Shown here in pieces: positions 1 through 64,000 of a DNA stretch of 64,000 nucleotides. A program made the position numbers and the translations under genes. The stretch is from Gemmatimonadota bacterium. GTDB taxonomy: Bacteria > Gemmatimonadota > Gemmatimonadetes > Longimicrobiales > Gaopeijiaceae. Position 1 is the first letter of the stretch; the number at the start of each line of letters is the position of its first letter. The stretch is from assembly GCA_022823365.1 (NCBI GenBank), contig JAJDXG010000056.1, positions 186,001 through 250,000 of the forward strand. The letters run 5' to 3'. The notes below the pieces were generated by a model. It did not search any database. It saw only the letters and a list, made by a program, of their open reading frames with translations, and was not told where the DNA came from.

Positions 1-2
1 TC

Positions 3-296
3 AAGATGTTCGAACGCGTCAACACGCGGATTATCGGCGTCATCGAGAACATGAGCGGGATGGCCTGTCCGCACTGCGGCGAACCGGTGGACGTGTTCGG
101 CACGGGCGGAGGGGAGGTTCTGGCCAGGGAGCAGGGCGTACCCTTCCTGGGCGCCGTGCCGCTGGACCCCGCGGTTCGGCGGTCGGGCGACGAAGGGCTG
201 CCCACCGTGGTGGGCCGGCCGGAGTCACCGGTTGCGCAAGCGCTGAACCGAATCTGCGACCAGATGGTGGTGGCGTTGCGCGAGGCGCCCGGTTGA
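3..296 (+). CDS. Mrp/ApbC-family iron-sulfur cluster carrier, C-terminal part (cut by window start)
   Basis: The last 97 residues of a P-loop NTPase of the Mrp/ApbC/NBP35 family, which carries and delivers [4Fe-4S] clusters in the cytoplasm. The visible part contains the family segment GVIENMSGMACPHCG, whose CPHC pair corresponds to the cluster-binding CxxC, followed by a region matching 'FLGAVPLDP' and 'R.SGDEGLP' of the family C-terminus. The nucleotide-binding P-loop lies upstream of the window. The frame is open to the left edge, so the ATG at 6 is internal and not the start. The stop overlaps a possible TTG start of the next small gene (TTGA). Confidence 0.9.
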   Translation, partial: KMFERVNTRIIGVIENMSGMACPHCGEPVDVFGTGGGEVLAREQGVPFLGAVPLDPAVRRSGDEGLPTVVGRPESPVAQALNRICDQMVVALREAPG

Positions 297-517
297 GGTG
301 GTCCCCGCTTCCGCGCGTCGGGCCGGATCGAATCCGGCGGATGCCCGCGCACGTGCTGGTGCGCGACTACCCCGAATCGCTTGCGCCGCTGCTGGCCCGC
401 GACATCGATCTCGACCTGGTGGGGACGTCGCCGGTAGGAGCGTTCGCTGGCCCTGACCTGATCGCCGAGATCGAAGAGGTCATCGCCTGGCGACCGCCGG
501 CCCGGCCACCCGCCTGA
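293..517 (+). CDS. small protein, possibly DUF542/ScdA_N- or DUF1858-like
   Basis: A 74-residue reading frame starting at a TTG that overlaps the stop of the Mrp gene (TTGA), or at ATG 341, giving 58 residues. From residue 17 the pattern 'VRDYPESLAPLLARDIDLDLVG....LIAEIEEVI' resembles the small helical domain found in DUF542/DUF1858 proteins (a 'YPE' helix, a 'gID..G' turn and a closing helix). The cysteines that normally follow the turn are absent. Its place directly behind an Fe-S carrier fits a redox or Fe-S accessory role, but this is weak inference; it could be a non-coding frame. Confidence 0.35.
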   Translation: MRWSPLPRVGPDRIRRMPAHVLVRDYPESLAPLLARDIDLDLVGTSPVGAFAGPDLIAEIEEVIAWRPPARPPA

Positions 518-526
518 CCTGCGCGG

Positions 527-757
527 CTATCCTTCCAGCCACTTGCGGTCGGCTTCACTCAGCTCCTTACGCTTGCGGGGCGCGATCAGGCGGAGCACCA
601 CATACCCCAGTAGTGCGATCGGGGCGACCTTGAAGAGCAGGAAGCTGGCCAGGCCGAAGCCGATGGAGAACACCGTGCCCGCCACCGCGAGCAGCACTCC
701 CACGACCAGCAGCGTCACGAGGCCAACGGCGAACAGGGTCAGCAGGGCGCTGATCAT
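527..757 (-). CDS. small two-helix membrane protein
   Basis: A 76-residue protein with two hydrophobic helices (about residues 4-28 and 33-55), ending in a basic and charged tail (PRKRKELSEADRKW). The start chosen is ATG 757, with GGGGAG nine bases upstream; an ATG at 766 sits directly against that Shine-Dalgarno and is less likely. It is the last gene of a leftward run (sigma factor, anti-sigma factor, bactofilin-like protein, toast-rack protein), which suggests a role at the cell envelope. No family could be named. Confidence 0.6.
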   Translation of the reverse strand: MISALLTLFAVGLVTLLVVGVLLAVAGTVFSIGFGLASFLLFKVAPIALLGYVVLRLIAPRKRKELSEADRKWLEG

Positions 758-806
758 ATTGAGCATCTCCCCGGGCCCAATGCCCGAATCCTGATGACGA
801 AACCCA

Positions 807-1682
807 TCATGGGGTCCACACCACGTCGATCGCCCCGATGTGCGCGTCGATTTCCATCGTAAGCCGTGTCTCCGCGCCATCCCAGTCCGCGGAGTAGTAA
901 CTGTCGCCTCGCCTGAACATCTCCTGGGCATCCACGGATGTCAGAAGTGCGTCTACCACCAGCTGCACGCCGAGGCCCCGCGGAAAGCGAAGCTCAACCG
1001 CGCCCAGGTCGAGGTCGAGATCCACATCGGCGTCGCGCTGCCATTCCCCGTCGAAGTCCAGGGTCGCCTTGCCTGCCTTCGCCTCCAGCCGGATGCGCGC
1101 GGCGTTCAGGTTGCCGAGTCCGGTGGCGACCAGGTTGGCCGCGCCCGCCTCGAAGGAGGCGAGTTCCAACTCCACGGGGTTGGGCATCGACACCTCGATG
1201 CGCGTATCGGATGCCCCCGTCTCGATGTTCAACTCCCGGATTGCGAGCCCTCCCAGATCCAGGTCCGCCCGCGCTGCCCCGAACTCCAGATCCAGTAACA
1301 GGGGAACTTCTGGCGACAGTTCCAGATCCAGTCGCCCCGATCCGTCGCGCGAGCCCATGCGGATACCCCTGCCGACGCGATCCATGCCGATCTCGAGGAT
1401 TCCGTCCTCGTAGTGGGTCTGCGGTTCCATGAGATCGCGATCGTATCGAAGCTCCATCCGGTACAGGGTGCCCGGCTCTCCCGGACGCAGGTCGAGGACG
1501 CCCGCTCCATACTCCACCTGGACCTCAATCTCGCGCTCGCCACTCAACTGGCGCGATGCGGTCACGGTGCTCCAGTCCTGGGCCGCAAGTCCGGTCGCCG
1601 TGCAGGCCAGCCCTCCGATGGCCGCGCAAGTCAGTCGTGCCAGCCCGGCGCCTCGCCGCTCTCCATGTGCGCGCTGATTCAT
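807..1682 (-). CDS. exported toast-rack (LiaF-like C-terminal) domain protein
   Basis: A 291-residue protein with an N-terminal signal peptide (hydrophobic stretch around GLARLTCAAIGGLACTATGLA, cleavage near AAQ) and then a long run of short alternating beta-strands with repeated 'L-x-L-x-x-G' and 'D-L-D-L' units. This is typical of the right-handed beta-helix 'toast-rack'/LiaF-like domain. LiaF-type proteins sense or relay envelope stress; here the domain is probably extracytoplasmic. The start is ATG 1682, with AGGAG about 10 bases upstream inside the end of the preceding gene. The context next to a sigma/anti-sigma pair supports an envelope-stress link. Confidence 0.65.
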   Translation of the reverse strand: MNQRAHGERRGAGLARLTCAAIGGLACTATGLAAQDWSTVTASRQLSGEREIEVQVEYGAGVLDLRPGEPGTLYRMELRYDRDLMEPQTHYEDGILEIGMDRVGRGIRMGSRDGSGRLDLELSPEVPLLLDLEFGAARADLDLGGLAIRELNIETGASDTRIEVSMPNPVELELASFEAGAANLVATGLGNLNAARIRLEAKAGKATLDFDGEWQRDADVDLDLDLGAVELRFPRGLGVQLVVDALLTSVDAQEMFRRGDSYYSADWDGAETRLTMEIDAHIGAIDVVWTP

Positions 1683-1695
1683 CCACGGACTGCTC

Positions 1696-3312
1696 CTATT
1701 CACCGGTGCCTCCGTCGTCGGGGTGTCCGGGTTTCTCGCGCGAGCGCCGCCGGGAACGCCTCCGGGTCCACGCCCGCGTCGCCCGAATCCCCCCGCCGTA
1801 CGTCGCTGCCATCCTGCCGGGGTCGGAAGTGCGGCCCGCCCCGGTGAGCAGCACGGCGCCGAAGCCGAGCATCAACGCGATCATCGCGGTAGCCACCGCG
1901 ACGAGGGTGAACAGCCCGCTCAGGAAGGAACCGAGCGTCGGCCCGCCCATTTCCGTGACGTGAGAAAGGGCCGAGGGAAGAACGAGCGCCGCCAGGCCGA
2001 CGGCCAGCACGTGCAGCCGGTTGGAGGGCCGGAAGCGGTCCAGGGCCGGGATGCCCTTGCGCGCCAGCCACTCGCCGACAACGCTCGCTACGGCCAGGTA
2101 TCCCAGCCCACCGGCCAGGAGTGCAGCCAGGGGGAAGAGCGGCAGCCAGGCGACCAGCAGGGGGATGCCGATGATCGACACCAGGAGAGCGAGACCTCCC
2201 AGCACCCACAGCGGCAGAAGGAGAAAGCCGCCTGCCAGACCGACCAGCGCGGCCCGTCCGGGAGCGGCTCTCACCACTTCGGCCACGTTCTGCAGCCGAT
2301 CTCCGGCGAAGTGGACGACCGCAGTCCCCACGGCCAGGATGACGACGAGCCAGAACACGTCCCCGAAGAGACCGCTCAGACCGGATGTGACGTAGCGGAA
2401 AGGCAGCCGGGCGCGCGCTTCACCCTGACGGGAGGGCGGGCCGCGCTCCTCGTCCCGGGAAGCCGCCGCATCCGGCACCATCCCCGCTTCCGCGGCGTCG
2501 CCGGCGTCCACGGTGAGGATGGTGCCCTCCACCGTGCCCCCGTCGCGCTCCAGCTGCCCGTCGATCACGCGCACCTCGCCCCCGATGTACGCGTCACCCT
2601 CGATGCGCAATGTCCCTTCGACCACGACCACGTCGCCGGGGACTTCACCGGAAATGGTGGCGTCGCCCTCCACCACGAGCAGGGCCCCCTCGATATCGGT
2701 GCCGGCGTCAACGGTCACGTCCTCGCCCAGATGAAGCGACAGCTCGGTCAGATCGACGTCCTGGAGCGCCTCTTCCAGCACCCGGCCCCGTTGCAGAAGG
2801 AGCCGAAGCAGCGGGGGAACCAGGGCCGGCGCCATGCCTCCCACCTCGGCGCTCCCCGAAATCCGGGGCATCGGGCTGTCTTCCGGGCGCGCACCGGCGA
2901 GCGCCTCCTGCAGCGCTCGGTCGACCCGCTGGGCGGCGGCTCGCGCGTCACCGGACAACTGCGTTCCGGGCTCCCACGCGAGCAGGGCTTCGGCGAGGGG
3001 TCCGCCATCCAACGGAACGACTTCGGAGAGCAGGGACCGCCATGAGGCGGCGAGCTCCCCGCCGGCCTGGTAGCTGCCCACCTCCTCGCCGTCGACGCGG
3101 ACTTCGCCGTTCTGAAAGGAGATCTCGAGGGCCGGGCCGGAATCGAACTCGAGCGACAGGGTTGCATCCGCGTCCGACACGGTCACGCGGTTCGATACCA
3201 CCTGCCGCTCCTGAGCGCCGGCGGGCTGCGCCGCACCCGCCGCCGAGAGCGCGAGCACCGCGCCGAACAGCGGATTCAGGCCGGCGGGGCGGGAGGGGTC
3301 AGTTGTAAACAT
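1696..3312 (-). CDS. exported bactofilin-like beta-helix protein with C-terminal membrane domain
   Basis: 538 residues. Order of parts: a signal sequence (about 14-34, ending AQPAGAQE), a beta-rich and Ala-rich region, a short right-handed beta-helix at about 200-262 with bactofilin (polymer-forming) repeats such as 'EGALLVVEGDATISGEVPGDV', then five or six transmembrane helices (about 310-490), and a basic Arg-rich tail. The gene overlaps the anti-sigma gene end by 14 bases, so the two are probably translated together. Bactofilins are normally cytoplasmic; the signal sequence here suggests the beta-helix faces the periplasm. Function unknown, probably envelope organisation under sigma-factor control. 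Confidence 0.7.
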   Translation of the reverse strand: MFTTDPSRPAGLNPLFGAVLALSAAGAAQPAGAQERQVVSNRVTVSDADATLSLEFDSGPALEISFQNGEVRVDGEEVGSYQAGGELAASWRSLLSEVVPLDGGPLAEALLAWEPGTQLSGDARAAAQRVDRALQEALAGARPEDSPMPRISGSAEVGGMAPALVPPLLRLLLQRGRVLEEALQDVDLTELSLHLGEDVTVDAGTDIEGALLVVEGDATISGEVPGDVVVVEGTLRIEGDAYIGGEVRVIDGQLERDGGTVEGTILTVDAGDAAEAGMVPDAAASRDEERGPPSRQGEARARLPFRYVTSGLSGLFGDVFWLVVILAVGTAVVHFAGDRLQNVAEVVRAAPGRAALVGLAGGFLLLPLWVLGGLALLVSIIGIPLLVAWLPLFPLAALLAGGLGYLAVASVVGEWLARKGIPALDRFRPSNRLHVLAVGLAALVLPSALSHVTEMGGPTLGSFLSGLFTLVAVATAMIALMLGFGAVLLTGAGRTSDPGRMAATYGGGIRATRAWTRRRSRRRSREKPGHPDDGGTGE

Positions 3313-4243
3313 GGCGAAGCGCGAAACGGGGGAAGCCGATGTTGCGGTGAAGAACCCAGATGGAACTGAGCATCAGGGTGGTGAAGCCTGCCGCGGCCGC
3401 GACCGCGGTCGCAGGCGACGCGATCAGGTATTCCGCGAGCGAATAGGCCCGGAAGGCCGCCCCGCTCTGCATGACCGCCGCCAGCAGCGAGCTCCCGAAC
3501 GCCGACAGGGCGTCGCGAGCCTGCCACCACAGATAGGTGACGAGGCCGCCGGTGGTAAGCTGCGGGACGGTTGAGAGGAAGGCCGCCACTGCTGCGAATG
3601 CGGCGACCGGCATGCCGGTCAGCGTTCCCGCGAGCACCCATCCACGCGGCGAACGAGGCAGGAGTCGCCACCTTCGCGTAGCCTGGCTCCGGCCGGCGGC
3701 TTCCTCGGTCACCTCCCGCCAGCACGCCATCACCCTCTCCGCGAAGCCCGCGGCAGGCGCGAAGGAGGGCAGGGCTTCCAGTGTGGCAATCAGGCGCCGC
3801 CAGCCCGCCAGCCTGCTCTCACAGTCCCCGCACGTCGCAAGATGCGCCTTCGCCAGGGTGGCGCGTCTCCGGGGCAGCGCACCGTCCGCGAGCTCCTGCA
3901 GCCCCCTCCGGGAGAGATGAGCGTCCGCGGCGCGTCCGGTCAGCCAGTGGCGCAGCCGGACCCACGACCATGCCCGTGAGGGACTCGAGGCCTCGCCGGG
4001 GAGATCGATCCCGGACAGGACCCGCTCGGCGAAGCGGCCGGGAGGGGCGAAGCGCCCCAGTCGGCCGAGCTCGCCGAAGACCTCCCGCCACGCATCCACC
4101 TGGGCCTGGCACTCGGGACAGTCCACCAGATGCCTGTGTGCGGACGCGGTCTCCGCGTCGGCAGGTCCTTCAGCGGCGTCGAGCAGGCCCTGGATCGCGT
4201 CATCGTCCAGATGCCTGCCGTAGCTGGATCGGTCCGAGTTCAT
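3299..4243 (-). CDS. anti-sigma factor with two zinc-finger (zf-HC2-like) modules
   Basis: 314 residues. Two separate HxxxCxxC zinc motifs are visible: H38-x3-C42-x2-C45 and H134-x3-C138-x2-C141. Each is followed by a similar 'F.P..GFAERV' segment, which indicates an internal duplication of an anti-sigma domain. Hydrophobic segments toward the C-terminus (about 215-300) would anchor it in the membrane. It lies 156 bases downstream of the ECF sigma gene, the usual sigma/anti-sigma arrangement, so it most likely holds that sigma factor at the membrane until a signal arrives. A single zinc module is the usual form; two in tandem is uncommon. Confidence 0.8.
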   Translation of the reverse strand: MNSDRSSYGRHLDDDAIQGLLDAAEGPADAETASAHRHLVDCPECQAQVDAWREVFGELGRLGRFAPPGRFAERVLSGIDLPGEASSPSRAWSWVRLRHWLTGRAADAHLSRRGLQELADGALPRRRATLAKAHLATCGDCESRLAGWRRLIATLEALPSFAPAAGFAERVMACWREVTEEAAGRSQATRRWRLLPRSPRGWVLAGTLTGMPVAAFAAVAAFLSTVPQLTTGGLVTYLWWQARDALSAFGSSLLAAVMQSGAAFRAYSLAEYLIASPATAVAAAAGFTTLMLSSIWVLHRNIGFPRFALRHVYN

Positions 4244-4399
4244 CTGCGTTCTGTCCCTGCCTCCGCCTGTCGTGGCGTTCCCATCCTCGGGGGATCTCCA
4301 GGATCCGGGGTCATCGTAATCCGAACACCCTTGCCGTGCATCGGCTCTCCCGGCGTACGGCCCGAGCGGGCCGCAGGTTTCGCGTCCATGCGCATCGAA

Positions 4400-4990
4400 T
4401 CATGCCTCCGCGAGCCGCAGCTTGAGCTCGGCCCTAGCCCGGTGAAGGTAGGTCTTTACCGTGCCCAGCGGGATATCCATGATGCGGGCGATCTCGTCGT
4501 AGGTGTGGCCCTCGATGTGGCGGAGCAGCACGACCACCCGATACTCCTCCCGCAGCTCCCCGATCGCGGCCTCGATCTGGCCGCCGAGCTCGCGGTTCTG
4601 AACGTACTCCTCGGGGCTCTCTCCGGGCGACTGCACAACCAGGCTGGTGCGCGCCTGGGCTTCCGGGGTAACCGCGTCCGGCGCGCCGTGCATGGAAACG
4701 GTGGGCACGCGCCGCTTGCGCAGATGATCGATGGTCAGGTTGTTTGCGATCTTGAAGATCCAGCTGGAGAACTTGTATTGGGGATTGTAGGTATCGATCG
4801 CGTTGAAGGTGCGGATGAAGGCTTCCTGCGCCAGGTCTTCGGCGAGGGTGCGGTTCCTCACCATCCTGTAGATGAGGGAGAAGACCGGACGTTCATATCT
4901 GGAGAGCAGTTCGCGATAGGCGCTCTCCCGGCCCTCGGCGGCGAGGGCGACGAGTTGCGCGTCTTCGACGCTCTGGTAGTTCAAGGACAT
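4400..4990 (-). CDS. ECF (sigma-70 family, RpoE-like) RNA polymerase sigma factor
   Basis: 196 residues. Region 2 is clear ('ERPVFSLIYRMVRNRTLAEDLAQEAFIRTF' through 'FSSWIFKIANNLTIDHLRKRR'), as is region 4 ('YRVVVLLRHIEGHTYDEIA' then 'GTVKTYLHRARAEL', a helix-turn-helix that contacts the -35 element). The chosen start is ATG 4990 (MSLNYQSVED). A longer frame runs upstream, but it would overlap menG on the other strand. The following genes on the same strand encode the anti-sigma factor and envelope proteins, its probable regulators and targets. Only 38 bases separate it from menG, so the two divergent promoters must overlap. Confidence 0.9.
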   Translation of the reverse strand: MSLNYQSVEDAQLVALAAEGRESAYRELLSRYERPVFSLIYRMVRNRTLAEDLAQEAFIRTFNAIDTYNPQYKFSSWIFKIANNLTIDHLRKRRVPTVSMHGAPDAVTPEAQARTSLVVQSPGESPEEYVQNRELGGQIEAAIGELREEYRVVVLLRHIEGHTYDEIARIMDIPLGTVKTYLHRARAELKLRLAEA

Positions 4991-5028
4991 CCGCCGGATG
5001 AGGTTCGCCCCGTCCCGTACGAGAATCG

Positions 5029-5757
5029 ATGATGAACGTTTCCGGAGGTCAGCCGTCGTCGGGTGAGGATCGCGCGCGCCAGGTGCACGAGATCTTCTCG
5101 CGCATCGCGCCACGCTACGATCTGCTCAACCGGGTGCTCAGCCTGAGCGTCGACCGCTGGTGGCGTCGCCGGGCCGTGCGCGCGCTCGACTATTCCCGTC
5201 ATGACTCGGCCCGATACCTGGATGCCTGTGCAGGCACCTGCGACCTGGCCATCGAGCTGGCGACCCGCCCGGGCTTCCGGGGCAAGGTGGTGGCGCTGGA
5301 CTTCGCGGAGCCCATGCTGCGCCGGGGCGGGAGAAAAAGCGTTCGTCTGCCCGTGCATCCGCTGTGCGGGGACGCGCAACGTCTGCCCTTTGCCGACGAG
5401 TCCTTCGACGGCGCCATGGTGGCCTTCGGGGTGCGCAACCTTTCCCACCTCGACCTGGGATTGGCGGAACTGCGCCGGGTCCTGCGCGACGGGCGCCCGC
5501 TGGTCGTTCTCGAATTCACCACTCCTCCGAACCCCATCGTCCGGGCCGCATACCTCTGGTACTTCCGGCACATTCTTCCGGCGGTCGGCCGGATCGTGTC
5601 GGGGCACCGCTGGGCGTACAGCTATCTGCCGGCCTCGGTCGGTGAATTCCCGGGACCGCAAGTCCTGGGCCAGCGACTGCTGGACGCGGGATTCCGCACG
5701 GTCCGGTGGCAACTGCTGACCTTCGGGATCGCGGCGATCCACGTCGGCGTGAGGTAG
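5029..5757 (+). CDS. menG: MenG/UbiE demethylmenaquinone methyltransferase
   Basis: 242 residues, full length for the family. It is a class I SAM-dependent methyltransferase that adds the ring methyl group in menaquinone (or ubiquinone) synthesis. It shows the family N-terminus 'IFSRIAPRYDLLNRVLS...DRWWRRR', the SAM loop 'LDACAGTCDLA' (a Cys where most relatives have the second Gly of GTGD), 'FGVRNLSHLDLGLAELRRVLRDG' and the C-terminal 'YSYLPASVGEFPG'. No other quinone gene is in the window, so menaquinone is inferred from lineage. The start is ATG 5029 or the adjacent ATG 5032; no strong Shine-Dalgarno is visible. Confidence 0.9.
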   Translation: MMNVSGGQPSSGEDRARQVHEIFSRIAPRYDLLNRVLSLSVDRWWRRRAVRALDYSRHDSARYLDACAGTCDLAIELATRPGFRGKVVALDFAEPMLRRGGRKSVRLPVHPLCGDAQRLPFADESFDGAMVAFGVRNLSHLDLGLAELRRVLRDGRPLVVLEFTTPPNPIVRAAYLWYFRHILPAVGRIVSGHRWAYSYLPASVGEFPGPQVLGQRLLDAGFRTVRWQLLTFGIAAIHVGVR

Positions 5758-5789
5758 TTCGGGGGGCGGCGGACCCCGATGGCCGTGCT

Positions 5790-7283
5790 TCACCCGGGGG
5801 GCGGTCCGACCGGCCGAGCCGAATCGGTAACTCCCTCCACTTCCCAGGTCGTCACTTCCCCGAGCGTCTCGACGGGCAGGTCGAACCGGGACGGATCCCC
5901 GAGAATCAGTATGACCATCCGACCGGGGTCCAGATGCCTGCGGAGGACGTTGTGCACGTCGGCTGCAGAGACTCGCTGCACGCCCGCCACATAACGTTCC
6001 AGCCAGTCTTCCGGGAGCTCCTGGGCGTCGTGCAGCACGCGCCGGGAGACGACCTGCATCGCTCCCTGAAAGTTGAAGGAGAAACCGTTGCTGGCCGCTT
6101 CCACGGCGGCTTCCACTTCGCTGCGCGCGGGCGGGGAATCGCGCATCTCCTCCATCACCTCGAGGATCGCCCGCGTCGCGGCGATCGTCGACTCGCTCTT
6201 CGTTCGCGTGAGCGCGCCCACGATGCCGTCGTTGTCGTCGGGGGTGGTCCAGAACGAGCCCGCGCTGTAGGAGAGCCCGAGTTCGGTGCGCACGCGGTTC
6301 AGGATCCGGCTCGAGAAGCCCCCGGATCCGAGGATGGAGTTGGCGATGCGGGAGGCGAAGTAGTCGCGCGAGTCCTCCTGGCGGACGGAGCTTCGGTGCG
6401 CCATGACGATGGTTGTCTGGTCCAGCTCCCGCGGGATCAGGTAGACCCCCGGTTCGTCCAGGATGTCGGGCACCGGCGGTTCGGGCAGCTCCTCCTCGCA
6501 GGCCGGCCATCCGGAGAGGAATTCGAGCAGGTGGGCTTCGATTTCCTCCCATTCCAGGTTGCCCGACACCCCCAGCGCCAGGTTGCCCCGACACAGGATG
6601 CGACCATGGGCGGTGAGGAGGTTTTCTCGCGAGAGGTCCTCCGGTTCGAGATCGCCGGGTGCCATTTCCCAGCCGATGGGGTGGTCGCCGAACATCAGGC
6701 GGTTGAACTCGGAGAAGGCCAGACGACCCGGGTCGTCCGGGCGGCGCAGGGCGCTCTCCAGTTCCTGGCCGCGCCACACCTCGACCTGCACCGAATCGAA
6801 GCGGGGATTGAGGAGCATGTCCTTCCACAGACGCAGGCCGGGCTCGAGGTTGGCGGTGAGCGAGTTGAGGGTCGCGGAGGTGCTCCCGCCCGAGGACCCG
6901 AACGCGAGCTGCAGCGCGTGCTGGTCGACCTGTTCGTCGACGGAGTCGGGGTGCAGCTCGATCGTTCCCCCGAAGCGCAACAGCGAGGGAAGCGCGGTGG
7001 TAGCGGCGTACAGTTCGCGGCCGAGGAGTCCGAAGCCGCCCGCAAAGCGCGCGTAGACGTTCACCAGGGGCAGGGAGCGGTCTTCCAGGAAGAAGATGGT
7101 TACGCCCTCGATCTCGTGCTGCGAGGGGGTGGGCGGCGTGAAGGACAGCGGGGCGAATCGGAGCGCCTCGATGGCCTCCCGGTCGGCGGGCGGTCTCTGC
7201 GCATTCGCTCCGTCGGGCGCCGCAGCCGCCGCCGCGAGCAGGGTGGCGATCACCGCCCGGCGTCCCGGCCCGAATCCGGTCAC
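5790..7283 (-). CDS. M16-family peptidase homologue without the zinc site (inactive partner)
   Basis: 497 residues with a signal peptide (ending ANAQ) and the two-lobed M16 (insulinase/processing peptidase) fold, recognisable by 'LFLEDRSLPLVNVYARFAGGF' and the C-lobe 'SRILNRVRTELGLSYSAGS' motif. The HxxEH zinc motif expected after the first strands is absent ('LPSLLRFGG' occupies that place). It starts with GTG overlapping the stop of the upstream M16 gene (GTGA). Pairs of one active and one inactive M16 subunit are established for bacterial periplasmic M16 proteases, so this is most likely the non-catalytic half of a heterodimer. Confidence 0.85.
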   Translation of the reverse strand: MTGFGPGRRAVIATLLAAAAAAPDGANAQRPPADREAIEALRFAPLSFTPPTPSQHEIEGVTIFFLEDRSLPLVNVYARFAGGFGLLGRELYAATTALPSLLRFGGTIELHPDSVDEQVDQHALQLAFGSSGGSTSATLNSLTANLEPGLRLWKDMLLNPRFDSVQVEVWRGQELESALRRPDDPGRLAFSEFNRLMFGDHPIGWEMAPGDLEPEDLSRENLLTAHGRILCRGNLALGVSGNLEWEEIEAHLLEFLSGWPACEEELPEPPVPDILDEPGVYLIPRELDQTTIVMAHRSSVRQEDSRDYFASRIANSILGSGGFSSRILNRVRTELGLSYSAGSFWTTPDDNDGIVGALTRTKSESTIAATRAILEVMEEMRDSPPARSEVEAAVEAASNGFSFNFQGAMQVVSRRVLHDAQELPEDWLERYVAGVQRVSAADVHNVLRRHLDPGRMVILILGDPSRFDLPVETLGEVTTWEVEGVTDSARPVGPPPG

Positions 7284-8803
7284 GGCTCGGTCTCTCCGGT
7301 GCGCTTCACGAGGGTGGCGACGGTGCGGTTATCGCGCGTGAAGTAGGTTTGCACCACGCGCTGCACGTCGGCAGGCTGGACATCGTAGAGCCGGGCGGTG
7401 CGCTCGAATGTGGTCTGCCATTCCCCGTAAAGGGTGACCGAACCGGCGAGCTGAAGCGCGAGTCCCAGGTTGGACTGCAGACGCCGCACGCCGGACGCCA
7501 CCAACTGGTTGCGCACGCGCTGCAGCTCCCTCTGTTCGGGAGGCTCCAGCGCCAGGCGCTCGAGTTCTTCGTAGAGAGCGGCTTCGATCTGTGCGGGGGT
7601 GCTCGGCGCGCGTGGGGTTACGTGCACGACGAACTGTCCGGGGAAGCGTGATCCGGGCACCGTGGACGCAGTGACCGCGGCGGCCAGGCGGTCCTGCGTG
7701 ATCAGGCGGCGGTAGAGGCGGGAGGTGCGCCGTCCCGACAGCACGGATGCCAGCATGGTGAGCGCCGGACTGTCCGGGTGATGACCGCTCACCGTATGCC
7801 AACCCACCCGCAGCTGCGGCTCGGCGTCCATCACCAGTTCCACCCGGCGCTCGCCCCGCTGCGGAGGCTCGACGGCGAGCACCGGAGGAGGGGGGTCGCC
7901 GGGCCGGATGTCGCCGAGGTAGTCGCGCGCCCATGCCGCGATCGAATCCGGCACCACGTCGCCCACGATGGCGACCACGGCATTCCGGGCGCCGTAGTAG
8001 CGGCGGTGGTATTCCTCCACGTCATGGCGCGACAGCCGCTCCAGGTCCGACATGTACCCGACCACCGGAACCCCGTACGGATGCATCAGGAACGCCGTCG
8101 CCAGGTGGACCTCGTGCAGCAGGCCTCCGGGGTTGGTGTCCACGCGGGTGCGGCGCTCCTCCATGACAACGTCGCGCTCGGTGTAGAATTCCCGGAAGAC
8201 AGGGTTGTGCGCCCGGTCGCTCTCGAGCAGGAACCACATCCTGGCCCGGTTGGCCGGGAGTTCCACGAAATAGGTGGTAGCCTCGGAGGAGGTGGTCGCG
8301 TTGAGGTTGCGGGCACCGTTTCTCGTGAGGATGCGGCTGAACTCGTTGGAGACCACGGGAGCCTGCGCCTGACCCTCGTAGGTGGCCACGCGCTCCCGGA
8401 GCGTCCTGAGGCGGGCGGTGTCGGGGACGGTGGCGGACGACTCGAACAGCAGGGAGTCGTGGGCGGCATCCATGCGCGCGAAAAGATCGAGTTCGGCTTC
8501 CACGTCGCGGGTGCCCACCGTGGTTGTGCCCTTGAAGAGCATGTGCTCGAGCAGGTGGGCGGTGCCGGTCGACCCGAGGGTCTCGTTGACGCCCCCGACC
8601 GCGTACTCGACGACGAACGCCACAGTCGGCGCCGATGGCCTTGGGAGGACGATGAGCCGCAGCCCGTTGTCGAGCGTCAACTCGTGCACGGGCAGGTCGG
8701 GAACCACGATGCCGTCCTGGCCCGAGGCCCGCTCGGGAAGCGAACCGAACGAAACGAGGACCGCGGTCGCGAGAATCCCGGCAGCTCGCTCAGTGCTGGT
8801 CAT
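7280..8803 (-). CDS. M16-family zinc peptidase (catalytic subunit)
   Basis: 507 residues with a signal peptide (MTSTERAAGILATAVLVSFG..., cleavage near ASGQ). The zinc-binding motif HLLEH is present ('GTAHLLEHMLFKGT'), followed about 75 residues later by the conserved Glu region ('ATTSSEATTYFVELP'). The second lobe carries 'SGRRTSRLYRRLITQDRLA'. It probably cleaves short peptides in the periplasm together with the inactive partner encoded next. The start is ATG 8803, overlapping the stop of fpg (ATGA); longer frames upstream lie inside fpg and are not credible. Confidence 0.9.
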   Translation of the reverse strand: MTSTERAAGILATAVLVSFGSLPERASGQDGIVVPDLPVHELTLDNGLRLIVLPRPSAPTVAFVVEYAVGGVNETLGSTGTAHLLEHMLFKGTTTVGTRDVEAELDLFARMDAAHDSLLFESSATVPDTARLRTLRERVATYEGQAQAPVVSNEFSRILTRNGARNLNATTSSEATTYFVELPANRARMWFLLESDRAHNPVFREFYTERDVVMEERRTRVDTNPGGLLHEVHLATAFLMHPYGVPVVGYMSDLERLSRHDVEEYHRRYYGARNAVVAIVGDVVPDSIAAWARDYLGDIRPGDPPPPVLAVEPPQRGERRVELVMDAEPQLRVGWHTVSGHHPDSPALTMLASVLSGRRTSRLYRRLITQDRLAAAVTASTVPGSRFPGQFVVHVTPRAPSTPAQIEAALYEELERLALEPPEQRELQRVRNQLVASGVRRLQSNLGLALQLAGSVTLYGEWQTTFERTARLYDVQPADVQRVVQTYFTRDNRTVATLVKRTGETEP

Positions 8804-9630
8804 TGAGGCGGCGGCTGGCAGTGGGGGCAGTGGAACGCCGATCGGTTGCCGATCATCGTCCTCAGGACAACCCCCGGACACTTCACGCAGGGCTGACCTT
8901 CTCGACCGTATATCACCAGACGGGGACCGAACGATCCTTCCAGCCCGGCAGGGTCGCGGTAGTCCCGCAGCGTCGTGCCGCAGGCGGCGATGGCGGCCCG
9001 CAGTACTCTTCGTATGGCTCGGTGCAGGGGCGCGACCTTCGCCGCCGGAATCGCCCGCGCCGCCAGGGCCGGATGGATGCCGGCGAGAAACAGCGCCTCG
9101 TTGGCATAGATGTTCCCGATTCCAGCCACGCGCCGCTGATCGAGCAGCCACGATCGGATCGGCGAGCGTGAGCGGCCGAGTTCGGCCGCCAGGCGCCGGG
9201 CCGTGAAGGAACGGCTCAGAGGTTCGAGCCCCAGCGTGCGCGACCAGCGCCGCCAGGAGCGCGCGGAGAAGCGCCGCAGCCGCCCGAATCGGCGCGCGTC
9301 GCTGTAGATGGCCGCGTCGCCCCCGGCCAGATCGAAGGTGACGCCCGTGTGGGTGGGGAGCGGGGCGGGGTCGCCGCGCGGATGATAAAGAAGGCGGCCG
9401 GTCATCCCCAGGTTGATGACCAGAACCGTGTCCGGGGAGCAGAACCAGACCACGTTCTTGCCCCGTCTGCCCACCTGGTCGATCTCGGCGCCGGCCATCC
9501 CGCGGGCGAAGGCGCCGGCCGGCTCCGAAAGCAGGTCGGGGCGCCGTACCCGCACGCCGGAGATCGTCCGGCCGGTGAGGTGCGGTGCGAGGCCGCGCGC
9601 GATCGTCTCCGCTTCAGGAAGCTCCGGCAG
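8800..9630 (-). CDS. mutM: formamidopyrimidine-DNA glycosylase (Fpg/MutM), apparent CTG start
   Basis: 276 residues when read from CTG at 9630-9628. That start gives the invariant N-terminus PELPEAET, where Pro is the catalytic nucleophile after removal of the initiator Met and Glu assists. GGAG lies five bases before the CTG. The nearest standard start (GTG 9555) would delete both catalytic residues. Downstream are 'INLGMTGRLLYH', the helix-two-turn-helix 'AGIGNIYANEALF' and the zinc finger CVKC...CPHCQ. The enzyme removes 8-oxoguanine and nicks DNA in base excision repair. Length matches the family (about 270). Confidence 0.9.
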   Translation of the reverse strand: MPELPEAETIARGLAPHLTGRTISGVRVRRPDLLSEPAGAFARGMAGAEIDQVGRRGKNVVWFCSPDTVLVINLGMTGRLLYHPRGDPAPLPTHTGVTFDLAGGDAAIYSDARRFGRLRRFSARSWRRWSRTLGLEPLSRSFTARRLAAELGRSRSPIRSWLLDQRRVAGIGNIYANEALFLAGIHPALAARAIPAAKVAPLHRAIRRVLRAAIAACGTTLRDYRDPAGLEGSFGPRLVIYGREGQPCVKCPGVVLRTMIGNRSAFHCPHCQPPPQ

Positions 9631-9672
9631 TCTGACTCCGGCGGTTGGAGGTGGGGGACGCGTTGGTGACGC

Positions 9673-9981
9673 TCAGGTTTCGACGGCGGTGCCCGCGGCG
9701 GTCACCATGAGCATGTTGTTGATCACCTCGTAGTCCAGATCGACGGACACGACCGCATTGGCGCCCCGGTCGGCGGCGCGCTCGGCCATCTCGCGGAGGG
9801 CATGCGCGCGTGCATCGCTCAGCGCGCGCTCGTATGCATTGGAGCGTCCGCCTACGACATCGCGGACGGCCGCGAACAGATCCTTGAAGATGTTGGCGCC
9901 GATGATCGCCTCGCCGGTGACGATGCCGAGGTAGTCGCGCACCGGACGTCCTTCCAGCGTTGGCGTAGTTGTAATGATCAT
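9673..9981 (-). CDS. YbjQ/UPF0145 family protein
   Basis: 102 residues, the normal size for this family, with the conserved '[37 protein letters not shown]...A...GANAVV.VDLDYE' pattern and a C-terminal '[11 protein letters not shown]'. It forms a pentameric heavy-metal-binding-like fold in solved relatives; the biological role is not established. It is the first gene of a leftward group with fpg and the M16 pair, 42 bases before the fpg start. Confidence 0.9.
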
Positions 9982-10057
9982 GGTTTCCCTTGTTCACGAG
10001 TGGGGTTGTCGAGGTTGTACCGCCGGGCGTTGTCCGGCTCCGGCATAGGGCGGGAAG

Positions 10058-11335
10058 TCAACTTCTCGCCAGCTCCCGCCATCCGATGTCGGAGCGGAAG
10101 TACCTGCCTTCAAAGCGGATCTCGCGCGCGGCGCGCCGGGAACGGTCCGCGGCCTCCGCCAGCGTGCTGCCGATCCCGGTCGCGGCGAGCACGCGCCCTC
10201 CCGCTGTCAGCACCGCACCCTCGTGGTGCCGGGTGCCCGCGTGGAAGAGCAGCACGTCGGGGTCGTCGGCCAACGATTCGGGGATCTCCATGGCCGCGCC
10301 CGTCCGGTAGGACCCGGGGTATCCTTCGGCCGCCAGCACCGTGGTCACCGCGGCTCCTCCGGCGGTGCCGGCACGGTGTCCCGCGAGTCCGCTCCCGTCG
10401 GCAATCGCCATCATCGGGTCCAGCAGCGACCCCTCCAGCAGAGGAAGTACGACCTGGGTTTCGGGATCCCCGAAGCGGCAGTTGAACTCGACCACTCTGG
10501 GTCCCTCATCGGTAAGCATCAGGCCGGCGTAAAGGAGTCCGCGGAAGGGACAGCCAGCCTCCGCGAGCGCGTGCAGCACAGGATCCAGGATTTCGTCGCC
10601 AACCCGCGCGATCAGGTTGTCGGTGGCCAGGGAGACCGGCGCGTACGCGCCCATGCCGCCGGTGTTGGGCCCGGTGTCGCCCTCTCCGATTCGCTTGTGA
10701 TCCTGCGATGCGACCAGTGGGACCGCCCGTTGCCCGTCGGCGAGGGCGAAGACGCTGAGTTCCTCGCCGGTCATGCGCTCCTCGATCACGACCTCGCGTC
10801 CGGCATCGCCCATGCTTCCCTCCACGAGCATCTGCCGGATGGCGACGCACGCCTCTTCCGGTTCGTCGCACACGATCGCGCCCTTTCCCGCCGCCAGGCC
10901 CGAGGCCTTCACCACGCACGGCCCGCCTCCCTCCACCACGTGCGCTTCGGCCCGGGCCGCGTCGGTGAAGACGCGGTAGTCGGCCGTGGGCACGCCCGCG
11001 GCGCTCATGAGGTCCTTGGCGAAGGCCTTGCTCGATTCGATGCGCGCGGCCGCCTGCGAAGGTCCGAAAGCGGGCACGCCCGCGGCCTCGAGGCGGTCCG
11101 CAAGGCCGAGCGCGAGCGGAACTTCCGGGCCGATCACCACCAGGTCCATCCGGTGCGACTCCGCCCAGGAAGTCAGCGCCCGCACGTCCGTCGGGGAGAT
11201 GTCGACCGGCCGCGCCATCCCCGCCATCCCGGCGTTGGGGCGCGTCGCATAAAAGCCGGCAGCGGGCGCGTCCCGGCGGAGCTTCCAGAGCAGGGCGTGC
11301 TCCCGCCCGCCGTTGCCGACGATCAGAATGCGCAT
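10058..11335 (-). CDS. purD: phosphoribosylamine-glycine ligase (GAR synthetase)
   Basis: 425 residues, full length. The enzyme joins phosphoribosylamine and glycine with ATP in the second step of purine synthesis. Visible: the N-terminal 'MRILIVGNGGREHALLWKL', the ATP-grasp lobe 'CVVKASGLAAGKGAIVC', 'SQDHKRIGEGDTGPNTGGMGAYAP' and 'RVVEFNCRFGDPETQVVLP' with metal ligands, and the C-terminal 'LAATGIGSTLAEAADRS'. The start is ATG 11335; a frame continuing upstream overlaps the M48 gene and is ignored. No other purine genes are nearby. Confidence 0.95.
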   Translation of the reverse strand: MRILIVGNGGREHALLWKLRRDAPAAGFYATRPNAGMAGMARPVDISPTDVRALTSWAESHRMDLVVIGPEVPLALGLADRLEAAGVPAFGPSQAAARIESSKAFAKDLMSAAGVPTADYRVFTDAARAEAHVVEGGGPCVVKASGLAAGKGAIVCDEPEEACVAIRQMLVEGSMGDAGREVVIEERMTGEELSVFALADGQRAVPLVASQDHKRIGEGDTGPNTGGMGAYAPVSLATDNLIARVGDEILDPVLHALAEAGCPFRGLLYAGLMLTDEGPRVVEFNCRFGDPETQVVLPLLEGSLLDPMMAIADGSGLAGHRAGTAGGAAVTTVLAAEGYPGSYRTGAAMEIPESLADDPDVLLFHAGTRHHEGAVLTAGGRVLAATGIGSTLAEAADRSRRAAREIRFEGRYFRSDIGWRELARS

Positions 11336-11351
11336 GCCAGTGGTCCCGGGG

Positions 11352-12380
11352 CTATCTGCGGATGTTGTCCCGTATCGAGTCGCCCATCCTGCGGGCCGCC
11401 CCGCGCATGGATCCGATGAAGCTGCGGGCCTCCTCCGCATAGGCCTCGGCCGCCGAGGAAATGTCGTCGCGGTAGGACGGGTCGGGGTCGTCGCGGCGAG
11501 GGTACTCTCCCGCCACGATCCGGTCGTACTCGCCGCTCTCGATCCAGCTCCGTATCTCGGAGAGCCGCAGGACCCAGAACGGATGGGTGACGCCGAGCAG
11601 GTTGAGCACCTTGAAGACGTGGTCGGCCACATCTCCGCCCTCGCGGTAGTCCTCGGCCTGGCGCACGAACTCGCCGAGATCGAGGTTCGAAGAGGTGCCG
11701 CCGCCCGCCATCTTCATCATGGCGGTCATGGCCACGTCGGCGTCCTGGATGGAGAGCAGCCCGGCGCGGTCCGAGGAGAGTTCGCTCTTGCGGGACCACT
11801 CCAGCAGCCCCATGAGCACGGCCCGTGCGGCGAGCCCGACGATCGGGAACCCGAGGCTGGCAAGCTGGATCAGCAGCACCATCATCGTGCGATAAAGCAC
11901 GTGGCCGCTCATGATGTGGCCCACTTCATGGCCCAGTATGAACGAAAGCTCGTCATCGTTCAGGATCAGGACCGTCCCCGAGTTGAGGATGATGAAGGGC
12001 TGGTCCATGCCGTAGGCGCCGGCGTTGGCCATGGGCGTCTGGGAGACGTAGAGCGGGTACTCCTCGGTGTCCAGCGTCTCCACGATGTCCCGGTAGCGCT
12101 CGTAGATGTGCCCGTACTGGCGCTCGCTCACCCGCAGGGCGTTCGCCTGGAACGCGAGCCGGATGGGCTTCTCGCCGAAAAAGCCGAAGAGGGACTTCAG
12201 GACCTCGTCGAAGACGGGGAGCTTGCGCAGTGCCGCGAGCGCCGCGCGATCCGCGGGATGTTCCCACGAGCGCGACGAGATGCTCGTGAGGATGCGGCGC
12301 GCGTTCGCGTGGGGCGCGCCCCCGTTTCCATTGGCGTTCTCGGCCGCGCCGCCCGCGCGGTCTGCGTCAGAACCGTCCAT
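11352..12380 (-). CDS. M48-family zinc metallopeptidase
   Basis: 342 residues. The zinc site HEVGH ('LSFILGHEVGHIMSGH') is present. The third ligand region is 'SRKSELSSDRAGL', where the Glu begins the ExxxD motif typical of M48. Upstream hydrophilic helices and a hydrophobic stretch (about 177-200) after the active site suggest membrane association. There is no clear signal peptide, which differs from BepA/LoiP. The start is ATG 12380 with AGGAG seven bases upstream. An inverted repeat sits just before that Shine-Dalgarno. It may take part in protein quality control; the substrate is unknown. Confidence 0.85.
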   Translation of the reverse strand: MDGSDADRAGGAAENANGNGGAPHANARRILTSISSRSWEHPADRAALAALRKLPVFDEVLKSLFGFFGEKPIRLAFQANALRVSERQYGHIYERYRDIVETLDTEEYPLYVSQTPMANAGAYGMDQPFIILNSGTVLILNDDELSFILGHEVGHIMSGHVLYRTMMVLLIQLASLGFPIVGLAARAVLMGLLEWSRKSELSSDRAGLLSIQDADVAMTAMMKMAGGGTSSNLDLGEFVRQAEDYREGGDVADHVFKVLNLLGVTHPFWVLRLSEIRSWIESGEYDRIVAGEYPRRDDPDPSYRDDISSAAEAYAEEARSFIGSMRGAARRMGDSIRDNIRR

Positions 12381-12397
12381 GGTGATTCTCCTTTGGC

Positions 12398-12415
12398 GGA
12401 CGCCTGCCGGCGTCC
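12398..12415 (-). promoter_or_regulatory. 7-bp perfect inverted repeat before the M48 gene
   Basis: GGACGCC and GGCGTCC, separated by four bases, lie 17 bases before the M48 start codon and just upstream of its Shine-Dalgarno AGGAG. Without a T-run it is not a typical terminator. It could be an operator or an mRNA hairpin that affects translation of the peptidase; this is inference. Confidence 0.3.
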
Positions 12416-12524
12416 TCGTATTCGTGTTGACCGCGCCGGGCTGCCCCCCGCCGTGGTCGGTTCTCGTACGCCCTGCCGTGAACCGAGGTTTCGGCACGTA
12501 TTCCGCCGTATTTCCGGAAGGCCA

Positions 12525-13709
12525 TCACCCGCCAGGTCCGCGCGCCAGGGCCCGGTCGAGGTCTTCGAGCAGATCCTGCGGGTCCTCGATTCCCACCGAC
12601 AGCCGCGCCACGCGGCCGCTTACCCCCATCGACTCCCTGCGCTCGCGCGGTACCGACGCGTGAGTCATGAGCGCGGGCACCGAAATGAGCGACTCGACAC
12701 CTCCCAGGCTTTCCGCAAGCGCGAAAATGCGCGTGCCCTCCACCAGCCGCCGCACCGCGTCTTCGGTCGGCAGGGTGACGGACACCATGCCGCTGAACCC
12801 GGTCATCTGGCGCGCGGCCAGTTCGTGCTGCGGATGGGAGGAAAGGCCCGGATAGTGCACCTCTTCGACCGCCGGATGAGCCTCCAGGAAGCGCGCCACC
12901 GCCAGCCCGTTGGCGTTGTGTTCGCGCATGCGCACATGGAGGGTCTTCGTGCCGCGCAGACAGAGCCAGCAGTCCATGGGGCCGGGCACGGCGCCGGTCG
13001 ACTTGCGCAGGAAGCGCAGCCGTTCGTCCAGGTCGGGGTCGCGCACCGTGAGAACGCCGCCGATGATGTCGCTGTGGCCGTTGAGGTACTTGGTGGTCGA
13101 GTGCATCACGATGTCCGCGCCCGTCTTGTGCGGGCGCTGGTTGACGGGCGTCGCGAAGGTGTTGTCGACACACAGGAGAACGCCGGCGTCTCGGGTCGCG
13201 TCGGCGGCCGCGCGCAGATCGCACAGGCGCATCATGGGGTTGGTGGGGGTCTCGAGCAGGACCAGCCGCGTGTTCGGCCGGAGCGCGTCGCGGATCCGCT
13301 GTGGATCCCTCGAGTCCACGAAGGAGAGGGAGAGGCCGGCGCGGTTCAGGACCTGGGTGGCCAGCCGCGTCGTGCCGCCGTAGGTGTTCTCCTCGCAGAC
13401 CACGTGGTCGCCGGCCGACAGCAGGCGCGCCACGCAGTCGATGGCGGCCATCCCGCTCGCGAAGGCGATGCCGTGGGACGCCCCTTCCAGGGAGGCGACG
13501 TTGCGTTCCAGGGCTTCGCGGGTAGGGTTCTGGACACGCGCGTACTCCCAGGGCCATCCCTGGTCCAGTCCCGGCTGGACGTAGGTCGAGGTCTGGAAGA
13601 TCGGGGGCATTATGGAGCCGGTGTGCGGCTCGGGCGCCTGCCCCCCGTGAATCGCGAGCGTCGCGAGACGAGGTTCGGGCGATTGCGTCCCTGCAGAGGG
13701 TTGGGTCAT
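12525..13709 (-). CDS. trans-sulfuration PLP enzyme (cystathionine gamma-synthase/lyase type)
   Basis: 394 residues, full length for the Cys/Met metabolism PLP family. Visible: the N-terminal 'ATLAIHGGQAPEPHTGSIMPPIFQTSTY', the tetramer-contact 'YARVQNPTREALE', 'ASGMAAIDCV', the aspartate binding the PLP nitrogen in 'LCVDNTFATP', and the PLP lysine in 'HSTTKYLNGHSD'. It ends with 'RLSVGIEDPQDLLEDLDRAL'. Sequence alone does not separate cystathionine gamma-synthase, gamma-lyase, beta-lyase or O-acetylhomoserine sulfhydrylase; the 'LGGVESLISVP' segment is common in cystathionine enzymes. It is transcribed divergently from the glmM-like gene across 139 bases. Confidence 0.85.
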   Translation of the reverse strand: MTQPSAGTQSPEPRLATLAIHGGQAPEPHTGSIMPPIFQTSTYVQPGLDQGWPWEYARVQNPTREALERNVASLEGASHGIAFASGMAAIDCVARLLSAGDHVVCEENTYGGTTRLATQVLNRAGLSLSFVDSRDPQRIRDALRPNTRLVLLETPTNPMMRLCDLRAAADATRDAGVLLCVDNTFATPVNQRPHKTGADIVMHSTTKYLNGHSDIIGGVLTVRDPDLDERLRFLRKSTGAVPGPMDCWLCLRGTKTLHVRMREHNANGLAVARFLEAHPAVEEVHYPGLSSHPQHELAARQMTGFSGMVSVTLPTEDAVRRLVEGTRIFALAESLGGVESLISVPALMTHASVPRERRESMGVSGRVARLSVGIEDPQDLLEDLDRALARGPGG

Positions 13710-13848
13710 GGATCCCGAATGCGTCCGAAGGGGTTCTGGACAGCGGTCACAGGCCCGAATGTAGCAGTCCGTGCATGAATCCGCCCGAGCACCGGGAGCG
13801 GCGAGGCGCCGGGCGAGTCCCGCCGCGCACCGGGGAGGTTCGCCAGCC

Positions 13849-15267
13849 ATGACAATCGTTCTTCCGCCCGATCTCATGGTGAGCGTCTCGGGTTTCCGGG
13901 GCCGGGTGGGAGATCCGCTCACGCCCGAACTGGTCACGGCGCTTGCCGCGGCGTACGGCGCATTCCTGCGGGGCGAGGGTCGAGGACGATCCATGATCCT
14001 GGGACGCGACTCGCGGACTTCCGGGCCCATGCTCGCGGCGGCCGCCGGCGCCGGATTGGCGTCGGTGGGGTGCGACGTGGTCGACGTTGGCATCGTTCCC
14101 ACCCCGACGCTCATGATGGCGGTTCGCGACGGCAGAGCGGCAGGCGGGATCGCGGTCACCGCAAGCCACAACCGGGCGGAGTGGAACGCCCTCAAGTTCG
14201 CTACCGCCGAGGGAGTGTTCCTGGACGCACCCGGGATGGCCCGATTTCACGAGCTGCTCGCGGAGGAGATTCCGCGCGCGCCGTGGGATCGGGTCGGTGA
14301 GGTGACGCGGGACGAGGGGGCGGCGGAGCGGCATCTGCAGGCGGTGCTGGACCTACCCTTCCTGGACGTTGCCGCGTTGCGCGCACGGGGGTTCTCCGTG
14401 GCGCTCGACTGCGTTCACGGGGCCGGGGGTGCGGTCGTGCCGGAGCTGCTTGAGCGGCTGGGGTGCCGGGTGCACGGCATCGGGTTGGAGATGGACGGGC
14501 GCTTTCCGCGCGATCCCGAGCCGACGGCGGAGAACCTGGGGGCTCTGGGCGAACTCGTGCGGGACTCCGGCGCCGACCTGGGGATGGCGGTGGACCCCGA
14601 CGTAGACCGCCTGTCCCTGGTGGACGAGACCGGTGCTCCCGTGGGCGAGGACTTCACCCTGGCTCTGGCGGCCGCGGCCGTGACCCGTCGGCGCCCGGGC
14701 CTCGTGGTGACCAACCTCTCCACCAGCCAGGTGGTCGAGGACGCTGCGGCCGCGGCCGGGGCGAAAACGCTCCGCGCGCCCGTGGGCGAGATAAACGTCG
14801 TGCGCCGAATGCTGGCTGAGGGGGCCGTGGTGGGCGGGGAAGGGAACGGCGGAGTGGTCGTGCCCGCGCTGCACCACACGCGGGATGCGCTGGTTGGCGC
14901 CGCGCTCGTGCTTCAGCATCTGCTTGACGAAGAGTTCTCGCTGGCCGCCGCCATCGCCGCCTGTCCGGCCTACCGCATCCTGAAGGACAAGGTCGCCTTC
15001 CCCAGGGAGGCGCTGGAGACTGCCTACGCGCGCCTGCGGCAACGCTGGCCCGGCGCCGACCGGGACCGCACCGACGGGCTGCGGCTCACCTGGCCCGAAC
15101 GCCGCGAGTGGCTGCACGTGCGGCCCTCCGGAACGGAGCCCGTGGTGCGGCTGATCGCGGAAGCGCCAGCCGGCCCGCGGGCGCGGGCGCTCGTGGAGGA
15201 GGCGCGCGGCGAGCTGTCCCGGCTGGCGCGTTCCCACCCGGACGCGGGCACGGTAGCTTCCGGGTGA
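13849..15267 (+). CDS. phosphoglucosamine/phosphohexose mutase (GlmM-like)
   Basis: 472 residues with all four phosphohexomutase landmarks: the phosphoserine loop 'VTASHNRAEWN', the metal loop 'DPDVDRLSLVDE', the sugar-specificity loop 'GGEGNGGVV' and the phosphate-binding 'VRPSGTEPVVRLIAE'. The Pro usually after TASHN is Arg and the following 'NG.K' is 'NALK', closer to archaeal-type mutases than to classical GlmM. The start is ATG 13849 with GGGGAGG upstream; the frame extends further but without support. Lying 64 bases before glmS, it probably isomerises glucosamine-6-P to glucosamine-1-P for cell-wall UDP-GlcNAc. Confidence 0.85.
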   Translation: MTIVLPPDLMVSVSGFRGRVGDPLTPELVTALAAAYGAFLRGEGRGRSMILGRDSRTSGPMLAAAAGAGLASVGCDVVDVGIVPTPTLMMAVRDGRAAGGIAVTASHNRAEWNALKFATAEGVFLDAPGMARFHELLAEEIPRAPWDRVGEVTRDEGAAERHLQAVLDLPFLDVAALRARGFSVALDCVHGAGGAVVPELLERLGCRVHGIGLEMDGRFPRDPEPTAENLGALGELVRDSGADLGMAVDPDVDRLSLVDETGAPVGEDFTLALAAAAVTRRRPGLVVTNLSTSQVVEDAAAAAGAKTLRAPVGEINVVRRMLAEGAVVGGEGNGGVVVPALHHTRDALVGAALVLQHLLDEEFSLAAAIAACPAYRILKDKVAFPREALETAYARLRQRWPGADRDRTDGLRLTWPERREWLHVRPSGTEPVVRLIAEAPAGPRARALVEEARGELSRLARSHPDAGTVASG

Positions 15268-15331
15268 CGCCTGCGCGGAGGCTGCCGGGCGGCCGCAGGG
15301 GCAACCGAACGACACCATCATCGGCAAGGAA

Positions 15332-17170
15332 ATGTGTGGCATAGTGGGATACGTGGGTCCGGGTGACGCGACCCCCGTGCTGCTCGAAGGCCTCCGGCGC
15401 CTCGAGTACCGCGGATACGACTCGGCCGGTCTCGCGGTGGTCAACGGTGACGCCCGGCTGAGCGTGGTGAAGCGGGCGGGCAAGCTGGGGCAGGTGGAGG
15501 CGGCCATCGGCCGCGACTCGCCGGGGGGGAGCTGCGGCATCGCCCATACGCGCTGGGCCACCCACGGCGCCCCGACCGAGCGCAACGCCCATCCCCATGT
15601 CAGTCGGGACGGCCGCGTGGCTCTCGTCCACAACGGCATCATCGAAAACGCGGGCCTGCTCAGGCGAGGGCTCGAAGCGCGGGGGTACCGCTTCCGGAGC
15701 GATACCGACACCGAAGTCGTCGTGCACCTGGTCGACTTCTTCATCAGGGAGGGGTCTCCGCTGGAGGAAGCCCTGGCGCTCGCGCTGGAACGTGTCGAGG
15801 GCACCTACGGCATCGCGGCGATCTCCGCGCACGAGCCGGACAAGCTGGTTGCGGCGCGCCAGGGGAGCCCGCTTCTGCTCGGGGTGGGAGCTTCGGGCCA
15901 GTACCTGGTGGGCTCCGACGCGGCCGCCGTGGTGGCCCAGACGCGCGATGTCGTCTACCTCGCGGACGGGGACTACGCGAAGCTCGAGCGCACCGGCTAC
16001 CGGGTCTACCACATGGGGCGGGGCACGGTGCGCCGCTCGGTGCATCAGGTGACCTGGGACCTGTCCGCCATCGAGCGCGGCGGCTACGAGCACTTCATGC
16101 TGAAGGAGATCTTCGAGCAGCCGCGCAGCCTGCGCGACGTGCTTCGGGGGCGGCTGCTGGAGACCGACGGAATGGCTCGCCTGGGCGGGATCGAGCGGCA
16201 CCGGGAGGAGTTGCTCTCCCTGGATCGCGTGGTCATGACGGCATGCGGAACCAGCTGGCACGCTGCGCTGATCGGCGAGTACATGCTCGAGGATCTCGCG
16301 CGCATACCCGTCGAAGTCGAGTACGCGTCCGAGTTCCGCTACAAGAACCCGGTTCTGGACGAGCGCACCCTGGTGGTCGCGATCAGCCAGTCCGGAGAAA
16401 CCGCCGACACGCTGGCCGCGTTGCGGGAGGCTCGCCGCAGGGGAGCCCGCACCATGGGCATCGTCAACGTGGTGGGCTCGTCGATCGCGCGCGAAACCGC
16501 CTTCGGCTGCCACCTGCACGCCGGACCCGAGGTGGGAGTGGCGTCCACCAAGGCCTTCACCAGCCAGCTCATGGTGCTCGCCCTGTTCGCCCTGTGGATG
16601 GGACGGCATCGGCAGATCTCGCTGCTGGGCGGGCGCCGCATCGTCCAGGCCATGCAGGCCCTTCCGGGGCAGGTGGAGGAGGTCCTGAAGCTGAACGATT
16701 CCATTCTGGAGCTGGCGCGTACCTACCGGGACGCGCCCAACTTCCTCTATCTGGGCCGCGGCTACCAGTTTCCGGTGGCGCTGGAGGGGGCGCTCAAGCT
16801 CAAGGAAGTGAGCTACATTCACGCCGAAGGCTATCCCGCGGCCGAGATGAAGCATGGGCCGATCGCGCTGATCGACGAGGCCATGCCGGTCGTGATCCTG
16901 GCTCCGAGCGACCCCGTCTACCCGAAGGTCGTCTCCAACATCGAGGAGGTGAAGGCGAGAAGCGCGCGCGTGATCGCCGTGGTCAGCGAAGGCAACGCGG
17001 AGCTCGAAGACAAGGTGGATCACGTCATCCGCGTCCCCGACACGCTGCCCTTCCTGCGCCCCGTGCTCACGACGGTGCCGCTTCAACTGCTCGCCTACCA
17101 CATCGCCGTCCTGCGGGGCTGCGACGTGGATCAGCCCCGCAACCTGGCCAAGTCGGTCACGGTCGAGTGA
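15332..17170 (+). CDS. glmS: glutamine-fructose-6-phosphate aminotransferase (isomerizing)
   Basis: 612 residues, full length. The mature enzyme starts with the catalytic Cys ('MCGIVGYVG'). The glutaminase domain contains 'GIAHTRWATHGAPTERNAHPH', and the two SIS domains contain 'TACGTSWHA' and 'SQSGETADTLAAL...' plus 'EGALKLKEVSYIHAEGYPAAEMKHGPIALID'. The C-terminus 'PRNLAKSVTVE' is the canonical ending. It makes glucosamine-6-P from fructose-6-P and glutamine, the entry to amino-sugar synthesis. It works with the preceding mutase. No glmS ribozyme could fit in the 64-base gap. Confidence 0.97.
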   Translation: MCGIVGYVGPGDATPVLLEGLRRLEYRGYDSAGLAVVNGDARLSVVKRAGKLGQVEAAIGRDSPGGSCGIAHTRWATHGAPTERNAHPHVSRDGRVALVHNGIIENAGLLRRGLEARGYRFRSDTDTEVVVHLVDFFIREGSPLEEALALALERVEGTYGIAAISAHEPDKLVAARQGSPLLLGVGASGQYLVGSDAAAVVAQTRDVVYLADGDYAKLERTGYRVYHMGRGTVRRSVHQVTWDLSAIERGGYEHFMLKEIFEQPRSLRDVLRGRLLETDGMARLGGIERHREELLSLDRVVMTACGTSWHAALIGEYMLEDLARIPVEVEYASEFRYKNPVLDERTLVVAISQSGETADTLAALREARRRGARTMGIVNVVGSSIARETAFGCHLHAGPEVGVASTKAFTSQLMVLALFALWMGRHRQISLLGGRRIVQAMQALPGQVEEVLKLNDSILELARTYRDAPNFLYLGRGYQFPVALEGALKLKEVSYIHAEGYPAAEMKHGPIALIDEAMPVVILAPSDPVYPKVVSNIEEVKARSARVIAVVSEGNAELEDKVDHVIRVPDTLPFLRPVLTTVPLQLLAYHIAVLRGCDVDQPRNLAKSVTVE

Positions 17171-17231
17171 TGGTTCGGACACAGGGACGGGGGGCCACGC
17201 CGTCCGGGGCGGCTGATGCGGGAGGCGCGGG

Positions 17232-17672
17232 ATGAGGATCGTCCTGCAGCGCGTGGCGCGCGCCTCGGTGACCGTCGACGGGTCCGTGGTGGGCCGCATC
17301 GACGGCGGGCTCCTGCTGCTTGTCGGGTTTACCCGCGAGGATCGCGCGGACGCGCTCGAGTGGATGGCGAACAAGGTGCTGGGGCTGCGCGTCTTCAACG
17401 ATGCGCAGGGCAGGATGAACCTGTCGCTCCGGGACGTCTCCGGCGACGTTCTGGTAGTGAGCCAGTTCACGCTGTACGGCGATACCCGCAAGGGACGCCG
17501 GCCGAGCTTCATACGGGCGGCGGGGCCCGATGTGGCGGTGCCCCTCTATGAGAACTTCGTGGCGCTCTTGCGGGAGAAGGCTCCGGGTCGGGTCGAGACC
17601 GGCGTGTTCGGCGCCATGATGGATGTGGAACTCGTAAACGATGGCCCCGTCACGCTTGTGCTGGAACGATGA
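17232..17672 (+). CDS. dtd: D-aminoacyl-tRNA deacylase
   Basis: 146 residues, the family length. It removes D-amino acids (and glycine from tRNA-Ala) in a tRNA-proofreading step. Both active-site motifs are present: SQFTLYGDT (family SQxT) and 'NDGPVT' near the C-terminus (family NxGPxT), with '[20 protein letters not shown]'. The start is ATG 17232 with GGAGG seven bases upstream. The last codons overlap the maf start by four bases (ATGA), so the pair is translated together. Confidence 0.95.
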
Positions 17673-18328
17673 CCGGCGGGCCGACGGATGGGCGGGCCCC
17701 GAGCCTCGTGCTCGCGTCCCGGTCGCCCCGGCGGGCGGACCTGCTCGCCATGCTGGGCATCCCCTTCGAGGTCGACCCTGCGGACATCGTTGAGGAGGTT
17801 CTGCCCGGGGAGGATCCCGTCTCGCATACCCGGCGGCTTGCCGAGGGCAAGGCGCGGGCCGTGGCGGAGCGGCGGCCGGAACGGCTGGTGCTGGGGGGCG
17901 ACACGGTGGTGGTGCGGGACGGGACCATTCTGGGAAAGCCCAGGGACGCCGACCACGCGGTCGCGATGCTGCTGAGCCTGGCGGGCCGGGCCCACGAGGT
18001 GGTCAGCGCGCTGGCGCTGGCGGAGCCCGACGGGTGCGTGCACGCCGCCGTCTCCCGAACCACGGTGTGGCTGCGGTCCTTCGGCGAGGAGGAGGCCCGG
18101 GCCTACGTAGCCACCGGGGAACCGATGGACAAGGCCGGATCCTATGCCATACAGGGCGCCGGCGCGGTGCTGGTCGAATCGCTGGAGGGCGACTACTTCA
18201 CGGTGGTCGGGCTGCCCGTGCCGCTGCTCGTGGGCCTGCTGGGCGCCGCGGGCGTCCCGTACGGGTTCGGTTGCTGGGCAACGGCATCCGCAGGAGAAGT
18301 GATACCGGGAACCGGAGCGCAGTTGTGA
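17669..18328 (+). CDS. maf: Maf-family nucleoside triphosphate pyrophosphatase
   Basis: 219 residues. The family signature is clear: the N-terminal '[18 protein letters not shown]', '[17 protein letters not shown]' with the catalytic Asp, and '[20 protein letters not shown]'. Maf proteins hydrolyse non-canonical or canonical NTPs to NMP and pyrophosphate (house-cleaning). The residues here fit the dTTP/UTP-type subfamily (SRSPRR, EPxDKAG), but substrate is inferred. It overlaps dtd at the start and glpK at the end (GTGA). The C-terminal 25 residues are longer than usual. Confidence 0.92.
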
Positions 18329-19842
18329 GCAGACAGCCCGCGGTTCTGGCCCTCGACCAGGGCACGACCGGCTCCACCGCCCTGGTCGTGGCGGCCGACG
18401 GGCGCATCCTGGGGCGCGGATACTCGGAGTTCACCCAGCACTTCCCCCGGCCGGGCCGGGTCGAGCACGACGCGGAGGAGATCTGGCGGGTGACCCGGCG
18501 GGTTGCGCGCGCGGCGCTGGACGACGCCGGAAGGGAGGCGCGCCTGGAGGCCATCGGCATCGCGAACCAGCGCGAGACGGTGGTGCTGTGGGACCGCGCG
18601 TCGCTCGAACCGGTGTGCCGGGCCATCGTCTGGCAGGACCGCCGCACGGCGTCGATCTGCGCGGAACTTCGCCGCGGCGGCCACGAGGACGAGGTGCGCC
18701 GGCGGACGGGATTGGTTCTGGATCCCTACTTCTCGGGCACCAAGCTGACCTGGCTCTTTCGCGAGCGCCCGGAGCTGCGCGCGGCAGCGGAAGCCGGCGA
18801 CCTGGCCGCGGGCACCATCGACGCCTGGCTGGTGGCGCGGCTGACGGGCGGTGCCGTGCACGCCACCGACCACACCAATGCCTCGCGCACCCTCCTCTAC
18901 GACCTGCACCGCAAGGCCTGGGATCCGTCGCTCGCCGACCTGCTCGAAGTCCCGGCGGGCATCCTGCCCGAGGTGCGCTCCAGCTCGGGCGACTTCGGGA
19001 TGGCGCGCGCCGAGCACCTTGGGGCGGAGGTTCCGGTTGCGGGCGTGGTCGGGGATCAGCAGGCCGCACTCTTCGGACAGGGCGGCGTCCGCGCCGGCCT
19101 GGCCAAGGTGACGTACGGCACCGGGGCCTTTCTGCTGCTGCATACCGGCCAGGAGGTGGTCCCTTCCGAGAACGGGCTGCTCACCACGCTGGCCTGCGAC
19201 GCGCGCGGCGGCCCGGCGTACGCCCTGGAGGGCTCGATCTTTTCGGCGGGCGCGTCCGTGCAGTGGCTGCGCGACGGCCTGGGCATCCTCGACCACGCCG
19301 CGGAATCGGAGGAGCGCGCCTGCGAGGTGGCGGACAACGCCGGAGTCTACTTCGTGCCCGCGTTCGTGGGGCTGGGGGCGCCCCACTGGATCCCCGAGGC
19401 GCGCGGCACGGTGGTGGGCATTACGCGCGGGACGACCGCATCGCACCTGGCGCGCGCGGCGCTCGAGTCGATGGCGTACGGCACGGCCGACGTCATCCGC
19501 GCCATGGAGGAGGACGCCGGGCTGGCCACCGGGGAACTGCGCGCCGACGGCGGGGCCGCCCGCAACCGGTGGCTGATGCAGTTCCAGGCGGACGTGCTGG
19601 GCGTGCCGGTCCGCCGCGCGCCCCGGGTGGAAACCACCGCGCTCGGAGCCGCCGGGCTGGCGGGAATCGCAGCCGGGATCTGGCCCGACGGCGAGGCGTT
19701 TGCGGAGTCCTCCGGAGATCCCGAGATCTACTCGCCCGCGATGGGCTCCGAAGAACGCGATGCGCTCATCGCCGGGTGGGACAGGGCGGTCGCGGCCGCA
19801 CGCAGCTGGGCCCGCGAGGGAGACCCACCCGGTCAGGTTTGA
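18325..19842 (+). CDS. glpK: glycerol kinase
   Basis: 505 residues from GTG 18325, which overlaps the maf stop (GTGA). FGGY-kinase motifs are present: 'ALDQGTTGSTALVVAADGRI', 'IGIANQRETVVLWDR', 'AIVWQDRRTA', 'YFSGTKLTWL', 'GDQQAALFGQG', 'KVTYGTGAFLLLHTG' and 'ELRADGGAARNRWLMQFQADVLGVPV'. The enzyme phosphorylates glycerol to glycerol-3-P, for catabolism or phospholipid synthesis. There is no glpF or glpD in the window. A promoter for the ccm operon overlaps its stop codon. Confidence 0.95.
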   Translation: MSRQPAVLALDQGTTGSTALVVAADGRILGRGYSEFTQHFPRPGRVEHDAEEIWRVTRRVARAALDDAGREARLEAIGIANQRETVVLWDRASLEPVCRAIVWQDRRTASICAELRRGGHEDEVRRRTGLVLDPYFSGTKLTWLFRERPELRAAAEAGDLAAGTIDAWLVARLTGGAVHATDHTNASRTLLYDLHRKAWDPSLADLLEVPAGILPEVRSSSGDFGMARAEHLGAEVPVAGVVGDQQAALFGQGGVRAGLAKVTYGTGAFLLLHTGQEVVPSENGLLTTLACDARGGPAYALEGSIFSAGASVQWLRDGLGILDHAAESEERACEVADNAGVYFVPAFVGLGAPHWIPEARGTVVGITRGTTASHLARAALESMAYGTADVIRAMEEDAGLATGELRADGGAARNRWLMQFQADVLGVPVRRAPRVETTALGAAGLAGIAAGIWPDGEAFAESSGDPEIYSPAMGSEERDALIAGWDRAVAAARSWAREGDPPGQV

Positions 19843-19868
19843 GAAACGGCACCTCCATCCTATATATT
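19839..19868 (+). promoter_or_regulatory. probable sigma-70-type promoter of the ccm operon
   Basis: TTGAGA (-35) overlaps the glpK stop codon. It is followed after 18 bases by TATATT (-10), or after 16 bases by TATATA. The TATATATT stretch is a strong AT island in very GC-rich DNA. It lies 72 bases before ccmE. Confidence 0.5.
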
Positions 19869-19940
19869 CAACATCGGGAAGACCGGACCTGACGCCGTCG
19901 GGCCAGGTGCGGGACAACGGGACACAAGGGGCTCAAGCGA

Positions 19941-20357
19941 ATGAAGAACAGCCGCTTCTATATCGGTCTGGTCGGCGTCGCGATGGTCGTGACGTTCCTC
20001 ATCTGGACAGGCTTCGACAAGGCGATGGTCTACTACCTGACCCCGGTCGAACTCATGGCCAAGGTGGCCGAGGACGACACCTTCCACGACATTGGCGTGA
20101 AGGTGAGCGGCCGGGTGGTCAAGGGGAGCTACCAGGCCGAGGGCGCGTTCGAGCACTACTTCTCGGTGGTGGACCTGGCGCGCGAGGACGCCAGCTTCCG
20201 GGTGGAGTACCGTGACATCCTCCCGGACACCTTCAGCGACGAGACCGAAGTCGTCATCGAAGGACGCTTCCGGCGCGACGGGGTCTTCGAGGCCACGACC
20301 GTGCTGACCAAGTGTGGCAGCCGCTACGAGGCGATGCCGGAAGAGATGGCCGGATGA
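19941..20357 (+). CDS. ccmE: cytochrome c maturation protein CcmE, cysteine (CxxxY) variant
   Basis: 138 residues. One N-terminal membrane anchor (about 5-24) is followed by the OB-fold haem chaperone domain ('VKVSGRVVKGSY', 'EVVIEGRF'). In classical CcmE a histidine in HxxxY binds haem covalently; here the motif is C125-x3-Y129 ('TKCGSRYEAMP'). The Cys form is known from archaeal and some deltaproteobacterial systems described as System I*, which lack CcmH. It receives haem exported by CcmABC and hands it to CcmF. It overlaps ccmF by ATGA. Confidence 0.92.
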   Translation: MKNSRFYIGLVGVAMVVTFLIWTGFDKAMVYYLTPVELMAKVAEDDTFHDIGVKVSGRVVKGSYQAEGAFEHYFSVVDLAREDASFRVEYRDILPDTFSDETEVVIEGRFRRDGVFEATTVLTKCGSRYEAMPEEMAG

Positions 20358-22393
20358 TCCTGCTCGGGGAGTTCGCCCTCTGGGTGGCTCTGCCGGTTTC
20401 GATCTGGGGCATCGTGCTCGCCTTCGTGGGCGGGCACCGGAAGCGCGGCGACCTGGTTCTCTCGGCCGAGCGGTCGGTCTACGCCGTCTTCTTCCTGCTG
20501 TGCCTCACCTCGCTGGGCATCATCCTGGCGTTTGTCGGGGAGCACTACGAGTACCGGTATGTGTGGGGGTACTCGAGCCGGGAGCTGGAAACCTACTTCA
20601 AGGTGACCGGGCTCTGGGCCGGCCAGCGGGGATCGCTGGTCTTCTGGGTGCTGCTGCTCGCGCTCTTCTCAAGCATCGCCGTCTTCCAGAACCGCCGCAG
20701 GAACCGCGAGTTCATGCCCTCGGTGGTGGGCGTCCTGCTCACGATCACGGCGTTCTTCCTCGGCGTGCTCCTCTTCGCCGACGTGAACCCCTTCGAGAGA
20801 CTGCCGTTCACGCCCGCCAACGGGCAGGGGCTGAATCCGCAGCTCCAGAACTACTGGATGACCATTCATCCCCCGACGCTCTACCTGGGGTTCACCTCCT
20901 TCTCGGTGCCGTTCGCCTTCGGCGTCGCCGCCCTGATCACCGGCAAAACCGACTCGCGCTGGCTGGTGGTGACCCGGCGCTGGACCCTGCTGAGCTGGTT
21001 CTTCCTGACCAACGGCATCATCTTCGGCATGCGCTGGGCCTACGAAGAGCTGGGCTGGGGCGGATACTGGTTCTGGGATCCGGTCGAGAACGCATCCCTG
21101 CTGCCCTGGCTCACCGCGACGGCATTCCTCCACTCCGTGATGATCCAGGAGCACCGGGGGATGCTGAAGATGTGGAACCTGTCGCTGGTGTCGCTGACCT
21201 TCCTGCTCACCATCTTCGCGACCTTCCTCACGCGTTCCGGGCTCATCGAGTCGGTTCACTCCTTCGCCCAGAACACGCGCATCGCCTACATCTTCCTCGC
21301 CTTTCTGGGCGTTGCCACGATGGCGTGCCTGCTCCTCATCCTGTGGCGCAAGGACGATCTGCGCGCGGAGCGCACCATCGAGTCGTTCCTTTCGCGCGAA
21401 TCCGCGTTCCTGATGAACAACCTGATCCTGCTGGGGTCGGCGTTTGCGGTGCTCTGGGGGACGCTCTTTCCGCTGATCTCCGAGGGTGTCGCGGGGACCA
21501 AGGTGGCCGTGGGGCCGGCGTTCTTCAACCGCGTCAACATCCCGATCGGGCTGGTGCTGCTGGCGCTGACCGGGATCGGGCCGGTCATCGCCTGGCGGAA
21601 GGCGACGCGCCGGAACCTGGAGCGCAACTTCGTGTCGCCGCTGCTGATGGCGGCAGCCGTCACAGCCGGGCTCATGATCGCCGGCATGCGCGGGTTCTAT
21701 GCCCTCGCGACCTTCGCGATCTGCGGCTTCGTGCTCACCATTCTGGTGAACGAGTTCTGGAAGGGTACCCGGGCGCGGGCGCGCATCGAAGGCGAGGGGC
21801 CGGGCAGGGCTTTCCTCCACCTGATCGCGCGCAACCGCCGGCGCTGGGGCGGCTACATCGTGCACGTGGGCATCGTGCTCATGTTCGCCGGATTTGCGGG
21901 CGCTTCCTTCCACACCGAGATCGACCGGAGCGTCGAGCCCGGCGACCAGATCCGGGCGGCCTCCCCCTACGGCCACGAGTACGTCCTGACCTACCAGGGC
22001 CTGTCTTCATCGCGCACGCCGAACATGTGGCAGTGGGTGGCGCTCATGGACGTGTCCCGGGACGGCCGCCGGCTCGGCACCATCACCGCCGAGCAGCGCA
22101 TCTACTCGACCGCGGACCAGCCGATCCGGGAGGTCGGCATCCGCTCTACCCCGCTCGAGGACGTGTACGTCATCCTCGCGGGGGTCGAGGACTTCGAGGG
22201 CGCCGTTCTGAACGAGTCTTCGGCCCAGGGCGCGGTCTTCCAGGTGCTCGTGCGGCCCCTGGTGGGCTGGATCTGGTACGGCGGGCTGGTCATTACCCTC
22301 GGTTCGCTGATCGCCCTCTGGCCCGGCGCGGGCGGACCCGCCCGGCGCAAGGTCCAGGCCACGCCCGCGAGCGCCCGGCTCGCGAAGGTCTGA
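20354..22393 (+). CDS. ccmF: haem lyase / cytochrome c maturation protein CcmF
   Basis: 679 residues, full length, with about 14 membrane helices. The tryptophan-rich haem-binding motif 'WGGYWFWDPVENASLLPWL' (WWD domain) is intact, as are the flanking 'MTIHPPTLYLGF', 'TFLTRSGLIESVHSFA' and the C-terminal 'GGYIVHVGIVLMFAGFAG'. CcmF attaches haem to the CxxCH motif of apocytochrome c on the periplasmic side. The start is ATG 20354, overlapping the ccmE stop. Confidence 0.95.
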   Translation: MILLGEFALWVALPVSIWGIVLAFVGGHRKRGDLVLSAERSVYAVFFLLCLTSLGIILAFVGEHYEYRYVWGYSSRELETYFKVTGLWAGQRGSLVFWVLLLALFSSIAVFQNRRRNREFMPSVVGVLLTITAFFLGVLLFADVNPFERLPFTPANGQGLNPQLQNYWMTIHPPTLYLGFTSFSVPFAFGVAALITGKTDSRWLVVTRRWTLLSWFFLTNGIIFGMRWAYEELGWGGYWFWDPVENASLLPWLTATAFLHSVMIQEHRGMLKMWNLSLVSLTFLLTIFATFLTRSGLIESVHSFAQNTRIAYIFLAFLGVATMACLLLILWRKDDLRAERTIESFLSRESAFLMNNLILLGSAFAVLWGTLFPLISEGVAGTKVAVGPAFFNRVNIPIGLVLLALTGIGPVIAWRKATRRNLERNFVSPLLMAAAVTAGLMIAGMRGFYALATFAICGFVLTILVNEFWKGTRARARIEGEGPGRAFLHLIARNRRRWGGYIVHVGIVLMFAGFAGASFHTEIDRSVEPGDQIRAASPYGHEYVLTYQGLSSSRTPNMWQWVALMDVSRDGRRLGTITAEQRIYSTADQPIREVGIRSTPLEDVYVILAGVEDFEGAVLNESSAQGAVFQVLVRPLVGWIWYGGLVITLGSLIALWPGAGGPARRKVQATPASARLAKV

Positions 22394-22447
22394 CCCGGGC
22401 TGGCGTCCCCTCCGGTTCCTGCCCCTGGCTTCGCCGTCGCCTGACGC

Positions 22448-22930
22448 ATGATGATCGTTCTGGGGGCTGTTCTGGTCGCCGCGGCGGTGGTCCTCTACGT
22501 CGTGCAGCCCGTGTTCAGTGGAGAGAAGGCGCCTCTCGTGAGCCTGGACGAGGAGTTCACCGAGGCAGAGGCGCGCAGGCACCTGAGCCTGGTGGCGCTG
22601 CGCGACGTCGAGTACGACTTCGCGACCGGAAAGATCGACGAACGCGACTACCGCCGCTTGCGCGACGAGTTGGCGCGCGAGGCACTGGATGCGTTGCAGG
22701 AGGTGCGGCGGAGCCGGGAGCAGGCAGAGGGCCGCCCTCCGCCCGCGCAGGACACCGCGGCCGACGACCTCGAACAGGAAATCGCGGCGTATCGGGCCGC
22801 CCTGAGAGCGGGTACGCTGTGCGACCGCTGCGGCAGCGCCAACGCCGAGGTGGCGCTCTTCTGCGCGGCCTGCGGCCGACGCCTCGAGTCGGAGCGCGGG
22901 GAGGAGGCCGCGCCGGCCGCGCGGAGCTGA
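22448..22930 (+). CDS. CcmI-like membrane protein with C-terminal zinc ribbon
   Basis: 160 residues: one N-terminal membrane helix (about 2-20), then a helical segment 'LVALRDVEYDFATGKIDERDYRRLRDELAREALD', which matches the short N-terminal helix-pair of CcmI/CycH ('leFDyevGKlseeDY..L...l'), and finally a zinc ribbon CDRC...CAAC. The TPR domain of true CcmI is missing. Its place between ccmF and ccmA suggests it assists apocytochrome handling, or that it is a structural relic of CcmI. The zinc ribbon is an unusual addition. Start at ATG 22448 or 22451. Confidence 0.7.
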   Translation: MMIVLGAVLVAAAVVLYVVQPVFSGEKAPLVSLDEEFTEAEARRHLSLVALRDVEYDFATGKIDERDYRRLRDELAREALDALQEVRRSREQAEGRPPPAQDTAADDLEQEIAAYRAALRAGTLCDRCGSANAEVALFCAACGRRLESERGEEAAPAARS

Positions 22931-22937
22931 TGAGTTG

Positions 22938-23681
22938 ATGCCCGCCGCCGCTGCCGCCTCCCGCGCCGGCCTCCCGGTCCTCGAGGCCGCGTCGCTGGTG
23001 CGGGACTACGGGCCGGTGCGGGCCGTGAATCAGGTCTCCTTCCGCCTCGGGGCCGGTGAGTTCCTCTCGGTGTTCGGCCCCAACGGAGCGGGCAAGACCT
23101 CCCTCCTGCGGCTGCTCGCCGGAGGGCTCCGCCCGACGTCCGGGGAGGTCCGCGTTTCCGGGATTCCCCTCACGGTCGGAGACCGGGCGGCGCGCGCCCG
23201 GATCGGCATCCTGTCGCACCTGAGCTTTCTGTACGGCCGCCTGACGGCCCGCGAGAACCTCCGGTTCTACGGCCGCCTGCACGGCCTCGACGACCTGGAC
23301 TCGCGGGTGCCGGACCGCCTGGCCGACGTCGGCCTGGAGCGCTACGCCGACAGCCCGGTGGACACGCTGTCGCGGGGCACGGTCCAGCGGCTGGCGGTGG
23401 CGCGCGCGCTCCTTCACGATCCCGAGATCGTCCTGCTCGACGAGCCCTACACCGGTCTCGACGCCTACGCGGCCGCAATGCTGCAGGAGCTGCTTTCGGC
23501 GCTGAAGGACGGGGGCCGCACGGTCGTCATGGTCACGCACAATCTGGGGCGGGGGCTCGAAGTGGCCGACCGCGTGGCGATCCAGGTGCGCGGCAGCTTC
23601 GTGTTCGAGGCCGCGCGGACCGATCTGGATGCCGCTGGCCTGGAACGGTCCTATCGGCGCGCGGTGGAGGGCAGGGCGTGA
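22938..23681 (+). CDS. ccmA: haem exporter ABC ATP-binding protein CcmA
   Basis: 247 residues. ABC ATPase with Walker A 'FGPNGAGKTSLLRLLAGGL' (GPNGAGKT), Q-loop region 'LSHLSFLYGRLTARENLRFYGRLHG', signature variant 'TLSRGTVQRLAVARALL' (SRGTVQ in place of SGGQ) and Walker B 'IVLLDEPYTGLD'. With CcmB and CcmC it releases haem-loaded CcmE. The ccmB gene overlaps its end by GTGA. A TTG three bases upstream is also possible as start. Confidence 0.93.
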   Translation: MPAAAAASRAGLPVLEAASLVRDYGPVRAVNQVSFRLGAGEFLSVFGPNGAGKTSLLRLLAGGLRPTSGEVRVSGIPLTVGDRAARARIGILSHLSFLYGRLTARENLRFYGRLHGLDDLDSRVPDRLADVGLERYADSPVDTLSRGTVQRLAVARALLHDPEIVLLDEPYTGLDAYAAAMLQELLSALKDGGRTVVMVTHNLGRGLEVADRVAIQVRGSFVFEAARTDLDAAGLERSYRRAVEGRA

Positions 23682-24358
23682 CCGTCTACCTGCGGCAGGT
23701 GGCGGCTATCGTGCGCAAGGACCTCCTGCTGGAGGTGCGCACGGGGGAACGGCTCGCGGCGATGGGCGCGCTGACCGTCCTGGTCGCCGTCCTCTTTCAT
23801 TTCGCGATCGATCAGGGGCTGGTGCGGATGCAGCTGCTGGCCGCCGGCCTGATCTGGATGACGATCCTGTTCGGAGGAATGCTGGGCATGGGCAGGACCT
23901 TCGAAATGGAGCGGGAGCAGGGCGCGATCCAGGGCCTGCTCACCAGCCCGGTCCCGCTGGATGGAATATACCTGGCCAAGGTGGTCTCCAACTTCGTCCT
24001 GGTGACCCTGATCGAGGTCGTCGCGCTGGCGGCCTACTGGCTGTTCTTCGGGTTCAACTACGGAAACGACCCCCTCCTGCTGGCGGGCGTGCTGGGTGTC
24101 GCTACCCTTGGGTTCGTGGCCGTCACCACGCTGTTCAGCGCCATATCGGCGCAGACGAACATGGGACAGACGCTTCTTCCCATCCTGATCTTTCCACTCC
24201 TGGTTCCTGTGGTCATCTTCGGTGTCACGGCCACGGGGCGCATCTTCGCCTCGCGTCCCGTGCAGGAGGTCGAGGGCAGCCTCTATCTGCTGGCGGCCTT
24301 CACGGTGGTGGCGCTGACGGCGGGAACGATCCTGTTTCGATACGTGGTGGAGGAATGA
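23678..24358 (+). CDS. ccmB: haem exporter membrane protein CcmB
   Basis: 226 residues with six predicted membrane helices, matching CcmB: N-terminal 'IVRKDLLLEVRTGERLAAM' cytoplasmic helix, 'LIWMTILFGGMLGMGRTFEMEREQGAIQGLLTSPV' and the C-terminal 'AFTVVALTAGTILFRYVVEE'. It is the membrane partner of CcmA. The GTG start overlaps the ccmA stop, and the stop overlaps the ccmC start (ATGATG). Confidence 0.93.
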   Translation: MTVYLRQVAAIVRKDLLLEVRTGERLAAMGALTVLVAVLFHFAIDQGLVRMQLLAAGLIWMTILFGGMLGMGRTFEMEREQGAIQGLLTSPVPLDGIYLAKVVSNFVLVTLIEVVALAAYWLFFGFNYGNDPLLLAGVLGVATLGFVAVTTLFSAISAQTNMGQTLLPILIFPLLVPVVIFGVTATGRIFASRPVQEVEGSLYLLAAFTVVALTAGTILFRYVVEE

Positions 24359-25059
24359 TGTCACTCGCTCGCATCCGATGGATGGCGACGGTTCTGGGGG
24401 TTCTGGGCGTCGCCGGAGTACTGGTGCTCCACTGGCTGGTCTTCTTCTGGGTGGGGACGGAGCGCACCATGGGGATCGTGCAGCGGATCTTCTATGTACA
24501 CGTCCCCTCCGCCTGGGTGACCTTCCTCGCCTTCGGGATCACCGCGCTCTGCGGAGCCGCATACCTCTGGCTGCGCGACGAGCGGCTGGACTGGGCGGCG
24601 CAGTCCGCGGCCGAGGGCGGGCTGATCTTCGGGGCGATCATGCTCACTTCGGGACCGCTCTGGGCGGCGTACGCGTGGGGAACGCCCTGGACCTGGGAAC
24701 CGCGCCTGACCCTGACGCTGCTCATGTGGTTCGTCTTCGTCGGCTACTTCCTGGTGCGCGCTTCGGCTGAGGATCGTCAGGCGGGCAAGCGCATGGCGGC
24801 GGTGATCGGCGTGCTCGGAGCGCTGCTGATTCCGCTCGTCCATGTGAGCGTACTGTGGTTTCCTTCGCTCCATCCACAGCCCGTGGTGCTCAATGTCGAG
24901 GAAGGGCCGACCCTGGATGGTGACATGCTGATCACCCTCATGACCGGACTGCTGGCTTTCACCCTCATCTTCTTCTCCGTCTTCTGCCTCAGATACGGCC
25001 TCGAGCATCTGCGCTACCAGCGCGCCCTCGCCCTGCGGGAGCAGCCTCGGGCAACCTAG
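24355..25059 (+). CDS. ccmC: haem exporter membrane protein CcmC
   Basis: 234 residues, six helices, with the conserved 'QRIFYVHVPSAWVTFLAFG' and the Trp-rich haem site 'SGPLWAAYAWGTPWTWEPRLT', followed by 'IPLVHVSVLWFPSLHPQP' with the second haem-ligand histidine. CcmC brings haem to CcmE. Of two neighbouring ATG codons (24355 and 24358), the second has better spacing from GGAGG. Confidence 0.93.
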   Translation: MMSLARIRWMATVLGVLGVAGVLVLHWLVFFWVGTERTMGIVQRIFYVHVPSAWVTFLAFGITALCGAAYLWLRDERLDWAAQSAAEGGLIFGAIMLTSGPLWAAYAWGTPWTWEPRLTLTLLMWFVFVGYFLVRASAEDRQAGKRMAAVIGVLGALLIPLVHVSVLWFPSLHPQPVVLNVEEGPTLDGDMLITLMTGLLAFTLIFFSVFCLRYGLEHLRYQRALALREQPRAT

Positions 25060-25071
25060 GGAAAACCGACC

Positions 25072-25317
25072 ATGCACATGTTCCGTCCCCGGCCCGGAAT
25101 CGTTCTCGTTGCCGCTCTGGCGGTGTCGCTGGCGTTCTCGGCTCCGTTGATCGCCCAGGTGGGTACCGAGGTGCTCGCACAGCAATCGCTGCGGCCCTAC
25201 TGGTACGTGTTCATCGCCTACGCGCTGGCGTGGCTGTTGCTCCTGGGCTGGATGTTCTCAATCGGCCGGCGGATGCGCGGACTGGAGGAAGAGGGAACCG
25301 GGAATCACGACGCCTGA
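25072..25317 (+). CDS. CcmD-like small membrane protein
   Basis: 81 residues. It has an N-terminal signal-like helix ending 'APLIAQ' and a second helix 'YWYVFIAYALAWLLLLGWMFSIGRRMRGLE', which is the CcmD pattern (aromatic entry, one helix, basic exit, acidic tail). CcmD is normally a single-helix protein of 40-70 residues; the extra N-terminal helix is unusual, though similar long forms occur in related bacteria. It closes the ccm operon, 26 bases before the terminator. Confidence 0.75.
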   Translation: MHMFRPRPGIVLVAALAVSLAFSAPLIAQVGTEVLAQQSLRPYWYVFIAYALAWLLLLGWMFSIGRRMRGLEEEGTGNHDA

Positions 25318-25343
25318 ATCGCCTCTCGCTCGCTGGTTTTCGG

Positions 25344-25365
25344 AACTGGCTGGGGCTAGTTTTTT
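25344..25365 (+). terminator. rho-independent terminator after the ccm operon
   Basis: The arms AACTGG and CTAGTT pair over six positions (one G-T wobble) around a CTGGGG loop and run into six T residues. It follows the last ccm gene by 26 bases. This is the only clear intrinsic terminator I can see in the window. Confidence 0.6.
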
Positions 25366-25449
25366 ACGACTTCGACGTTGCGCCCGGTCAATGATCGGAT
25401 GGGGCCGGCACGGCTCCGGGGCGCATTGACAAACCCAAGGAGTGACAGG

Positions 25450-26856
25450 ATGAGAGGACGTGACAATCGACGAGGACGCTGGATCCCCCTCTTCCTCGTG
25501 GCGCTGGCCGGTGTTGCTCAGATTCAGCCGCTCGACGCTCAGAGCACCAAGATGGGCAGCACGCTGCGCTACGGTTCCGGATTCTTCAACGTCCCCGCCG
25601 CTTCCACGCTTCCGCATCTCGCGATCACGGGCACCTATTCGGGGTTCGGGATCAGCGTGGACGAGCGTGTGTTCATTTCCCGGAGAGGGATCGAAAAGGG
25701 TCGTCTCCCGGGCGAGTGGAGCCAGTGGCTGCAGGACGCGTCGGTTGCGGTCGGCCTCTTCGACCGCGTCGAAGTCGGCGCCTCCTTCCAGAACTTCGCC
25801 GATGCCGAAAACGGCGGGAACATGATCGGCGCGTTCGGCCGGGTCGCGCTGGTGAAACCCGAGTCGTCCGGGTTCGGGCTGGCGGTGGGCACGCGCTTCG
25901 TCAGCGGACCTTCCTTCGGAGATGGGCGCGATCACATTCCCCCCCGGCTCGGATTCCCCGACATCCGGTTCTACGACGCATACGAGGGAGGCCTGGTCGA
26001 CGACATGTCGACCTCGTTCTCTCCCTACGTGATGGGGTCCTTCCAGCTCGCCGGCCTCGACAGCGACGCCCTTCCGGAGCACGACCTGACCTTCGGCCTG
26101 GGGTACGGAACGGGGATGTTCGGCGGGAGCGGAAGCGATCTCGGCTGGTACGGGAGGCGCTATTCGCACGGCTGGCTCGCGGCCACCGCGCTGCATGTCC
26201 AGCTCTCCCAGGGGGTCCTCCTGAACCTCATGGGCGAATACGACGGATGGGACTTCAACACCGGGGTTCAGCTGGATGTCGGCGGGATTCGCGCCGGCGC
26301 CTACGTGCTCGGGGTCCAGCACGTCGAGACCTCGACCATATACCGCAGCTCCCGCTTCGGGGTGATGGCTTCGCTGGCGCTCTGTCCGGGCGGCGGCGGC
26401 GTGCTGTGCAGCCCCGAGCTGATGCCGCGCCCGGAACCGATCCAGCTTCCGGCTCCGCCGCCGGATACGGTCGTCATCGAGCGCACCACCGAGATCCCGA
26501 TCGAGCTCAGCATGGAGCGGACCCTGTGCCTCGCGACGGGCGAGAACGGCACGGTGATGGCTACGCCCGAAGGCGCGGAAGTGATTTCCCTGGATGCGCT
26601 GGGCGGCGTATACGCGTCGGACGCCGAGTGGTTCAACAACGACAGCGAGATCGAGCACGCGGACTACCCGTACGAGAAGGTGGGCGAACAGATCAGCCCG
26701 AACTGCACCACGATCACCCGGGTCGGCGAGTGGCTGGGCGTACCGCTCTTCGCGGAGTCCGCCGCGGCGGGCGAGGACCCGATCCCGATGATCTACGTGC
26801 CCGTGACCCCGGGCCGCTGGCAGCCCTACGAGTTGCCGGCGCGCGTGCGCGGCTGA
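25450..26856 (+). CDS. outer-membrane beta-barrel-like protein of unknown function
   Basis: 468 residues with a signal peptide (MRGRDNRRGRWIPLFLVALAG..., cleavage near LDAQ). Residues 45-320 are rich in alternating strands ending in aromatic residues ('GFGISVDERVFISRRG', 'VGLFDRVEVGASFQNFADA', 'YVLGVQHVETSTIYRSSRFG'), as in YjbH/porin-type barrels. After a Pro-rich linker (about 330-345) the C-terminal 120 residues form a separate soluble domain ('ATPEGAEVISLDALGG...'). The start has AAGGAG upstream. Its 3' end overlaps the convergent glycosyltransferase gene by 31 bases. Confidence 0.7.
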   Translation: MRGRDNRRGRWIPLFLVALAGVAQIQPLDAQSTKMGSTLRYGSGFFNVPAASTLPHLAITGTYSGFGISVDERVFISRRGIEKGRLPGEWSQWLQDASVAVGLFDRVEVGASFQNFADAENGGNMIGAFGRVALVKPESSGFGLAVGTRFVSGPSFGDGRDHIPPRLGFPDIRFYDAYEGGLVDDMSTSFSPYVMGSFQLAGLDSDALPEHDLTFGLGYGTGMFGGSGSDLGWYGRRYSHGWLAATALHVQLSQGVLLNLMGEYDGWDFNTGVQLDVGGIRAGAYVLGVQHVETSTIYRSSRFGVMASLALCPGGGGVLCSPELMPRPEPIQLPAPPPDTVVIERTTEIPIELSMERTLCLATGENGTVMATPEGAEVISLDALGGVYASDAEWFNNDSEIEHADYPYEKVGEQISPNCTTITRVGEWLGVPLFAESAAAGEDPIPMIYVPVTPGRWQPYELPARVRG

Positions 26857-27470
26857 GGGCTCGCGGGAGCGCTCGCCCGTTCCAGGTCTTCGACGGTGTC
26901 GATGTCCGGCAAGGGCTCGAGCGTGGCCGTGCGCAGCTCCAGGGCTCGGGCCCGAACGAGCGTCGCCGTCATGACTCCTTCAGTGCTCCAGGGCACGTCG
27001 CGGAAGAGTTCGGGCCAGTAGGCGGTCGCGCCGATCAGGTAGTACCCACCGTCCAGCGCGGGACCCAACACGAGGTCGTTCGCGGAGAGTTCATCGAAGG
27101 CGCGCTCGACAACGCGACGATCCACCGCGGGGGCATCCGTGCCGATCGCGCACACCTGCCGCGACTGCTGGAACTCTCGCCGGAAGGCTTCGGCCAGACG
27201 CTCGCCCAGGTCGACGCCTTCCTGAGGCTTGAAACCGACGTCCGCAGCTCCCAGCCACTCACGCGCCGCGGCCAGTTCATTCGCGGGATCGAAGTAGACG
27301 ACCAGGCGATAGCGCCCGCCGCGAACGCCATCCAGCACCCGGCGTCCCATGATGCCGTACAGCGATGCGGCCTCGACGTCCCCGATGGCGGCGGCCAGTC
27401 GCGTCTTGACGCGCCCCGGACGGGGCACTTTCGCGAAGACGATCAGGGTGCGCTCCACGTCGCGCGTCAC
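26826..27470 (-). CDS. DUF2064/TIGR04282-type nucleotide-sugar-like transferase
   Basis: 214 residues, GT-A fold of the DUF2064 family: 'TLIVFAKVPRPGRVKTRLAAAIG', 'QEGVDLGERLAEAFRREF', 'VCAIGTDAPAVDRRVVERAFDEL', 'DLVLGPALDGGYYLIGATAYWPELFRDVPWSTEGVM' are all family landmarks. It starts with GTG overlapping the stop of the next glycosyltransferase gene (GTGA). The family is often paired with TIGR04283 enzymes in clusters linked to arsenosugar synthesis in some bacteria. No arsenic gene is visible here, so the substrate is unknown. Confidence 0.88.
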   Translation of the reverse strand: MTRDVERTLIVFAKVPRPGRVKTRLAAAIGDVEAASLYGIMGRRVLDGVRGGRYRLVVYFDPANELAAAREWLGAADVGFKPQEGVDLGERLAEAFRREFQQSRQVCAIGTDAPAVDRRVVERAFDELSANDLVLGPALDGGYYLIGATAYWPELFRDVPWSTEGVMTATLVRARALELRTATLEPLPDIDTVEDLERASAPASPQPRTRAGNS

Positions 27471-28186
27471 CGGTTGTACCCATTCTCCGATGCCGGGACG
27501 CGCTCGGGATACCAACGCGCCAGGCGTTCGGGCGCGACGCCGGCCAGATACAGGGAGGTGGCCGCCCCGTTGCGCAGCCAGACCTTCCATCTTCCGAGGC
27601 GCTGGTAGGTTCTGGGGCTGGTCAGCAGAGGCCCGCGCAGGCGCGCGATGCTGCCCGAGCGACGCAGTCGGCGAACCATTTCGACATCTTCCATAAAGGG
27701 CAGTTCGGGGTAGCCGCCGACTGCTTCGAAGGCCTCGCGCCGCACCAGCAGGCCCTGATCGCCGTACACCAGGCCGGTCAGGCGCTCGCGCACGCGCTGT
27801 CCGGTCTCGACCAGGCGCCAGAACCAGCCACGCCCGCTCAGGCGGAAGGGAAAATACGCCGCCGCCGGGCCGTTGTCGGATTGGAGCGCGGAGACGAGCG
27901 CCGAGCGGGAGGCCGACGGGAGCCGGGAGTCGGCGTGCAGGAACAGGAGCCAGGGTGTGTCGAGCGCGCGCGCGCCCGCGTTCATCTGGGAGGCCCGCCC
28001 CCGGGGCCCGGACACGCACACGGCCCCTCCGGCGCGCGCCCGCTCGAGGGTGTCGTCGGCCGAACCTCCATCGGCGACGACGACGCGAAGCGGCAGCGGA
28101 ACTTCGGCAAGATCCGCCAGCAGTCGGGGCAGATGACCCCCTTCGTTGATCGTCGGGATCACCACCCCCAGGGTGGCGCCGGTCAC
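27467..28186 (-). CDS. TIGR04283-type family 2 glycosyltransferase
   Basis: 239 residues, GT2 fold: 'LGVVIPTINEGGHLPRLLADL', 'VVVADGGSADDT', 'GPRGRASQMNAGA', 'WLLFLHADSRLP' (DxD-type metal site HADS), 'VYGDQGLLVRREAFEAVGGYPELPFMEDVEMVRRLRRSG'. The last motif is characteristic of TIGR04283. It sits between the DUF2064 gene and the DUF547 gene, with 4-base overlaps on both sides, so the three act as one unit. It probably transfers a sugar to a lipid or small molecule; the acceptor is unknown. Confidence 0.88.
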   Translation of the reverse strand: MTGATLGVVIPTINEGGHLPRLLADLAEVPLPLRVVVADGGSADDTLERARAGGAVCVSGPRGRASQMNAGARALDTPWLLFLHADSRLPSASRSALVSALQSDNGPAAAYFPFRLSGRGWFWRLVETGQRVRERLTGLVYGDQGLLVRREAFEAVGGYPELPFMEDVEMVRRLRRSGSIARLRGPLLTSPRTYQRLGRWKVWLRNGAATSLYLAGVAPERLARWYPERVPASENGYNR

Positions 28187-28995
28187 GGGTCGAGGTCGTT
28201 CAGCGTCCAGTCGTACTCGAAGAAGCGCACGTCCAGGCCCGGATTCCGAAGGTATTCGGCATCCTCCTGGGACACGTACCGGGCGAAGAAGTCGAGCAGG
28301 CCGTTCCGTCCGCCGAAGTCGTCTCCGTACCAGTCCAGCACTCGATTGAGAGTGAGGGATCCGGCGCCCGAGCGGTCGATCAGGAAGTGCTCGGGATTCG
28401 CCACCAGCCCGCGCACGGCTCGATCGAGCTGGTCGTCGAGTCGTTCCGGCACGTAGGCCTCGGCAGCCAGCGGAGGGCAGCTCAGTGCGGCGCAGTTGAC
28501 CGCGAAGTGGATGCGCGGCTCACCCCACGTGGGCCGGATGATCTCATGCTCGATCTCGTCGAGGGAGCGGGTTGCTCCTGCGACGTCGCAGAAGGCTCCG
28601 GTGAACACGTCGCGGATCTGCCAGACGGAGTTGTCGGGGCGGTCGGCGAACGCGTTGCGGATCGATCCCACCAGCCCGGCGTTCTTCCGGATCGGATAGT
28701 TCGCCGACACCCGGTCCAGCATGCAGGCATTGTACGCGTTGATCCAGAACGCGAGCTGGACCTCGTCGGACGCCGACCCGAGCGCGGCCGGGTCCGTGCC
28801 CGCGAGCTGATCCAGGTAGGTGGCCAGGTCCGCCCGGCGGTCCTGCAGGGCGGCGTAGTCCACCCGCGGCGCCTGTACGACGTCCTCGAGGATCCGGGTG
28901 AAGTCCGCGTGGTCGGTAATGTCCTGCGCGACGACCGGTGACGCCGCGAGCACGCAGGCGAGCAGGGACGCGGGAAGAGCTCTTTCCGTGGTCAT
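28183..28995 (-). CDS. exported DUF547 domain protein
   Basis: 270 residues with a signal peptide ([19 protein letters not shown]). The DUF547 domain is visible: 'VDYAALQ', '[14 protein letters not shown]', '[25 protein letters not shown]' and '[23 protein letters not shown]', which contains a conserved His and Cys set that looks like a protease/transglutaminase-type active site. The start is ATG 28995 with GGAG ten bases upstream. It is first in a three-gene unit with two glycosyltransferases. The molecular function of DUF547 is not established. Confidence 0.85.
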
Positions 28996-29116
28996 TTTCT
29001 GGCAGCTCCAGCGAGTGTTTTCCACCAATCAACGCGGGCCGGTCGGGGCGGCTCCTGGCAAGAAGAGAACAGCAGTCGCCGTGGCTCCGCAACGGGGTCC
29101 CGAGATCGTCCCGTAC

Positions 29117-29133
29117 TGACATTCCAGGTGTCA
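29117..29133. promoter_or_regulatory. inverted repeat upstream of recA (possible operator)
   Basis: TGACA and TGTCA flank seven bases. A second small dyad, GTTC-N4-GAAC, is at 29213-29224, twenty bases before the recA start. Neither matches the E. coli or B. subtilis LexA box. They are the only dyads I noticed in the 248-base recA upstream region; the rest of that region shows no gene. Confidence 0.2.
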
Positions 29134-29243
29134 AAGGGGACCCGCTATGTTTCATCCCGCGCGAGCCCTTTCGCTTTCTGTTCGGGTCTCGTATCTTGGA
29201 TTGCACCTCTTCGTTCACGCGAACCCGACGGAGACATACAGCG

Positions 29244-30395
29244 ATGGCTCGCAAGATCCAGACCAACTCGAAGGACAAGGCGCTCAAGACCGCTCTCACG
29301 CAGATCGAGAGGGCCCACGGCAGGGGGGCGATCATGAAGATGGGGTCGGATTCATCCCGAATTCAGATCGAATCCATCTCCACCGGTTCGCTGAATCTGG
29401 ATGCGGCGACCGGAATCGGCGGCGTGCCGCGGGGACGGATCAGCGAGGTCTACGGACCTGAGTCGAGCGGCAAGACCACCCTCTGCCTGCACGTGATCGC
29501 GAACGCGCAGCGCGCAGGCGGCATCGCGGCGTTCATCGACGCGGAGCACGCCCTGGACATCGGCTACGCCCGCAAGCTCGGGGTGGATATCGACGAGCTG
29601 CTGGTGGCGCAGCCCGATACCGGCGAGCAGGCTCTGGAGATCGCCGAGGTGCTGATCCGCTCCAACGCCATCGACGTCATCGTCATCGACTCGGTGGCGG
29701 CGCTGGTCCCGCGTGCGGAGATCGAAGGCGAGATGGGCGACTCGCACGTCGGGTTGCAGGCGCGCCTGATGAGCCAGGCCCTGCGCAAGCTGACCGGGGC
29801 GGTGAACCGCTCGCACACGTCGGTGATCTTCACCAACCAGATTCGCGAGAAGGTGGGGGTCATGTTCGGAAGTCCGGAAACCACCTCCGGTGGCCGGGCC
29901 CTGAAGTTCTACGCCTCGCTCAGGCTCGACATCCGGCGCATCGGCGCCATCAAGGACGGCCAGGAATTCCTGGGCAACCGGATCCGCGTCAAGGTGGTGA
30001 AAAACAAGTGCGCGCCACCCTTCCGCCAGGCGGAGTTCGACATTCTCTACGATCTGGGCATCAGCCACTCGTCGCTGCTGATCGACCTCGGGGTGGACAA
30101 GGGGGTCGTCTCCCGCTCCGGTTCCTGGTTCTCCTTCGGCGATCTGCGCCTGGGGCAGGGCAAGGACAACTCCCGCAAGTTCCTGGAAGAAAACGAGGAC
30201 ATCGCCGGCGAGATCGAGGCCAAGGTGCGGATCGCGCTCGGTCTGGATCGGCCCGAGGCGAAGGCGGGGGCGGAGGACAGGAAGGGTGCTGCGTCTTCCG
30301 GGAAGGGTTCGCGCGCCAATGCCGGGAAGGCTCCCTCGGCGGGTCCGCGCCGGAGCCCGGCCGGCAAGGTCGGCGGAGCGCGCGTGGTGGCGTAG
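29244..30395 (+). CDS. recA: recombinase RecA
   Basis: 383 residues. Core RecA motifs: Walker A '[10 protein letters not shown]', '[10 protein letters not shown]', '[21 protein letters not shown]', loop L1/L2 region '[37 protein letters not shown]' and the C-terminal domain. The tail after residue 340 is Lys/Ala/Gly-rich and basic ([18 protein letters not shown]) instead of the acidic tail of E. coli RecA. The start is ATG 29244 with GGAG ten bases upstream; the frame continues upstream but without homology. It performs strand exchange in homologous recombination and the SOS response. Confidence 0.97.
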
Positions 30396-30422
30396 GTCGC
30401 GAAGGGAGCCCCCCCCCGTGTA

Positions 30423-30452
30423 TTGAGCCCGGCTGCGGGGCGCGGTTATTCT
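30423..30452 (+). promoter_or_regulatory. probable promoter of the alaS gene group
   Basis: TTGAGC, an 18-base spacer and TATTCT, 56 bases before the alaS start codon. The spacing and the AT island in GC-rich DNA support it; there is no experimental evidence. Confidence 0.45.
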
Positions 30453-30508
30453 AGGGGCTGGCGTCCCGTATCGGGCGGCGGCGCCTTCCCGCCACCGGCC
30501 CGTTGCAG

Positions 30509-33199
30509 ATGGAAACTGCTGAAATCCGCCAGCGCTTTCTGAGCTTCTTCGAAGAGCGCGGACACGGCGTAGTATCGAGTTCGTCCCTGGTTCCCGGGAA
30601 CGATCCCAGCCTGCTGTTCACCAACGCGGGCATGGTCCAGTTCAAGAGCGTGTTTCTGGGCGAAGAGCCTGCGCCGCACCGCACCGCGGTCACCTCCCAG
30701 AAGTGCCTCCGGGCCGGCGGAAAGCACAACGATCTGGAAGAGGTCGGGCGCACCGCGCGCCACCACACCTTCTTCGAGATGCTCGGGAACTTCTCGTTCG
30801 GGGACTACTTCAAGCGCGAGGCCATCCGCTACGCCTGGGACTTCCTGACCGTCGAGCTGGGCATGGATCCGGATCGGCTGTACGCGACGGTGCACTACTC
30901 CGACGACGAGGCGGCCGAGCTGTGGCACGAGGTGGCGGGACTCGCTCGTTCGCGCATCTACCGGCTGGGCGACAAGGACAACTTCTGGCAGATGGCCGAC
31001 ACGGGACCCTGCGGCCCTTGTTCGGAGGTGCACTACGACTTGCGGCCCAGGGAGGAGCGGGGTCTGGATCTCCCGGTCGAGGAGTTCGAGGAGAAGGGCG
31101 AGCGGGGCGAGTTCCTCGAGTTGTGGAACCTCGTATTCATGCAGTTCAACCGGGACGAGGATGGTGTGCAGCACCCGCTTCCGGCGCCCTCCATCGACAC
31201 CGGGGCGGGGCTGGAACGCCTGGCCACGGTGCTGCAGGGCGTGGACTCCAATTACCACATCGATCTCTTCCGGCCGCTGCTGGAGCGCGCGGCCGAGGCT
31301 GTAGGGAAGGCGTACGATCCGGAGGCGCCGGAAGGTGTGAGCTACCGGGTGCTCGCCGACCACAGCCGCGCCGTGGCCTTCCTGCTCGGCGACGGGGTCT
31401 ATCCGTCCAACGAGGGGCGGGGCTACGTGCTGCGGCGGATCCTGCGGCGGGGGGTGCGGCACGCCTGGCTGCTGGGGCGCCGCGAACCCACTCTGGTGGA
31501 GGTTGTGGACGCGGTAATCGCGGCCATGGGCGAGACCTTCCCGGAGCTGGTCGAGCGGGCGGAGCACATCCTGTCGGTGACGCGGGCGGAGGAGGAGCGC
31601 TTCCTGACCACCATCGAAGGGGGGATGGAGCGCTTCGAGGTTGCCGCGTCCAACGTCAGGGACGACGTGATTGGTGGCGAGGACGCCTTCCGCCTGTACG
31701 ACACTTTCGGCTTCCCGCTCGATCTCACTCAGGTGATGGCCCGCGAGCGGGGGTATGCGGTGGACGTGGACGGGTTCGAGGCGGCGTTGGAGGAGCAGCG
31801 GGAGCGGAGTCGGGGTACCTCGATCACCGCCCGGGAGTTCGAGGGCGGTCGGGGGCAAACCCCTAAAGTCGATGTGACAGTCGCCAAGGCGTGGCACCTT
31901 TTGGATACGGATGCCGAGCAGACATTCGTCGGGTACGACCATCGAGGCGTGTCCACAGACGTCATCGCACTGCGCGAAGGCGACGCTGAATGGGGCGTGC
32001 AGCTGCGCGAGAACCCGTTCTACGTGGAGGCCGGCGGCCAGGTCTCCGATCGGGGCACGGTTACCGGCGACGGCTGGCGGCTCACCGTCGAGCGGGTCGA
32101 ACGGGTGGAAGGCCGCACGGCACTGATCGGGCCGCTGGAGGGGGATCCGCCGCCGCTGGATGTGGGGCCGCTGCCCGTGCAGGCACGGGTCCCGGAGGAC
32201 GACCGGCACGACACTGAGCGGAACCACACCGCGACTCACCTTCTGCACGCCGCTCTTCGGTCGGTGCTGGGGGAGCACGCGACGCAGCAGGGGTCGCTGG
32301 TGGCTCCGGACCGGCTGCGCTTCGACTTTGCCCACTCCGGGCCGATGACGGCCGGGGAGGTCGAGGAGGTGGAGTCCTTCGTCAATGAGGCGGTGTGGCG
32401 AGACTACCCGGTCGAGGTGGGCGAATCGACCTACGACGAGGCGATCGCGGCGGGCGCGATGGCGCTCTTCGGCGAGAAGTACGGCGACCGCGTACGCACG
32501 ATCACGATTCCCGGCATCAGCATCGAGTTGTGCGGCGGAACCCACCTGCGCCATACCGGGGAAGTGGGGCTCTTCAAGGTGGTGAGCGAGGGCGGCGTGG
32601 CGGCGGGCGTGCGCCGCATCGAGGCGGTCACCGGGCCGGGCGCCCTGAAGCACTATCAGTCCATCGAGGCGGAGCTCGAGGAGGTATCCGGCCTGCTGCG
32701 GACGCCGGTGCGCAACGCGGTTCGGCGTACCCGCCAGCTCATCGACGAGAAGAAGGAGCTCGAGCGGCTGCTGGACGAGATGAGCAAGGCGGGAGGTGGG
32801 CGCGAAACCGTGGTAGTGGCCAGCGAGCTCACTCTCGGCGACGGCGATCCCTTCCGGGCGGCCTACCGGGCGGTCCGGATGCGGGCGCGCCGTGCCGACG
32901 AGGTGCGCAGCTACGGGGACGAGTTCCTGGCCGCCGAGCCGAGTGGGGTGGCTGTGGTCGCCGCCGAACTCCCTGGCGGAAAGCAGACCCTGTTCAGCTT
33001 CGTCGGCGCCGCCCTCATCCGCCGGGGGATCAAGGCGGACGCGGTGGTGCGGGGGGTGGCGGCGGTGGTGGGAGGACGCGGCGGCGGACGGCCGCACATG
33101 GCGCAGGCGGGCGTCGCGGATCCCAGCCGGCTTGACGAGGCGCTGGCGGCCGGTGAGGCGATCGTGCGCGAACTCTCCGGCCGCGGCGGCAGGCCGTGA
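30509..33199 (+). CDS. alaS: alanyl-tRNA synthetase
   Basis: 896 residues, full length. Class II catalytic core: 'FTNAGMVQFKSVFLGEEPAPHRTAVTSQKCLRAGGKHNDLEEVG' with 'HHTFFEMLGNFSFGDYFK'. Editing domain zinc ligands: 'NHTATHLLHAAL' (HxxxH) and 'CGGTHLRHTGEVG'. C-Ala domain: 'RPHMAQAGV' (GGGRPHMAQAG). It charges tRNA-Ala and clears Ser/Gly mistakes. A stretch at about 31850-31990, between catalytic and editing domains, is visibly less GC-rich than its surroundings. The stop overlaps the next start (GTGA). Confidence 0.97.
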   Translation: METAEIRQRFLSFFEERGHGVVSSSSLVPGNDPSLLFTNAGMVQFKSVFLGEEPAPHRTAVTSQKCLRAGGKHNDLEEVGRTARHHTFFEMLGNFSFGDYFKREAIRYAWDFLTVELGMDPDRLYATVHYSDDEAAELWHEVAGLARSRIYRLGDKDNFWQMADTGPCGPCSEVHYDLRPREERGLDLPVEEFEEKGERGEFLELWNLVFMQFNRDEDGVQHPLPAPSIDTGAGLERLATVLQGVDSNYHIDLFRPLLERAAEAVGKAYDPEAPEGVSYRVLADHSRAVAFLLGDGVYPSNEGRGYVLRRILRRGVRHAWLLGRREPTLVEVVDAVIAAMGETFPELVERAEHILSVTRAEEERFLTTIEGGMERFEVAASNVRDDVIGGEDAFRLYDTFGFPLDLTQVMARERGYAVDVDGFEAALEEQRERSRGTSITAREFEGGRGQTPKVDVTVAKAWHLLDTDAEQTFVGYDHRGVSTDVIALREGDAEWGVQLRENPFYVEAGGQVSDRGTVTGDGWRLTVERVERVEGRTALIGPLEGDPPPLDVGPLPVQARVPEDDRHDTERNHTATHLLHAALRSVLGEHATQQGSLVAPDRLRFDFAHSGPMTAGEVEEVESFVNEAVWRDYPVEVGESTYDEAIAAGAMALFGEKYGDRVRTITIPGISIELCGGTHLRHTGEVGLFKVVSEGGVAAGVRRIEAVTGPGALKHYQSIEAELEEVSGLLRTPVRNAVRRTRQLIDEKKELERLLDEMSKAGGGRETVVVASELTLGDGDPFRAAYRAVRMRARRADEVRSYGDEFLAAEPSGVAVVAAELPGGKQTLFSFVGAALIRRGIKADAVVRGVAAVVGGRGGGRPHMAQAGVADPSRLDEALAAGEAIVRELSGRGGRP

Positions 33200-33489
33200 C
33201 CGCGCTCCGGGACTGGCTCGACGCCCGCCGTCCGACGGTACCGGACGGGCTGAAGGAGTGGCTCGCGGTCGAGGACGAGGTTCCCGTCTCGGTCGTCGGC
33301 CTCGCCGACCTGGGCATCGCTGCGCTCGACCGCGCCGAGGTGGCGCAGCAGCTCGACCGCCACACGGCCTTTCAGCTCCTCGCGGCGGACGCGCTTCTCA
33401 CGTACGCCTGCGAAGCCGCCGTCGATGAACCGGAGGTCGCCTCGGGGCTGCATCTCATTCTGGATCGCTGCGCGGCTGCGTGGCAGTGA
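33196..33489 (+). CDS. conserved-looking small protein of unknown function
   Basis: 97 residues, acidic and Ala/Leu-rich, probably all-helical ('LADLGIAALDRAEVAQQLDRHTAFQLLAADALLTYACEAA'). No signal peptide or metal motif. GTG start overlapping the alaS stop by four bases, and its own stop overlaps the cca start by four bases. Coupling on both sides makes it a real gene. I do not recognise a family. It sits between two tRNA enzymes, so a tRNA-related accessory role is possible but unproven. Confidence 0.65.
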   Translation: MTALRDWLDARRPTVPDGLKEWLAVEDEVPVSVVGLADLGIAALDRAEVAQQLDRHTAFQLLAADALLTYACEAAVDEPEVASGLHLILDRCAAAWQ

Positions 33490-34853
33490 CGGACGGGAGG
33501 GAGCGGCCGGTCGCCCCGGACTCGGTCCGGTGGGTGATTGGAAAGCTCGAACAGGCCGGCTTCGAGACGTGGGCGGTAGGGGGCGTCGTACGGGACGCGC
33601 TCGCGGGGCGTCGCGCGGACGCCGACTGGGATCTGGCCACGCGCGCCCGGCCGGAGCAGGTGCGGGGGGTGTTCCGGAGGGTCGTGCCCATCGGGTTGGA
33701 GCACGGAACCGTGGGGGTCCTCACTCGGGGGGAGATGTACGAGGTCACCACCTTCCGGCGCGACGTGGAGACCTTCGGGCGCAGAGCCACGGTCGAGTTC
33801 GCCGACAACATCGACGAGGACCTGGCGCGGCGGGACTTTACCATAAACGCGATCGCCTGGCACCCTCTGCGCCGCGAGATGCGCGATCCCTTCGGCGGCG
33901 CCGAGGATCTTGCCGCCGGGATCCTGTGCACCGTCGGAGACGCGAGGACCCGGTTCGCGGAGGACTTCCTGCGCATCCTGCGTGCGCTGCGTTTCGCCGG
34001 GCGCTTCGCCCTGGCGGTTGAGCCGGAAACGTGGTCCGCCCTCTGTGAGCACCGGCAGCATCTCGCGGACCTGTCGCCCGAGCGGGTGCGGGAGGAGTTG
34101 ACGAAGACCCTCCGCTCCGCGCATCCATCGCGCGCACTCGCTCTGTACGCCGCTTCCGGCGTGCTCCCCATCCTCTACCCGGAGCTGGCGCGATGCCTGA
34201 ACCGGCGCGAGGACGGCCGGCCCGACTCGTGGAGCGCCGCCCTTCAGATGGTGGACATCGTCTCCCGGAGATACCCGCTCGCACGCCTGGCATGCCTCCT
34301 GGGCGGGATCGGCGTGCCCCCGGGGGATGTGGGCGAGGAACTGCCTCCCGAGGAGCGCACAGGGATGCGCGCGGCCGAACTGATGGAGCGCCTGCGCTAT
34401 TCCCGCGCCGACACCGAGGGCGTGAGCGCACTGGTGCGGGCGGTCGCGGCCGACCCTGAAATCGGCGCCGGACCTGCCTTGCGCCGCTGGCTTCACCACA
34501 CCCGGCAAGTGGACCGCCGCCACCTGTTTCGCATCTGGATCGCCCGCGCGCGGCTGGACACCGTTCTGGGAGCCCGGAACCCGGAGCGCGCCGTGCTCTC
34601 CCGCTGGAAGGCCGTCCGGGCGGAGCTGGCCACCAATCCGCCGCTCGCGCTGACGGATCTGGCGCTGACCGGGCGGGATCTCATCGAGATGGGTATGCGG
34701 CCCGGTCCCGGTTTCGGCGCCGTGCTCGCTCATCTGCTCGATCTGGTCCTGGATGATCCGGCGTTGAATCGTGGTCCGATTCTGGCACTTCGCGCCCGGC
34801 GTTACGTCGACGCCCGCGCCCGGGCTTCGCGCACCTCCGAGAGACCGGCGTGA
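33486..34853 (+). CDS. CCA tRNA nucleotidyltransferase / poly(A) polymerase family
   Basis: 455 residues. Class II nucleotidyltransferase: 'WAVGGVVRDALAGRRADADWDLATRARPEQV' (GG, and DxD as DADWD), 'GTVGVLTRGEMYEVTTFR', 'DLARRDFTINAIAW', 'FAEDFLRILRALRFAGRFALAVEPETW', then 'LSPERVREELTKTL'. The C-terminal half contains an HD-type region, although a clear HD pair is not visible ('HTRQVDRRHLFRIWIARARL'). It adds or repairs the 3' CCA of tRNAs; that fits with tRNA-Gln in this window, which does not encode CCA. GTG 33486 is preferred over GTG 33480 because of the 4-base overlap. Confidence 0.88.
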   Translation: MTDGRERPVAPDSVRWVIGKLEQAGFETWAVGGVVRDALAGRRADADWDLATRARPEQVRGVFRRVVPIGLEHGTVGVLTRGEMYEVTTFRRDVETFGRRATVEFADNIDEDLARRDFTINAIAWHPLRREMRDPFGGAEDLAAGILCTVGDARTRFAEDFLRILRALRFAGRFALAVEPETWSALCEHRQHLADLSPERVREELTKTLRSAHPSRALALYAASGVLPILYPELARCLNRREDGRPDSWSAALQMVDIVSRRYPLARLACLLGGIGVPPGDVGEELPPEERTGMRAAELMERLRYSRADTEGVSALVRAVAADPEIGAGPALRRWLHHTRQVDRRHLFRIWIARARLDTVLGARNPERAVLSRWKAVRAELATNPPLALTDLALTGRDLIEMGMRPGPGFGAVLAHLLDLVLDDPALNRGPILALRARRYVDARARASRTSERPA

Positions 34854-36295
34854 CCGAGCCCACGCTCTTCGGTGATATCGCAACCGGGGTGGGCTCCGAT
34901 GGATCGAGGGGAGCGGCCCCGGCCGGCCATGACGCGCGTTCAGGGCGGGCATCCACGGCCGGAGCCGGGGCCCCTCTCGCGGCCCGAATGCGCCCGCGCA
35001 CGCTCGCCGAGTTTGCGGGACAGGCGCGTCTTCTGGCGGACGGCAGCCCGCTCAGGCGCATGCTCGAGGGGGGTGCTCTCTCGAGCCTCATCCTCTGGGG
35101 TCCGCCTGGCAGCGGCAAGACTACGCTGGCGCGGCTCCTGGCCAGCCGCGGCGATGCCGCCTTCGTTGCGTTTTCGGCGGTGACCGAAGGAGTGGCGCGC
35201 GTCCGCGCGATCATCGCCGAGGCCCGGGAACGCATCGCCGCGAGCGGCCGCGGAACGATCCTTTTCTGCGACGAGATTCACCGCTTCAACAAGGCGCAGC
35301 AGGACGCCTTCCTCCCCTTTGTCGAGGAGGGGGTGGTCTGCCTGGTCGGCGCGACCACCGAGAATCCGAGCTTCGAAGTCATCCGTCCGCTGTTGTCACG
35401 GGCCCCGGTGTTCGTGCTGGAACCACTCTCGGCGGAGGAACTGACGGACATCCTGAGGCGCGCGCTGGAGGATGGCGAGCGGGGCCTGGGGCGGGTGCCG
35501 GAAGACGCCTGCGCGGGTGTGCTGGACTGGATCGCCGAACGCGCCGACGGGGACGCGCGACGCGCGCTCGGGGTGCTCGAACGAGCTGGCGACCTGGCCG
35601 GGGTCGGCCGCGCCATCACCCTGGAGAACGCTCGGCAGGCGGCCCAGCACCGCTTCTCGCACTTCGACAAGGCGGGCGAGGAGCACTACAACACCATCTC
35701 CGCCCTGCACAAGGCGGTGCGCGGCAGCGACCCCGACGCCGCCCTCTACTGGCTCGCGCGCATGCTTCAGGGCGGGCAGGACCCGCTCTATATCGCTCGG
35801 CGACTGGTGCGCATGGCCTCCGAAGACATCGGCCTCGCGGATCCCCGGGCTCTGGCCGTCGCGCTCGCCGGACGCGACGCCTTCCACTTCCTCGGCTCAC
35901 CCGAAGGGGAGCTGGCCCTGGCCGAAGTCGTCGTGTACCTGGCGTCGGCGCCAAAGTCGAATCGCCTCTATCGGGCGTGGCTCGATGCCGGACAGGCGGC
36001 GCGGCAGACGCCTGGCGCGCCGGTGCCCCTTCATCTGCGCAACGCGCCCACCGACATGATGAAACAGCTTGGGTACGGTGCCGGGTATCAGTACGATCCC
36101 GATGCTCCGCAGGGCGTCGCCGCGCAGAGCTACCTCCCCGGCGAGCTCGATGGCCGGCGCTTCTATGCACCTGGGACCGCGGGCGAGGAACGGAGTATCG
36201 CGGCGAAACTCGAGCGTTTCAGAGCCCTGCGCGCCCGGGCTTCATCGCATGGAGAAGGGCGCGGCTCGAAACCGCCACCGGCCTCGGGGACGTAG
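34850..36295 (+). CDS. rarA: replication-associated recombination protein A (RarA/MgsA AAA+ ATPase)
   Basis: 481 residues. AAA+ domain with Walker A '[17 protein letters not shown]', Walker B '[25 protein letters not shown]', sensor 1 '[14 protein letters not shown]', arginine finger region '[14 protein letters not shown]', then the tetramerisation domain '[54 protein letters not shown]'. It acts at stalled replication forks. An N-terminal insert of about 35 Gly/Ala-rich residues precedes the usual '[17 protein letters not shown]'. GTG start overlapping cca by four bases. Confidence 0.94.
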
Positions 36296-36316
36296 GCGAG
36301 GGCCGGATGCTCCAAC

Positions 36317-37741
36317 TTGCCACGGGCGGTCCCGGTCCCGAGGCTTGCAGGCGCAGGCGCAAAGAGCCCGGGGAAGCCCGCCATCCACGGAGGCACTGCC
36401 ATACCTGATCGATTCATCGACAACCGCCCCACGACCGATCGCGCGATTCTGGTCGGGGCGCCCCGCGGGCGCATGCGCCAGGTCACCGCGCGCGAGCACC
36501 TCGAGGAACTCGCCCGTCTGGCGGATACCGCCGGTGCGGATGTCGTGGGGACGGTGCAGCAGCGCATCCGCAGCCCCCATCCCCACTTCTATATCGGCAA
36601 GGGCAAAGCTGGCGAGCTGCGCTCGACGGCGCGCGCGGCGGAAGCCGACCTGGTCATCTTCGACGACGAGTTGAAGCCGGATCAGGCTCGCCACCTGGAG
36701 GACTTCCTGGGGATCCGGGTGATGGACCGTGCCGAGCTCATCCTGGATATCTTCGCCACTCGCGCGCGCACCCGCGAAGCGCGCATGCAGGTGGAACTGG
36801 CGCAGCTCGAATACCTGCTGCCGCGCCTCAAGCGCATGTGGAGCCACCTCTCGCGCATCCGCGGCGGAATCGGGCTCAGGGGGCCTGGCGAGACCCAGCT
36901 CGAGACCGACCGGCGCCTCATCGGCACCCGGATTTCGGAACTGAAGCACAAGCTGGAGGCGGTCGCCCGGTCGCGCGCCACCCAGCGCAAGGGACGCGCG
37001 AACTCCTTCCGGGCGGCGCTGGTCGGGTACACCAACGCCGGCAAGTCGTCGCTGCTCAAGGCGCTCTCGGGCGCCGACCTGCTGGTGGAGGACCGACTCT
37101 TCGCCACTCTCGATTCCGCCACCCGCGTCGTGCCCGTGGGAGAGGGCCACCAGGCCCTTCTGACGGACACGGTGGGCTTCATCCGCAAACTCCCGCATGA
37201 CCTCATCGCGTCCTTCCGGTCGACGCTCGAGGAAGCGCGGGAAGCGGATCTGATTCTGCACGTCGTGGACTCTTCGGAGCCAGACTGGGAAGGCCGGCTC
37301 TCGGTCGTGCACGAGGTGCTGGAGGAGCTCGACCTCCTGGACGCGCCCCGCGTGCTCGTGTTCAACAAGACCGACCTCATCACCTACGGCGAGGAAGAGG
37401 TGCTCAGGGAACGCGTGCGGGGGCGCGAGCATACTCCCTCCGTCTTCCTGTCGGTCTACCAGCCGGAGACGCTCGAGCGGCTGCGGAGCGTGCTGCTTGC
37501 GCGCATCCGGGCAGCCCTTCAGAGCGTGCAGGTGGTGCTCAAGGTGACCGACGGCGGGACGCTTGCAGCGCTTTATCGCGAGGGTGAGGTTGTGAGGACG
37601 ACGCGAAACGGCTCGGCCCTGATGGTCACGGCCCGACTTCCCGCGCCGGCCCTGGGCCGCCTCCAGGCCCGCGGGGACATCGATATCCTGGAGGTCGCCG
37701 CCGGAGCGGCGTCCGAGGACATCGTCCCTTCATCCGGTTGA
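36317..37741 (+). CDS. hflX: ribosome-associated GTPase HflX (start uncertain)
   Basis: 474 residues if begun at TTG 36317; 446 if begun at ATA 36401, which has GGAGG seven bases upstream and is where homology would be expected to start. Family features: '[16 protein letters not shown]', '[39 protein letters not shown]', '[18 protein letters not shown]', then the G domain with '[16 protein letters not shown]' (G1), '[23 protein letters not shown]' (G3) and 'VFNKTDLI' (NKxD, G4). HflX splits stalled 70S ribosomes under stress. Confidence 0.93.
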
Positions 37742-37749
37742 GGCACGCC

Positions 37750-38514
37750 ATGCGCTTCTACGTAAACATCGATCACGTGGCCACGGTCCGGCAGGCACGC
37801 CGGACGGACGAACCCGATCCCGTGCGCGCGGCGGTGCTGGCCGAACTGGGAGGTTGCGACGGGATCACCGTGCACCTGCGCGAAGACCGCCGCCACATCA
37901 GCGACCGCGACGTGCGGCTACTCATGGAGACGACGCGCACGGGGATCAATCTCGAACTGGCGACGGCCCCCGACATCCTCGGCCTGGCGTGCGAGTTGGC
38001 GCCGATGCAGGCCACGCTGGTGCCCGAGCGCCGCGAGGAGGTCACCACCGAGGGAGGACTGGCGCTCGGTTCGGCGGAGGTGCGCGCCGCCATGCGGGAC
38101 GCGCTCGGCCGGCTCGCCGACGCCGGCGTCCGGACGTCGCTCTTCATCGACCCGGACGAGGACGCGATCGAAGCCAGCGCCGAGCTGGGCGCCGATGCCG
38201 TGGAGCTGCACACCGGAGAGTACGCGCTGGCGGACATGGCCGGCCGTCCCGCGCAACTGGGTCGCCTGGTGTCGGCGGCGCGCGCGGGCCGGGCCGCGGG
38301 ATTGGCGGTGCACGCCGGGCACGGGCTGACCTACGAGAACGTCATCCCGGTGGCCGCGGTCGGCGAGATCGAGGAGCTCAACATCGGTCACAGCATTGTC
38401 TCGCGCGCGGTGCTGGTGGGGCTCGAGCGGGCGGTGCGGGAGATGAAGGAGATCATCCGGCGCGCTCCCGGGATGATGAGCGCCGAGGGCTGGCTGCCTC
38501 CCATCGGCTTCTGA
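37750..38514 (+). CDS. pdxJ: pyridoxine 5'-phosphate synthase
   Basis: 254 residues. TIM barrel with the family markers '[15 protein letters not shown]', '[20 protein letters not shown]', '[27 protein letters not shown]', '[15 protein letters not shown]', '[12 protein letters not shown]' and '[27 protein letters not shown]'. It condenses 3-amino-2-oxopropyl phosphate and deoxyxylulose-5-P into pyridoxine-5-P. The start is ATG 37750 with GAGG six bases upstream; a TTG at 37738 overlapping the hflX stop is possible. Confidence 0.95.
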
Positions 38515-38525
38515 GGCCGCGGCCC

Positions 38526-39557
38526 GTGACATCGTCCTGGAAGCCCCTCGTCGGGCTTTCCGTCAGCGTCCTGCTGCTCTGGTGGGTATTCCGCGGCGAG
38601 GACCTGGGCGCCATTGCCGCCGAGGTGGTGGCCGCCGACCCGTGGTGGCTGCTGGCATCGGTGTTCGTCGCGACCGCCGGCTACCTGTTGCGCGCCATGC
38701 GATGGCAGGTGCTGCTCACCCCGCTCCGATCGCAGACCGGTCTGCGGGCCCGCTTTGCCGCCACCGCCATCGGATTCATGGTCAACAACCTGCTGCCCGC
38801 CCGTGCCGGCGAATTCGCCCGCGCCTGGTCGCTCGCGCGCATGGCGAAGATGCGGACGTCCGCGTGCCTGTCCTCCCTTGTCGTCGAGCGCCTCTTCGAT
38901 GGGATCACGGTTGTCGCGCTGCTGGTGGTTTCGCTGTCGCTGCCGGGGTTCCGCGCGGACTCGGAGCTCGCCGGCGAGCTTGTCGGAGGCGCGGTTGCCG
39001 GGTTCCTGGCCGTGCTTGCGATCGTCATCCTGACGGTGACGTTGGTGCTGGCGCGTCCGAACCTGGTGCGGACCGCCGCTCGTGCGCTGGCCTCCCGGCT
39101 GCCGGGCGCTGCCGGGGACAGGGCGCTGTCCATTCTGGACGGGCTCATCCAGGGGCTGGGTGCGCTTCGAAGTCCAGAGCTGGTGGCGCGCGCGGCGGTG
39201 TGGAGCCTGGTTTTCTGGCTCTGGCATTCGGCGTCGTTCTGGCTCGGCTTCCGCGCCTTCGGCATCGATGGCGGATACTCGGAAGCGCTCTTCCTGAACG
39301 GGATCACCGCGCTGGCGGTCGCGCTGCCCTCGGCGCCGGGGTTCTTCGGTCCGTTCGAGGCCGCGGTGCGGGTCGCGCTCGTCGGTGTCCTCGGGGTGGG
39401 CGAGAACCCGGCGCTGGCGTTCGCCGCGGGATACCACGTCACGACGTTCATTCCCGTGACTGCGATCGGGCTCTGGTACTTCTGGCGTATGGGGTTTTCG
39501 TTCCGGCAGATCGGGCTGGCGCGGAGGGGCGGCGAAGAGGCGGTCCCGGCGCGGTGA
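38526..39557 (+). CDS. YbhN/UPF0104-type lysylphosphatidylglycerol synthase TM-region membrane protein
   Basis: 343 residues with about eight hydrophobic helices. Family pattern: 'YLLRAMRWQVLLTPL', 'ATAIGFMVNNLLPARAGEFARAWSLARMAKM', 'LSSLVVERLFDGITVVALL', 'ALPSAPGFFGPFEAAVRVALVG' and 'AAGYHVTTFIPVTAIGLWYF'. It resembles the membrane half of MprF without the synthase domain; such proteins are thought to move or handle lipids, but function is not established. GTG start, and its stop overlaps ispE (GTGA). Confidence 0.85.
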   Translation: MTSSWKPLVGLSVSVLLLWWVFRGEDLGAIAAEVVAADPWWLLASVFVATAGYLLRAMRWQVLLTPLRSQTGLRARFAATAIGFMVNNLLPARAGEFARAWSLARMAKMRTSACLSSLVVERLFDGITVVALLVVSLSLPGFRADSELAGELVGGAVAGFLAVLAIVILTVTLVLARPNLVRTAARALASRLPGAAGDRALSILDGLIQGLGALRSPELVARAAVWSLVFWLWHSASFWLGFRAFGIDGGYSEALFLNGITALAVALPSAPGFFGPFEAAVRVALVGVLGVGENPALAFAAGYHVTTFIPVTAIGLWYFWRMGFSFRQIGLARRGGEEAVPAR

Positions 39558-40456
39558 AGCGCGCGGTCGTGGTCGAGGCACCTGCCAAGGTCAATCTCGT
39601 GCTGCGCGTGGGCGCGCGGCGCGCCGACGGGTACCACGACGTGGACACCCTCTTCGCCGCGGTCGGGTTGTGCGACCGCGTGCGGGTGGAGCGCGCCGCG
39701 GCCGGCATCACGGTGGAGGTCGCCGGCGCCGACCTGGGCGACCCGCGCGACAACCTGGTATACCGGGCGGCACGCGCGTACCTCGACGCGCGCGGTGAGC
39801 GGGGCGGGGTGGCGATCCGGCTGGAGAAGCGCATTCCGGTCGGTGGGGGGCTGGGGGGCGGTTCCTCGGATGCGGCGGCGACGCTCCGCTGCCTGGACGA
39901 GTTGTTCGGTCCGCCCCTGGGCGTCGCCGCGCTCACCGGGGTGGCGCGCGGCCTGGGCGCCGACGTCCCCTTCTTCCTTTCGCCGTCGCCGCTCGCACTG
40001 GGTGGCGGCCGAGGCGACCACCTCACGCCGTTGTCCCCGCTACCGCCCCGCCCGGTGCTTCTGGTCTGGTCGCCGGAGGGGGTCGGGACGGCCTGGGCGT
40101 ACAACCTGCTCGCGCACGGCAGGGGTGGGGGCGTGGAGTCGCCGTCCGCCGGGCAGCCAGTCTCCGTCACACCGGCTCGCTGCCGGGACTGGGCGACCGT
40201 GGCCGGGATGGCCCACAACGACTTCGAGGCGCCCATCTTCGCCGTCCGCCCCGACCTCCGCGACACGATGCTCTCGCTGCGGGAGACCTCGCCCCTGCTG
40301 GCGCTCATGTCGGGTAGCGGCAGCACGATCTTCGCGGTCTACCGGCACGGGGAGTCGGCTGCGCGAGCTCACCGCCAGGTCCAGCTGCTGCACGGAGGCG
40401 GACACGTCCATCTGACGACCACCCTTTCGAGGTTTCCCGCGCTGCAAACGGCGTAG
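39554..40456 (+). CDS. ispE: 4-diphosphocytidyl-2-C-methyl-D-erythritol kinase
   Basis: 300 residues. GHMP kinase: 'APAKVNLVLRVGARRADGYHDVDTLFAAV' (substrate motif), ATP loop 'IPVGGGLGGGSSDAAATLRCL', 'GLGADVPFF' and the C-terminal 'ALMSGSGSTIFAVY'. It performs the fourth step of the MEP isoprenoid pathway (the same deoxyxylulose-P feeds pdxJ, two genes upstream). Its GTG start overlaps the preceding membrane gene. Confidence 0.95.
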   Translation: MKRAVVVEAPAKVNLVLRVGARRADGYHDVDTLFAAVGLCDRVRVERAAAGITVEVAGADLGDPRDNLVYRAARAYLDARGERGGVAIRLEKRIPVGGGLGGGSSDAAATLRCLDELFGPPLGVAALTGVARGLGADVPFFLSPSPLALGGGRGDHLTPLSPLPPRPVLLVWSPEGVGTAWAYNLLAHGRGGGVESPSAGQPVSVTPARCRDWATVAGMAHNDFEAPIFAVRPDLRDTMLSLRETSPLLALMSGSGSTIFAVYRHGESAARAHRQVQLLHGGGHVHLTTTLSRFPALQTA

Positions 40457-40473
40457 CGCGCCCCGGTTCGCTC

Positions 40474-40502
40474 TTGAGACCGCAGCGGCGCACAAGTAGG
40501 AT
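40474..40502 (+). promoter_or_regulatory. probable promoter of tRNA-Gln and the following gene
   Basis: TTGAGA, a 17-base spacer and TAGGAT, with the -10 ending 18 bases before the tRNA 5' end. The spacing is ideal and the match to sigma-70-type sites is good. Confidence 0.55.
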
Positions 40503-40520
40503 TCCGAGAGCCATCGTGGG

Positions 40521-40591
40521 TGGCCCGTCGTCTAATGGCAGGACACCGGTCTTTGGAACCGGCGGTGGTGGTTCGAATCCACCCGGGCCAA
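40521..40591 (+). tRNA. tRNA-Gln (anticodon TTG)
   Basis: A full cloverleaf can be drawn. The acceptor stem TGGCCCG/CGGGCCA pairs over seven positions. The anticodon stem CCGGT/ACCGG closes the loop CTTTGGA with anticodon TTG (reads CAA, glutamine). The T-arm is GGTGG-TTCGAAT-CCACC. The base at 40591 (A) would be the discriminator. CCA is not encoded and must be added by the CCA enzyme. It is followed after 15 bases by the Shine-Dalgarno of a protein gene. Confidence 0.95.
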
Positions 40592-40620
40592 TCCGCTCCC
40601 GCTCCGAAGGAGGAGCCCTC

Positions 40621-42444
40621 ATCGCGAGTCCGGTTCTCGCACCCGCCACGCTCGCGCTGGCCGCGAGCCTTGCCGTGTCGTCCGTGGCGGCCGCGGTTCC
40701 TCCGCGGGAGGATCGCAACCCGCCTCCGGATCCATCTCCGCAGGAGGCGCCGGCGCAACCCGACTCCTCCGCGATCCACGACCGGGCCCGCGACGCGCAG
40801 CGGCGCTTCGAGCGTGTGCGCGTGCAGCATCTGCCCCGGTCCATCGAGCCCGGGTCCTCCCCGTGCGACGAAGTCATCGGCCGCATGTGCTACTGGCACG
40901 GAGACAATCACCACGAGCCGGATCCAGAGGCGGTGGAAACCACGGTGGCGCGTGAGGAGCTGCTCGACACCCTGGCGCACGCCGCTCGCCAACTGCCCGG
41001 GGACGGCTGGATCGCGGGCCAGCGCGTCTTCTACCTGGTGGAGGCGGGCCGGGCGCACGAAGCGCTCGAGGTTGCCCGCGGCTGCGCCGCTCCGGAGCCT
41101 GACCTGTGCGAACTGCTGCGCGGTCTCGCGCTCCATCGCCTGGAGCGTTTCGAGGACGCGGAGCGTAGCTACCGGATGGCCCTGGAAGCGATGGATTCGC
41201 GCGATGCCGAGGAGTGGCTTTCGCTGGCTCTCCTGCTGGAGAGGACGGATGAGTCCGGCCTGGACCGGCTCGATCCCGAAGCGCGCGAGGCGGCGAGCCG
41301 CAGACTGTGGGCGCTCGCCGATCCCTACTACCTTGTGCGCGGCAACGACCGCTGGACCGAGCACATGAGCCGGCACGCCGTGAGTCGCATTCAGCGGCGC
41401 GCGCGCAATCCCCACGGGCTGCCGTGGACATCCGGCCTGGACGAACTGGCCATTCGCTACGGGCAGGAAACCAGCTGGACCCGATACGTGCCCGCCAGCG
41501 GATCGAGCATGACTCCGCGGGTGACCGGGCGCCATCCTCCCCACTCCGAGCGGTATATGCCCCCGGACGGCGTGCTGACCGGTGTTGCCAGCCTGCCCCC
41601 GGGCATGGTCTGGGGCGACCCGGTCGAACGGCCTCGTAGCGCGTATGCGCCATCCTATGCCCCCGAACTGGGGACGATGTACACCGTGCTCGCCCGCTTC
41701 CGGCGCGGCGACTCGCTGCTGGTTGTGGCTCCGTTCCGGTTCGAACCGCGGGACACGTCCGGAGCAGTGCCCGGCCCGGGCAGCCGGGAAGCAGGGAGTG
41801 AGCATCGGCGCGATGTTCAGGCGGGACTGTTCCTCGTGCCCTGGGCGGAGACGACCGGGGAGGTGCGTCCGCCGACGCAGCGCATGCTATCGGACAGGGG
41901 CACGCTTTCGCTCGTGGTGCCGCTCGGCAGCTACGTATACAGCGTGGAAGCCCTCGACCGCCGGGCCGGCCATGGAGCGCGCTTTCGGGGAGACCTCGCG
42001 CTGGGTCCGCATCCGGATGACATCCCGGATCTCTCCGACTTCCTGATCATCGAAGCTCCGGAGCGGATGCCCGAGTCGGTCGATGACGTCCTGGACCGTG
42101 CGCTGCCTTCCCTGGCGCTCGGCGGGCTGCAGGAGTTGGCGGTCGCGTGGGAGGCCTACGGGCTCGGAACGGGCGAAAGCCGGATCGCCTACAGCCTCGG
42201 AGTCGAGCCGCTCGACCGGTCGTTCTTCCGCCGGCTGGGAGAGTTCCTGAGGCTGGTGGGGAGAGGGGATCCCCTGACGCTGGAGTGGATCGAGCCGAGC
42301 CCGGGGCGTCCGGGTGCGCACTTCCGCTCCGTCGATCTCGATTTCAGAAACCTGGAACCCGGTACCTACGAGCTCCGCCTGGAGCTCCGCGTCGACGACT
42401 GGGCTCCCGTGATACGACGCCGGCGCGTGCAGATTGTCGGGTAG
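40621..42444 (+). CDS. exported protein with a short TPR-like segment, apparent ATC start
   Basis: 607 residues if read from ATC 40621. A perfect AAGGAGG ends seven bases before that codon, and no ATG, GTG or TTG lies nearby; the next standard start (GTG 40675) would remove most of the signal peptide. The signal-like stretch SPVLAPATLALAASLAVSSVAAA is followed by a Pro-rich region, then a helical repeat segment at about 115-190 ('ELLRGLALHRLERFEDAERSYRMALE', TPR-like) and a beta-rich C-terminal half. No family recognised. It is directly behind tRNA-Gln and probably shares its transcript. Confidence 0.75.
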   Translation: MASPVLAPATLALAASLAVSSVAAAVPPREDRNPPPDPSPQEAPAQPDSSAIHDRARDAQRRFERVRVQHLPRSIEPGSSPCDEVIGRMCYWHGDNHHEPDPEAVETTVAREELLDTLAHAARQLPGDGWIAGQRVFYLVEAGRAHEALEVARGCAAPEPDLCELLRGLALHRLERFEDAERSYRMALEAMDSRDAEEWLSLALLLERTDESGLDRLDPEAREAASRRLWALADPYYLVRGNDRWTEHMSRHAVSRIQRRARNPHGLPWTSGLDELAIRYGQETSWTRYVPASGSSMTPRVTGRHPPHSERYMPPDGVLTGVASLPPGMVWGDPVERPRSAYAPSYAPELGTMYTVLARFRRGDSLLVVAPFRFEPRDTSGAVPGPGSREAGSEHRRDVQAGLFLVPWAETTGEVRPPTQRMLSDRGTLSLVVPLGSYVYSVEALDRRAGHGARFRGDLALGPHPDDIPDLSDFLIIEAPERMPESVDDVLDRALPSLALGGLQELAVAWEAYGLGTGESRIAYSLGVEPLDRSFFRRLGEFLRLVGRGDPLTLEWIEPSPGRPGAHFRSVDLDFRNLEPGTYELRLELRVDDWAPVIRRRRVQIVG

Positions 42445-42476
42445 CGCGGGCCCGCTGGCGTCGGGCAGAACGCGCG

Positions 42477-42505
42477 TTGACGCTCCTCTCCGGGGTGTCT
42501 ACACT
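42477..42505 (+). promoter_or_regulatory. probable promoter of the prs-rplY-pth operon
   Basis: TTGACG, a 17-base spacer and TACACT, 58 bases before prs. Close to the sigma-70 consensus in both elements and in spacing. Confidence 0.5.
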
Positions 42506-42562
42506 TAACGGCTACCGTCACGTCGAACGCCCCTCTGAACGCCAGCCTACGGTGACGCCCCC

Positions 42563-43606
42563 ATGGACGATCAATACCGCCGCGGTCCGCTGTTGCTTCT
42601 GGCTGGCCGGGCCAACCGGCCGCTGGCCGCGGAGATCGGGGAGAAACTGGGCGAGTCGGCCTTCGGCGCCACGGTGCGGGATTTCGCCGACGGCGAGATC
42701 TTCGTCCGGCTGGACCGCAACGCGCGCGGCCGCGACGTCTTCATCATCCAGCCGACGACGACGCCGGCCGACAACATCATGGAGCTTCTCCTCCTCGTCG
42801 ACGCTGCCGTGCGCGCCTCGGCCGCCCGGGTCACCGCGGTGGTGCCCTATTTCGGCTACGGACGCCAGGACCGCAAGGACCAGCCGCGGGTCTCGATCGG
42901 CGCCAAGCTGGTCGCCAACCTGATCGTCGCGGCCGGGGCCGACCGGCTGCTGGGCATCGATTTCCATCAGCATCAGATCCAGGGATTCTTCGACATCCCC
43001 GTGGATCACCTGTACGCCGCGCCGGTGCTGACCCGTTACTTCAGCGACATGAACCTGGACGACCTGGTCGTCATCGCGCCCGATGCGGGGTCCGCGAAAA
43101 TGGCCCGCGGCTTCGCGCGCCGCCTCGGGGCTTCCCTGGCGGTCATCGACAAGCGGCGGCGCACCGCGAACGTGGCGGAAGTGGTCAACGTGGTTGGCGA
43201 GGTGGAGGGCAGGACCTGCCTTATCGTCGACGACATGGTCGACACGGCGGGCACCCTCACCAACGGCATCTACGCCCTCAAGGAACGCGGGGCGGCCGCG
43301 GTCTACGCCTGTGCCACCCATGCCCTCCTGTCGGGAAGGGCGTCCGAACGGCTGCAGGGCGCGCCGGTGGAGGAAGTCGTGGTCACCAACACGATCGGCA
43401 TCGCTCCGGAGTTGCGCTTCCCCAAGCTCAAGGTGCTGTCCGTGGCCGGGCTTCTCTCCGACGCCATCCGCTACATTCACTCCAACGCCTCGGTGAGCCA
43501 GCTGTTCAGGATGCCGGCCCGCGAGGCGCCGATCGTGGTAGAGGCCGCTGACGGCGATCCCGCATCCGCAAGCGCGTGGAGTGCGCGCGCAGCCAATCCC
43601 GTCTGA
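42563..43606 (+). CDS. prs: ribose-phosphate pyrophosphokinase (PRPP synthetase)
   Basis: 347 residues. Family landmarks: 'FADGEIFVRLDRNARGRDVFIIQPT', 'AVVPYFGYGRQDRKDQPRVSIGAKLVANL', 'GIDFHQHQIQGFFDIPVDHLYA', 'VVIAPDAGSAKMARGFARRL' and the PRPP loop 'CLIVDDMVDTAGTL'. It makes PRPP from ribose-5-P and ATP for nucleotides, His and Trp. The C-terminal 25 residues are an extension beyond the usual length of about 315. It is followed by rplY and pth, a common bacterial gene order. Confidence 0.96.
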   Translation: MDDQYRRGPLLLLAGRANRPLAAEIGEKLGESAFGATVRDFADGEIFVRLDRNARGRDVFIIQPTTTPADNIMELLLLVDAAVRASAARVTAVVPYFGYGRQDRKDQPRVSIGAKLVANLIVAAGADRLLGIDFHQHQIQGFFDIPVDHLYAAPVLTRYFSDMNLDDLVVIAPDAGSAKMARGFARRLGASLAVIDKRRRTANVAEVVNVVGEVEGRTCLIVDDMVDTAGTLTNGIYALKERGAAAVYACATHALLSGRASERLQGAPVEEVVVTNTIGIAPELRFPKLKVLSVAGLLSDAIRYIHSNASVSQLFRMPAREAPIVVEAADGDPASASAWSARAANPV

Positions 43607-43636
43607 CAACTTTCCCGAAACGGACAAGAGCCCGAA

Positions 43637-44278
43637 ATGAGCGTAGCAGCAGCCTCCCTCCAAGCCAGCCGCAGGGACCAGACCGGCAAGGGCGTCGCCC
43701 GCCGCCTGCGGCGCGCGGGGCGTATCCCGGCCGTCGTGTACGGCATGGACATGGACCCCATCCCGCTCTCGCTGGACGAGCAGGAGGCGGTCAACCTGTT
43801 CCAATCCATACCGGTGGCGAACACGGTTCTCCAGCTGGACATCGGAGGTGACGAGACGTTGCGCACGCTGGTGCGCGAGATCCAGACCCATCCGTTCCGC
43901 CCCGACATCATCCACGTCGACTTCATGCGTCTGCGTCAGGGCGTCGCCGTGGAGTTGAACGTGCCGATCACGCTTTCCGGCACTCCGGAAGGGACCCGCG
44001 CCGGCGGTCGCCTGGACATCGCCGTGCACGAAGCGCATGTGCGCTGCACGCCCGCAAGGATACCGGAGTCGATTGAGGCCGACATCTCGGCACTCGGCAT
44101 TGGAGAGTCGCTTCGGCTCGGCGACATTGCCCTCCCTGAGGACGTTGAGCTGCTCTCCAGCCCGGATACCCTCGTTTGCCACATCGCGACAGCCTGGGCG
44201 CCTGAGGAGGAGGACGAAGACGCTCTGGAAGTCGGTGAGGTCGAGGAAGCCGGCGAGGATGTCGAGGAGCCTGGTTGA
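43637..44278 (+). CDS. rplY: ribosomal protein bL25 (CTC form)
   Basis: 213 residues: the N-terminal L25 domain ('ASRRDQTGKGVARRLRRAGRIPAVVYG', 'HPFRPDIIHVDFMRL') that binds 5S rRNA, then the beta-rich CTC/TL5 domain, ending in an acidic tail (EEEDEDALEVGEVEEAGEDVEEPG). This long form is general-stress protein CTC-like. Its stop overlaps the TTG start of pth (TTGA). Confidence 0.95.
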   Translation: MSVAAASLQASRRDQTGKGVARRLRRAGRIPAVVYGMDMDPIPLSLDEQEAVNLFQSIPVANTVLQLDIGGDETLRTLVREIQTHPFRPDIIHVDFMRLRQGVAVELNVPITLSGTPEGTRAGGRLDIAVHEAHVRCTPARIPESIEADISALGIGESLRLGDIALPEDVELLSSPDTLVCHIATAWAPEEEDEDALEVGEVEEAGEDVEEPG

Positions 44279-44838
44279 AGGTCATCGTGGGTCTCGGGAA
44301 CCCGGGAGCCCGTTATGACGCCACGCGCCACAACGTCGGATGGTGGACCATCGATCGCCTGGCGTACGACTGGGATCTCGGGCCATTCGAGAGAACCGGG
44401 ACTTCGATGCTGGCCGACGGCGTCGTCGATGACCACACCGTGCACCTGGTGAAGCCGGTCACCTACGTGAACCGGAGCGGGGCCGCGCTGGCGCCCTATC
44501 TCAATGCGGCTGAATTCGGCTTCGCGGAGGACCTTTTGGTCGTTGCCGACGATGTCAACCTCGACGTCGGGCGGCTGCGTTTCCGGCCCGGGGGCGGCGC
44601 CGGCGGGCACAAGGGCCTCCGGTCGGTGGCCGGCGTGCTCGGCACCACGGATTATCCGCGGCTGCGGATCGGCGTGGGTGCCCGTCCCGAACGTATGGAC
44701 CTGGCGGACTGGGTGCTCTCCCCGATGCCCGAAGAGGACGAGGACAAGGTGCTCGCACTGCTCGGCGAGCTGGCCACCGCGGCGCGGGTGTGGATGAACG
44801 AGGGCATCGAGCCCGTGATGAACGCCTACAACCGATGA
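44275..44838 (+). CDS. pth: peptidyl-tRNA hydrolase
   Basis: 187 residues from TTG 44275. Motifs: 'IVGLGNPGARYDATRHNVGWW' with the catalytic His, 'KPVTYVNRSGAAL' (family KPxTYMNxSG), 'VVADDVNLDVGRLRFRPGGGAGGHKGLRSV' (Asp and GGxxGHNG, here GGHKG) and 'DYPRLRIGVG'. It recycles tRNA from dropped-off peptidyl-tRNA. Start by TTG overlapping the rplY stop implies coupled translation. At the GHNG motif, Asn is replaced by Lys. Confidence 0.95.
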   Translation: MKVIVGLGNPGARYDATRHNVGWWTIDRLAYDWDLGPFERTGTSMLADGVVDDHTVHLVKPVTYVNRSGAALAPYLNAAEFGFAEDLLVVADDVNLDVGRLRFRPGGGAGGHKGLRSVAGVLGTTDYPRLRIGVGARPERMDLADWVLSPMPEEDEDKVLALLGELATAARVWMNEGIEPVMNAYNR

Positions 44839-44891
44839 CCCGTTCGCGCTGCGGCGGGATCTGAACCGCCACCCCCAACAGAACGGATCAG

Positions 44892-47009
44892 ATGAACGAC
44901 TTGGTACCCCTTGCGAACTGGGCCTGGATGTTCGGCATCCTCGGGCTCGCGGCGGCCGGCGGCGTCTTCGCCTACCTGCGGCGGCAGGACCCGGGCTCGG
45001 CTGTGATGGTCGATCTCGCCGACCAGATCCACGACGGAGCGATGGCGTTCCTGCGCCGGGAATACACGGTGCTGGCCGGGTTCGTCGTGCTGGTCGCCAT
45101 CCTCCTGTTCTTTGCGATTCCGGGCTGGACCTGGGTGGCCTACGTGGCGGGCGCCGTCTCCTCGGTGCTCGCCGGCTTCTTCGGCATGAAGGCGGCCACG
45201 CGCGCCAACGTGCGCACTTCGGCCGCGGCCAGCAGCGAGGGCCAGGGCAAGGCGCTGCGCATCGCCTTTGCCGGGGGCGCGGTCATGGGCCTTTCGGTGG
45301 CGGCACTGGGGCTGCTCGGAGTCGGGATCTTCTACTGGATCTTCGCCGCGGGCGCCATTCCCGGCACGAGCGACTTCCCGCGCTTCTCCGAGATCGTCGC
45401 CGGCTTCGCGATGGGGGCCAGCTCGATCGCGCTCTTCGCGCGCGTGGGCGGAGGGATCTTCACCAAGGCCGCGGACGTGGGGGCGGACCTGGTGGGCAAG
45501 GTCGAGGCGGGCATACCGGAGGACGATCCGCGCAACCCCGCCACCATCGCCGACAACGTGGGCGACAATGTGGGCGACGTGGCCGGCATGGGCGCCGACA
45601 TCTTCGAGTCGTACGTCGGGTCGATCATCGCCACCGTCGCCATCGCCGCGACATCCCAGCTCACCGCTGCCAGCGTCGCGGAGACGGTGGCGCTGCCCCT
45701 CCTTACCGTGATGGCGGGGCTGGTCGCCTCGTTGCTCGGTATCGGCGCCATGAAGGTCCTGGAGCGCAGCAGCCCGGCCGGCGCGCTGCGCAACGTCACC
45801 TTCGTCGCCGCGGGCCTGTTCCTGGTGGCGATGTACCTGATCGTCGGGTCGCTCGACCTTCAGCTGGCCGACGCCGACACCGTGTACTCCCCCATGGGCC
45901 CGTTCTGGGCGATCCTCGCGGGCACCCTGGTGGGGATCTTCATCGGGCTGGCCACCGAGTACTACACGGCCGGCAAGCCGGTGCACCGGATCGCCAGCGC
46001 GAGCGACACCGGCTCCGCCACCAACATGATCACCGGGCTGGCGGTGGGCATGGAGTCCACGGTGATCCCGGTGCTGCTCATCTGCCTGGCGATCTTCGTC
46101 TCGTTCATGGCGGCGGGACTGTACGGCATCGGCATCGCCGCGGTCGGCATGCTGGCCACCGTGGGCGTGACCATGTCCGTGGACGCCTACGGGCCCGTCG
46201 CGGACAACGCCGGCGGCATCTCCGAGATGAGCGGCCTCGGAGAGGAGACCCGCCGGATCACCGACTCGCTGGACGCGATCGGCAACACCACCGCAGCGAT
46301 CGGCAAGGGCTTCGCCATCGGGTCCGCCGCGCTCACCGCGCTCGCGCTCTTCTCCGCCTATACGACCAAGGTCGGCCTGCAGGAAACGGGGATCAGCATC
46401 GTCGATCCGCTGGTCGTGATCGGGCTCTTCCTGGGCGCGGCGCTGCCCTTCCTGGTGGCGGCGCTCACCATGACCGCCGTGGGGCGGGCCGCGGCCGGGA
46501 TGGTTGCCGAGGTGCGCCGCCAGTTCCGCGAGATCCCCGACATCATGGAGGGCCGTAGCAAACCCGACTCGGCCCGCTGCGTGGACATTTCCACGCGCGC
46601 CGCGCTGCGCGAGATGATCCTCCCGGGGATCATCGCAGTGCTGTCACCGGTCGTGGTCGGCTACGTCCTGGGCGTGGCGGCGCTCGGGGGGCTGCTCGCC
46701 GGCGCGACGGTGACCGGCGTGCTCATGGCGCTCTTCATGGCCAACGCGGGCGGTGCTTGGGACAACGCCAAGAAGTACATCGAGGGCGGGGCGATGGGCG
46801 GCAAGGGCTCGGAGCCCCACAAGGCCGCCGTCGTGGGCGACACCGTCGGCGATCCCTTCAAGGACACCTCGGGACCCTCGCTCAACATCCTCATCAAGCT
46901 GATGAGCGTGGTCGCCCTGGTGCTGGCTCCCTGGTTCGTGCGCGTGCACGAGGAACGCGGAATCGGCATGTCATGGATGCAGGACCTGCTGGACATCTTC
47001 CTCGGATAG
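44892..47009 (+). CDS. hppA: membrane-bound ion-pumping pyrophosphatase, K+-dependent type
   Basis: 705 residues with about 16 helices. Substrate motifs: '[56 protein letters not shown]' and the third Asp-rich site '[14 protein letters not shown]...[33 protein letters not shown]'. At the cation-specificity site the sequence is [10 protein letters not shown]; Ala (not Lys) after GNTTA marks the K+-dependent class by established rules. It couples pyrophosphate hydrolysis to H+ or Na+ pumping; which ion is not decided here. Confidence 0.95.
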
Positions 47010-47039
47010 CCCCTGCGCCTGCCTTTGGAGCCTGAGCCA

Positions 47040-48245
47040 ATGGACCGCGAGCCGACCTTTGAAAACGCCCTGGCCTTCGCCGGGGATCTGATCCGCATCC
47101 CCTCCATGAGCGGGGAAGAGGGGGAAGTCGCCGCCCGCCTCCGGGAGGAGATGCGCGTGCTGGGATTCGACCGGGTGGAGGTCGACGGGCTGGGCAGCGT
47201 CGCCGGCGTCGTGAAGGGAAGGGGCGACGCACCGCCGGTGATGCTCTCCTGCCATCTCGACGTGGTGGCCGAGGGGGCGCACGAGGAATGGGAGCATCCG
47301 CCCTTCTGCGGCGATGTCGTGGACGGCCACCTGCACGGCCGCGGTGCGATGGACATCAAGGGCCCCATGGCGCTCCAGGTCTACGCCGCCGCCGCCCTCG
47401 CGGACCGCGCGCCCGGCGACGTGATCGTGGGGCAGGTGGTGTACGAAGAGCGGGGCGGCTGGGGCATGGAGAACCTGGTGCGGTCGGGCCTGGTGAACCC
47501 CGCGGCGGTGATCATCGGCGAGTCGACGTACGGCGACGTCGCTCTGGGTCACCGCGGGCGGGCGCAACTCGAGGTCGTGATCCGCGGTCTCGCCAGCCAC
47601 GCCAGCGCCCCCGACCGGGCCCGCAACGCGCTCGACCTGCTGCCCGGCGTGCTGACCGGGGTCGCCGCTCTCGCGCGGCGGCAGGAGTCCGATCCCGTTC
47701 TGGGGCCCGCGAGCCTCGCGCCCACCGACGTCCGCGTGCGCCCCGAGAGCCCGAACGTCATCCCCGACGAAGTGATCGTGGTGCTCGACTGGCGCATCCT
47801 GCCCACCGATACCGAGGCGAGCCTCATCGGGCGCGTCGAAGACGCGATCGCCAAGGTGCTCCCGGATGTGCCGACGGGCTACGCCATCGAATGCCGCCTC
47901 GCCTCGGAACGCCAGACCTCCTACACCGGCCGGTCCGCCGACCGCAACCTGCTTACGCCCGGCTTTCTCATGGAGCCCGATCATGCGGTGGTGACCGCGG
48001 CCGCGAGCGCGGTGGGGCGCCGCGGCGACCCTGACGCGGCCGCCCACTGCCGTCCCTGGACCTTCGCCACCGACGGAGGCTGGACCTGCGGCGTGTTCGG
48101 CATTCCGACCATCGGCTTCGCCCCCGGAGAGGAACGCTACGCGCACACCAACCGCGAACGGCTCGACGTCGAGGAGGCCCGCTGGGCCTTCAGCCGCTAC
48201 CCGTCGCTCATTCTCGCCGTGCAGGAAGCGGTGGCGAAGAGCTGA
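47040..48245 (+). CDS. M20-family metallopeptidase (ArgE/DapE/YgeY-like)
   Basis: 401 residues. Zinc-site motifs: '[12 protein letters not shown]' (HxD), '[20 protein letters not shown]' (D ligand), '[16 protein letters not shown]' (catalytic Glu and Glu ligand), '[32 protein letters not shown]' and the last His in '[18 protein letters not shown]'. Closest in pattern to the YgeY-type hydrolases; substrate (an N-acyl amino acid or dipeptide) not decided. The start is ATG 47040 with GGAG nine bases upstream. Confidence 0.9.
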
Positions 48246-48285
48246 CGTTCCCCGGCCCGGCCCGCGCCTCGCGGAGGCCCCCGGG

Positions 48286-48313
48286 TTGAAGCTCAAGTCA
48301 GGATGGGTATATT
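48286..48313 (+). promoter_or_regulatory. probable promoter of the S6-S18 gene
   Basis: TTGAAG, a 16-base spacer and TATATT, 96 bases before the start codon at 48409. The long leader could hold a binding site for the S6-S18 product (S6-S18 autoregulation is known in other bacteria); I cannot draw a convincing structure by eye. Confidence 0.5.
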
Positions 48314-48408
48314 CCCGTGCCGATCCCGCCTCGGCCCCGGAGCTCATCTTTCCGCGAACAGCGCGCTCGGGAGCGAGGCCCGTCAACACGCGGACCATGG
48401 GAGAGACC

Positions 48409-49065
48409 ATGCGCGACTACGAACTCGTTGTGATTTTCCACCCCACCGTGGGCGAGGACGCCATCCAGCAGAAGCTGGAGCGATTCCACGGCCTCGTATC
48501 CGGCGGGGACGCCGAAATCAGGGTGGTGGACCACTGGGGCGGCCGCCGGCTCGCCTACCCCATCCAGAAGCAGACCTCCGGCTACTACGTCGTGACGCAG
48601 TTTTTCGGCGATCCCACGAGCCTGCCCGAGCTGGAGCGCATCATGAAGCTCGACGAGGGCGTGCTCCGGTATCTCATCGTCCTCAACGAGGGCCAGCCAT
48701 CCACGGGCATGTCCGTCGTGGCCGAGATCCCCGCGGCTTCCAGTGCTTCCGACGAGTCCCGCAAGGAGGACGATGCCGACGACCGGCAAAAGGACGGGGA
48801 ACCGGAAGATGACGCCCGGTCACGAACGAGCCCGCCCGAGTTCTCCGGGGGGCGCGGTCACCGCCGGCGCATCGAAGGCCCCCCGATCACCATCCTGAAC
48901 TACAAGGATGTGGCCACCTTGTCGCGCTTCGTCACCGAGCAGGGCAAGCTGCTGCCCCGGCGCACGACCCGCGTGGCCGCCGGATTTCAGCGCAAGCTCG
49001 GACGGGCGGTGAAGCGGGCGCGCTACCTGGCCCTGCTTCCCTACGTGCGCCGTCACGAGGGATAG
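48409..49065 (+). CDS. fused ribosomal proteins bS6 and bS18 (single polypeptide)
   Basis: 218 residues in one open frame. Residues 1-95 are bS6: '[20 protein letters not shown]', '[24 protein letters not shown]', '[16 protein letters not shown]'. Residues 101-157 are an acidic then basic linker ([20 protein letters not shown]...GGRGHRRR). Residues 158-218 are bS18: '[22 protein letters not shown]' and '[18 protein letters not shown]'. No stop and no ATG, GTG or TTG occurs in frame in the linker. Usually rpsF and rpsR are separate. S6 and S18 dimerise in the 30S platform. The start is ATG 48409 with GGGAG upstream. There is no second rpsR in the window. Confidence 0.88.
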
Positions 49066-49073
49066 CATCGCCC

Positions 49074-49997
49074 GTGGTCCGGGCGAAGACCCCGTTGCGG
49101 GGCTGGGGACGAGCGGGAGCACTCTTTTTCGCCACGCTGTTGTTCTCCGTCTTTGGCCCCCTCGTCCTGGTGTTGATCCCGTTCGCCTGTCTCGTATTCA
49201 GTTCGCCCGCAAAACGGGCCTTGCCCGTGATGGCCGGCGCCCTGGGGATGGTGGTCGCCCTGGCCGGCGCCACGCGATCCGGATTGTGGTACGTGGAGCG
49301 TGGATGGACGATCATCCTGGGCGGTTGCTTTGCCGCCGTGACATTGCGCTGGCCGGAACGGAAGTTTCTGCCCCGTGCCCTGCTGGCTCTCGCGATTTCC
49401 GGTGCCGGCGCATGGGCCGCACTGGGGCTGAGCCCCCGGCGCTGGGCGATAATCGACGGGATGGTCGCGACCAGGTTGCGCGACGGAGTGAGCACGTCCC
49501 TCGAAGCGCTGCGCGTCCTCCGGGACGGAACTCCGCTCCCCGGGACCGTGATCACCACCGTTTTCCAGGCGGCGGAGTGGCAGAGCAATCTGTTCCCGGC
49601 CATGCTCGGGCTGTCCTCTCTGGCCGCGCTGGCCACCGCCTGGTGGCTCTACGTCCGCCTCGTGCGCGGGAGCGGGGAAGGACTCGGCGCGCTGCGCGAC
49701 TTCCGGTTCGACGACCAGCTGGTGTGGCTGCTGGTTGCGGGCGCGGCACTGTTCATCCTGCAGCCCGACGGCGCCGCGGGCCGGGTGGGACTGAACCTGC
49801 TCGCCTTCATGGGCGCGCTCTACGCTTTGCGCGGTGCCGGCGTGGCGGTCACGCTGACTCGCGGTGTATCGGCTCTCGGATGGGTTCTGCTTGCGCTCGC
49901 TTTCCTGCTGCTGGCACCCTTTCTTTTTGCGGCGGCGCTGCTGATCGGGCTGAGCGACACCTGGATGGACATCCGCGCACGGGGCCGACGAACCTGA
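49074..49997 (+). CDS. DUF2232-like multi-pass membrane protein
   Basis: 307 residues with seven or eight hydrophobic helices and a loop 'FRFDDQLVWLLVAGAALFIL' plus 'NLLAFMGALYALRGAGVAVTL', which is the pattern of DUF2232 proteins. These are often encoded between rpsR and rplI, as here. GTG start nine bases after the S6-S18 stop. The function is unknown; the steady genomic place beside ribosomal genes is conserved in many bacteria. Confidence 0.75.
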   Translation: MVRAKTPLRGWGRAGALFFATLLFSVFGPLVLVLIPFACLVFSSPAKRALPVMAGALGMVVALAGATRSGLWYVERGWTIILGGCFAAVTLRWPERKFLPRALLALAISGAGAWAALGLSPRRWAIIDGMVATRLRDGVSTSLEALRVLRDGTPLPGTVITTVFQAAEWQSNLFPAMLGLSSLAALATAWWLYVRLVRGSGEGLGALRDFRFDDQLVWLLVAGAALFILQPDGAAGRVGLNLLAFMGALYALRGAGVAVTLTRGVSALGWVLLALAFLLLAPFLFAAALLIGLSDTWMDIRARGRRT

Positions 49998-50067
49998 CCG
50001 ACAACCACCGGCCCGCGTGGCGCCTCACGGCGCGGGCCCGCATGTTTCGACAAACCAGGAGTGGATG

Positions 50068-50520
50068 GTGAAACTGATCCTCAAGGAATCCGTGGACCGC
50101 CTCGGGGAACCGGGCGATGTCGTGAACGTGAAGCCCGGGTACGCCCGTAACTTTCTCCTGCCCCGCGGCCTCGCCTACGAGGCTTCCGCGGCCAACGTCC
50201 GACGCCTGGAGCAGGAGCAGCGCAGAGCGGAGGAGCGGGCTCGCAAGGGCTACCTGGAGGCACGGCGGCGCGCCTCCAGGCTGGAGGGCATGCACCTTGT
50301 TTTCCGGGCGCGCGCCGGCGAGTCCGACAAGCTGTTCGGCTCGGTTACGGCGGCGGACATCGCCGACCGCGCGGTCGGTTCGGGGCTGGACTTCGTTCTC
50401 GACAAGCGGCACGTCATGCTTTCCGAACCGATCAAGATGCTTGGCGACTTCGAAGTCCCGATCAGGCTCCACGCGGAAGTGGAAGTCAATGTGACCGTGC
50501 ACGTGGAAAGGACGAGCTGA
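50068..50520 (+). CDS. rplI: ribosomal protein bL9
   Basis: 150 residues. N-terminal domain 'KLILKESVDRLGEPGDVVNVKPGYARNFLLPRGLAYEA', a charged connecting helix, and the C-terminal rRNA-binding domain ending 'VPIRLHAEVEVNVTVHVE'. GTG 50068 gives the canonical N-terminus and good spacing from AGGAG; ATG 50065 directly before it is the alternative. Confidence 0.95.
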   Translation: MKLILKESVDRLGEPGDVVNVKPGYARNFLLPRGLAYEASAANVRRLEQEQRRAEERARKGYLEARRRASRLEGMHLVFRARAGESDKLFGSVTAADIADRAVGSGLDFVLDKRHVMLSEPIKMLGDFEVPIRLHAEVEVNVTVHVERTS

Positions 50521-50540
50521 GCCCGCCGGGCGCCTGCCGC

Positions 50541-50933
50541 ATGGTCGACGCTGTCTCCTCCGGCGATTCCCGTCTCCCGTCCGCAGTCCGGCGGGCGGCC
50601 CAGCTGACGCTCGAACGCAAGGCCAGCGACGTGGTCGTGCTCGACCTGCGCGGCATCTCCTCGGCCACCGACTACTTCCTGCTCGCCACCGGAAGCTCCG
50701 ATACCCAGGTCCGTTCGATCTCGGACCACGTCACGAAAGAGCTGCGCAACGAGGGTACCCGCCCCGCGCACACCGAGGGAGGCAGGGAAGCCCGCTGGGT
50801 GTTGATCGACTACATCGATTTCGTGGTCCATGTCTTTCACCCCGAGGTGCGGTCGTTCTATCAGCTGGAGGCGCTCTGGGGGGATGCGCCCAGGCACGAG
50901 CTTGCAGCAGACGCGGAGCTCGGCCCGCCATGA
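50541..50933 (+). CDS. rsfS: ribosomal silencing factor RsfS
   Basis: 130 residues. Iojap-family features: 'LTLERKASDVVVLDLRGISSATDYFLLATGSSDTQVRSISDHV', 'EGGREARWVLIDYIDFVVHVFHPEVRSFYQLEALWGDAP'. RsfS binds uL14 and blocks subunit joining when nutrients are low. Its end overlaps the next start by ATGA. Location right after rplI is unusual (nadD is the common neighbour), but it keeps a ribosome theme. Confidence 0.95.
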   Translation: MVDAVSSGDSRLPSAVRRAAQLTLERKASDVVVLDLRGISSATDYFLLATGSSDTQVRSISDHVTKELRNEGTRPAHTEGGREARWVLIDYIDFVVHVFHPEVRSFYQLEALWGDAPRHELAADAELGPP

Positions 50934-52015
50934 ACCCCCGTGCCGCCCCATCCGCTCGAGCCGGACGCGGCCGTTCCGCGCCGCAACTGCAACCCTTCGA
51001 TTTTTCCCGGGACATGCCCTCCGGCTTCGCGGGACTCGATCTTCCCGTCGGCTCGGAGCAAGGGCGCGTGGTCGCGGTCCGGGCCAGTCCCGGGGCACGG
51101 CACCAGGATTGGGCTGCCCACGCCGCTGCGGCGATCGCGGGGAACTGGGCCTCGCGGGGCGCACGCGTGCTGCTTGTCGACCTGTGTTTCGACGAGCCCC
51201 GGCTGCACCGGGCGTTCAACGCCGGGAATCTCGAGGGCATCACCGACGCCATCGAGTACGGCGCTTCCCTGAGGCGAATCGCTCGCCCCGCCAACGAAGA
51301 GAAGTTCTGGGTGGCAACGGCGGGGACGCTTGTGGCGAGTTCGGACGGACTGCTCCACCGGACGGCGTGGCGTCGTCTCCTTGCCACCCTGATCGAGGGC
51401 GGTGTCACGGTCGTCACCTATCAGGTTGCCGAGTCGCCCTACCATCCGCGCGGCGCACCTGCGATCGTGCTGGCCTGCAAGGGCGAGCCGATGACCGCCC
51501 TGGGAAAGGTGGGGCTGAGGGATGCGGTCGCTCTGCTGGGTCCGGCGCCCGACGGTACCAGGGTCACGATGGTGGCCGGTAAGAATGAGAACCGCCTCGG
51601 CGGGCAGACCTATCGGGATTCGCTGTGGGATGGATTCGAGGACGAAGCCGAGGCGGAGGAGCCTGCCGGGGCTGAGGCGGAGGAACCCGCCGAGGCCGAA
51701 GCGCGGGGACCCACCGAGGCCGAAGTGCAGGAACCCGCCAGAGCCGAAGCGGAGCAGCCCACCGAGGCCGAAGCGGAGTCGGTTCCGGCTGCCGCCCACG
51801 AGCAGCCCGCCGACGACGCGGGGCCCGGGACCGACTCCCGAAGCCGGGGTCGGGGCCTCAGCATCTCGGCGTTCGCGGTGCTCGTCCTGTTCGCGGCGGT
51901 GATGATCCTGATGGGGATCGACAATGCCGGGATCGCCGACGTGCCCGGAGCTGATCGGCTCCGGGAGCTCTTCGAGAGCCTCCTGGCCTGGGTGAGCCGG
52001 TTCTTCTCCCGATGA
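50930..52015 (+). CDS. ParA/CpsD-like protein with degenerate P-loop, octapeptide repeats and C-terminal membrane helix
   Basis: 361 residues. The first 230 resemble the CpsD/BY-kinase or MinD-type fold: 'ASRGARVLLVDLCFDEPRLHRAFNAGNLEGITDAIEYGASLRRIA' matches 'vLLiDaDlRrP.lh..f......Gl.d.l.g'. The place of Walker A reads 'RASPGARHQDWAAHA', without GK[ST], so ATP binding is probably lost. Then five Glu/Ala/Pro octapeptide repeats (from residue 241), a basic patch and a single membrane helix (about 306-325), and a short tail. ATGA overlaps on both sides couple it to rsfS and smc. Function unknown. Confidence 0.65.
   Translation: MNPRAAPSARAGRGRSAPQLQPFDFSRDMPSGFAGLDLPVGSEQGRVVAVRASPGARHQDWAAHAAAAIAGNWASRGARVLLVDLCFDEPRLHRAFNAGNLEGITDAIEYGASLRRIARPANEEKFWVATAGTLVASSDGLLHRTAWRRLLATLIEGGVTVVTYQVAESPYHPRGAPAIVLACKGEPMTALGKVGLRDAVALLGPAPDGTRVTMVAGKNENRLGGQTYRDSLWDGFEDEAEAEEPAGAEAEEPAEAEARGPTEAEVQEPARAEAEQPTEAEAESVPAAAHEQPADDAGPGTDSRSRGRGLSISAFAVLVLFAAVMILMGIDNAGIADVPGADRLRELFESLLAWVSRFFSR
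51650..51778 (+). repeat. 24-bp tandem repeat encoding EAEEPxxA octapeptides
   Basis: Five imperfect 24-base units plus a 9-base partial unit, all in frame, encoding variants of E-A-E-E-P-A-G-A (EAEEPAEA, EARGPTEA, EVQEPARA, EAEQPTEA). It makes an acidic, extended spacer between the soluble domain and the membrane helix. Copy number is likely to vary between strains. Confidence 0.85.
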
Positions 52016-55000
52016 AGCTCGCCTCGCTGAGACTGCACGGTTTCAAGTCGTTTCCCGAGCGCACGGACATCGTGTTCCACGAGGGCATCACCGCGATCGT
52101 GGGCCCGAACGGATGCGGAAAATCCAACATCAGCGACGCCGTTCGCTGGGTGCTGGGCGAGCAGCGGCCCACGGTTGTGCGCGGCTCACGCATGGAAGAG
52201 GTGATCTTCCAGGGCACGGTCAATCGGCGGCCCATCAACCGCGGATCGGTCGTCCTCCGGGTCACCAACGAGGACGGCGTGCTCCCGGTTCCCTTCGGCG
52301 AGGTCGAGATCGGACGCACCGTCTATCGCGATGGGGGAAGCGAGTATTCGATCAACCGCACCACATGTCGCCTGCGCGACGTGCAGGAGCTTTGCCGGGA
52401 CACCGGACTCGGCGCCAACGCCTACGCGATCATCGAGAGCCGAATGATCGACGCAATCCTCTCGGAACGGGCGGAGGAGCGCCGGGGGTTGTTCGAGGAA
52501 GCCGCGGGCATAGGCAAATACAAGGACCGGAGCCGGATCGCGGGACGGCGGCTGGCCCGGGCCGAACTGGACCTGGAGCGGCTGGAGGACGTGATTGCGG
52601 AGGTGGCGACCAAGGTCCGCTCCCTGGCGCGGCAGAAAGGGAAGGCGCAGCGCTACGAGGACCTGAGGAAGCGGCGCCTGTCGGTCGAAGTCGCGGTAGT
52701 TTCGGTGGACCTCCGGGAATTCGAGGATCGGCTGACGAAAGTGCGGGAGTTCCTCGCGCGCGAGGACGAGGCGCAGCAGACAACGCTCATCGAGTTGCGG
52801 ACCGCGGAGACCGAACGCGAGGCCTCGCGGGTGCGAAGCCTCGAGGCCGAGAAGTCGCGCGCGGATGCCGCCGTGGTGCTGGACAGCATCCAGAAGGATC
52901 TGGTGCGCTGGGAGCGGGACCTGGCTGTCGCGCGTGAGCGCATCGTCTACGCGGAGCGGCGACTCGGGCAGATCGGCGAGGATCAGGCCGCGGCGCGCAG
53001 GCGCGCAGGGGAACTGGCGAGCGAACTGGCCGAGCTGCAGAGATCGCGCGCCCGCATCGCGGCCGAACTGGCGGAAGTGGGCGTGGAATCGCGACAGGCG
53101 CGGCAAGCTACGGCGGGCACCAGGGAGCGGCTCCGGCGCGCGCGCGCGGCGCTCGCGGAGGCGCGCGGCACGGAACGGAGCCTGCTGCGCCGGGTGGCCG
53201 GCATGGAAGGGACCGTCGCCGCGTCGCGCACCCGGCTGGACGGATTGCGCCGGCGTCTGGCCCGACTCGAGGAGCGGGCGTCGCAGACCGAGCTCGAGCT
53301 GACCGGGATGCGCCGGGAGGGCGGGGAGTCGGACGACCGGATGGTCCGGCTGGAGGCCTCCGTTGCGCGAGCGCGCGAAGGGGTGAACGAGGGGCTGCAG
53401 GACTTCGGGGAGGCACGCACCGCACAGACGCGGGCGCGAGCCGCGGAGGTAGAGGCAGCGGACCAGGCTTCCGCCCTTGAGGCCCGCCGGACGGCCCTCG
53501 CGGCCATGGAACGGGATGGGGCGGGCTACGAGCCGGTGGTGCGGGCGGCCCGCAAGGCGCATCCGGATCTGGTTCTGGGGACGCTGTCACAGTGCATGGC
53601 GGGTCCGGCCGAGGCGCTGGCCGCTGCCGAATCGTATCTGGGTCATTTGGCGCAGGCGCTGCTGGTGGAGGACGCCGAAGCCGCCTCGCGTCTTCGGCGA
53701 TGGTTTGCGGGCGAGTGGACGGAGGGTGGGGGGATCGTGCTGCTCCGGCTCGACGAGACCGGCGAACCGGGTCCGCCGGGGTCGCTGCTCGGCGAACTCC
53801 GCCCGGAAGGCCCCGGCGCCTCCTGGGTAAGGGTGTTGCTGGCCGGCGTGGACCGCGCCGAGGCAGTGGACTCTGCCGGTGGGGCCGGGGCGGCCGGGCA
53901 GGACGGCCATTCCGCGACCCGGGCCCGCGAGGCCGCGAAGGCCGGTCCGCCCGCCTCGGTGGACGCGCGCGGCGTTCTGGTCGTCGGCAACCCCGCCGGG
54001 ACCGCCGGCCTCCTCGAACGCCGCGGCAAGCTCGCGGCCCTCGAGGAGGCCGCCGTCCCCGCCGCCCGGGAAGCCTCCCGCGCCCGGGAAGCGCGCGAGG
54101 CGGCGCAGGCGCGCGTCGCGCGGGCCGAGAAGGTGCTCGAAGAGCGGCGCGCGGCCCTGACCCGCGCGGAAGACGACCTGCGCGCCGTCCGGGCCGACCG
54201 GAGCACGCACGACGAGCGCCACACCCGCCTGACGCGGGACAGCGACGATCTGGCGCGGCGTGTCCGCGACACCCGGGAGGCCATTGCCGCCGCGACCACC
54301 CGGGAGCGCGCGGAGCAGGACGAACTGCAGCGCATGACCGCGGAAGCCGCTTCCCTGCGCCGTCGCGGAGAACGCGCGGCCGAGGTGCTCGAGGTGGCGG
54401 AGGGGGACTGGGAACGGGCGCGCGTGGAAGAGGCCCGGCTGGCCATCCAGTCGAACCAGCACAAGGGCGAACTGGCGCGCGCCGACGACCGTCTGGACGA
54501 TCTCGGCAGGGCGGAGACACAGGCCTCCTCGCAGCTCGCGCGGCTGGAGAAGGAGGAAGCGCAGCTCGGTCGCGAGCTGTCCGAAGCCCGCGCGCTGCTC
54601 GCACGGGGCGGCAAGGCGGTCGAGCGGCTCTTCCAGCGGCGTGACCGGGCGAAGGAGAGGCTCGGGGAGGACGACGCGGCGCTTGAGCGGGCGAAGGAGG
54701 AGGTGAAGCGGGTGGACCGGCGGGTGGAAGTCGCGCGCGCCGCCGAGCGGGCCGCCTCCGACCGGCACCACGATCTGAGCCTGGAGGAGCGGGAGCTCGG
54801 CGGCAAGATCGTCCTCATCCGCGAGCGCGTGGAGGCGGAGTGGGCTCGACCTTTCGAGAAGCTGGCCGAAATGGCGGAGCCGGTGGAAGGAGACCCCGCC
54901 GAGCTGAAGGAGGAGCTGGCCGGGCTCGTGCAGCGGATCGAACGCCTCGGGCCCGTCAACATGCTCGCCATCGAGGAGCACGCCGAACAGCACGAGCGCC

Positions 55001-55554
55001 TGACCTTCCTTACCGGGCAGCGCGATGACCTCGAGCGCGCGCGCAACGACCTGCGCGCCGCCATCCGCGAGATCGACCAGACCGCCACCAGGCTCTTCCT
55101 TGAGACCTTCGAGGCGGCGCGCCAGAACTTCCGCAAGATCCACCAGCGCCTGTTCGAGGGTGGAGAGTGCGATCTGCGCCTGGGCGATCCCGACGATCCG
55201 CTGAGCGGGCCGGTCGACATCCACGCCTCTCCCATGGGCAAGAGAACCCGGCGCATCGATCTGCTGTCGGGGGGAGAGAGGGCGCTGACCGCGCTCGCGC
55301 TCCTCTTCGGCATCTACCTCGTGAAGCCGAGTCCGTTCTGCGTGCTCGATGAAGTGGATGCCCCGCTTGACGAGAACAACATCGACCGCTTCGTTCAGCT
55401 GCTGCGGGAGTTCAAGCAGCAGAGCCAGTTCGTGGTGATCACCCACAATCCGCGCACCATCGAAGCGGCCGACTGGATCTACGGGCTGACCATGGAGGAA
55501 CCGGGGGTGAGTTCGGTGGTAGGGGTGCGTCTCGAAGCGGGTGCGTCCGCGTAG
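52012..55554 (+). CDS. smc: chromosome segregation SMC ATPase
   Basis: 1180 residues, the usual length. The N-terminal ATPase half has Walker A GPNGCGKS at 31-38 and 'GEQRPTVVRGSRMEEVIFQGT'. Two long Arg/Glu/Ala coiled coils flank a hinge at about 510-660. The C-terminal half has the signature 'LLSGGERALTALALLFGIYLVKPSPF' (from about 1084) and Walker B 'CVLDEVDAPLDENN'. The hinge region contains an Ala/Gly-rich insert ('DSAGGAGAAGQDGH'). It condenses chromosomes with ScpAB, which are not in the window. Confidence 0.96.
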   Translation: MKLASLRLHGFKSFPERTDIVFHEGITAIVGPNGCGKSNISDAVRWVLGEQRPTVVRGSRMEEVIFQGTVNRRPINRGSVVLRVTNEDGVLPVPFGEVEIGRTVYRDGGSEYSINRTTCRLRDVQELCRDTGLGANAYAIIESRMIDAILSERAEERRGLFEEAAGIGKYKDRSRIAGRRLARAELDLERLEDVIAEVATKVRSLARQKGKAQRYEDLRKRRLSVEVAVVSVDLREFEDRLTKVREFLAREDEAQQTTLIELRTAETEREASRVRSLEAEKSRADAAVVLDSIQKDLVRWERDLAVARERIVYAERRLGQIGEDQAAARRRAGELASELAELQRSRARIAAELAEVGVESRQARQATAGTRERLRRARAALAEARGTERSLLRRVAGMEGTVAASRTRLDGLRRRLARLEERASQTELELTGMRREGGESDDRMVRLEASVARAREGVNEGLQDFGEARTAQTRARAAEVEAADQASALEARRTALAAMERDGAGYEPVVRAARKAHPDLVLGTLSQCMAGPAEALAAAESYLGHLAQALLVEDAEAASRLRRWFAGEWTEGGGIVLLRLDETGEPGPPGSLLGELRPEGPGASWVRVLLAGVDRAEAVDSAGGAGAAGQDGHSATRAREAAKAGPPASVDARGVLVVGNPAGTAGLLERRGKLAALEEAAVPAAREASRAREAREAAQARVARAEKVLEERRAALTRAEDDLRAVRADRSTHDERHTRLTRDSDDLARRVRDTREAIAAATTRERAEQDELQRMTAEAASLRRRGERAAEVLEVAEGDWERARVEEARLAIQSNQHKGELARADDRLDDLGRAETQASSQLARLEKEEAQLGRELSEARALLARGGKAVERLFQRRDRAKERLGEDDAALERAKEEVKRVDRRVEVARAAERAASDRHHDLSLEERELGGKIVLIRERVEAEWARPFEKLAEMAEPVEGDPAELKEELAGLVQRIERLGPVNMLAIEEHAEQHERLTFLTGQRDDLERARNDLRAAIREIDQTATRLFLETFEAARQNFRKIHQRLFEGGECDLRLGDPDDPLSGPVDIHASPMGKRTRRIDLLSGGERALTALALLFGIYLVKPSPFCVLDEVDAPLDENNIDRFVQLLREFKQQSQFVVITHNPRTIEAADWIYGLTMEEPGVSSVVGVRLEAGASA

Positions 55555-55578
55555 CCACACCAATTCCACGAGACCCAC

Positions 55579-56628
55579 ATGCTCATCGTCATGAAGCACA
55601 ACGCCACGCCCCAGGAGGTGGAGGGGGCCGTGACCACCATCCACGCGATGGGGTACCAGGCTCGTCCCATGCCCGGCCGCCAGCGCACGGCGATCGGCCT
55701 GGTGGGCAATGACGGGCGGGTCGACAAGGCCCGGCTGGTGGGGCTCCCCGGCGTACTGGAGATCATCCCCGTCAGCCGTCCCTACAAGCAGGTGTCGCGC
55801 GAGTGGCGCGAGCACGACACCGTGGTGACGCTTGCCAACGGCACCGCCATAGGCGGGCGCGAAGTCGCCGTGATGGCCGGCCCCTGCTCGGTCGAGTCGG
55901 AATGGCAGATCATGGAGGCGGCCGAGCGGGTAGCGGAAGCGGGCGCCACCATCCTGCGCGGCGGCGCCTACAAGCCGCGCACCTCCCCGTACTCGTTCCA
56001 GGGCCTCGGGGTGGAGGGTCTCAAGCTCCTGGCGCGCGCCCGCGCGGCCACCGGCCTCGCCATCGTGACCGAGGCCCTCGACGTGGCAAGCCTCGATGCG
56101 GTGGAGGAGTACGCCGACATCGTGCAGATCGGCGCGCGCAACATGCAGAACTACCCCCTGCTGCTGCGCGCGGGACGGTCAACGCGGCCCGTCCTGCTGA
56201 AGCGCGGACTCGCGGCCACCATCAAGGAACTGCTGCTCGCCGCGGAATACATCCTTTCCGAGGGCAACCCCAACATCATCCTGTGCGAGCGGGGGGTGCG
56301 CAGCTTCGACACCGAGACCCGCAACCTGTTCGACCTGACCGCGATCCCGGTGGTGCAGTCGCTCTCTCACCTGCCCATCATTGCCGATCCCAGCCACGGC
56401 ACCGGCATTCGCGACAAGGTAACGCCCATGGCGCGCGCGGCGGTCGCCGCCGGGGCGGACGGCCTCATCGTGGAGGTCCATCCCGATCCTTCAAAGGCGC
56501 TGTCGGACGGAGCCCAGTCGCTCTACCCGGCGGAGTTCGTCGAAATGATGGCGCAGGTGCGCGGGATCGCCGACCACATCGGCCGGCCGCTGGTGGCGCC
56601 GCTCGCGGGGGCGCGCCAGACGGTGTGA
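55579..56628 (+). CDS. aroF: 3-deoxy-7-phosphoheptulonate (DAHP) synthase
   Basis: 349 residues. An N-terminal ferredoxin-like regulatory domain (1-80, '[26 protein letters not shown]') is fused to the type I-beta TIM barrel: '[16 protein letters not shown]', '[19 protein letters not shown]', '[14 protein letters not shown]' (here [10 protein letters not shown]), 'RPVLLKRG', 'CERGVRSF', '[11 protein letters not shown]' and '[10 protein letters not shown]'. First step of the shikimate pathway. The N-terminal domain normally gives feedback inhibition by aromatic amino acids. Confidence 0.96.
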
Positions 56629-56638
56629 GGGACTTCGC

Positions 56639-58342
56639 GTGAGCGAATCGATTCCGGTCGGGCGGGTGATCGGGACGGATCCCGCGACGCCGCTCGAGTT
56701 CTGGGTGGCCGTCGCCGAGGGGACGTTCCTCCAGCTCGACGACGTGGTCGTGGTCGAGCGGAGCCTCCCCGGCAGGGACGATCCGATCCGCATCTACGGG
56801 ATGGTGGCTGGCCTGCGCGTCCGGCACGAAGGGGCACGCTTCGACAGCGACGTCTTCCTGATTGAAGACGGCGTGCTCCCGGCGCAGGTGACCGAGGCGG
56901 CCAAGGTGCTGGCCACCCGCTTCGAGCCCGAAGTGTTCGTGCCGCCGGTGCCCGGCCAGATGGTGCGCAAGGCCGTCGGCAAGGAGCGCGACGAGGCGCT
57001 CTTCTTCGATGGCATGGAGCGCAAGGTCCCGGTGGGTCTCTCGCGCGACGACGAGGTGGTGTACGCCAACGTGGAGTTCCTGGACGGCACCCGGGGCGCC
57101 CACGTCAACATCAGCGGGGTCTCGGGGGTGGCGACCAAGACCAGCTACGCCGTCTTCCTCCTGCACAGCCTCTTCACGTCCGGCAAGCTCGGTGCCGGCG
57201 TCCACAACACAAAGGCACTGATCTTCAATGTCAAGGGCGACGACCTGCTCTTCCTCGACAAACCCAATCGCCACCTCGACCCCGAGCAGGTGGGGCGATA
57301 TTCGACGCTGGAACTTCCGGCCGATCCCTTCCGGAGCGTCGAGCTGTGGGCGCCTCCGCGCCCGGGCGACCCGTCGGCCGCGCCCCGCATCGGGAGCCGT
57401 TCCAAGGGGGTTACTTCGTTCTTCTGGACCCTGGCTGACTTCTGCCGCGACGAGCTGCTCCCGTTCCTCTTCGCGGATGCCGAGGATGAGCGCCAGCAAT
57501 ACACGATCGTCGTGCATAACGTCACGGCGCGGCTGAGGCGGGACGCCACGCCGCTCGACGACGGCGGGGTGCGGATCGCGGGCACCACTTGCCGCACCTT
57601 CGGCGGCCTGATCGAAGCCATCCGTGAGCGGGTGGAGGATCCTGCCGATCAGCCCGACTGGGCGGGGCGCTCCATCGGCGGCGGCACCATCAACGCCTTC
57701 GTGCGGCGGCTCTACGCGGCCCGCCGTGACGCCGAGGACCTGATCAGGGGCGACGTGCCCAACCCGGCGAAGCACCGCATCGGCATGCAGGAGCAGGTGA
57801 CGGTCGTGGACATCGCCAAGCTGTCGCGACGGGCCCAGCGCTTCGTGGTCGGGGTAGTGCTGCGCAAGACGTTCCAGGACAAGGAGAGGACCGGCGTCCG
57901 CAAGCCGCTGCTCTTCGTGGTGCTGGACGAATTGAACAAGTACGCGCCGCGGGACGGCCGGAGCCCCATCAAGGAAATCCTGCTCGACATGGCCGAGCGC
58001 GGCCGCTCGCTCGGCGTCATTCTCATCGGCGCGCAACAGACGGCCAGCGAGGTCGAGCGCCGCGTGATCGCCAACTCGTCCTTGCGGGTGGCGGGCCGCC
58101 TGGACAGCGCAGAGGCGGGGCGTCCCGAGTACGCGTTCCTGCCGACGGCCCAGCGCCAGCGAGCGACCATTCTCAAGCCCGGCACCATGATCGTGGCGCA
58201 GCCCGAGCTGCCCGTGCCGCTCGTGCTCGAGTTCCCGTTCCCCGCCTGGGCCACCCGGCCGGACGAGGCAGGGGACGCGACGGGGCATGACGACGCTATT
58301 GGCGATGATGCGTCCGAGGATCCCTTCGAGGGGCTCGCGTAG
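56639..58342 (+). CDS. herA: HerA-like ATPase (HAS barrel + FtsK/HerA ATPase)
   Basis: 567 residues. N-terminal HAS-barrel ('IPVGRVIGTDPATPLEFWVAV', 'LQLDDVVVVE'), then the HerA/FtsK ATPase: a degenerate Walker A G160-VSGVAT-K167-T168 (Thr instead of Gly before Lys) and Walker B 'LLFVVLDELNKYAP' with D430-E431, followed by 'GVILIGAQQTASEVERRVIANSSLRVAGRLDS', a sensor/arginine-finger region. HerA hexamers drive DNA-end resection with NurA in archaea. The sbcD, sbcC and nurA-like genes follow. GTG start 56639. Confidence 0.85.
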   Translation: MSESIPVGRVIGTDPATPLEFWVAVAEGTFLQLDDVVVVERSLPGRDDPIRIYGMVAGLRVRHEGARFDSDVFLIEDGVLPAQVTEAAKVLATRFEPEVFVPPVPGQMVRKAVGKERDEALFFDGMERKVPVGLSRDDEVVYANVEFLDGTRGAHVNISGVSGVATKTSYAVFLLHSLFTSGKLGAGVHNTKALIFNVKGDDLLFLDKPNRHLDPEQVGRYSTLELPADPFRSVELWAPPRPGDPSAAPRIGSRSKGVTSFFWTLADFCRDELLPFLFADAEDERQQYTIVVHNVTARLRRDATPLDDGGVRIAGTTCRTFGGLIEAIRERVEDPADQPDWAGRSIGGGTINAFVRRLYAARRDAEDLIRGDVPNPAKHRIGMQEQVTVVDIAKLSRRAQRFVVGVVLRKTFQDKERTGVRKPLLFVVLDELNKYAPRDGRSPIKEILLDMAERGRSLGVILIGAQQTASEVERRVIANSSLRVAGRLDSAEAGRPEYAFLPTAQRQRATILKPGTMIVAQPELPVPLVLEFPFPAWATRPDEAGDATGHDDAIGDDASEDPFEGLA

Positions 58343-58360
58343 TGTGAGGGCAGACTCACC

Positions 58361-59521
58361 ATGAGAATCCTCCATACTGCCGACTGGCACGTCGGCAAGA
58401 CGCTGCGGGGACGCAGCCGGGCCGACGAACACCGGGCGGTTCTGGACGAGATCGTGGACATCGCCTGGGAGGAAGCCGTCGACCTGGTGCTGGTGGCGGG
58501 CGACCAGTTCGACAGGGCGGTTCCCAGCCCGGAGTCCGAGGAGATCGTCTACGACGCGCTGCTGCGGCTCGCACACACCGGTGCCCAGGTCGTCGTCATC
58601 GCCGGAAACCACGACAATCCCCGACGACTGGCCGCCGTCCAGCCGCTGTTGGAGCTGACGAATGTCACGGCAGCGCCGAGGGTGGCCCGGCCGGACGATG
58701 GTGGCGTGATCCACGTCGCCGCCAAATCGGGGGAGACCGCCTGCATCGCGCTTTTCCCCTTCCAATCGAAGCGGGGAATCGTGACGGCGGAGGCGCTGAT
58801 GGGTGGGGACCCGGACGACCACCAGAAGGAATACAGCGACCGTTGCCGCAGGATCGCACAGGCTTTGTGCGCCGGATTCGGAGACGACACGGTCAACCTG
58901 GTCGTGGCCCATCTGACGGTGGTGGGTGCCGCGGTCGGCGGCGGTGAGCGCACCGCCCATATCTTCGACTACTACGTCCCGGCCGACATCTTCCCGGAGT
59001 CGGCCCACTACGTCGCCCTGGGGCACATCCACAGGCCCCAGGAAATCCCCGGGCGCTGCCCCATCCGCTATGCGGGATCGCCGTTCGCGATGGATTTCGG
59101 GGAAAAGCACGTGGAGCACAGCGTCACGATCGTCGAGGCGGAGGCGGGAAAGCCTGCGCGCAGACAGCCGATTGCGCTTGCATCGGGGCGGGCGCTCAGG
59201 ACCATCCGCGGCAACATCCTCCAGCTGGAGCAGATGGCCGGCACCACAGGCGACGACTTCCTGCGCGTGATCGCCGAGCAGGCTCCGTCCCCCGGCCTGG
59301 CGGAGAGGGTGAGGGACATGTTTCCCCATGCGGTCGACGTGCTTGTGCAGCCGAGAGAGGAGGACCATGCACCGTCTCCCCCGCCGGTCGACCCGACCGA
59401 ACTGCGCGATCCCCGGGCCCAGTTCCGTCGCTACCTGAAGGAGGGGGACATCGAGGGCGAGGCGCTGGCGAAGCTCTTCGACGAGCTGCTCGAGGAGGAG
59501 TATGCGTCCGCTACGGCTTGA
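58361..59521 (+). CDS. sbcD: SbcD/Mre11-type exonuclease subunit D
   Basis: 386 residues. Calcineurin-like phosphoesterase with all Mre11 metal motifs: D8 and H10 ('ADWHVG'), D48 ('AGDQFD'), N83-H84-D85 ('AGNHDNP'), 'VVAHLTVVG' and 'ALGHIHRPQ'. With SbcC it makes the Mre11-Rad50 complex that opens DNA hairpins and processes blocked ends. Its last 20 bases overlap sbcC. Its closeness to herA (18 bases) indicates co-transcription. Confidence 0.95.
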   Translation: MRILHTADWHVGKTLRGRSRADEHRAVLDEIVDIAWEEAVDLVLVAGDQFDRAVPSPESEEIVYDALLRLAHTGAQVVVIAGNHDNPRRLAAVQPLLELTNVTAAPRVARPDDGGVIHVAAKSGETACIALFPFQSKRGIVTAEALMGGDPDDHQKEYSDRCRRIAQALCAGFGDDTVNLVVAHLTVVGAAVGGGERTAHIFDYYVPADIFPESAHYVALGHIHRPQEIPGRCPIRYAGSPFAMDFGEKHVEHSVTIVEAEAGKPARRQPIALASGRALRTIRGNILQLEQMAGTTGDDFLRVIAEQAPSPGLAERVRDMFPHAVDVLVQPREEDHAPSPPPVDPTELRDPRAQFRRYLKEGDIEGEALAKLFDELLEEEYASATA

Positions 59522-62279
59522 GCTTGAGGGCTTCACCTCCTACCGCGCGCCCACGGCCGTCGACTTCGCCGCCACCGACCTGCTGGTCTTCAGAGGGACT
59601 ACCGGGTCCGGAAAATCGAGCCTGATCGACGCGATGATCTTCGCGCTCTACGGATCGGTTCCGCGCTACGACAACCGCAACCTGATCGCGCCCGTCATCA
59701 GCCAGGGGAAGAACCAGGCCCGGGTGCGGCTCGACTTCGAGGCGAGCGGCCGGTCCTTCACCGCGGTACGGGTCGTCCAGCGGACCGCGACCGGCGCCAC
59801 CACGAAGGAAGCCCGTCTGGAGGAGCGGGCCAACGGCGCTTCAACGACCCTGGCCGCAACCGAATCGGAGCTGTCGAGCTGCATCGAGAAGGATGTGATC
59901 GGGCTGGGGCTCGAACACTTCACCAAGTGCGTCGTACTCCCTCAGGGCGAGTTCGCGGCGTTTCTGCGCGCCAGGCCCGGCGAACGCAAGCAGCTGCTGG
60001 AACGGTTGCTCGGCCTGGGGCTCTACGAGCGCTTGCGCAAGGCCGCGAACCGGCGCTGGAGGCTCGAGGAAGGCCGCGCCGACAATCTCCGGTGGCAGTT
60101 GGAATCGTCATTGGCGCACGCGACTCCCGAGGCCGTCGGCGTCGTCGAGACGCGGATCGCGACGCTGGAGCAGCTCCGGCAACACACCGAGGAGGTCACG
60201 GCCGAACTCGCGCGCCTCGCTTCGGAGGCTCAGGCCGCGGGAGATAGCTGGGCGAAGGCGGCCGACCAACTGGAGCTCCTGGCCGAAGTCCGGATCCCGG
60301 AAGGAACCGAGGTCCTCGCGACACGTCACCGCAAGTCGGAGGAGACGGTGCGGGCGGCTGCGGAGACGCGGGAACGGGCCGTCGAGCGCCGGCGCGGCGC
60401 TCAGGCCGCCCTGGCTGAGCTGCCCCGGAAGGCAGCCATCGAGAACGTGGTGCGGATGCGTGGCGAACTCCGCGGTCTGGAGGCCGGGATTGGGCGGACG
60501 CGGGAGGAGCTGAACGTCGCTGCGGAAGCCGCCGCGTCGGCGGCCCGCCATGAAAAGACCCTGAACGAGGACCTTGCACGGGCCAGGCAGTCGCTCGAGG
60601 AGCTGGCCGGGAAGTCGGAACTCGAAGGTGTCCGCCAGCAACACGACCAGCACAAGAGACTCGAGGCCGACGTTGAGCGGGCACGGCAGGCGCTGTCCAA
60701 CGCCGAACTGGCGTACGCGGGGGCCGCTGGCCGGAAGGCCGACGCCGACCGGGAGCTGGCAGCCGCAGCCCGGACGCTGGAGGCGTTGCGGGTCGCTCAC
60801 ACCGCCACCGACATGGCCCATCATCTGGCGGAAGGCGAGCCGTGCCCCGTGTGCCTTCAGACGGTGGCAGAGCTGCCGCACCACGACGTCCCTGCGGATC
60901 TGGACGGTGCCCGTGAGCGAAGGAGAATCGCGGAGGGGGGGGCGAAGCGGGCCGCGGAGGCACAGGATGCCCGGGCGGCCACCCGGACAGCCTGCGCAAC
61001 CGCTCTGGAACTCAGCGAGCAATCCCTGGAGGCGCTCCGCAAACAGCTGGCGGGAAAGCCCACGCCCGAGCAGATCGCAGCGGAGCTGATCCGGATCGGT
61101 GATGGGGAGATGAGGGTGCGGGCGCTGGAGAAGCAGATTGCCGGCGCCGCCCGCGAGCGGGCCGGGTGCGAGGCTCGCCTGAACGGTGCCAGCGCCACGC
61201 TGAGAGAGAAGAAGAGGTTCGCCGCGAACCTGCGTGAGGAGTTGGCGGGAGCACCGACCCCGGAGGAAACGGCGGATCGCCTGGCCAGGATTCGCGCGGC
61301 CGAGGAGGCGGTGCGGCAGGCCCAGGACGAGGAGGATGCGGCCGCACGCGCGCGCAGCGTTGCCGAGCGGGAGCTGAAGGGCTGGCAGTCGCGCATCGCG
61401 GCCGCATGGGCGGCATACCACGCGGTGCGCGATGTCGTCGCCGGGATGAAGCCGCCGCCGGCCGTCGAGGGCGACCTGTCCGGTTCGTGGACCGGCCTGT
61501 CGGAGTGGGCCGAACGGCAGTATGTCGCGTCCGAGCAAGCCATGGGGAAGGCCGATTCGGACCGGTCGGCGGCCACGCTGGAGAAGAACCGGCTCGCCGG
61601 CGTGCTCCGGGAGCGCTGCGCGCACGACGGTCTTCCTCTTGATTCCGGAGAAGAGCCGAGCAGCAAGTGTCTGGAAGCGCTGGGCAGGGCCCGCACGGAA
61701 CTCGATCACCTGCGCGAGGCCGCCGCGGAGAGGAAGCGCGTCGCCGGGGAGGAGAAGGCGGTCCGCAAACGGGCGCTCGTCGCCAGGGACCTGGGAAGCC
61801 ACCTGAGCGCAAGAAGCTTCGGCGCCTGGATGCAGAACCAGATTCTCACCTGGCTCGTGGAAGGCGCTACGAAGCAGCTGCACGAACTCTCCAGCGGCCA
61901 GTACTCGCTCGGTCTGTCGGACAAGAACGAGTTCCTGGTTGTCGACCACAGGAACGCCGACGAGCCCCGGCTGGCGAAGACGCTGTCAGGGGGTGAGACC
62001 TTCCTGGCCTCGCTGGCCCTTGCGCTCTCGTTGGCCGAACAGGTCGCCAACCTGGCGGCGCACGGGAGCGCGAAGCTGGAGGCGCTCTTCCTGGACGAGG
62101 GCTTCGGCACTCTTGATTCGGACACGCTGGACGTGGTGGCGACCACCATCGAGCAGCTCGGCACCGAGCGCATGGTGGGTATCGTGACCCACGTTCCCGA
62201 GCTGGCCGACCGCATCCCTGTCCAGTACCGGGTGAAGAAGGTGGGGAACTCGTCGTCGGTGGAGAGAGTCGAGACGTAG
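59502..62279 (+). CDS. sbcC: SbcC/Rad50-type ATPase
   Basis: 925 residues. The N-terminal ATPase half has 'FRGTTGSGKSSLIDAMIFALYG' (Walker A GTTGSGKS), two long coiled coils, and a zinc hook C448-PV-C451 in 'EPCPVCLQTV'. The C-terminal half has signature 'KTLSGGETFLASLALALSLAEQV' and Walker B 'LEALFLDEGFGTLD'. ATG 59502 has GAGGAGGAG just before it and overlaps sbcD by 20 bases. It clamps and tethers DNA ends for SbcD. Confidence 0.95.
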   Translation: MRPLRLELEGFTSYRAPTAVDFAATDLLVFRGTTGSGKSSLIDAMIFALYGSVPRYDNRNLIAPVISQGKNQARVRLDFEASGRSFTAVRVVQRTATGATTKEARLEERANGASTTLAATESELSSCIEKDVIGLGLEHFTKCVVLPQGEFAAFLRARPGERKQLLERLLGLGLYERLRKAANRRWRLEEGRADNLRWQLESSLAHATPEAVGVVETRIATLEQLRQHTEEVTAELARLASEAQAAGDSWAKAADQLELLAEVRIPEGTEVLATRHRKSEETVRAAAETRERAVERRRGAQAALAELPRKAAIENVVRMRGELRGLEAGIGRTREELNVAAEAAASAARHEKTLNEDLARARQSLEELAGKSELEGVRQQHDQHKRLEADVERARQALSNAELAYAGAAGRKADADRELAAAARTLEALRVAHTATDMAHHLAEGEPCPVCLQTVAELPHHDVPADLDGARERRRIAEGGAKRAAEAQDARAATRTACATALELSEQSLEALRKQLAGKPTPEQIAAELIRIGDGEMRVRALEKQIAGAARERAGCEARLNGASATLREKKRFAANLREELAGAPTPEETADRLARIRAAEEAVRQAQDEEDAAARARSVAERELKGWQSRIAAAWAAYHAVRDVVAGMKPPPAVEGDLSGSWTGLSEWAERQYVASEQAMGKADSDRSAATLEKNRLAGVLRERCAHDGLPLDSGEEPSSKCLEALGRARTELDHLREAAAERKRVAGEEKAVRKRALVARDLGSHLSARSFGAWMQNQILTWLVEGATKQLHELSSGQYSLGLSDKNEFLVVDHRNADEPRLAKTLSGGETFLASLALALSLAEQVANLAAHGSAKLEALFLDEGFGTLDSDTLDVVATTIEQLGTERMVGIVTHVPELADRIPVQYRVKKVGNSSSVERVET

Positions 62280-62301
62280 TCCGCCGTTGGCCGGGTTGCC
62301 C

Positions 62302-62322
62302 GGTATATGGTTGCCATATACC
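62302..62322. promoter_or_regulatory. perfect 9-bp palindrome, probable operator of the toxin-antitoxin pair
   Basis: Arms GGTATATGG and CCATATACC with a 3-base TTG spacer, nine bases before the antitoxin start codon. A further CCATATA half follows directly, with TATATT next to it (62325-62330). This is a short AT-rich island in GC-rich DNA. Ribbon-helix-helix antitoxins normally bind such repeats to repress their own operon, so this is the likely autoregulatory site. Confidence 0.65.
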
Positions 62323-62331
62323 ATATATTTC

Positions 62332-62646
62332 ATGAAGACGATCAAGACGACCGTGTACCTGAATGCGGCGGATTACCGCAAGCTCAAGTCCCTCGCGACC
62401 GATCAGCGACGTTCGGCGGCCGAACTGGTGCGCGAGGCGGTGGCGGAATACACGGCGCGCGCCACTCAGCGTCGGTGGCCCCGGTCCATTGGCATGGGGG
62501 ACAGTGGCGTCTGCAACCTGGCCGAAAGGTACGAGGACATGATGGACGGTTTCGGCTCGGAAGGGCTCGCGGAAGCGGAAGTCGAGGAGATCGCGCCGTC
62601 TGCGGCGCATCCCGCCCCGCCTGACTCCGGGGATCCGACCCCGTGA
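62332..62646 (+). CDS. ribbon-helix-helix antitoxin (VapB-like)
   Basis: 104 residues. N-terminal ribbon-helix-helix fold: strand 'KTIKTTVYL', helices 'NAADYRKLKSLATDQRR' and 'SAAELVREAVAEYTARA'. The rest is an acidic flexible tail, which in such antitoxins wraps around the toxin. Start ATG 62332, directly behind the palindrome; the four final bases overlap the toxin start (GTGA). Acts as antitoxin and autorepressor (inferred). Confidence 0.85.
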   Translation: MKTIKTTVYLNAADYRKLKSLATDQRRSAAELVREAVAEYTARATQRRWPRSIGMGDSGVCNLAERYEDMMDGFGSEGLAEAEVEEIAPSAAHPAPPDSGDPTP

Positions 62647-63059
62647 TCGTGGCGGACACCAGTGCCGTTCTCGGGCTTCTTGACCGGCGCAGTGGTGCGC
62701 ACGCAGCACTGACGGAGGCGTTCCGCGCCTCCCGGGACCAATGGGTGTTGCCGTGGGCGATCCTGCCTGAGCTCGACTACATGGTCCCTCGGACAGTTGG
62801 CGTGGATGTGCATCAGGCATTCTGCGCCGACCTCGAGGATGGGTGTTTCTCCATCGAATGGGGTAGCTCGGCCGATCTGCGGAGGGCGCTCCAACTCGAC
62901 CGCGCGTATCGTGCCCTGTCGCTGGGCCTGGTGGACGGGATCGTCATGGCGGTGGCGGAGCGTCTGGAAGCGCAGGCGATTGCGACGCTCGACCTTCGCG
63001 ACTTCGGACCGGTCAGCCTGAAGGGCCACCCGGAAATCTGGCCGCGGGACCTCGGGTGA
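62643..63059 (+). CDS. PIN-domain toxin (VapC-like ribonuclease)
   Basis: 138 residues. PIN fold with the acidic active-site set D5 ('IVADTSAVLGLL'), E43 ('ILPELDY'), D98 ('GLVDGIVMAVAERL') and D117 ('ATLDLRDF'). VapC toxins cut tRNA or rRNA when not bound by antitoxin. GTG start overlapping the antitoxin stop. It is inserted between sbcC and the nurA-like gene, which starts 16 bases later. Confidence 0.88.
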   Translation: MIVADTSAVLGLLDRRSGAHAALTEAFRASRDQWVLPWAILPELDYMVPRTVGVDVHQAFCADLEDGCFSIEWGSSADLRRALQLDRAYRALSLGLVDGIVMAVAERLEAQAIATLDLRDFGPVSLKGHPEIWPRDLG

Positions 63060-63075
63060 TCCGTCGGGGACTGTC

Positions 63076-64000
63076 TTGAGACGCTTCGAGTCCCTCGCCA
63101 TCGAAGGCTGGTCGCCGGAGTACGGCTCGCCGGTGGACATGGAGAGGGAAGAGGTGCCCGCGGAGCAGGTGGATGCCGCGGTGGAGCTTGCGGAGGAAGA
63201 GTGGCGTCCGATGGGTGCCGCCGAAGGCGTCCGCATCCCGACGCGGGTCTACTTCGTCGACGGGGTGCGCCGGATCGAGGCGCGGGTCTGGATGACGGAG
63301 GGGGACGAGTCCCGGCTGGGCATCTGCGCCTCCTACGCCGCCGGAGTCGTACGCTGCGGCCGCAAAGCCGAGATCGTGGCCGCCGAGGTGCGCCGGGGCT
63401 TCTTCGGGCGGGCCGGCGTTCCGGATCTCGTCACCCGGGCGGGAGCCTTCTCCGCGTGCCCTGTGGCGGACGACGACCTCCCGCAGCTCATCAACGGGCT
63501 GCAGGAACGCATGGGCCGGCTCGAGGTCCAGGTTGCCGGGGGATGGAAGGAGAGCCGATCACATGTTGATTCGGCGCGCGTGGGCCTTGGCGCGGATTCC
63601 AACGGCGCCAATTCCCCGCTGCATCCCGGAGTCCTGATTGCGATGGACGGACCGTTGCGCGGCCGCCAGCGCATACCGGGCGCGATCGGCTACGTGAAGA
63701 GCCATCGGGTCCAGTATCTCCCTGCGGGACCTCGCGCCGTAGTAGCCCGCCTCGCCCCCCGGCAGCGAACTCCCATCTTTCTCATTCAGACCAAGTTCAC
63801 GCGGTATTCGTGGTACCTGCGCCTTACGGAAGGGACGGGGCATCCCTGGGCGGGAATCGTTCGCTGCGAGGCCTGGCCCGACACGGAGCTGGAGCGGATA
63901 GGGAAGATCGCGGACGCGACGGCGGCCGTGCTGCCGCGGTTCGCCTCCGAGCCGCACAAGGACGACCGGGCACCGCAGAACCTCTACCCGATCGCGGGTC
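63076..64000 (+). CDS. nurA: NurA-like nuclease (cut by window end)
   Basis: At least 308 residues, open to the right edge. Start TTG 63076 with GGGGA five bases upstream. NurA-type pattern: first Asp strand 'TRVYFVDGVRRIEARVW' (D62), second Asp 'PGVLIAMDGPLRGRQRI' (D191) with 'GYVKSHRVQYLP', then 'TRYSWYLRL', 'WAGIVRCEAWP' and the ending 'APQNLYPIAG', a good match to NurA C-terminal regions. NurA is a 5'-3' nuclease that works with HerA and Mre11-Rad50. The assignment rests on these motifs and on the herA-sbcD-sbcC neighbours. Confidence 0.75.
   Translation, partial: MRRFESLAIEGWSPEYGSPVDMEREEVPAEQVDAAVELAEEEWRPMGAAEGVRIPTRVYFVDGVRRIEARVWMTEGDESRLGICASYAAGVVRCGRKAEIVAAEVRRGFFGRAGVPDLVTRAGAFSACPVADDDLPQLINGLQERMGRLEVQVAGGWKESRSHVDSARVGLGADSNGANSPLHPGVLIAMDGPLRGRQRIPGAIGYVKSHRVQYLPAGPRAVVARLAPRQRTPIFLIQTKFTRYSWYLRLTEGTGHPWAGIVRCEAWPDTELERIGKIADATAAVLPRFASEPHKDDRAPQNLYPIAG

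Follow-up and report, generated by a model that had tools for sequence, protein, structure and literature searches.

A tRNA-Gln Gene and an Exported-Protein Gene with a Candidate AUC Start as a Probable tRNA-First Transcription Unit in Gemmatimonadota

Introduction

Transfer RNAs and mRNAs are joined on common transcripts in several genetic systems. In E. coli, tRNA-mRNA operons such as thrU-tyrU-glyT-thrT-tufB and secG-leuU have been described, and in mitochondria tRNAs punctuate the transcripts, such that tRNA excision sets the mRNA ends.

Archaeal examples have also been reported; the articles cited in this study are cited from the parts of them that were available. Transcripts joining tRNA-Val to sRNA8 and a 5′ tRNA-His half to valRS are described in Nanoarchaeum equitans, and RNase Z has been proposed for the sRNA case (PMC3491384). 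The processing of tRNAs in Streptomyces and E. coli is treated elsewhere (PMC4681348), and the available part of a further article (PMC3985628) contains nothing bearing on the question considered here. Furthermore, non-canonical start codons have been characterized in bacteria: infC, cvfC1, and ccpN of S. aureus carry conserved AUU/AUA starts with extended Shine-Dalgarno (SD) motifs, and reduced initiation was measured for cvfC1 and ccpN (PMC13009471). An engineered AUC mutation in rny of B. subtilis led to far lower expression (PMC10303841), an AUC-start match in Neisseria is a broken gene (PMC10210955), and AUU, CUG, and AUC occur among annotated prokaryotic starts with variable incidence (PMC9845219).

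This study is focused on a tRNA-Gln gene and the protein gene behind it, here called X, in the window, i.e., the whole 64,000-nucleotide stretch of Gemmatimonadota DNA that was analyzed. No published report of this tRNA-Gln/X unit was found among the open-licence PMC articles listed in searches on tRNA-mRNA units and on AUC or non-canonical starts. Individual loci of related genomes are denoted by L numbers.

Organization of the tRNA-Gln/X Locus

The features of the locus lie on the forward strand of the window. The ispE gene (39554–40456; Pfam GHMP kinase domains, with NCBIfam NF011202 and TIGR00154 over cut-off) is co-directional with the tRNA-Gln(UUG) gene (40521–40591), which was identified by ARAGORN as tRNA-Gln(TTG) and has discriminator A at 40591; 64 bases separate the ispE stop from the tRNA. 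Between the two lies the promoter-like site TTGAGA-N17-TAGGAT (40474–40502), with the −35 box at 40474–40479 and the −10 box at 40497–40502. A spacer of 29 bases (40592–40620) follows the tRNA and contains the SD sequence AAGGAGG (40607–40613), 7 bases upstream of the codon ATC (40621–40623) from which X, a protein of 607 amino acids, can be read in an open frame to 42444 (40621–42444). Downstream are a second promoter-like site, TTGACG-N17-TACACT (42477–42505, read from the sequence), and prs, encoding ribose-phosphate diphosphokinase (42563–43606; Pfam and NCBIfam), followed by rplY (43637), pth (44275), and a membrane pyrophosphatase gene (Pfam, NCBIfam). The preliminary description had placed an exported-protein gene immediately behind tRNA-Gln, with 15 bases between the tRNA end and the SD sequence; this order is conserved in 11/11 genus genomes, and the distance from 40591 to the start of AAGGAGG at 40607 is exactly that stated.

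The N-terminus of X reads as signal-peptide-like. No Pfam match was found for X at a threshold of 0.001, and no Pfam or NCBIfam family exceeded its cut-off; a weak TPR-like stretch was detected under its cut-off (TPR_1, E 0.0085). The AlphaFold model of X, computed from 10 close sequences, had a mean pLDDT of 34.7 and was not used for fold search. From its sequence, we infer that X is a periplasmic or surface protein whose N-terminal half is helical and TPR-like.

The DNA of the stretch was matched in all 11 genus genomes examined, which yielded 10 distinct sequences. All 10 share the promoter, the tRNA, the 29-base length of the spacer, AGGAGGAGCC, and the ATC; 10 of the 29 spacer columns are variable, and every one of these lies outside AGGAGGAGCC. 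On this comparison, the genus-wide retention is more than chance. The two genes have the layout of a dicistronic unit, i.e., they are co-directional and are separated by a short spacer in which no terminator-like site was found.

The explanation that best accounts for the locus as a whole, and which we regard as reasonably probable, is a tRNA-first unit with 3′ excision of the tRNA, an mRNA leader of approximately 29 bases, and an AUC start. Briefly, transcription would start approximately 10–12 bases upstream of tRNA-Gln from TTGAGA/TAGGAT and run through the tRNA into X. Because the tRNA lacks an encoded CCA, TCC following the discriminator instead, RNase Z, or RNase E/G acting in the short spacer, would cut at or just past the discriminator, and the X mRNA thus released would begin with approximately 29 leader bases. 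AAGGAGG would then position the ribosome for initiation at AUC; as this weak codon is one of those that IF3 discriminates against, X translation would be kept low. In this scheme, the order of the genes, the promoter, the spacer, the SD sequence, the ATC, and the lack of another promoter or terminator in the scan rest on sequence and conservation, and we infer the transcript, its start point, its cleavage, AUC initiation, and low X expression.

Candidate Start Codon of X

The codon at 40621 is ATC and not ATG, GTG, or TTG, and it is invariant in the 10 distinct genus sequences. From the tRNA to this ATC, in-frame ATG, GTG, or TTG codons were found in none of the 10, and eight of them, the window included, also have no canonical codon from the ATC to the hydrophobic stretch; X of the window thus has no ATG, GTG, or TTG start ahead of the signal peptide. 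In the remaining two sequences codon 5 is canonical, being ATG in L010 and GTG in L037, at 19 bases from the SD sequence. AGGAGG is present in 10/10 and AAGGAGG in 9/10 of the distinct sequences.

The SD sequences were scored in 23 loci, comprising two genus loci and 21 others whose ATG starts were chosen by hand. The two genus loci match the anti-SD sequence over 7 and 6 bases before the ATC, and in the 21 others the match at distances of 3–13 bases does not exceed 4 bases, with the exception of L057, in which the 5 bases TGATC match at a distance of 13. In L091, AAGGA lies one base ahead of the ATG, which is beyond the range of distances scored. As an SD sequence of 6–7 bases occurs only in the two genus loci among the 23 scored, a strong SD sequence accompanies the weak codon. 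A comparable arrangement is seen in infC of the genus (L140–L150), whose start behind GGAGG is ATA in 10/11 genomes and ATC in the remaining one (L140). A nearby stop codon closes the upstream frame in the ATA genomes, whereas this frame is open in L140; non-AUG starts of the AUH kind with a strong SD sequence therefore appear usable in the genus. X shares with this class the lack of a canonical start, a conserved AUH codon, and a strong SD sequence, apart from the codon-5 exceptions in 2/10 sequences. ATC 40621 behind the extended SD sequence is hence the best candidate start of X, and AUC initiation of X in the window's genus is likely.

The chief rival explanation is a different start of X, with three candidate sites: an ATC/ATT that includes the discriminator base (40591), GTG 40675, and TTG 40474, from which the frame would run through the tRNA. 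We consider this explanation unlikely. The signal peptide n-region counted from ATC 40621 is devoid of Lys and Arg in 10/10 distinct genus sequences, and a start at 40591 would add Arg residues to it in all 10, yet this codon has no SD sequence. GTG 40675 occurs in 8/10 sequences, but it also lacks an SD sequence, is missing in L010 and L041, and would cost most of the signal peptide. The X frame is open through the tRNA, and tRNA-internal start codons in frame with X occur in 14/62 family loci; however, none (ATG, GTG, or TTG) is found inside the tRNA in the window's genus, and TTG 40474 lies before the expected transcription start. The ORF caller opens the X frame at this TTG, in the −35 box, and continues through the whole tRNA, and the start of X is therefore liable to misplacement by automatic annotation.

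The variable columns of the spacer number 4/9, 3/10, and 3/10 by codon position, and those of X codons 2–16 number 6, 5, and 7 of 15, and neither has periodicity. Three four-fold sites under the SD sequence are conserved, which is weak evidence (chance about 0.12).

Proposed tRNA Maturation and Predicted Near-Leaderless Relatives

Release of the X mRNA by tRNA 3′ processing is plausible. The window's own genome encodes RNase Z (332 bits; cut-off 293) as well as RNase E/G (479 bits; cut-off 326), and an RNase Z over cut-off together with a tRNA lacking encoded CCA is the combination expected for tRNA punctuation. As alternatives to release by RNase Z, RNase E may cleave within the spacer or the precursor may be translated uncut. 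A structured precursor that conceals the SD sequence was also considered and rejected, as the predicted fold is no better than that of shuffled sequences (z −0.43); its minimum-energy structure is not a cloverleaf.

Candidate starts of X lie much closer to the tRNA in several relatives. The sole ATG, GTG, or TTG from the tRNA to the hydrophobic stretch in L063 and L079 is an ATG that follows the discriminator at a distance of 3 bases, and L088 has an ATG at the same distance plus a TTG at 54 bases. Counted in the same manner, the ATG is at 5 bases in L025 and at 10 in L061, which additionally has a TTG at 52, and in L031, which also has a GTG at 62, it is at 8 or overlaps the discriminator. 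In L021 and L028, the interval from the tRNA to the hydrophobic stretch is free of ATG, GTG, and TTG. A cut at the discriminator in L063, L079, L088, L025, L061, and L031 would thus leave leaders of 3–10 bases. Were the cut made there, L063, L079, and L088 (ATG at +3) and L025 (+5) would fit the leaderless class, to which X of the window does not belong because of its predicted 29-base leader with AAGGAGG. The 14 family loci with in-frame start codons inside the tRNA include L063, L079, and L088, so that in these three a start within the tRNA on uncut RNA is possible.

In the second rival explanation, the uncut precursor is translated, the folded tRNA forms the 5′ untranslated region of X, and the fates of tRNA and mRNA compete. 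The SD sequence and the ATC lie entirely outside the tRNA, and translation could hence proceed without cutting; precedents come from the 5′ tRNA-His half that defines the 5′UTR of the valyl-tRNA synthetase gene in N. equitans (PMC3491384) and from tRNA-Lys within the TK0306 5′UTR in Thermococcus kodakarensis (PMC4247193), as given in the available parts of these articles. Against it, the tRNA-Gln sequence was matched only once in its own genome, from which efficient maturation would be expected, and the 3 bases between tRNA and ATG in L063, L079, and L088 leave no room for an SD sequence. We consider translation of the uncut precursor quite unlikely as the main route, and excision of the tRNA before translation is preferred.

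Predicted Promoters of the Probable tRNA-Gln/X Unit and of prs

In a scan of 39500–42500 on both strands, TTGAGA-N17-TAGGAT was the only promoter-like site (one found; shuffle mean 0.1), which bears out the preliminary claim that it is the only good promoter of the interval. The same scan detected neither a promoter-like site nor, again as had been claimed, a terminator-like site between tRNA-Gln and X; its sole terminator-like site is at 39955–39968, within ispE. As the promoter scan ended at 42500, the site of prs at 42477–42505 was missed by it. The promoter of the tRNA is kept in the 10 distinct genus sequences, with TTGAGG in one of them. The promoter-like site of prs, compared in a single representative per distinct sequence, likewise retains both hexamers and the spacing in all 10; with this conserved promoter of its own, prs allows tRNA-Gln and X to be a unit separate from it, unless transcription continues through.

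Across the family, the pattern TTGA..-N16..18-TA...T was sought in two regions, namely the 100 bases that precede the tRNA, and the tRNA itself with 100 bases of its downstream flank. It was found upstream of tRNA-Gln in 48/76 distinct family regions (0.6% in dinucleotide shuffles) and was absent there from the other 28; the commonest −10 forms are TAGGAT (24) and TACGAT (9). Within the tRNA body or the 100 bases after it, the pattern occurred in 0/48 family stretches. Judged by the sequence pattern alone, the promoter is thus confined in the family to the region upstream of the tRNA. Cotranscription of tRNA-Gln and X from the tRNA promoter is very likely from this comparison, and the single transcript proposed in the preliminary description is well supported by it. 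As a separate observation, 13 of the 48 pattern-bearing regions (e.g., L011, L026, and L063) have a −10 box that ends 8 bases ahead of the tRNA; at this distance, transcription would start at or beside the first base of the tRNA, and RNase P would have hardly any 5′ leader to remove.

According to a third explanation, X is expressed mainly via read-through from ispE or beyond, the tRNA being cut from a long polycistronic RNA and its own promoter being minor. The co-directional ispE gene ends near the tRNA, with no terminator-like site found between them, and read-through may contribute to X expression; as the main source of X mRNA it is improbable, because the promoter adjacent to the tRNA is conserved across genera.

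Distribution in the Family and Beyond

X or a paralogue was matched in 91 of 96 family genomes, and tRNA-Gln in 83 of the 96. Linkage was surveyed in 90 family stretches from 84 genomes, picked for a match to X or to the tRNA, and was considered direct if the first alignable X residue lay at most 420 bases behind tRNA-Gln. By this definition, tRNA-Gln is directly before X in 52/84 genomes (52/90 stretches), representing 25 of the 40 genera sampled. The two are 0.5–3.6 kb apart in 10/90 stretches; in 5/90, prs follows tRNA-Gln and X is missing from the stretch; and full tRNA-Gln is absent from 9/90. Neither X nor prs was found in 14/90 stretches, eight of which extend less than 500 bases past the tRNA; in L090, another of the 14, X is present by reading of the sequence and partly masked.

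Outside the family, prs is located within approximately 200 bases behind tRNA-Gln in 6/20 stretches (L113, L116, L121, L122, L123, and L126). Furthermore, a different protein gene, encoding approximately 212–229 amino acids, is found between tRNA-Gln and prs in two genomes of another family of the same taxonomic order (L127, 793–1482, plus strand; L130, 2039–2677, minus strand). Their products share 58% identity; they had no match to a Pfam family, nor did X match them. Since prs or another gene takes the slot outside the family, the slot behind tRNA-Gln looks old, and X looks like an insertion before prs in the family.

The remaining rival explanation, mere proximity of several protein genes that came to sit behind tRNA-Gln with no functional coupling, draws on these other occupants of the slot and on the 10 distant family pairs, but is very improbable given the close tRNA-X linkage in 25 genera, the invariant spacer length in the genus, and the lack of the promoter pattern behind the tRNA.

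Two further arrangements were observed in the family. In L066 of genus g17, an ORF of 611 amino acids (995–2830), whose start reads as signal-peptide-like, lies between tRNA-Gln and X. In two genomes, the 3′ portion of tRNA-Gln is present again, as a copy of 41 or 46 bases, directly ahead of X (L092, 2286–2326, the same place as L013, 1392–1425; L018, 1309–1354). Approximately 1.5 kb with rtcB on the opposite strand (Pfam RtcB, E 3.4e-70) separates the whole tRNA from the 3′ copy in L092, an arrangement that resembles the scar of an integration event at tRNA-Gln.

Comparison with Known Systems

Cotranscription of tRNA and mRNA is already known; what is new is the conserved, probable tRNA-first unit with its predicted AUC start and its predicted near-leaderless relatives. 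A broader reading, offered tentatively, is a bacterial form of tRNA punctuation: a family-wide tRNA-Gln promoter would produce the tRNA together with the mRNA of a secreted protein, whose 5′ end would be created by tRNA 3′ maturation. This mRNA would be near-leaderless in the relatives with ATG at +3 to +5, and in the window's genus it would carry a leader with a strong SD sequence and an IF3-sensitive AUC, so that X output would depend on how the tRNA matures as well as on the fidelity of initiation. If true, the locus would provide a natural bacterial case of tRNA 3′ maturation creating an mRNA 5′ end. Relatives spanning near-leaderless to SD-led mRNAs would allow a shift of initiation mode to be traced at a single locus, and the conserved AUC start would extend such starts beyond infC, being of a kind overlooked by ORF callers.

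The tRNA-Gln/X unit resembles the E. coli operons in that one RNA would serve tRNA and protein genes and be split by tRNA processing, whereas it has a single leading tRNA with the tRNA's own promoter and no encoded CCA, and its protein gene has an ATC start and a product without an assigned function. The likeness to mitochondrial punctuation is closest in the relatives whose ATG lies 3–5 bases behind the cut, near-leaderless; by contrast, the present case is bacterial, concerns one unit and not a whole genome, and involves a predicted cleavage, and the leader retained in the window's genus would be 29 bases long and contain a strong SD sequence. The archaeal transcripts, as described in the available parts of the reports, similarly have a tRNA or tRNA half immediately upstream on one RNA, although they belong to archaea and the downstream RNA there is an sRNA or another mRNA (PMC3491384, PMC4247193). 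Finally, the AUU/AUA starts of S. aureus share with X a weak AUH start and a strong conserved SD sequence, as far as the available part of the report covers them, whereas the codon of X is AUC, its start is predicted, and the gene lies behind a tRNA in another phylum (PMC13009471).
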